A stretch of 14,406 nucleotides of DNA from Tannerellaceae bacterium. Its GTDB lineage: Bacteria > Bacteroidota > Bacteroidia > Bacteroidales > Tannerellaceae. A program made the translations under genes and the position numbers. Within the stretch, counting starts at the first letter, position 1, and each line of letters opens with the position of its first letter. The stretch is from positions 1 through 14,406 of the forward strand of contig JAITHO010000127.1 of the NCBI GenBank assembly GCA_031279915.1, read 5' to 3'. The notes beneath the pieces were generated by a model that did no database searches, was not told where the DNA came from, and saw only the letters and a program-made list of their open reading frames with translations. Shown here one piece after another: positions 1 through 14,406 of this stretch.

Positions 1-3
1 AGG

Positions 4-26
4 AAAAAGGGGCGGAATCGCTTCCG
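4..26 (-). terminator. Weak terminator-like hairpin downstream of the first TonB gene
   Basis: Read on the minus strand, a 5-bp stem (CGGAA/TTCCG, at 22-26 and 13-17) closes a GCGA tetraloop and is followed by CCCCTTTTT. It lies about 50 bases past the stop of the TonB gene at 73-765. The stem is short, so this is a tentative call. Confidence 0.3.
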
Positions 27-72
27 GCATCCTTCCTGGGAGGGGATTCGGATTACCTTCTTTAATGTTCTT

Positions 73-765
73 CTAATAACTCAATTTGAATGATACCGGA
101 ACAGTATACTTTACTCTTACCGGCTTGCCTCTCTGCTTGCCGGGGGTCCATTTCGGCATGCTGCTTACAACACGCAGGGCTTCCTTGTCCAACGCGGGAT
201 CTACGCCACGCAATACGGTTGCATCAACAATAGAGCCGTCGCTGTTAACTACAAAGCCCACTGTCACGCGGCCAGATATGCCTTGGCTTATGGCAGGCCA
301 CGGATACTGGATATTATCTCTCAAGAACCTGAATAGCTCTGCATCGCCGCCGGGAAACTGTGGCATCTCCTCTACTACGGCGAAGATCTCCTGCGAAGCT
401 TCTTCAACCTTGATCGCTACAGCTGGCTGTACGTAAGACTCCACTTGAACCGTATGTACATCATCTTCCGTTGAGCGCATGTCCTGCTGATCTATCGCTA
501 CATTATTCTCTACTATTTCCAATATTTCTGGGGTGACTTGTACTGGGAGCGGAGGAGGCGGTGGAGGAGGAGCGTCCGGGCGAGTGATCATTATGTCGAC
601 TTCCGGCATAATATCTACGATGCCTGTGTTGATCGCTCTCTTCACGTCAGCCGTACTCCACTCGAAGCCAACAAATAGTATTGCAAGCCCTACAATAAGC
701 CCCATCAGATAGTTCGACAACTTCGAACTTTCTAAACTCGCATTTTGGGATTTCTTGCTTTCCAT
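73..765 (-). CDS. TonB-family energy transducer (copy 1)
   Basis: This 230-residue protein is predicted to couple the inner-membrane proton motive force, through ExbB/ExbD, to TonB-dependent outer-membrane transporters. The sequence shows a short cytoplasmic N-terminus, one membrane anchor at about residues 19-37 (LMGLIVGLAILFVGF), a proline run (PPPPPP, about 66-73), a short acidic periplasmic linker, and a C-terminal TonB domain from about residue 130 (VEEMPQFPGG, GRVTVGFVVNSDGSI, DKEALRVV, MPKWTPGKQRGKPV). The layout matches the compact TonB proteins common in Bacteroidota. It lies 52 bases downstream of a clear paralogue in the same direction, with no promoter motif I can see in the gap, so the two are probably co-transcribed. 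No exbB, exbD or transporter gene is nearby, so its partner is unknown. The family call is firm; the specific transporter served is not knowable from this window. Confidence 0.9.
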   Translation of the reverse strand: MESKKSQNASLESSKLSNYLMGLIVGLAILFVGFEWSTADVKRAINTGIVDIMPEVDIMITRPDAPPPPPPPLPVQVTPEILEIVENNVAIDQQDMRSTEDDVHTVQVESYVQPAVAIKVEEASQEIFAVVEEMPQFPGGDAELFRFLRDNIQYPWPAISQGISGRVTVGFVVNSDGSIVDATVLRGVDPALDKEALRVVSSMPKWTPGKQRGKPVRVKYTVPVSFKLSY

Positions 766-817
766 GACTTTAATGATTAAGGGTTGCTAACTCTGAAAAG
801 ACATGCTGATTGTTCTC

Positions 818-1513
818 TTAATTCAATTTGAATGTTACCGGAACTGTAAATTTTACACGTACCGGTTTACCTCTCTGCTTGCCGGGGGTCCATTTCGGCA
901 TGATTCCTACTACACGGAGAGCCTCCTTGTCCAGCGAGGGATCTACGCCACGCAATACGGCTACATCAACGATTGACCCGTCGCGATTAACAACAAAGCC
1001 TACTGTAACCCTACCCGTTACGCCGTTCTCCTGGGCTATAACCGGATACCTTAAGTTCTCGCGAAGGAACTTCATCATCTCGGTTTCGCCTCCAGGATAT
1101 GAGGGCATCTCTTCTACTATTGCAAAGATCTCCTGAGCTGATTCTTCTTCATCTTGGGCGGCTACCGGAGCTGTCGGCACGTAAACTTGCTCCTGAGCTT
1201 TCTTCGAATCGTCTTCCGTAGAAATAATTTCGCGCTCTTCGATCTTTACATTGTCTTCCACTACTTCCAATATTTCCGGGGTGACTTGTACTGGGGGAGG
1301 AGGAGGCGGTGGAGGAGTATCTTCCGGCCTAGTGATCTCTATCTCTTCCTCGGCCAGGATCTCAGTGATACCTGTGTCGACTACCTCCTTAATGTCTTGA
1401 GTTCCCCATTCGAAGCCTACGAATAATACTGCAAGCCCTACGATAAGCCCCATCAGGTAGCTTGATATTTTCGAACTTTCTAAGTCCGCATCTTTTGATT
1501 TTTTGACTTCCAT
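818..1513 (-). CDS. TonB-family energy transducer (copy 2)
   Basis: This 231-residue protein has the same architecture as its downstream neighbour: a cytoplasmic lead, one membrane helix at about residues 19-37 (LMGLIVGLAVLFVGF), a proline run (PPPPPPPP), a linker rich in Glu and Asp, and a C-terminal TonB domain (VEEMPSYPGG, GRVTVGFVVNRDGSIVD, DKEALRVV, PKWTPGKQRGKPV). The two proteins are very similar in the anchor and C-terminal domain and diverge mainly in the linker. A 33-base stretch near the gene ends is identical (128-160 and 870-902), which points to fairly recent duplication or gene conversion. This copy is first in the presumed two-gene unit. A TATATTTG -7 box lies just upstream. 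Its role is inferred from the family: transmitting ExbB/ExbD energy to TonB-dependent outer-membrane receptors. Confidence 0.9.
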   Translation of the reverse strand: MEVKKSKDADLESSKISSYLMGLIVGLAVLFVGFEWGTQDIKEVVDTGITEILAEEEIEITRPEDTPPPPPPPPVQVTPEILEVVEDNVKIEEREIISTEDDSKKAQEQVYVPTAPVAAQDEEESAQEIFAIVEEMPSYPGGETEMMKFLRENLRYPVIAQENGVTGRVTVGFVVNRDGSIVDVAVLRGVDPSLDKEALRVVGIMPKWTPGKQRGKPVRVKFTVPVTFKLN

Positions 1514-1545
1514 ACTTGTTATATTTATAGATGTTTCTTACTTTG

Positions 1546-1553
1546 CAAATATA
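1546..1553 (-). promoter_or_regulatory. Bacteroidota-type -7 box for the tonB pair
   Basis: On the minus strand this reads TATATTTG, a full match to the Bacteroidota -7 consensus TAnnTTTG, 32 bases before the start codon at 1513. I see no convincing TTTG -33 element at the expected distance, so this rests on one box and its position. Confidence 0.5.
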
Positions 1554-1678
1554 TATATTTTTTCATTCTTTACTTACTTCATGCTCCGTCGAACCGCGTT
1601 TTTAGTTTTTTTAGCTATGAAAACAGGGTAGTCGATGGACAAATGCAAGACTGCCTCTCTAGCTTATTATCGTCACCT

Positions 1679-3043
1679 TTATGTTTCGGCATGGCTGCAG
1701 TTGTTGGAGCCGTCTTTTCGGATGGCTTTTTTCAGGATAAAGTAGCCCAGAACGCCGCCTGCAATGGATGCGGCGAAGATTCCTAGCTTGGATTGCACGA
1801 AGTGCGCTGGCTCGTCGAAGGCAAGCGAGGTTATGAATATCGACATTGTGAAGCCGATGGAGGCAAGCATCCCGATGCCCATCAAATACTGCAAATTCAT
1901 TCCCTTAGGATACTTGGCGATCTTGAGCTTCACGAGCAAATAGGTGGTGCCAATCACGCCGAGGGGCTTTCCGACAAACAGTCCGAGGGCTACTCCGAGG
2001 GCTACTGATCCCGTCCAAAGATCGGCATGTACCTGAAAGGGCACTCCTGCATTGGCTATGGCAAAAATGGGCAGGACTATGAATGTGGCTATCGGATAAA
2101 AAGCGTGCTCAAGCCGCTGAAGGGGCGGAATGGCGGCATTTGTATCTTTCTTGATCGTATCGAAAATATGTACCTGCTCCTCCGAAAGCGTGCTGCGATC
2201 GTTGAGCTGGATGAGGTTAAGGCGCGTCAGCTGGGCGTTAAGCCGGTTGATGTAGCCGCGCGGATTGATGCGAACGTCGGCGGGAATGGTGAAGGCCGAT
2301 ATCACCGCGGCTATGGTGGCATGAACTCCTGACATCACGAAGGCTGCCCACACTCCGGCGACGCCAAGTATGGCATAAAACAGCAGGTTCCGAACTCCCA
2401 TCTTGTTGCCTATGAACATTGTTCCGGCAAATAGGAATCCGTAGGTCAGGTTTATGATATCTATTTTAGATGTATAAAACAGGGCGATGACGACAACGGC
2501 TCCAAGGTCGTCAACTATGGCCAGCGCTGCCAGAAACACCTTGATGGAGGTCGGCACCCGCTTCCCAAAGAGGTATAAAACGCCCAGGGCGAACGCAATA
2601 TCCGTGGCCATCGGTATCCCCCAGCCATTCGATGCCTCCCCCGTTCTGTTCATGATATGATATATTAAGGCCGGCATCAGCATGCCTCCAACGGCCGCTG
2701 CAATAGGCAGAATCGCCATCCGAAGATTCGACAGCTCACCCTCTACAAACTCGCGCTTGAGCTCCAAACCTACGACGAAGAAAAATATTGCCATCAAACC
2801 ATCATTGATCCAGTGGTAGATGCTAAATTCCAGATACGAAACTCCGTCGAATCTGAATCCTAACTTATGTTGAAAAAATCTGAAGTAATCTGCCGATAGC
2901 GGAGAATTTGCAAAGATGAGGGCGATTAACACGGAGGCTCCCAGCACAATTCCGCTCGATTTTTCCTGCTGGATAAACTTGTGAACCGGCTGTACGAACT
3001 TGTCTATAAGATATTTTTTTTCGTGACCTTCCTGTTGCTCCAT
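1679..3043 (-). CDS. nhaA: Na+/H+ antiporter NhaA
   Basis: This 454-residue polytopic inner-membrane protein exports Na+ (or Li+) in exchange for H+, supporting pH and sodium homeostasis. Family hallmarks are visible: FFFVVGLELKREFVEGEL near residue 87, PMATDIAFALGVL with the conserved Asp near 148, LAIVDDLGAVVVIALFY with the essential Asp pair near 178-179, PLQRLEHAFYP near 306, IFAIANAGVP near 326, and FVGKPLGV with the conserved Lys near 358. The protein is longer than E. coli NhaA (388 residues). The extra length is mainly a hydrophilic segment at about 255-305 plus short terminal extensions. The chosen ATG is preceded by a good -7 box. The gene stands alone between the tonB pair and the palindrome array. 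I see no clear terminator after it. Confidence 0.96.
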   Translation of the reverse strand: MEQQEGHEKKYLIDKFVQPVHKFIQQEKSSGIVLGASVLIALIFANSPLSADYFRFFQHKLGFRFDGVSYLEFSIYHWINDGLMAIFFFVVGLELKREFVEGELSNLRMAILPIAAAVGGMLMPALIYHIMNRTGEASNGWGIPMATDIAFALGVLYLFGKRVPTSIKVFLAALAIVDDLGAVVVIALFYTSKIDIINLTYGFLFAGTMFIGNKMGVRNLLFYAILGVAGVWAAFVMSGVHATIAAVISAFTIPADVRINPRGYINRLNAQLTRLNLIQLNDRSTLSEEQVHIFDTIKKDTNAAIPPLQRLEHAFYPIATFIVLPIFAIANAGVPFQVHADLWTGSVALGVALGLFVGKPLGVIGTTYLLVKLKIAKYPKGMNLQYLMGIGMLASIGFTMSIFITSLAFDEPAHFVQSKLGIFAASIAGGVLGYFILKKAIRKDGSNNCSHAET

Positions 3044-3070
3044 GTTGAGTGTGTGTATTTTCTTTTTTTA

Positions 3071-3102
3071 CAAAGATATTCGCTTGCTTCGGCTTTTGCA
3101 AT
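3071..3102 (-). promoter_or_regulatory. Probable nhaA promoter
   Basis: On the minus strand, TATCTTTG (3071-3078) matches the Bacteroidota -7 consensus TAnnTTTG. ATTG (3099-3102), 20 bases upstream, is one base off the TTTG -33 element at the expected spacing. The -7 box is 27 bases before the nhaA start codon. Confidence 0.6.
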
Positions 3103-3239
3103 AGTTAAGGCTCATTGTTCATAAATGCCTTCTGCTCTCCTGTTTTTCTTTTCAACAAGCATAGTATAGAGCGCTTTCCAAAATAAATCTCTATCCTGAC
3201 ATGCAGCCATGATTTTACCTCCAAACTATATATTTTGCT

Positions 3240-3714
3240 CAATTCATATAGTGAATCAGCTAAAAACATTTCGTTCGCACTGATTCAGCTGCTGTATTAG
3301 CTGAAAATATTATTACGGAATCAACACACATGTTGTATTAGCTTCAAAACTATATTTTCAATCAATACATCTGTTGTATTAGCTTCAAAAACTATATTTC
3401 AACTAATACATATAATGTATTGTCATCAAAAAATTATTTTGATGCCAATACACCTGTTATATTAGCTTCAAAAATTATATTTTCATCAATACATATCATG
3501 TATTATAACCAAAACATTATTTTGGCGCCAATACATATATTGTATTAGCCTCAAAAGCTATATTTTCATCAATACATATCATGTATTATCCTCAAAACAT
3601 TATTTTGACGCTAATACATGGTATGAATCAAGACGGAAAAAGGTTTTACGGCTAATACATAACATGAATTAGCTACGAGCACAGCTTTTTCATCCAATTC
3701 AGATAGCGAATTGG
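3240..3714. repeat. Phased array of 12 degenerate palindromes, period 41-42 bp
   Basis: Twelve short inverted repeats have centres at about 3249, 3291, 3329, 3372, 3413, 3454, 3496, 3538, 3579, 3621, 3662 and 3704. The clearest are AATACAT/ATGTATT pairs at 3405-3421, 3488-3504 and 3571-3587, AATACA/TGTATT at 3364-3380 and 3530-3546, and CCAATTC/GAATTGG at 3694-3714. Arms change on both sides together in several units. Between the main palindromes are two alternating spacer types: one begins AGCTTCAAAA and ends TATTTTCATC, the other is itself palindromic (TCAAAA/TTTTGA). In the middle of the array the true unit is therefore a dimer of about 83 bp. The region is very AT-rich. It is non-coding and is not CRISPR-like, because the spacers are related rather than unique and no cas genes are present. 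Function is unknown. Confidence 0.9.
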
Positions 3715-3841
3715 AGTATCAATAATTATTTCAGCGAAAACAGGGGGTGATTTAGGCTCCGAAATAGCTTGACGAGCAAAGCAGCAGATCGGTTGATAGC
3801 GAGCCAAAGTATTCTTATACGAGCTCGGATGCGAAGGCCTA
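3715..3841. other. Gene-free stretch between the palindrome array and the eno terminator
   Basis: The 41-42 bp periodicity stops at 3714. I see no credible coding sequence, tRNA-like fold, promoter box or clear repeat in these bases. The base composition is less AT-rich than the array. An open frame runs across this stretch on the minus strand (3673-3882), but it overlaps both the array and the terminator and has no recognisable protein character. Confidence 0.5.
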
Positions 3842-3877
3842 TAAATAAAAAAGCGCCGGCCCAAATGAACCGACGCT
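3842..3877 (-). terminator. Intrinsic terminator of eno
   Basis: Read on the minus strand, AGCGTCGG (3870-3877) pairs with CCGGCGCT (3852-3859) through 8 base pairs including one U-G wobble. The loop is 10 bases, and the stem is followed directly by TTTTTTATTTAT. It lies about 107 bases past the eno stop. It would stop eno transcription before the palindrome array. Confidence 0.8.
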
Positions 3878-3983
3878 AACAAAATCTAATAAAATTAATA
3901 ATTAAGGAGTTGGTTGTGTATAATAACAAATTAAACGTCCTGTTGTGTTATGCTATGCAGAGCAGGCCCGGGCTGAAACCGTT

Positions 3984-5342
<1,359 letters not shown>

Positions 5343-5359
5343 TTAGGGGCAGGCTGTTT

Positions 5360-6601
5360 TCATGGGAGGTCGAATAGCCTGCGTAGATGCCTCTCGTATA
5401 TGTTTTCCTCGACCTGCTGTCCGACGGTTGCGGCGTTGCGTTTCAGGGCTGCCAGATAGCGGTCGGAGTTTTCGGCGGCGATTTTGTATGCCACGTGCAC
5501 GAGCTGTCGCATGTCGGGATTATATTGTGGGCTATCGGGTATGTGGCGCAGGGCCGATGCGAATTGCCGTCCGCTCCAGGCATTCACTTCGGATGCTCCG
5601 GGCAGATTCTGGCGGTTGATGTCAATGACTGTGCTGTACGGCAGGCAAAGTTCGTCGCATCGCTCAAGGGCTTCGGAGTAGATAAATTTCACCAGACGGA
5701 TAGCCTCCGCGTCGTCTGTCATCGCCAGGCCAAGCACTTCCTCCAGCCATGTGGTGCCGGCGGTTTTGATATGGAATCCGCGACCGTGCCTGCGTGCAAT
5801 GCTGCCGATAATAGGATAGAGCGAGAATTTATCGCTGCCTGAATGTATGCTCAGCTTGATGCCCTCCGGCAATCCGAAGTGTTCGACAGCCAGATTGAGC
5901 GCCTCCATGTATTCCTCAAACTGCTTGGCAAAAACGCCCAGATCGCCCACGTAGTCCACTCCCTTATGAAAGCTTCCGTGAAATCTGGGAGCTATCGTTT
6001 GCAGCCCAACTCCTTCGCGGGCAAGCTCGTGAAGGATGAAGATCAGATCGTCGGGCAACTGGCATTCCGCAGCCTCGTCCATAGATACCTCGGCCACGAA
6101 TTGCCCGCGTCCTTTGCTCTGCTCGATGTGATGGTAGATGCGAGCTGCCTCTCGGATAGCGTACAAGTAATTAGCGCCAAGCTGCCGCAGATAGGGCTCG
6201 TCGATCTCTACAGGCAGATAAAGCTCGTCGGCCAGCTTCAGGCTGCGCTCCGTAAAAGCTTCGATCTCATCCTCAGTTTCCCGCTTACCAATAAAGTCGG
6301 CAACGTCGATAGTGAAGAAGTTCGAGTCCTCAATAAACTTATCAACATTCGACATATTAATGTGATCGGCATCCGTAAACCATTGCCCCCCGTACCCCAG
6401 AGCTTTCACCGCCTCCTCCGCCTCGCGCAGAACAGCCGCCGGAGTAGAGCCCACTATTATATGTTCGCGATTTGATTTGTTCCATACCGGCGCAATATCT
6501 GTCCCAATGGCCTTCGAAGCTCTCATCAAAGCCCTTAACTGCGCCTCGCCCTGCATCGCAAAGCGATCGCCAATTCCAAAAGAATACTTGTCTAACAACA
6601 T
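5360..6601 (-). CDS. UxaE/tagaturonate epimerase-family protein
   Basis: This 413-residue, apparently soluble protein resembles what I recall of the UxaE-like (tagaturonate epimerase) family, whose characterised member interconverts D-tagaturonate and D-fructuronate in uronate catabolism. Recognisable segments are GIGDRFAMQG (9-18), APVWNKSNREH (37-47), DADHINM (77-83), FFTIDVADFIG (95-105), EVSMDEA (171-177), PRFHGSFHKGVDYVGD (205-220), SIHSGSDKFSLYP (251-263) and HIKTAGTTWLEE (277-288). The invariant-looking His, Asp and Glu residues suit a metal-dependent sugar epimerase or isomerase. It is somewhat shorter than the characterised Thermotoga enzyme as I remember it. No other uronate gene (uxaA, uxaB, uxaC, kdgK) is nearby, so the substrate is uncertain. 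It precedes eno on the same strand, but eno has its own promoter box. A near-consensus -7 box (TACTTTTA) sits at 6642-6649. Confidence 0.65.
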   Translation of the reverse strand: MLLDKYSFGIGDRFAMQGEAQLRALMRASKAIGTDIAPVWNKSNREHIIVGSTPAAVLREAEEAVKALGYGGQWFTDADHINMSNVDKFIEDSNFFTIDVADFIGKRETEDEIEAFTERSLKLADELYLPVEIDEPYLRQLGANYLYAIREAARIYHHIEQSKGRGQFVAEVSMDEAAECQLPDDLIFILHELAREGVGLQTIAPRFHGSFHKGVDYVGDLGVFAKQFEEYMEALNLAVEHFGLPEGIKLSIHSGSDKFSLYPIIGSIARRHGRGFHIKTAGTTWLEEVLGLAMTDDAEAIRLVKFIYSEALERCDELCLPYSTVIDINRQNLPGASEVNAWSGRQFASALRHIPDSPQYNPDMRQLVHVAYKIAAENSDRYLAALKRNAATVGQQVEENIYERHLRRLFDLP

Positions 6602-6726
6602 AGTGAATATATTTTGATATGATAAAAAATAATGTTCGCGCTAAAAGTAATAATAAGTTCGGAATAAAAATGCCAAGAGCTGGGGGACGATGTAGGGCGA
6701 ACGCATTTAGAATTGGCGCAGGCTAA

Positions 6727-6880
6727 TTGCCCGTTAGGGTATCCATATCAATAGAAAGTACGTTCCGTATGCACTTTCCCCGTAGGGGATACACATTAAT
6801 ATATATGCTGTGCATCCCCTACGGGGAAGTTGATGGACTTGGTAGGCACCTGTCTATTGATATGAATGCCCTACGGGCAA
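6727..6880. repeat. Nested inverted repeat (REP/BIME-like)
   Basis: The outer arms at 6727-6755 and 6853-6880 are inverted copies with one indel and two mismatches; both carry TTGCCCGT and CATATCAATAGA. The inner arms at 6773-6795 and 6809-6830 are inverted copies with one indel and one mismatch, around CCCCGTAGGGG. Each of the four arms also contains its own small hairpin (for example CCCC-gta-GGGG or GCCC-tac-GGGC). The loop between the inner arms is an AT-rich 13 bases. The pattern resembles paired repetitive extragenic palindromes, but no transposase is encoded here. Confidence 0.85.
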
Positions 6881-6895
6881 CTAAGCTCGCTACGA

Positions 6896-6945
6896 TTTGT
6901 AATCCGTGCGTTATGTACCTAAACGAATAGCGCATCGATTACAAA
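6896..6945. repeat. Inverted repeat with 15-bp arms
   Basis: TTTGTAATCCGTGCG (6896-6910) is inverted as CGCATCGATTACAAA (6931-6945), matching at 13 of 15 positions around a 20-base loop. It starts 16 bases after the nested REP-like element and may belong to the same composite repeat. Confidence 0.7.
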
Positions 6946-7145
6946 GCGGAGTGAGCCTGGTATCATCCCCCTTCGTGACGTGATATTTTTTAATGCGGTT
7001 TGCCCTCGGGAGACGATGTAGGGCGGCGCGGGCCTCTAAGCAGCAGCCTCCATTCTTGCGCGGGCGCTTTTTTTGCCGTACATTGGCCGCAGTATAGGCA
7101 ACTTCCCTATACATTATATATATGTATAACATTGAAGAATAAAAA

Positions 7146-7943
7146 ATGAAGACTCAGGAATTAATTATGGTAGCCGGAGGCGCCGGCTTTATTTTTGTTA
7201 TGACATGCATAGGCTCATCAATGGTTTTCTTTTTCCGCAAACGCACAAGCCCTCTGGCCCAGACGATATTTCTGGGATTCGCAGCGGGAATTATGGTTGC
7301 CGCCGCAGCCTTCGGATTGCTTGTGCCGGCCATCGAGGAGAGTGAAGCCGCCGGCGTAAGCGGCTGGATACCGGCCGTCGGAGGATTTGCCCTTGGCGTC
7401 CTCTTTTTGTTTGCAATCGACCGCCTGATTCCCCACCTGCACTTGTCGTCGAACACCCTCGAAGGCATTCCGACGCAGATGAAGCGCAGCAGCCTGCTCG
7501 TCTCGGCGGTAACGATCCACAACATTCCGGAGGGCATGGCCGTTGGCTTAGCCTTCGTTCTGGCCGCTCAGCATGGAGGCGATGCGGCTCAATATACGGC
7601 CGCCCTTGCTCTGGCCGCCGGCATCGGGATCCAGAATCTGCCCGAAGGAGCCGCCGTGGCCCTGCCTCTCCGCCAGGAAGGATTGAGCGCCAGCCGATCG
7701 TTTTTCCTTGGCTGCGCATCGGGGGCGGTGGAGCCCTTGTCGGCCCTTATGATGGTTGCTCTGTCGGGAATTATTGCTCCCTATATGCCCTGGCTGCTGG
7801 CTTTTGCCGCCGGAGCAATGATGTATGTGGTGGTTGAGGAACTGATTCCCGAAGCGCACTTGGGCGATCATAGCAACGTCGGAACGCTGTCGGTGATGGG
7901 CGGATTTCTGCTGATGATGGCGCTCGACGTGGCCCTGGGATAA
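7146..7943 (+). CDS. ZIP-family divalent metal transporter
   Basis: This 265-residue integral membrane protein is predicted to carry divalent metal cations (zinc most likely, possibly iron or manganese) across the inner membrane. About eight hydrophobic segments are visible. The ZIP signature sits in paired helices: HNIPEGMAVGLAF at 125-137 and QNLPEGAAVAL at 163-173, giving the His/Asn/Glu metal-binding residues. EELIPEAHLGDH near 231-242 adds a third polar cluster, and PHLHL at 96-100 falls in the loop before the signature, where ZIP proteins often carry metal-binding histidines. Length and motifs fit the GufA/ZupT-like branch. The first ATG gives a sensible N-terminal membrane segment. The gene is divergent from the epimerase-like gene across a repeat-rich region. 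An 85-base palindrome follows it and could end its transcript. The family is certain; the metal and exact subfamily are not. Confidence 0.92.
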   Translation: MKTQELIMVAGGAGFIFVMTCIGSSMVFFFRKRTSPLAQTIFLGFAAGIMVAAAAFGLLVPAIEESEAAGVSGWIPAVGGFALGVLFLFAIDRLIPHLHLSSNTLEGIPTQMKRSSLLVSAVTIHNIPEGMAVGLAFVLAAQHGGDAAQYTAALALAAGIGIQNLPEGAAVALPLRQEGLSASRSFFLGCASGAVEPLSALMMVALSGIIAPYMPWLLAFAAGAMMYVVVEELIPEAHLGDHSNVGTLSVMGGFLLMMALDVALG

Positions 7944-7991
7944 CAATCCTGCCGCTAAGGCTGTCGGATTCCGCCCAAAATCCCTAATCTA

Positions 7992-8076
7992 AAATCGCAA
8001 TATCCCCGGCGGATCCGCCGGACAAAATGTAATGATTACAAAAGCTCGGGCGGGTCCGCCAGACAAAATGCGATTT
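7992..8076. repeat. 85-bp compound palindrome between the ZIP gene and yhcC
   Basis: The element is symmetric about G8034. AAATCGCA (7992-7999) mirrors TGCGATTT (8069-8076), GGCGGATCCGCC (8008-8019) mirrors GGCGGGTCCGCC (8049-8060), and the centre is TGTAATgATTACA (8028-8040). The left inner block extends to a perfect 16-base palindrome at 8006-8021. Both inner blocks are followed by GACAAAATG, so they also form a direct repeat. It may act as a transcription terminator for the ZIP gene or be a small REP/MITE-like element. It explains why an open frame extends upstream of the true yhcC start. Confidence 0.8.
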
Positions 8077-8136
8077 GGAATTGGCTTGCGAGAATGGCCT
8101 TGGCCTATCCAATTTGATTACACAATAATATTCAAT

Positions 8137-9048
8137 ATGCCGTACAACGATTTCGCCTCTTATCTCCGCCAACGGTTCCCATTCAAAGTTCAGAAGCTCT
8201 CTATTAATGGAGGCACGAGCTGCCCGAACCGCGACGGTCGGCTCGGACGCGGCGGCTGCACGTATTGCAACAATGCAGCCTTCAGCCCTTCCTACTGCCT
8301 GGAGGGAGCCGGCCTGGAAGAGCAGATCGCCGAAGGAATCCGCTTCTTCGCCCACAAATATCCGTCCATGCAGTACCTGGCCTACTTTCAATCTTACACA
8401 AGCACCTACGGCGATACCGAGCAGTTGCTTGCCCTTTTTGCGGAGGCTCTGCGCCATCCCCGCATAGCCGGCCTTATCCTCGGAACGCGCCCCGACTGCA
8501 TGCCCGAGCGGCTGCTCGAAGGCCTGGCATCTATGTCGAAAGGCAGCTTTGTGATGATTGAATATGGCGTGGAAAGTACGATTGACGCCAGCCTTCTGCG
8601 CGTTAATCGGGGGCATAGTTTTAGGGATTCAGTGGAGGCGATTCGCCGGACGCATGCCTGCGGGATAGCCGTCGGGGCCCATCTTATCCTTGGCCTTCCG
8701 GGAGAAACGCGCGAGCAGATCCTTGGCCATGCCGACCTTCTCTCCGCCCTTCCGATCTCCAGCCTCAAGCTGCATCAGCTCCAGATCGTTCGTCACACGC
8801 AGATGGCTGCCGAGTGGGAGGCTCATCCCGAACGCTTTCGGCTTTATTCGATCGCCGAGTACATCGAGCTGGTGATAGATTTCCTCGAACGGCTGAATCC
8901 GGCCATTGCCCTTGAGCGCTTCGTGTCGCAATCGCCTTCGGGCCTGCTTCTGGCTCCATCCTGGGGGCTGAAGAATCATGAGATCACGGCCAAGATTGTC
9001 CGTCGGATGAAGGAAAGAGGGGCGGTTCAAGGTTGCCGCAGCTTATAA
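8137..9048 (+). CDS. yhcC: Radical SAM protein, YhcC/TIGR01212 family
   Basis: This 303-residue cytosolic protein is predicted to bind a [4Fe-4S] cluster and cleave S-adenosylmethionine; the substrate of this family is not well established. The cluster-binding cysteines are Cys29, Cys41 and Cys44 in SCPNRDGRLGRGGCTYC, the spaced motif typical of TIGR01212. Other family segments are AYFQSYTSTYGD, ILGTRPDCMPE, YGVESTIDASLLRVNRGH, GIAVGAHLILGLPGE and LKLHQLQIVRHTQM. The frame stays open from 8032, but those 35 extra residues are translated from the 85-base palindrome and are not family-like, so the start is placed at 8137, giving close to the E. coli YhcC length. The stop codon lies in a TTATAA that also contains the stop of the convergent gene. 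Confidence 0.93.
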   Translation: MPYNDFASYLRQRFPFKVQKLSINGGTSCPNRDGRLGRGGCTYCNNAAFSPSYCLEGAGLEEQIAEGIRFFAHKYPSMQYLAYFQSYTSTYGDTEQLLALFAEALRHPRIAGLILGTRPDCMPERLLEGLASMSKGSFVMIEYGVESTIDASLLRVNRGHSFRDSVEAIRRTHACGIAVGAHLILGLPGETREQILGHADLLSALPISSLKLHQLQIVRHTQMAAEWEAHPERFRLYSIAEYIELVIDFLERLNPAIALERFVSQSPSGLLLAPSWGLKNHEITAKIVRRMKERGAVQGCRSL

Positions 9049-10245
9049 GCACGGCGATGATGAGAGCGCCAGGCCGGCAACGTACTGAGTGTTTTTGTCT
9101 ACGGGACAAAGAGAAATGTAGCCGCTTGAGAGTTTGCCGCGGGATATTTGCAGGGGATATTTAGCTTGCATGCGAAGATGCTTGTCGAGGGCTCCGTCTC
9201 TGTGAAATTCAACAAAGAAAGTTGCCTGCGCGCCCTCGTCGACCCAGCCTTCGAAGAGCCTTAGAGCCAGCAAGCCCATGGTGTATCGGAGGTTGACTTC
9301 CACGCATGGATGCAGTCCCCACGCGCTCGGCGTTCGGTAAACAAACATGTCGACGCCAAGGTATCCCACGTAGTGATGAGCGTAAATGCGACTCAATGCG
9401 GCGGCAACGGCCTCGGGCAAGACGTTCCGCAAGTTGGCTCCGAGGTATGCTTCGGGCAATCTCCAAAGCAAGTTCTGCGCCTGGAGCCTATTGTATTTGT
9501 AAACCCCTTTATCGTTTGCGTAAAACACCGACAGGCCTTCGTAGTTTACATTGCCATTGGCGTCGGCATAAAATTCCAAGGCAAAGTCTAATGCTCTGTC
9601 GAGCGCCGGTTCGATGCTGATGGAGCCTTGCCGGCTTATGGTTCCGTTAATCCATTGCATCTCGGTCGGCGTCGGGCATCGTCCTCCTTGCATCCACATC
9701 AATCCGCGGCCCGACGATGAGTATGGAGCTTTCAGCACAAAGCGTCCGGGCTTTTTCTCAAGGAATCGCGCCGCCGCTTCCGGATCAGAGTAAAAGGTCG
9801 GAGCAGTCGGCATGACGGGAAAGGGCAGTTGGCAACGGATTTCTTCAAGGCAGATGGCCGCCGTTTGCCGGCCTAAGAGCTCAGCATAGCGCTCGTTCCA
9901 TTGCGGTAATTCCAATTCCGCCAAATATTTTTCTCGCAATTCTTTAAACATTCGGATGCTTGCCGGCGAGAGCCCCCAAGGGGCGGCCTGCAATGGCGGC
10001 AAACGCATTCCGGCTTTCAGGCTAGCTACATCAACGGCCGTAATCGGAGGTCGAAGGGCATCGGGGATATCCGGATGGCCGCTTGAGCACAGCACATAAT
10101 CTCCTTCGCTCCCATACCATGCGGGCAGGAATCCCAGGTTGGCGGTCATGATTTGCACCTGCTTGGTAGGGGTATAAAAAAACGACCCATGCAACACTGC
10201 TGTTTCATGAGCCGGATTAAAAAAGTGAAGTTTGGGGGACGGCAA
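9043..10245 (-). CDS. ATP-grasp-like protein of unknown substrate
   Basis: This 400-residue, apparently cytosolic protein resembles uncharacterised Bacteroidota proteins with an ATP-grasp-like fold. The conserved-looking N-terminus is LHFFNPAHETAVLHG (6-20). ATP-grasp features include GRFVLKAPYSSSGRGLMW (167-184), with Lys172 and a Ser/Gly-rich loop, an acidic strand EFYAD (224-228), and HPCVEVNLRYTMGLLA (312-327), where Glu316, Asn318 and Arg320 match the usual metal and nucleotide residues. This suggests ATP-dependent ligation of a carboxylate to an amine or thiol, but I cannot name the substrate. The start is a TTG at 10245: the first in-frame ATG would remove 32 residues including the conserved N-terminus. 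The TTG lies 4 bases after the stop of the upstream DUF349 gene, so the pair is probably co-transcribed and translationally coupled. Confidence 0.72.
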   Translation of the reverse strand: MPSPKLHFFNPAHETAVLHGSFFYTPTKQVQIMTANLGFLPAWYGSEGDYVLCSSGHPDIPDALRPPITAVDVASLKAGMRLPPLQAAPWGLSPASIRMFKELREKYLAELELPQWNERYAELLGRQTAAICLEEIRCQLPFPVMPTAPTFYSDPEAAARFLEKKPGRFVLKAPYSSSGRGLMWMQGGRCPTPTEMQWINGTISRQGSISIEPALDRALDFALEFYADANGNVNYEGLSVFYANDKGVYKYNRLQAQNLLWRLPEAYLGANLRNVLPEAVAAALSRIYAHHYVGYLGVDMFVYRTPSAWGLHPCVEVNLRYTMGLLALRLFEGWVDEGAQATFFVEFHRDGALDKHLRMQAKYPLQISRGKLSSGYISLCPVDKNTQYVAGLALSSSPCL

Positions 10246-10249
10246 AGCC

Positions 10250-12490
10250 TTATTCCAGATTTTCGTCGATAGCTTCGATTTTCTTGACGAGCAATTTTAT
10301 CTCATCTTTTAGCTTTTCGATCTTCTGCTTCAGTTCTTTCAGTAGTCCTCCCCCACCCTTTGAGGAAATGCTCAGGAAGCCGATGTTGTTCTCATAAGTT
10401 TGGAGGTCGAGTTTGAGCCGTTCGTAAGCCCGCATTAGCTTTTCGCGCTCGCCGTAGAGTTTTCCTTTACCTCTTTCGCTGAGCTCTCCGATTGTGTTGC
10501 GATACATTTGGAGTTTGCGGTCGCTCTTGTCGATTTTCATGCGTTCGAAGTGTTCGTCAAGGATTGCATTGTAGTCGGCCACCAGCTTTTCTTTTTCTCT
10601 GAAGGGCACGAATCCGATGGCGTTCCATTCGCTCATGTATTCTCTGATCAGCTCCATAGCTTCATCAGGCTGTAGATTTTCGTCGATAGCTTTGAGCTTT
10701 TCTATGATCTTCTTTTTGGCTGCGAAGTTCTGTGCTTCGTTTCCTCTATGCTCCGACATGGTGCTGTTTTTGCGTTCGAAGAAGTAATCGCAGGCTGAGA
10801 TAAATCGCTTCCAGATCTGTTCGCCAAATTTGCGCGGCACGGAGCCTATGGTTTTCCATTCCTTTTGCATGGAGATGAACTTCTCAGTTGCGGCTTTCCA
10901 ATCGGTACTGTCTTTTAGCGCTTCGGCCGTTTCGCAGAGGGCTGTCTTCAGTTCGAGATTTTTCTCAAGCTCTACTTTCAGCTCTTTGGAGTAATCGTTT
11001 CTGTTTTTGAAGAAGGTATCAACGGCTCTGCGATAGCGTTCGAAGAGTTTTGCATTGACTTTTCTGGGAGCGAAGCCCAGGGTTTTCCACTCGGCTTGGA
11101 GGTTCATGATCTCCCTTTGCTGTGTTTCCCAATCTCTGAGGGTTATGAGAGTGGAATAATCGATGGCTTCTACTATTTCGCAGATCTCGCTTTTGCGTTC
11201 TTGGCTGATTCGTTCTTTTTCCTTTAAAGCTTCGAAATGGGTTTGATGACGCTTGTTGATAATCGTTGAAGCGGCTTTGAATCGTTGCCATACTTCTTCG
11301 CGCAGCTCTCTGGATACCGGGCCTGTATCGCGCCATTGGAAATGGAGTTTTTGCAGCTTGCGAAAGGCTTCAACCGTATCCGTTTCTTCGAGCAGTTTCT
11401 CAACCGCTTCGCATATTCCCAGCTTTGTTTCGAGGTTTTTCCGGAAATCGTAGTCGCGCAACTGGTGATTTATCTTAATGATATCGTAAAAGCGTTCATT
11501 ATAGATCTGATAATTTTTCCAGAGCGTGTTGGCATGTTCTTGCGGAACGAGTCTGATTTCTTTCCAGCGCTGCTGTATTTCCTTAAATTCATTGTAGAGC
11601 TTGCCGAAGTCGTCGGTGCTTTCGGTGAGCTGCTTCATGCGATCGATGAGCTGTAGTTTAAGGGCGTAGTTGGCGGCTTTCAGTTGTTCTTCTTCAGCGT
11701 GCTGGAAGGCTTTTTTTCCGCGATAAACACTCAATATTTCTTTTAATTTGGTTTCTTCTTCGCTTTCGGGAGCTTGGAAATCTTCTTCATTGCCTCCGTC
11801 GCGAAGGAATTGTTCCTTCAATTTTTCGGTTTCAATATTTTGAAGCCTGTAAAATGATTGCTTCAGAGCATCTATATCGGCTTTGCTTGCGCTTTGTGAG
11901 TTGACGAGTTCGATCAGCTTCTCAAGGGTTTCCTCTTTGCTCAATTGCTTGGCGGTATCGTCGGATTCTGCGGGATCTATGGATTCCGTAGGCTCCTCGG
12001 ATTCGTCGGATTCGTCGGATTCTGCGAGCTCTATGGATTCTGTTGGTTCCTCGGTTTCGTCGGATTCTGTTGGCTCCTCGGTTTCGTCGGTTTCGTCGAA
12101 TTCTACGAGCTCTGTGGATTCCAGCTCCATAGATTCTGCGGAATCTGCGGGCTCAATAGATTCCATAGCTTCCGTGGGCTCCTGATCGGTTGTTGGGAGA
12201 GGGGCCTCGGCTTCGGGTGTTTCGGATTCCAAGCTTGGAGCGGCTTCAGGAGTATCTTCTGAATCTTGATTGCTGCTTGTTACTATTGTGGCCACATTGT
12301 CGGGGGGATCGCAGGTTTGGGGAGGTTCTTCCGTAACGGTTAATACTTCCGATTCTGTCGGGTTATCTACTATTTCCGTGGTTTCTTCAGAGGATTCCAG
12401 GGTACATTCCGGTGTGGCTTCCGGAGTTTTAATCTCTTCTAATCTAGCCTCTTCTTTCTCGGGCTGATCAGTTGCTTGAGTGTCCATCAT
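10250..12490 (-). CDS. DUF349 multi-repeat protein with acidic N-terminus
   Basis: This 746-residue protein has no signal peptide or membrane segment. Residues 1-180 are strongly acidic and low in complexity, with recurrent PTES, ESDE and SESEE units. From about 290 to 655 there are five DUF349-type helical repeats, each with a core Trp and a following G/R-x-x-P: QQRWKEIRLVP (306), HFQWRDTGPV (383), QAEWKTLGFAP (465), QKEWKTIGSVP (542) and MSEWNAIGFVP (619). The C-terminal 90 residues are charged and coiled-coil-like, with a GGGG hinge near 712. The family has no established biochemical function that I can state with confidence. Two adjacent ATGs (12490 and 12487) could each be the start. A TATATTTG box lies 29 bases upstream. 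The ATP-grasp-like gene follows after 4 bases. Confidence 0.9.
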   Translation of the reverse strand: MMDTQATDQPEKEEARLEEIKTPEATPECTLESSEETTEIVDNPTESEVLTVTEEPPQTCDPPDNVATIVTSSNQDSEDTPEAAPSLESETPEAEAPLPTTDQEPTEAMESIEPADSAESMELESTELVEFDETDETEEPTESDETEEPTESIELAESDESDESEEPTESIDPAESDDTAKQLSKEETLEKLIELVNSQSASKADIDALKQSFYRLQNIETEKLKEQFLRDGGNEEDFQAPESEEETKLKEILSVYRGKKAFQHAEEEQLKAANYALKLQLIDRMKQLTESTDDFGKLYNEFKEIQQRWKEIRLVPQEHANTLWKNYQIYNERFYDIIKINHQLRDYDFRKNLETKLGICEAVEKLLEETDTVEAFRKLQKLHFQWRDTGPVSRELREEVWQRFKAASTIINKRHQTHFEALKEKERISQERKSEICEIVEAIDYSTLITLRDWETQQREIMNLQAEWKTLGFAPRKVNAKLFERYRRAVDTFFKNRNDYSKELKVELEKNLELKTALCETAEALKDSTDWKAATEKFISMQKEWKTIGSVPRKFGEQIWKRFISACDYFFERKNSTMSEHRGNEAQNFAAKKKIIEKLKAIDENLQPDEAMELIREYMSEWNAIGFVPFREKEKLVADYNAILDEHFERMKIDKSDRKLQMYRNTIGELSERGKGKLYGEREKLMRAYERLKLDLQTYENNIGFLSISSKGGGGLLKELKQKIEKLKDEIKLLVKKIEAIDENLE
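11957..12172 (-). repeat. Degenerate repeat tract encoding the acidic region
   Basis: Within the DUF349 gene, residues about 107-178 are encoded by imperfect repeats. On the plus strand these appear as recurring TCGGATTCGTCGGATTC and TCTGTTGGCTCCTCGG units. PTES occurs at residues 140-143, 149-152 and 167-170. The tract could vary in length by slippage. Confidence 0.7.
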
Positions 12491-12518
12491 ATCAGTAAAA
12501 CGTTTTAATAATAGGGAT

Positions 12519-12526
12519 CAAATATA
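12519..12526 (-). promoter_or_regulatory. Probable -7 box of the DUF349 operon
   Basis: On the minus strand this reads TATATTTG, a full match to TAnnTTTG, 29 bases before the start codon at 12490. A TTTG is present 14 bases further upstream (12541-12544), which is closer than the usual 19-21 bases for a -33 element. Confidence 0.5.
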
Positions 12527-12750
12527 TTCCTTATGGAATACAAAATAACATAATTCTTTTCGGATAATCGAATCGCCTCTTATTTTTTTCTTTTCGAGAT
12601 TCTGTTGATGGGCTTTCGGCGGTCTACAAATGGCCTCTGTAATGCAAATTTATGCCTCAGAAATAGCAACTATTGGCCTCCTAATCGTGAGATCTTGTGA
12701 GGAATTAGTTTTTATCGCGTTAAAAGTTTTTTTGCGGAATGATGGAATTA

Positions 12751-12772
12751 GGGGCCGAAAATATTCGACCCC
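12751..12772 (-). terminator. Hairpin downstream of cysK
   Basis: On the minus strand GGGGTCGAA and TTCGGCCCC form a 9-bp stem with one U-G wobble and a 4-base loop, starting 14 bases past the cysK stop. There is no immediate U-run after it, so it may act as a 3'-end stabiliser or a weak terminator. Confidence 0.55.
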
Positions 12773-12785
12773 CTATAAACCATCG

Positions 12786-13733
12786 CTAAAGAGGATATTC
12801 GTCAAAGGCGTATAGAACGGTTGAGAGGTATCGTTCGCCGGTGTCGGGCAGCAGGCTGACGATGAGTTTGCCGGCGTTTTCGGGCAGGCGAGCGAGTTCG
12901 GTGGCGGCAAAGGCGGCGGCTCCGGAGGAGATTCCAACCAGCAATCCTTCTTGTCGGGCAAGGCTGCGGCTGGTTCGGATGGCATCGTCGTTGCCTACGC
13001 GGAAGATCTGATCAACGTACTTGCCGTTGTATGTTCCCGGAACGAATCCGGCGCCTATGCCTTGAATTTTGTGAGGGCCTGGGGAGCCGCCTGAGAGTAC
13101 GGGCGAATCGTCGGGTTCGACGGCCACGATGCGCACGTCGGGCTTGAGCGATTTGAGCGTTTCGCCTACGCCGCTGATTGTGCCTCCGGTGCCAACGCCT
13201 CCCACGAAGATGTCGACTTTGCCGTCGGTATCGTTCCAGATTTCGAGGGCGGTGGTTCGGCGATGAACGTTGGGGTTGGCCGGGTTTTCAAACTGCTGGA
13301 GGATGACGGAGTTGGGCGTTTCTTGCTGCAAGGCGATGGCTCGGGCTACGGCTCCTTTCATGCCTTCGCTTCCGGGCGTGAGCACGAGCTCGGCTCCGAG
13401 GGCTTTGAGCAGATCGCGTCGTTCTTTGCTCATGGTTTCGGGCATGGTGAGAATGAGTTTGTATCCTTTTGTGGCGGCCACGAAGGCCAGTCCGACGCCT
13501 GTGTTTCCGCTGGTAGGCTCGATGATGGTTGATTCGGGCTTGAGGGCTCCGCTCGCTTCGGCATCGTTGATCATGGCCAGGGCGATGCGGTCTTTCACGC
13601 TTCCGGCCGGATTAAAATACTCAAGTTTAGCGACGATGGTGGCCTTCAGTTCGAGCCTGCGGTTGTAGTTCGAGAGCTCCAGCAGGGGAGTGTTCCCGAT
13701 CAAGTCAGTAAGTTGTTTTGCTATCTTTCCCAT
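12786..13733 (-). CDS. cysK: Cysteine synthase A (O-acetylserine sulfhydrylase)
   Basis: This 315-residue cytosolic enzyme uses pyridoxal phosphate to make L-cysteine from O-acetylserine and sulfide. Family features are complete: [10 protein letters not shown] at the N-terminus, [11 protein letters not shown] with the cofactor Lys near residue 47, the substrate loop [12 protein letters not shown] near 73-83, [20 protein letters not shown], the phosphate-binding loop [11 protein letters not shown] near 178-187, [26 protein letters not shown], and GISSGAA with the Ser that contacts the pyridine ring. Length and motifs favour the A-type cysteine synthase over cystathionine beta-synthase or threonine synthase. 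The gene appears monocistronic, with a hairpin at its 3' end. A near-consensus -7 box (CATCTTTG, one mismatch to TAnnTTTG, 13767-13774) lies upstream. The adjacent genes are not sulfur-related. Confidence 0.96.
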
Positions 13734-13795
13734 ATATACATTATATTATTAATTGGTTTGACGATGCAAAGATGGGAGCTTGGCGGTGGGCTATC

Positions 13796-13815
13796 AATAC
13801 CGCGATGCGGGTATT
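13796..13815. terminator. Short inverted repeat between the TPR gene and cysK
   Basis: AATACC (13796-13801) and GGTATT (13810-13815) form a 6-bp stem around an 8-base loop, about 30 bases past the stop of the TPR gene. It has no U-run on the minus strand. It could be a weak terminator; its role is doubtful. Confidence 0.25.
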
Positions 13816-13844
13816 TTGCGAGGCGGTTGTGCGGGGGGCTGGGG

Positions 13845-14406
13845 TTAATTCTCCTGCCAAATCTCCAGCACCCGCTTGGCTTTGTTACGCACTTCTCTCA
13901 CCAATTCGTAATCGTCGCTGCATTGGTCGAGTATCTTGATAGCCTCCTCAACAAGCTGTATTGATAGGGTTTTGTTGGGATATTTCTGTTGATAGAATCG
14001 AGCCATGTTGTGTAAGGATAGGGCGAGGAAAGGGTTCCAGGCTTGCGGATTCTCGGCGGCTAATGCTCTGTATATGTCTAAACTTTCTTTGCAGTTAGCT
14101 TCAGCCCTTCCATATTCCGGTTCTACTTTGCCGATATATAAATATCCAAGATTGTTTAGAGTTACCGCCACGTAATGATTGTAAGCTTGGGGATTATTCC
14201 GGGCCAGCTTTCTGTATATCGCCAAAGCTTCGGTATAGCGTTTTTCAGCCTCCAGATGTTGCTCCATTGATTCGTACACAACTCCCAGGTTGTTGAGAGA
14301 GATTGCGATATATGGATTGTTGGTATCAGCATCCTTTGCGGCAGAATTCTTGTATAATTGCAGAGCTTCCTCGATGTATTCTTTCGCAGGCCAATAGTCT
14401 TTCTGC
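13845..14406 (-). CDS. Tetratricopeptide repeat protein, N-terminus cut by the window edge
   Basis: The frame is open through the right edge, so only the C-terminal part (about 186 residues) is visible. The methionine codon at 14277-14279 is internal: the codons before it continue the same repeat pattern (YIAISLNNLGVVYESMEQHL). At least three TPR units of about 45 residues are seen, of the kinesin-light-chain-like type found in many Bacteroidota proteins: NNPYIAISLNNLGVVY, NHYVAVTLNNLGYLY and NPFLALSLHNMARFY, each preceded by an Ala- or Glu-rich helix such as AEKRYTEALAIYRKLA or AEANCKESLDIYRALA. TPRs form helical scaffolds for protein-protein contacts. Partner, location and any N-terminal effector domain cannot be judged from this fragment. 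Confidence 0.85.
   Translation of the reverse strand, partial: QKDYWPAKEYIEEALQLYKNSAAKDADTNNPYIAISLNNLGVVYESMEQHLEAEKRYTEALAIYRKLARNNPQAYNHYVAVTLNNLGYLYIGKVEPEYGRAEANCKESLDIYRALAAENPQAWNPFLALSLHNMARFYQQKYPNKTLSIQLVEEAIKILDQCSDDYELVREVRNKAKRVLEIWQEN

Follow-up and report, generated by a model that had tools for sequence, protein, structure and literature searches.

BIME and REP arrays are dispersed, intergenic and built of palindromes in alternating orientation; they are tied to RAYT (a Y1-type transposase) and are not known to be locked to a period of four helical turns. The arrays treated here are likewise dispersed intergenic palindromes of alternating orientation, and a Y1 transposase is absent from the 19 Pfam families listed for DUF6261, the protein family with which they are associated. 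A further candidate for comparison comes from Porphyromonas gingivalis, which belongs to the Bacteroidales. The BrickBuilt minisatellite-MITE of this species has a 23-nt unit with a transposable-element leader and tail, and it resembles our arrays in forming intergenic tandem repeats at several places of the genome (PMC4596501). Its 23-nt unit differs, however, from the period of 41.36 bp found here, and the main text of that paper nowhere mentions '41 bp'.

The nearest analogue in presumed working would be sopC (parS) of the F plasmid, the site of SopB (ParB-F), in which a 43-bp repeat occurs twelve times and every copy contains a 16-bp inverted repeat to which a protein dimer binds (PMC9178275). 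Like sopC, the array in the window (i.e. the whole 14,406-nt stretch of DNA analysed) is a tandem array whose repeats are close to 43 bp long and contain inverted repeats, but the two differ in protein family, number and setting. While sopC is a plasmid partition site with its own parA and parB, the arrays here are many, lie beside ordinary chromosomal genes and comprise many dyad types per genome. Neither parA nor parB adjoins the window array, whose two neighbours, nhaA and enolase, both read leftward, and the 19 Pfam families listed for DUF6261 (26 proteins) do not include ParB. In the open-licence literature such arrays were not found described, and a report elsewhere is possible. A preliminary description of the locus missed that the array is one of many and is tied to the DUF6261 gene family.

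Geometry and surroundings of the window array

The window array (Table 1) comprises 12 dyads of the AATACATnnnATGTATT type, each with 5 to 7 of 7 arm positions paired. Its phasing, as proposed in the preliminary description, is well supported: a chain of 11 centres at 41/42-bp spacing yields 64 of 77 possible arm pairs, compared with 37.7 +/- 1.9 (maximum 45) in 1000 dinucleotide shuffles. The irregular intervals of 38 to 43 bases given there were not recovered, all steps being 41 or 42 (41, 41, 41, 41, 42, 41, 42, 41, 42, 41, 42; mean 41.36 bp). Chaining accepted any step from 37 to 45 and only mildly penalised departures from 41.5; a repeat search without spacing penalty led to 41/42 steps too, and the array was also recovered independently by TRF and the repeat search. 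The TRF consensus taken alone fails a perfect-arm test (arm 6, p 0.41), and it is not among the 29 of 100 array consensuses that pass the perfect-palindrome test (p <= 0.05).

Table 1. Position of the array, its dyads and the neighbouring features in the window.
Feature	Position	Strand	Remarks
nhaA (Na_H_antiport_1)	1679..3043	-	first gene downstream of array
TAnnTTTG box TATCTTTG	3071..3078	-	ahead of nhaA; array lies upstream of box
Palindrome array	3240..3714	.	12 dyads, 41/42-bp spacing, half-site consensus AATACAT / ATGTATT
Dyad centres of the array	3249, 3290, 3331, 3372, 3413, 3455, 3496, 3538, 3579, 3621, 3662, 3704		
Edge dyad AATTCATATAGTGAATC	3241..3257	.	1 mismatch to GATTCA type of same-genus genome G017
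Dyad, zero mismatches to AATACATNNNATGTATT	3405..3421	.	centre 3413
Midway A/T-tract dyad, example CAAAAAATTATTTTG	3427..3441	.	centre 3434
Dyad, zero mismatches to AATACATNNNATGTATT	3488..3504	.	centre 3496
Dyad, zero mismatches to AATACATNNNATGTATT	3571..3587	.	centre 3579
Edge dyad AATTCAGATAGCGAATT	3696..3712	.	centre 3704
Terminator-like hairpin	3852..3877	-	after enolase, before array
Enolase ORF	3984..5321	-	opposite flank of array

Midway between the main dyads lies a second dyad, CAAAA..TTTTG, which is formed by A and T tracts; the repeating element of the window array is therefore a half-unit of about 20.7 bp that alternates in orientation. The end units deviate most from the rest. 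Half-sites of the AATTCA/TGAATC type occur near both ends (3249, 3290, 3621, 3662, 3704), at 3290, 3621 and 3662 in a single arm only; in another array of the same genome (C107), one dyad of this type (2823) is interior. The near-identical repeats and unique spacers of a CRISPR are not found, as dyads and linkers of the window array both vary, in agreement with the earlier exclusion of such an array.

The box ahead of nhaA, of the form TAnnTTTG known as the Bacteroidetes -7 element, is 171 bp away from the nearest dyad centre. Such boxes are found 11 times in the window (7.8 expected), one of them, likewise on the minus strand, inside the array (3345-3352), and terminator-like sites twice in the region (1.1 expected), the second inside the array. 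Rfam yielded no match for the array region at gathering thresholds. A phage or plasmid origin of the region was considered and dropped: phages gave 0 matches and plasmids a single weak one (Arcobacter, E 6e-3, 6% of query). The window holds no DUF6261 ORF, and its array is accordingly a stand-alone one. Elsewhere in the window, 9-, 27- and 54-bp tandem repeats (11958-12103) occur in a 746-aa ORF (10250-12490) with a long E/S/T-rich start, and 73-765 and 818-1513 are adjacent paralogues, of which the first matches TonB_C and the second looks alike by eye.

Related arrays and the DUF6261 gene family

Searching the rest of the genome for the dyad, as the preliminary description had suggested, revealed three further AATACATnnnATGTATT-type arrays in the source genome (G000) on contigs C107, C116 and C121, which emerged from a DNA search combined with a scan for the dyad pattern. 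When one mismatch to AATACATnnnATGTATT is tolerated, 20 of the 21 forward sites belong to the four arrays, and at up to two mismatches 39 forward sites were counted vs 7 for the reversed control. One of the four arrays is linked to DUF6261: that on C116 (L009), which has its dyad in common with the window array and lies directly before a DUF6261 gene (PF19775). Among five AATACATnnnATGTATT-type arrays, one of them from the same-genus genome G017, the 47 steps are 41 (29 times), 42 (16), 43 (1) and 40 (1) bp, weak end units included. Identity between these arrays is 0.77 in the arms, 0.61 in the A/T tracts, 0.40 in the flanks and 0.32 in the loop, where the arms are favoured by the picking of units through dyad matches and the A/T tracts played no part in the picking. 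With half-sites and A/T tracts similar from array to array while loop and linkers drift, the earlier suggestion of a binding platform with all dyads on one face at four-turn intervals is still the best reading.

The comparison with relatives proposed in the preliminary description had a mixed outcome: a DNA search of 60 genomes matched G000, G017 and, with one match judged to be due to chance after reading, G048, whereas arrays are present upstream of nhaA in some relatives (see below). Pattern scans produced 12 stretches in genome contigs and 7 in viral contigs; L032, L034, L035 and L041 (read) as well as L044 and L049 (TRF) were judged unrelated, and L040 is probably an array of the G017 type. 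A GC-rich, REP-like palindrome of the GGAGATTCCCGCC..GGCGGGAATGACC type was seen beside arrays in both genomes (L009 1745-1870, L010 5785-5835, L015 6230-6360, L081 2480-2615).

The association of genes and arrays was first reached through a dyad covariance model and then through protein searches, which revealed a strongly expanded, highly paralogous family with 33 DUF6261 (PF19775) matches in G000, 44 in G017, 40 in G009 and at least 52 in G061. Arrays of 41-42 bp and varied sequence lie upstream of many DUF6261 genes. Indeed, 46 of 51 DUF6261 genes have a 40-43-bp array upstream, whereas among other genes the figure is 60 of 530 (Fisher p = 8e-33), the 51 being those of 57 kept gene calls with 400 bp upstream and the other genes including divergent neighbours of the same arrays. 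Under a looser test the count is 54 of 62 DUF6261 ORFs, four of the eight lacking an array being cut by the stretch end. Similarly, the histogram of tandem-repeat periods peaks sharply at 41-42 in 828 kb of G000 and G017, mostly chosen around DUF6261 genes. In 37 of 55 DUF6261 cases a TAnnTTTG box separates the array from the start codon (4.4 expected from mononucleotide shuffles), so that the arrays tend to lie upstream of promoters.

The 103 arrays examined include 48 stand-alone ones, that of the window among them. In 76 of the 103, less than 20% of the bases lie within called ORFs; in the other 27 the share is at least 20%, and all were kept in the counts. At least two arrays sit in DUF6261 coding tails (L130 8088-8242, L183 8217-8384). 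Similarity of proteins and similarity of array units are correlated among 52 gene-linked arrays (rho 0.228, reached in 0 of 2000 permutations), a relation that shared descent alone could produce. G000 and G017 have 17 DUF6261 pairs that are reciprocal-best; for 14 of these an array is present in either genome, and pairs above 60% protein identity have units that, by eye, are mostly alike.

Loci cut from the best matches of family-wide and order-wide PF19775 searches extend the association beyond the genus. A 40-43-bp array is present at 19 of 26 family-level loci (three more, with upstream DNA too short, excluded) and at 20 of 26 loci at the level of the order Bacteroidales (those of G000 excluded). 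Among the genomes sampled, 39 of 59 at family level and 15 of 148 at order level have PF19775 itself, G000 being counted in both. In Prevotella nigrescens (NZ_CP082843.1), repeats of TGCCGAAGTTCGGCA extend into the start annotated for a DUF6261-family gene (WP_004367630.1). An IMG/VR contig carries a DUF6261 gene with an array, and a 4.2-kb 'Bacteriophage sp.' scaffold has a DUF6261 gene and no array.

The density of arrays follows the number of DUF6261 genes across 18 genomes (Spearman 0.85). Six DUF6261-rich genomes (at least 33 matches) contain 5-15 arrays per 100 kb, irrespective of coding status, three genomes with 9-12 DUF6261 genes none in 80 kb, and nine DUF6261-free genomes of the same family, three of which share the genus of G061, none in 517 kb sampled. 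The stretches sampled either lay apart from DUF6261 genes or were evenly spaced (G061 and G027 at even steps); G000 was sampled without the contigs on which DUF6261 genes were listed, and the stretches of the remaining genomes were hand-chosen. In G061, a single contig of 3.01 Mb, 30 arrays were counted in 200 kb, again irrespective of coding status. As the arrays occur where DUF6261 is abundant, and often just before DUF6261 genes, this large class, scattered through certain Bacteroidales, suggests an unrecognised protein-DNA system.

In the open-licence literature, DUF6261 (PF19775, a family of no assigned function) was found named only in a streptococcal daptomycin study. Searches of Pfam, PHROGs, PADLOC and PDB recognised no DNA-binding domain in it. 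Pfam assigned PF19775 to all 26 members searched and 18 other families to one member each, the best of these being CIS_TMP (E 2e-4), with HTH_16 at E 0.08; PHROGs, PADLOC and PDB gave weak single or partial matches only (best E 9e-4, 0.01 and 0.009, respectively). The PDB profile matches to MecA (E 0.009) and ypjD (E 0.23) are partial and were set aside, and a single-sequence structure model, in which alone the protein looks helical, is unusable (pLDDT 42). The core is acidic, with a median net charge of -6 in 62 proteins. The C-terminal tail of many DUF6261 proteins consists of proline-rich repeats, e.g. DTTNPPAPDTPPQ (for example in L135, L140 and L153).

Array units within and between genomes

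Eleven genomes have an nhaA match. Arrays are found at this position with a 41-bp period in G000, 42 bp in G017 and G002 and 21 bp in G003 and G005 (only 217 bp of upstream sequence were examined in the latter), and a 21-bp repeat is located about 0.9 kb upstream of nhaA in G011. No array was seen at nhaA in G004, G009, G007, G013 and G006, the last three having an nhaA match of only 39-40%. The 21-bp period upstream of nhaA in G003 and G005 (L090 953-1367, and L089) equals two helical turns.

The best matches in G017 have 81% identity for nhaA, which by eye is preceded by the same TAnnTTTG box, and 52% for the C116 DUF6261 protein; the latter and its G017 counterpart are reciprocal-best (46% over a longer alignment). 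In G017, the nhaA array and the array of the orthologous DUF6261 gene both carry GATTCAnnnnnTGAATC instead of AATACATnnnATGTATT, the core motifs GATTCA and AATACA differing at 2 of 6 positions. These arrays hold 8 of the 15 forward GATTCAnnnnnTGAATC sites of G017 at up to one mismatch (5 at nhaA, 3 at the DUF6261 gene), and the other 7 are single sites on other contigs. The GATTCAnnnnnTGAATC pattern has 9 forward matches in G000 (control 2), of which the arrays of C107 and the window hold three, and the GATTCA-like units of G000 may be remnants. The concerted switch, a single case, would most simply be explained by a shared trans-acting factor of changed specificity. G017 also has an AWACAT array (C6), and no DUF6261-linked array of the AWACAT type was found in its 83%-complete assembly.

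Within genomes, some stand-alone arrays clearly have units in common with one that is gene-linked (L180 with L162, L131 with L150, L133 with L138, L140:1 with L135). At least two repeated 8-mers are shared with a gene-linked array of the same genome by 27 of 48 stand-alone arrays, vs 17 of 48 for the other genome. Over all pairs of arrays the contrast is weak: two or more repeated 8-mers are common to 109 of 2673 pairs from one genome and to 99 of 2580 pairs taken across the two genomes. Of the 14 pairs with eight or more in common, 12 come from a single genome. Clusters from blastn among arrays were set aside in favour of dyad patterns, since common period and A/T tracts possibly drive them. 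In G061, a gene-linked dyad, TTTGCAGNATTCCTGCAAA (up to two mismatches), has 39 forward and 60 reverse matches, some sites being matched on both strands, at 17 loci; every step within a locus is a multiple of 41 bp, and the reversed control has 0 matches. Among the 35 DUF6261 places listed of the 52 matches in G061, one adjoins a TTTGCAGNATTCCTGCAAA locus.

Possible roles of the arrays

We lean slightly towards a DUF6261-array system in which DUF6261 would bind the arrays and to which the window array would belong as a target site standing alone. The window array would then be the target of one DUF6261 paralogue within an undescribed set of protein-array pairs. Each paralogue, alone or with a partner, may recognise its own half-site; dimers would occupy the dyads, all on the same helix face, and would bind cooperatively over the length of the array. 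Such a protein could act on the next promoter and so control its own gene as well as distant arrays, here that of nhaA, and arrays of the same type may be brought together in space by it. A more far-reaching version is conceivable but rather doubtful: Bacteroidales with expanded DUF6261 would hold dozens of distinct protein-array pairs, each paralogue having some ten dispersed four-turn arrays and its own dyad. Together these pairs would address the chromosome as a multi-coloured system, through regulons or spatial bridges, and a change of protein specificity would be accompanied by a concerted change of the dyads. This version is made less probable by the small excess of unit sharing within genomes.

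Another dimeric regulator or nucleoid protein might bind the arrays instead, with DUF6261 as a regulated partner, adaptor or anti-factor that does not touch DNA. We think this somewhat unlikely, yet a DNA-binding partner is a serious rival given the acidic core and the lack of a recognised DNA-binding domain in DUF6261, and the A/T tracts between the dyads would suit a protein that senses curvature. However, one general protein leaves the many unit types unexplained, and unit sequence varies by array and tracks the DUF6261 paralogue, although shared descent could yield this relation as well. Unlikely, too, and to a greater degree, is that the arrays are satellites, selfish or neutral, which a DUF6261-dependent process makes or amplifies and which lack a regulatory role, their symmetry being an inverted duplication of the 20.7-bp half-unit. 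Any tandem palindrome array automatically yields a second dyad midway, the end units of the window array deviate most, and arrays exceed DUF6261 genes in number (cf. the sampled 200 kb of G061). Positions are nevertheless conserved (in 14 of the 17 reciprocal-best pairs, and in part at nhaA), half-sites remain similar whereas linkers drift, all but two of the 47 steps measure 41 or 42, and two unlinked loci show the same difference in their dyads between G000 and G017.

The preliminary description had further proposed that both arms of the dyads change together and that the array may be transcribed as a chain of hairpins. A role as RNA now appears very improbable. As RNA, the minus strand does fold much more stably than its shuffled versions (z -9.3), which is to be expected of any palindrome array, and promoter-like sites inside the array are present in about the number expected by chance. 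But the supposed co-change of the arms finds no support: the covariation score and its value in shuffles are both 0.068 (251 of 500 shuffles reach it), and 84.8% of cells are paired vs 83.9 +/- 0.6% (42 of 500 as high), in an alignment of 39 two-unit rows from five arrays in which neighbouring rows share a dyad. Besides this want of compensatory change and of an Rfam match at the gathering threshold, a terminator-like hairpin precedes the window array and a promoter-like box follows it, as one does between array and gene at 37 of 55 DUF6261-linked loci. The phased target site of a DUF6261 system is the reading that we slightly prefer. If true, it would provide a testable role for a family of no assigned function, and genomes like G061 would, by extrapolation, hold several hundred undescribed elements; moreover, natural pairs of paralogue and dyad would let recognition code, cooperativity of phased sites and co-evolution of protein and target be studied together.

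The notion of a mobile cassette of gene and array is weakened by the conserved positions. Some mobility is possible, as DUF6261 is found near a mobilisation gene and on a contig from a viral collection: a DUF6261 gene with array lies near mobC in the P. nigrescens record (L220 5839-6792) and another is on the IMG/VR contig (L222 2157-2909), which hints at carriage by mobile elements. Finally, G003 contains long composite arrays with several dyad types per run, such as GTAACCGTTAC and GCACACnnnGTGTGT (L085 2423-3480, L086 900-1350).
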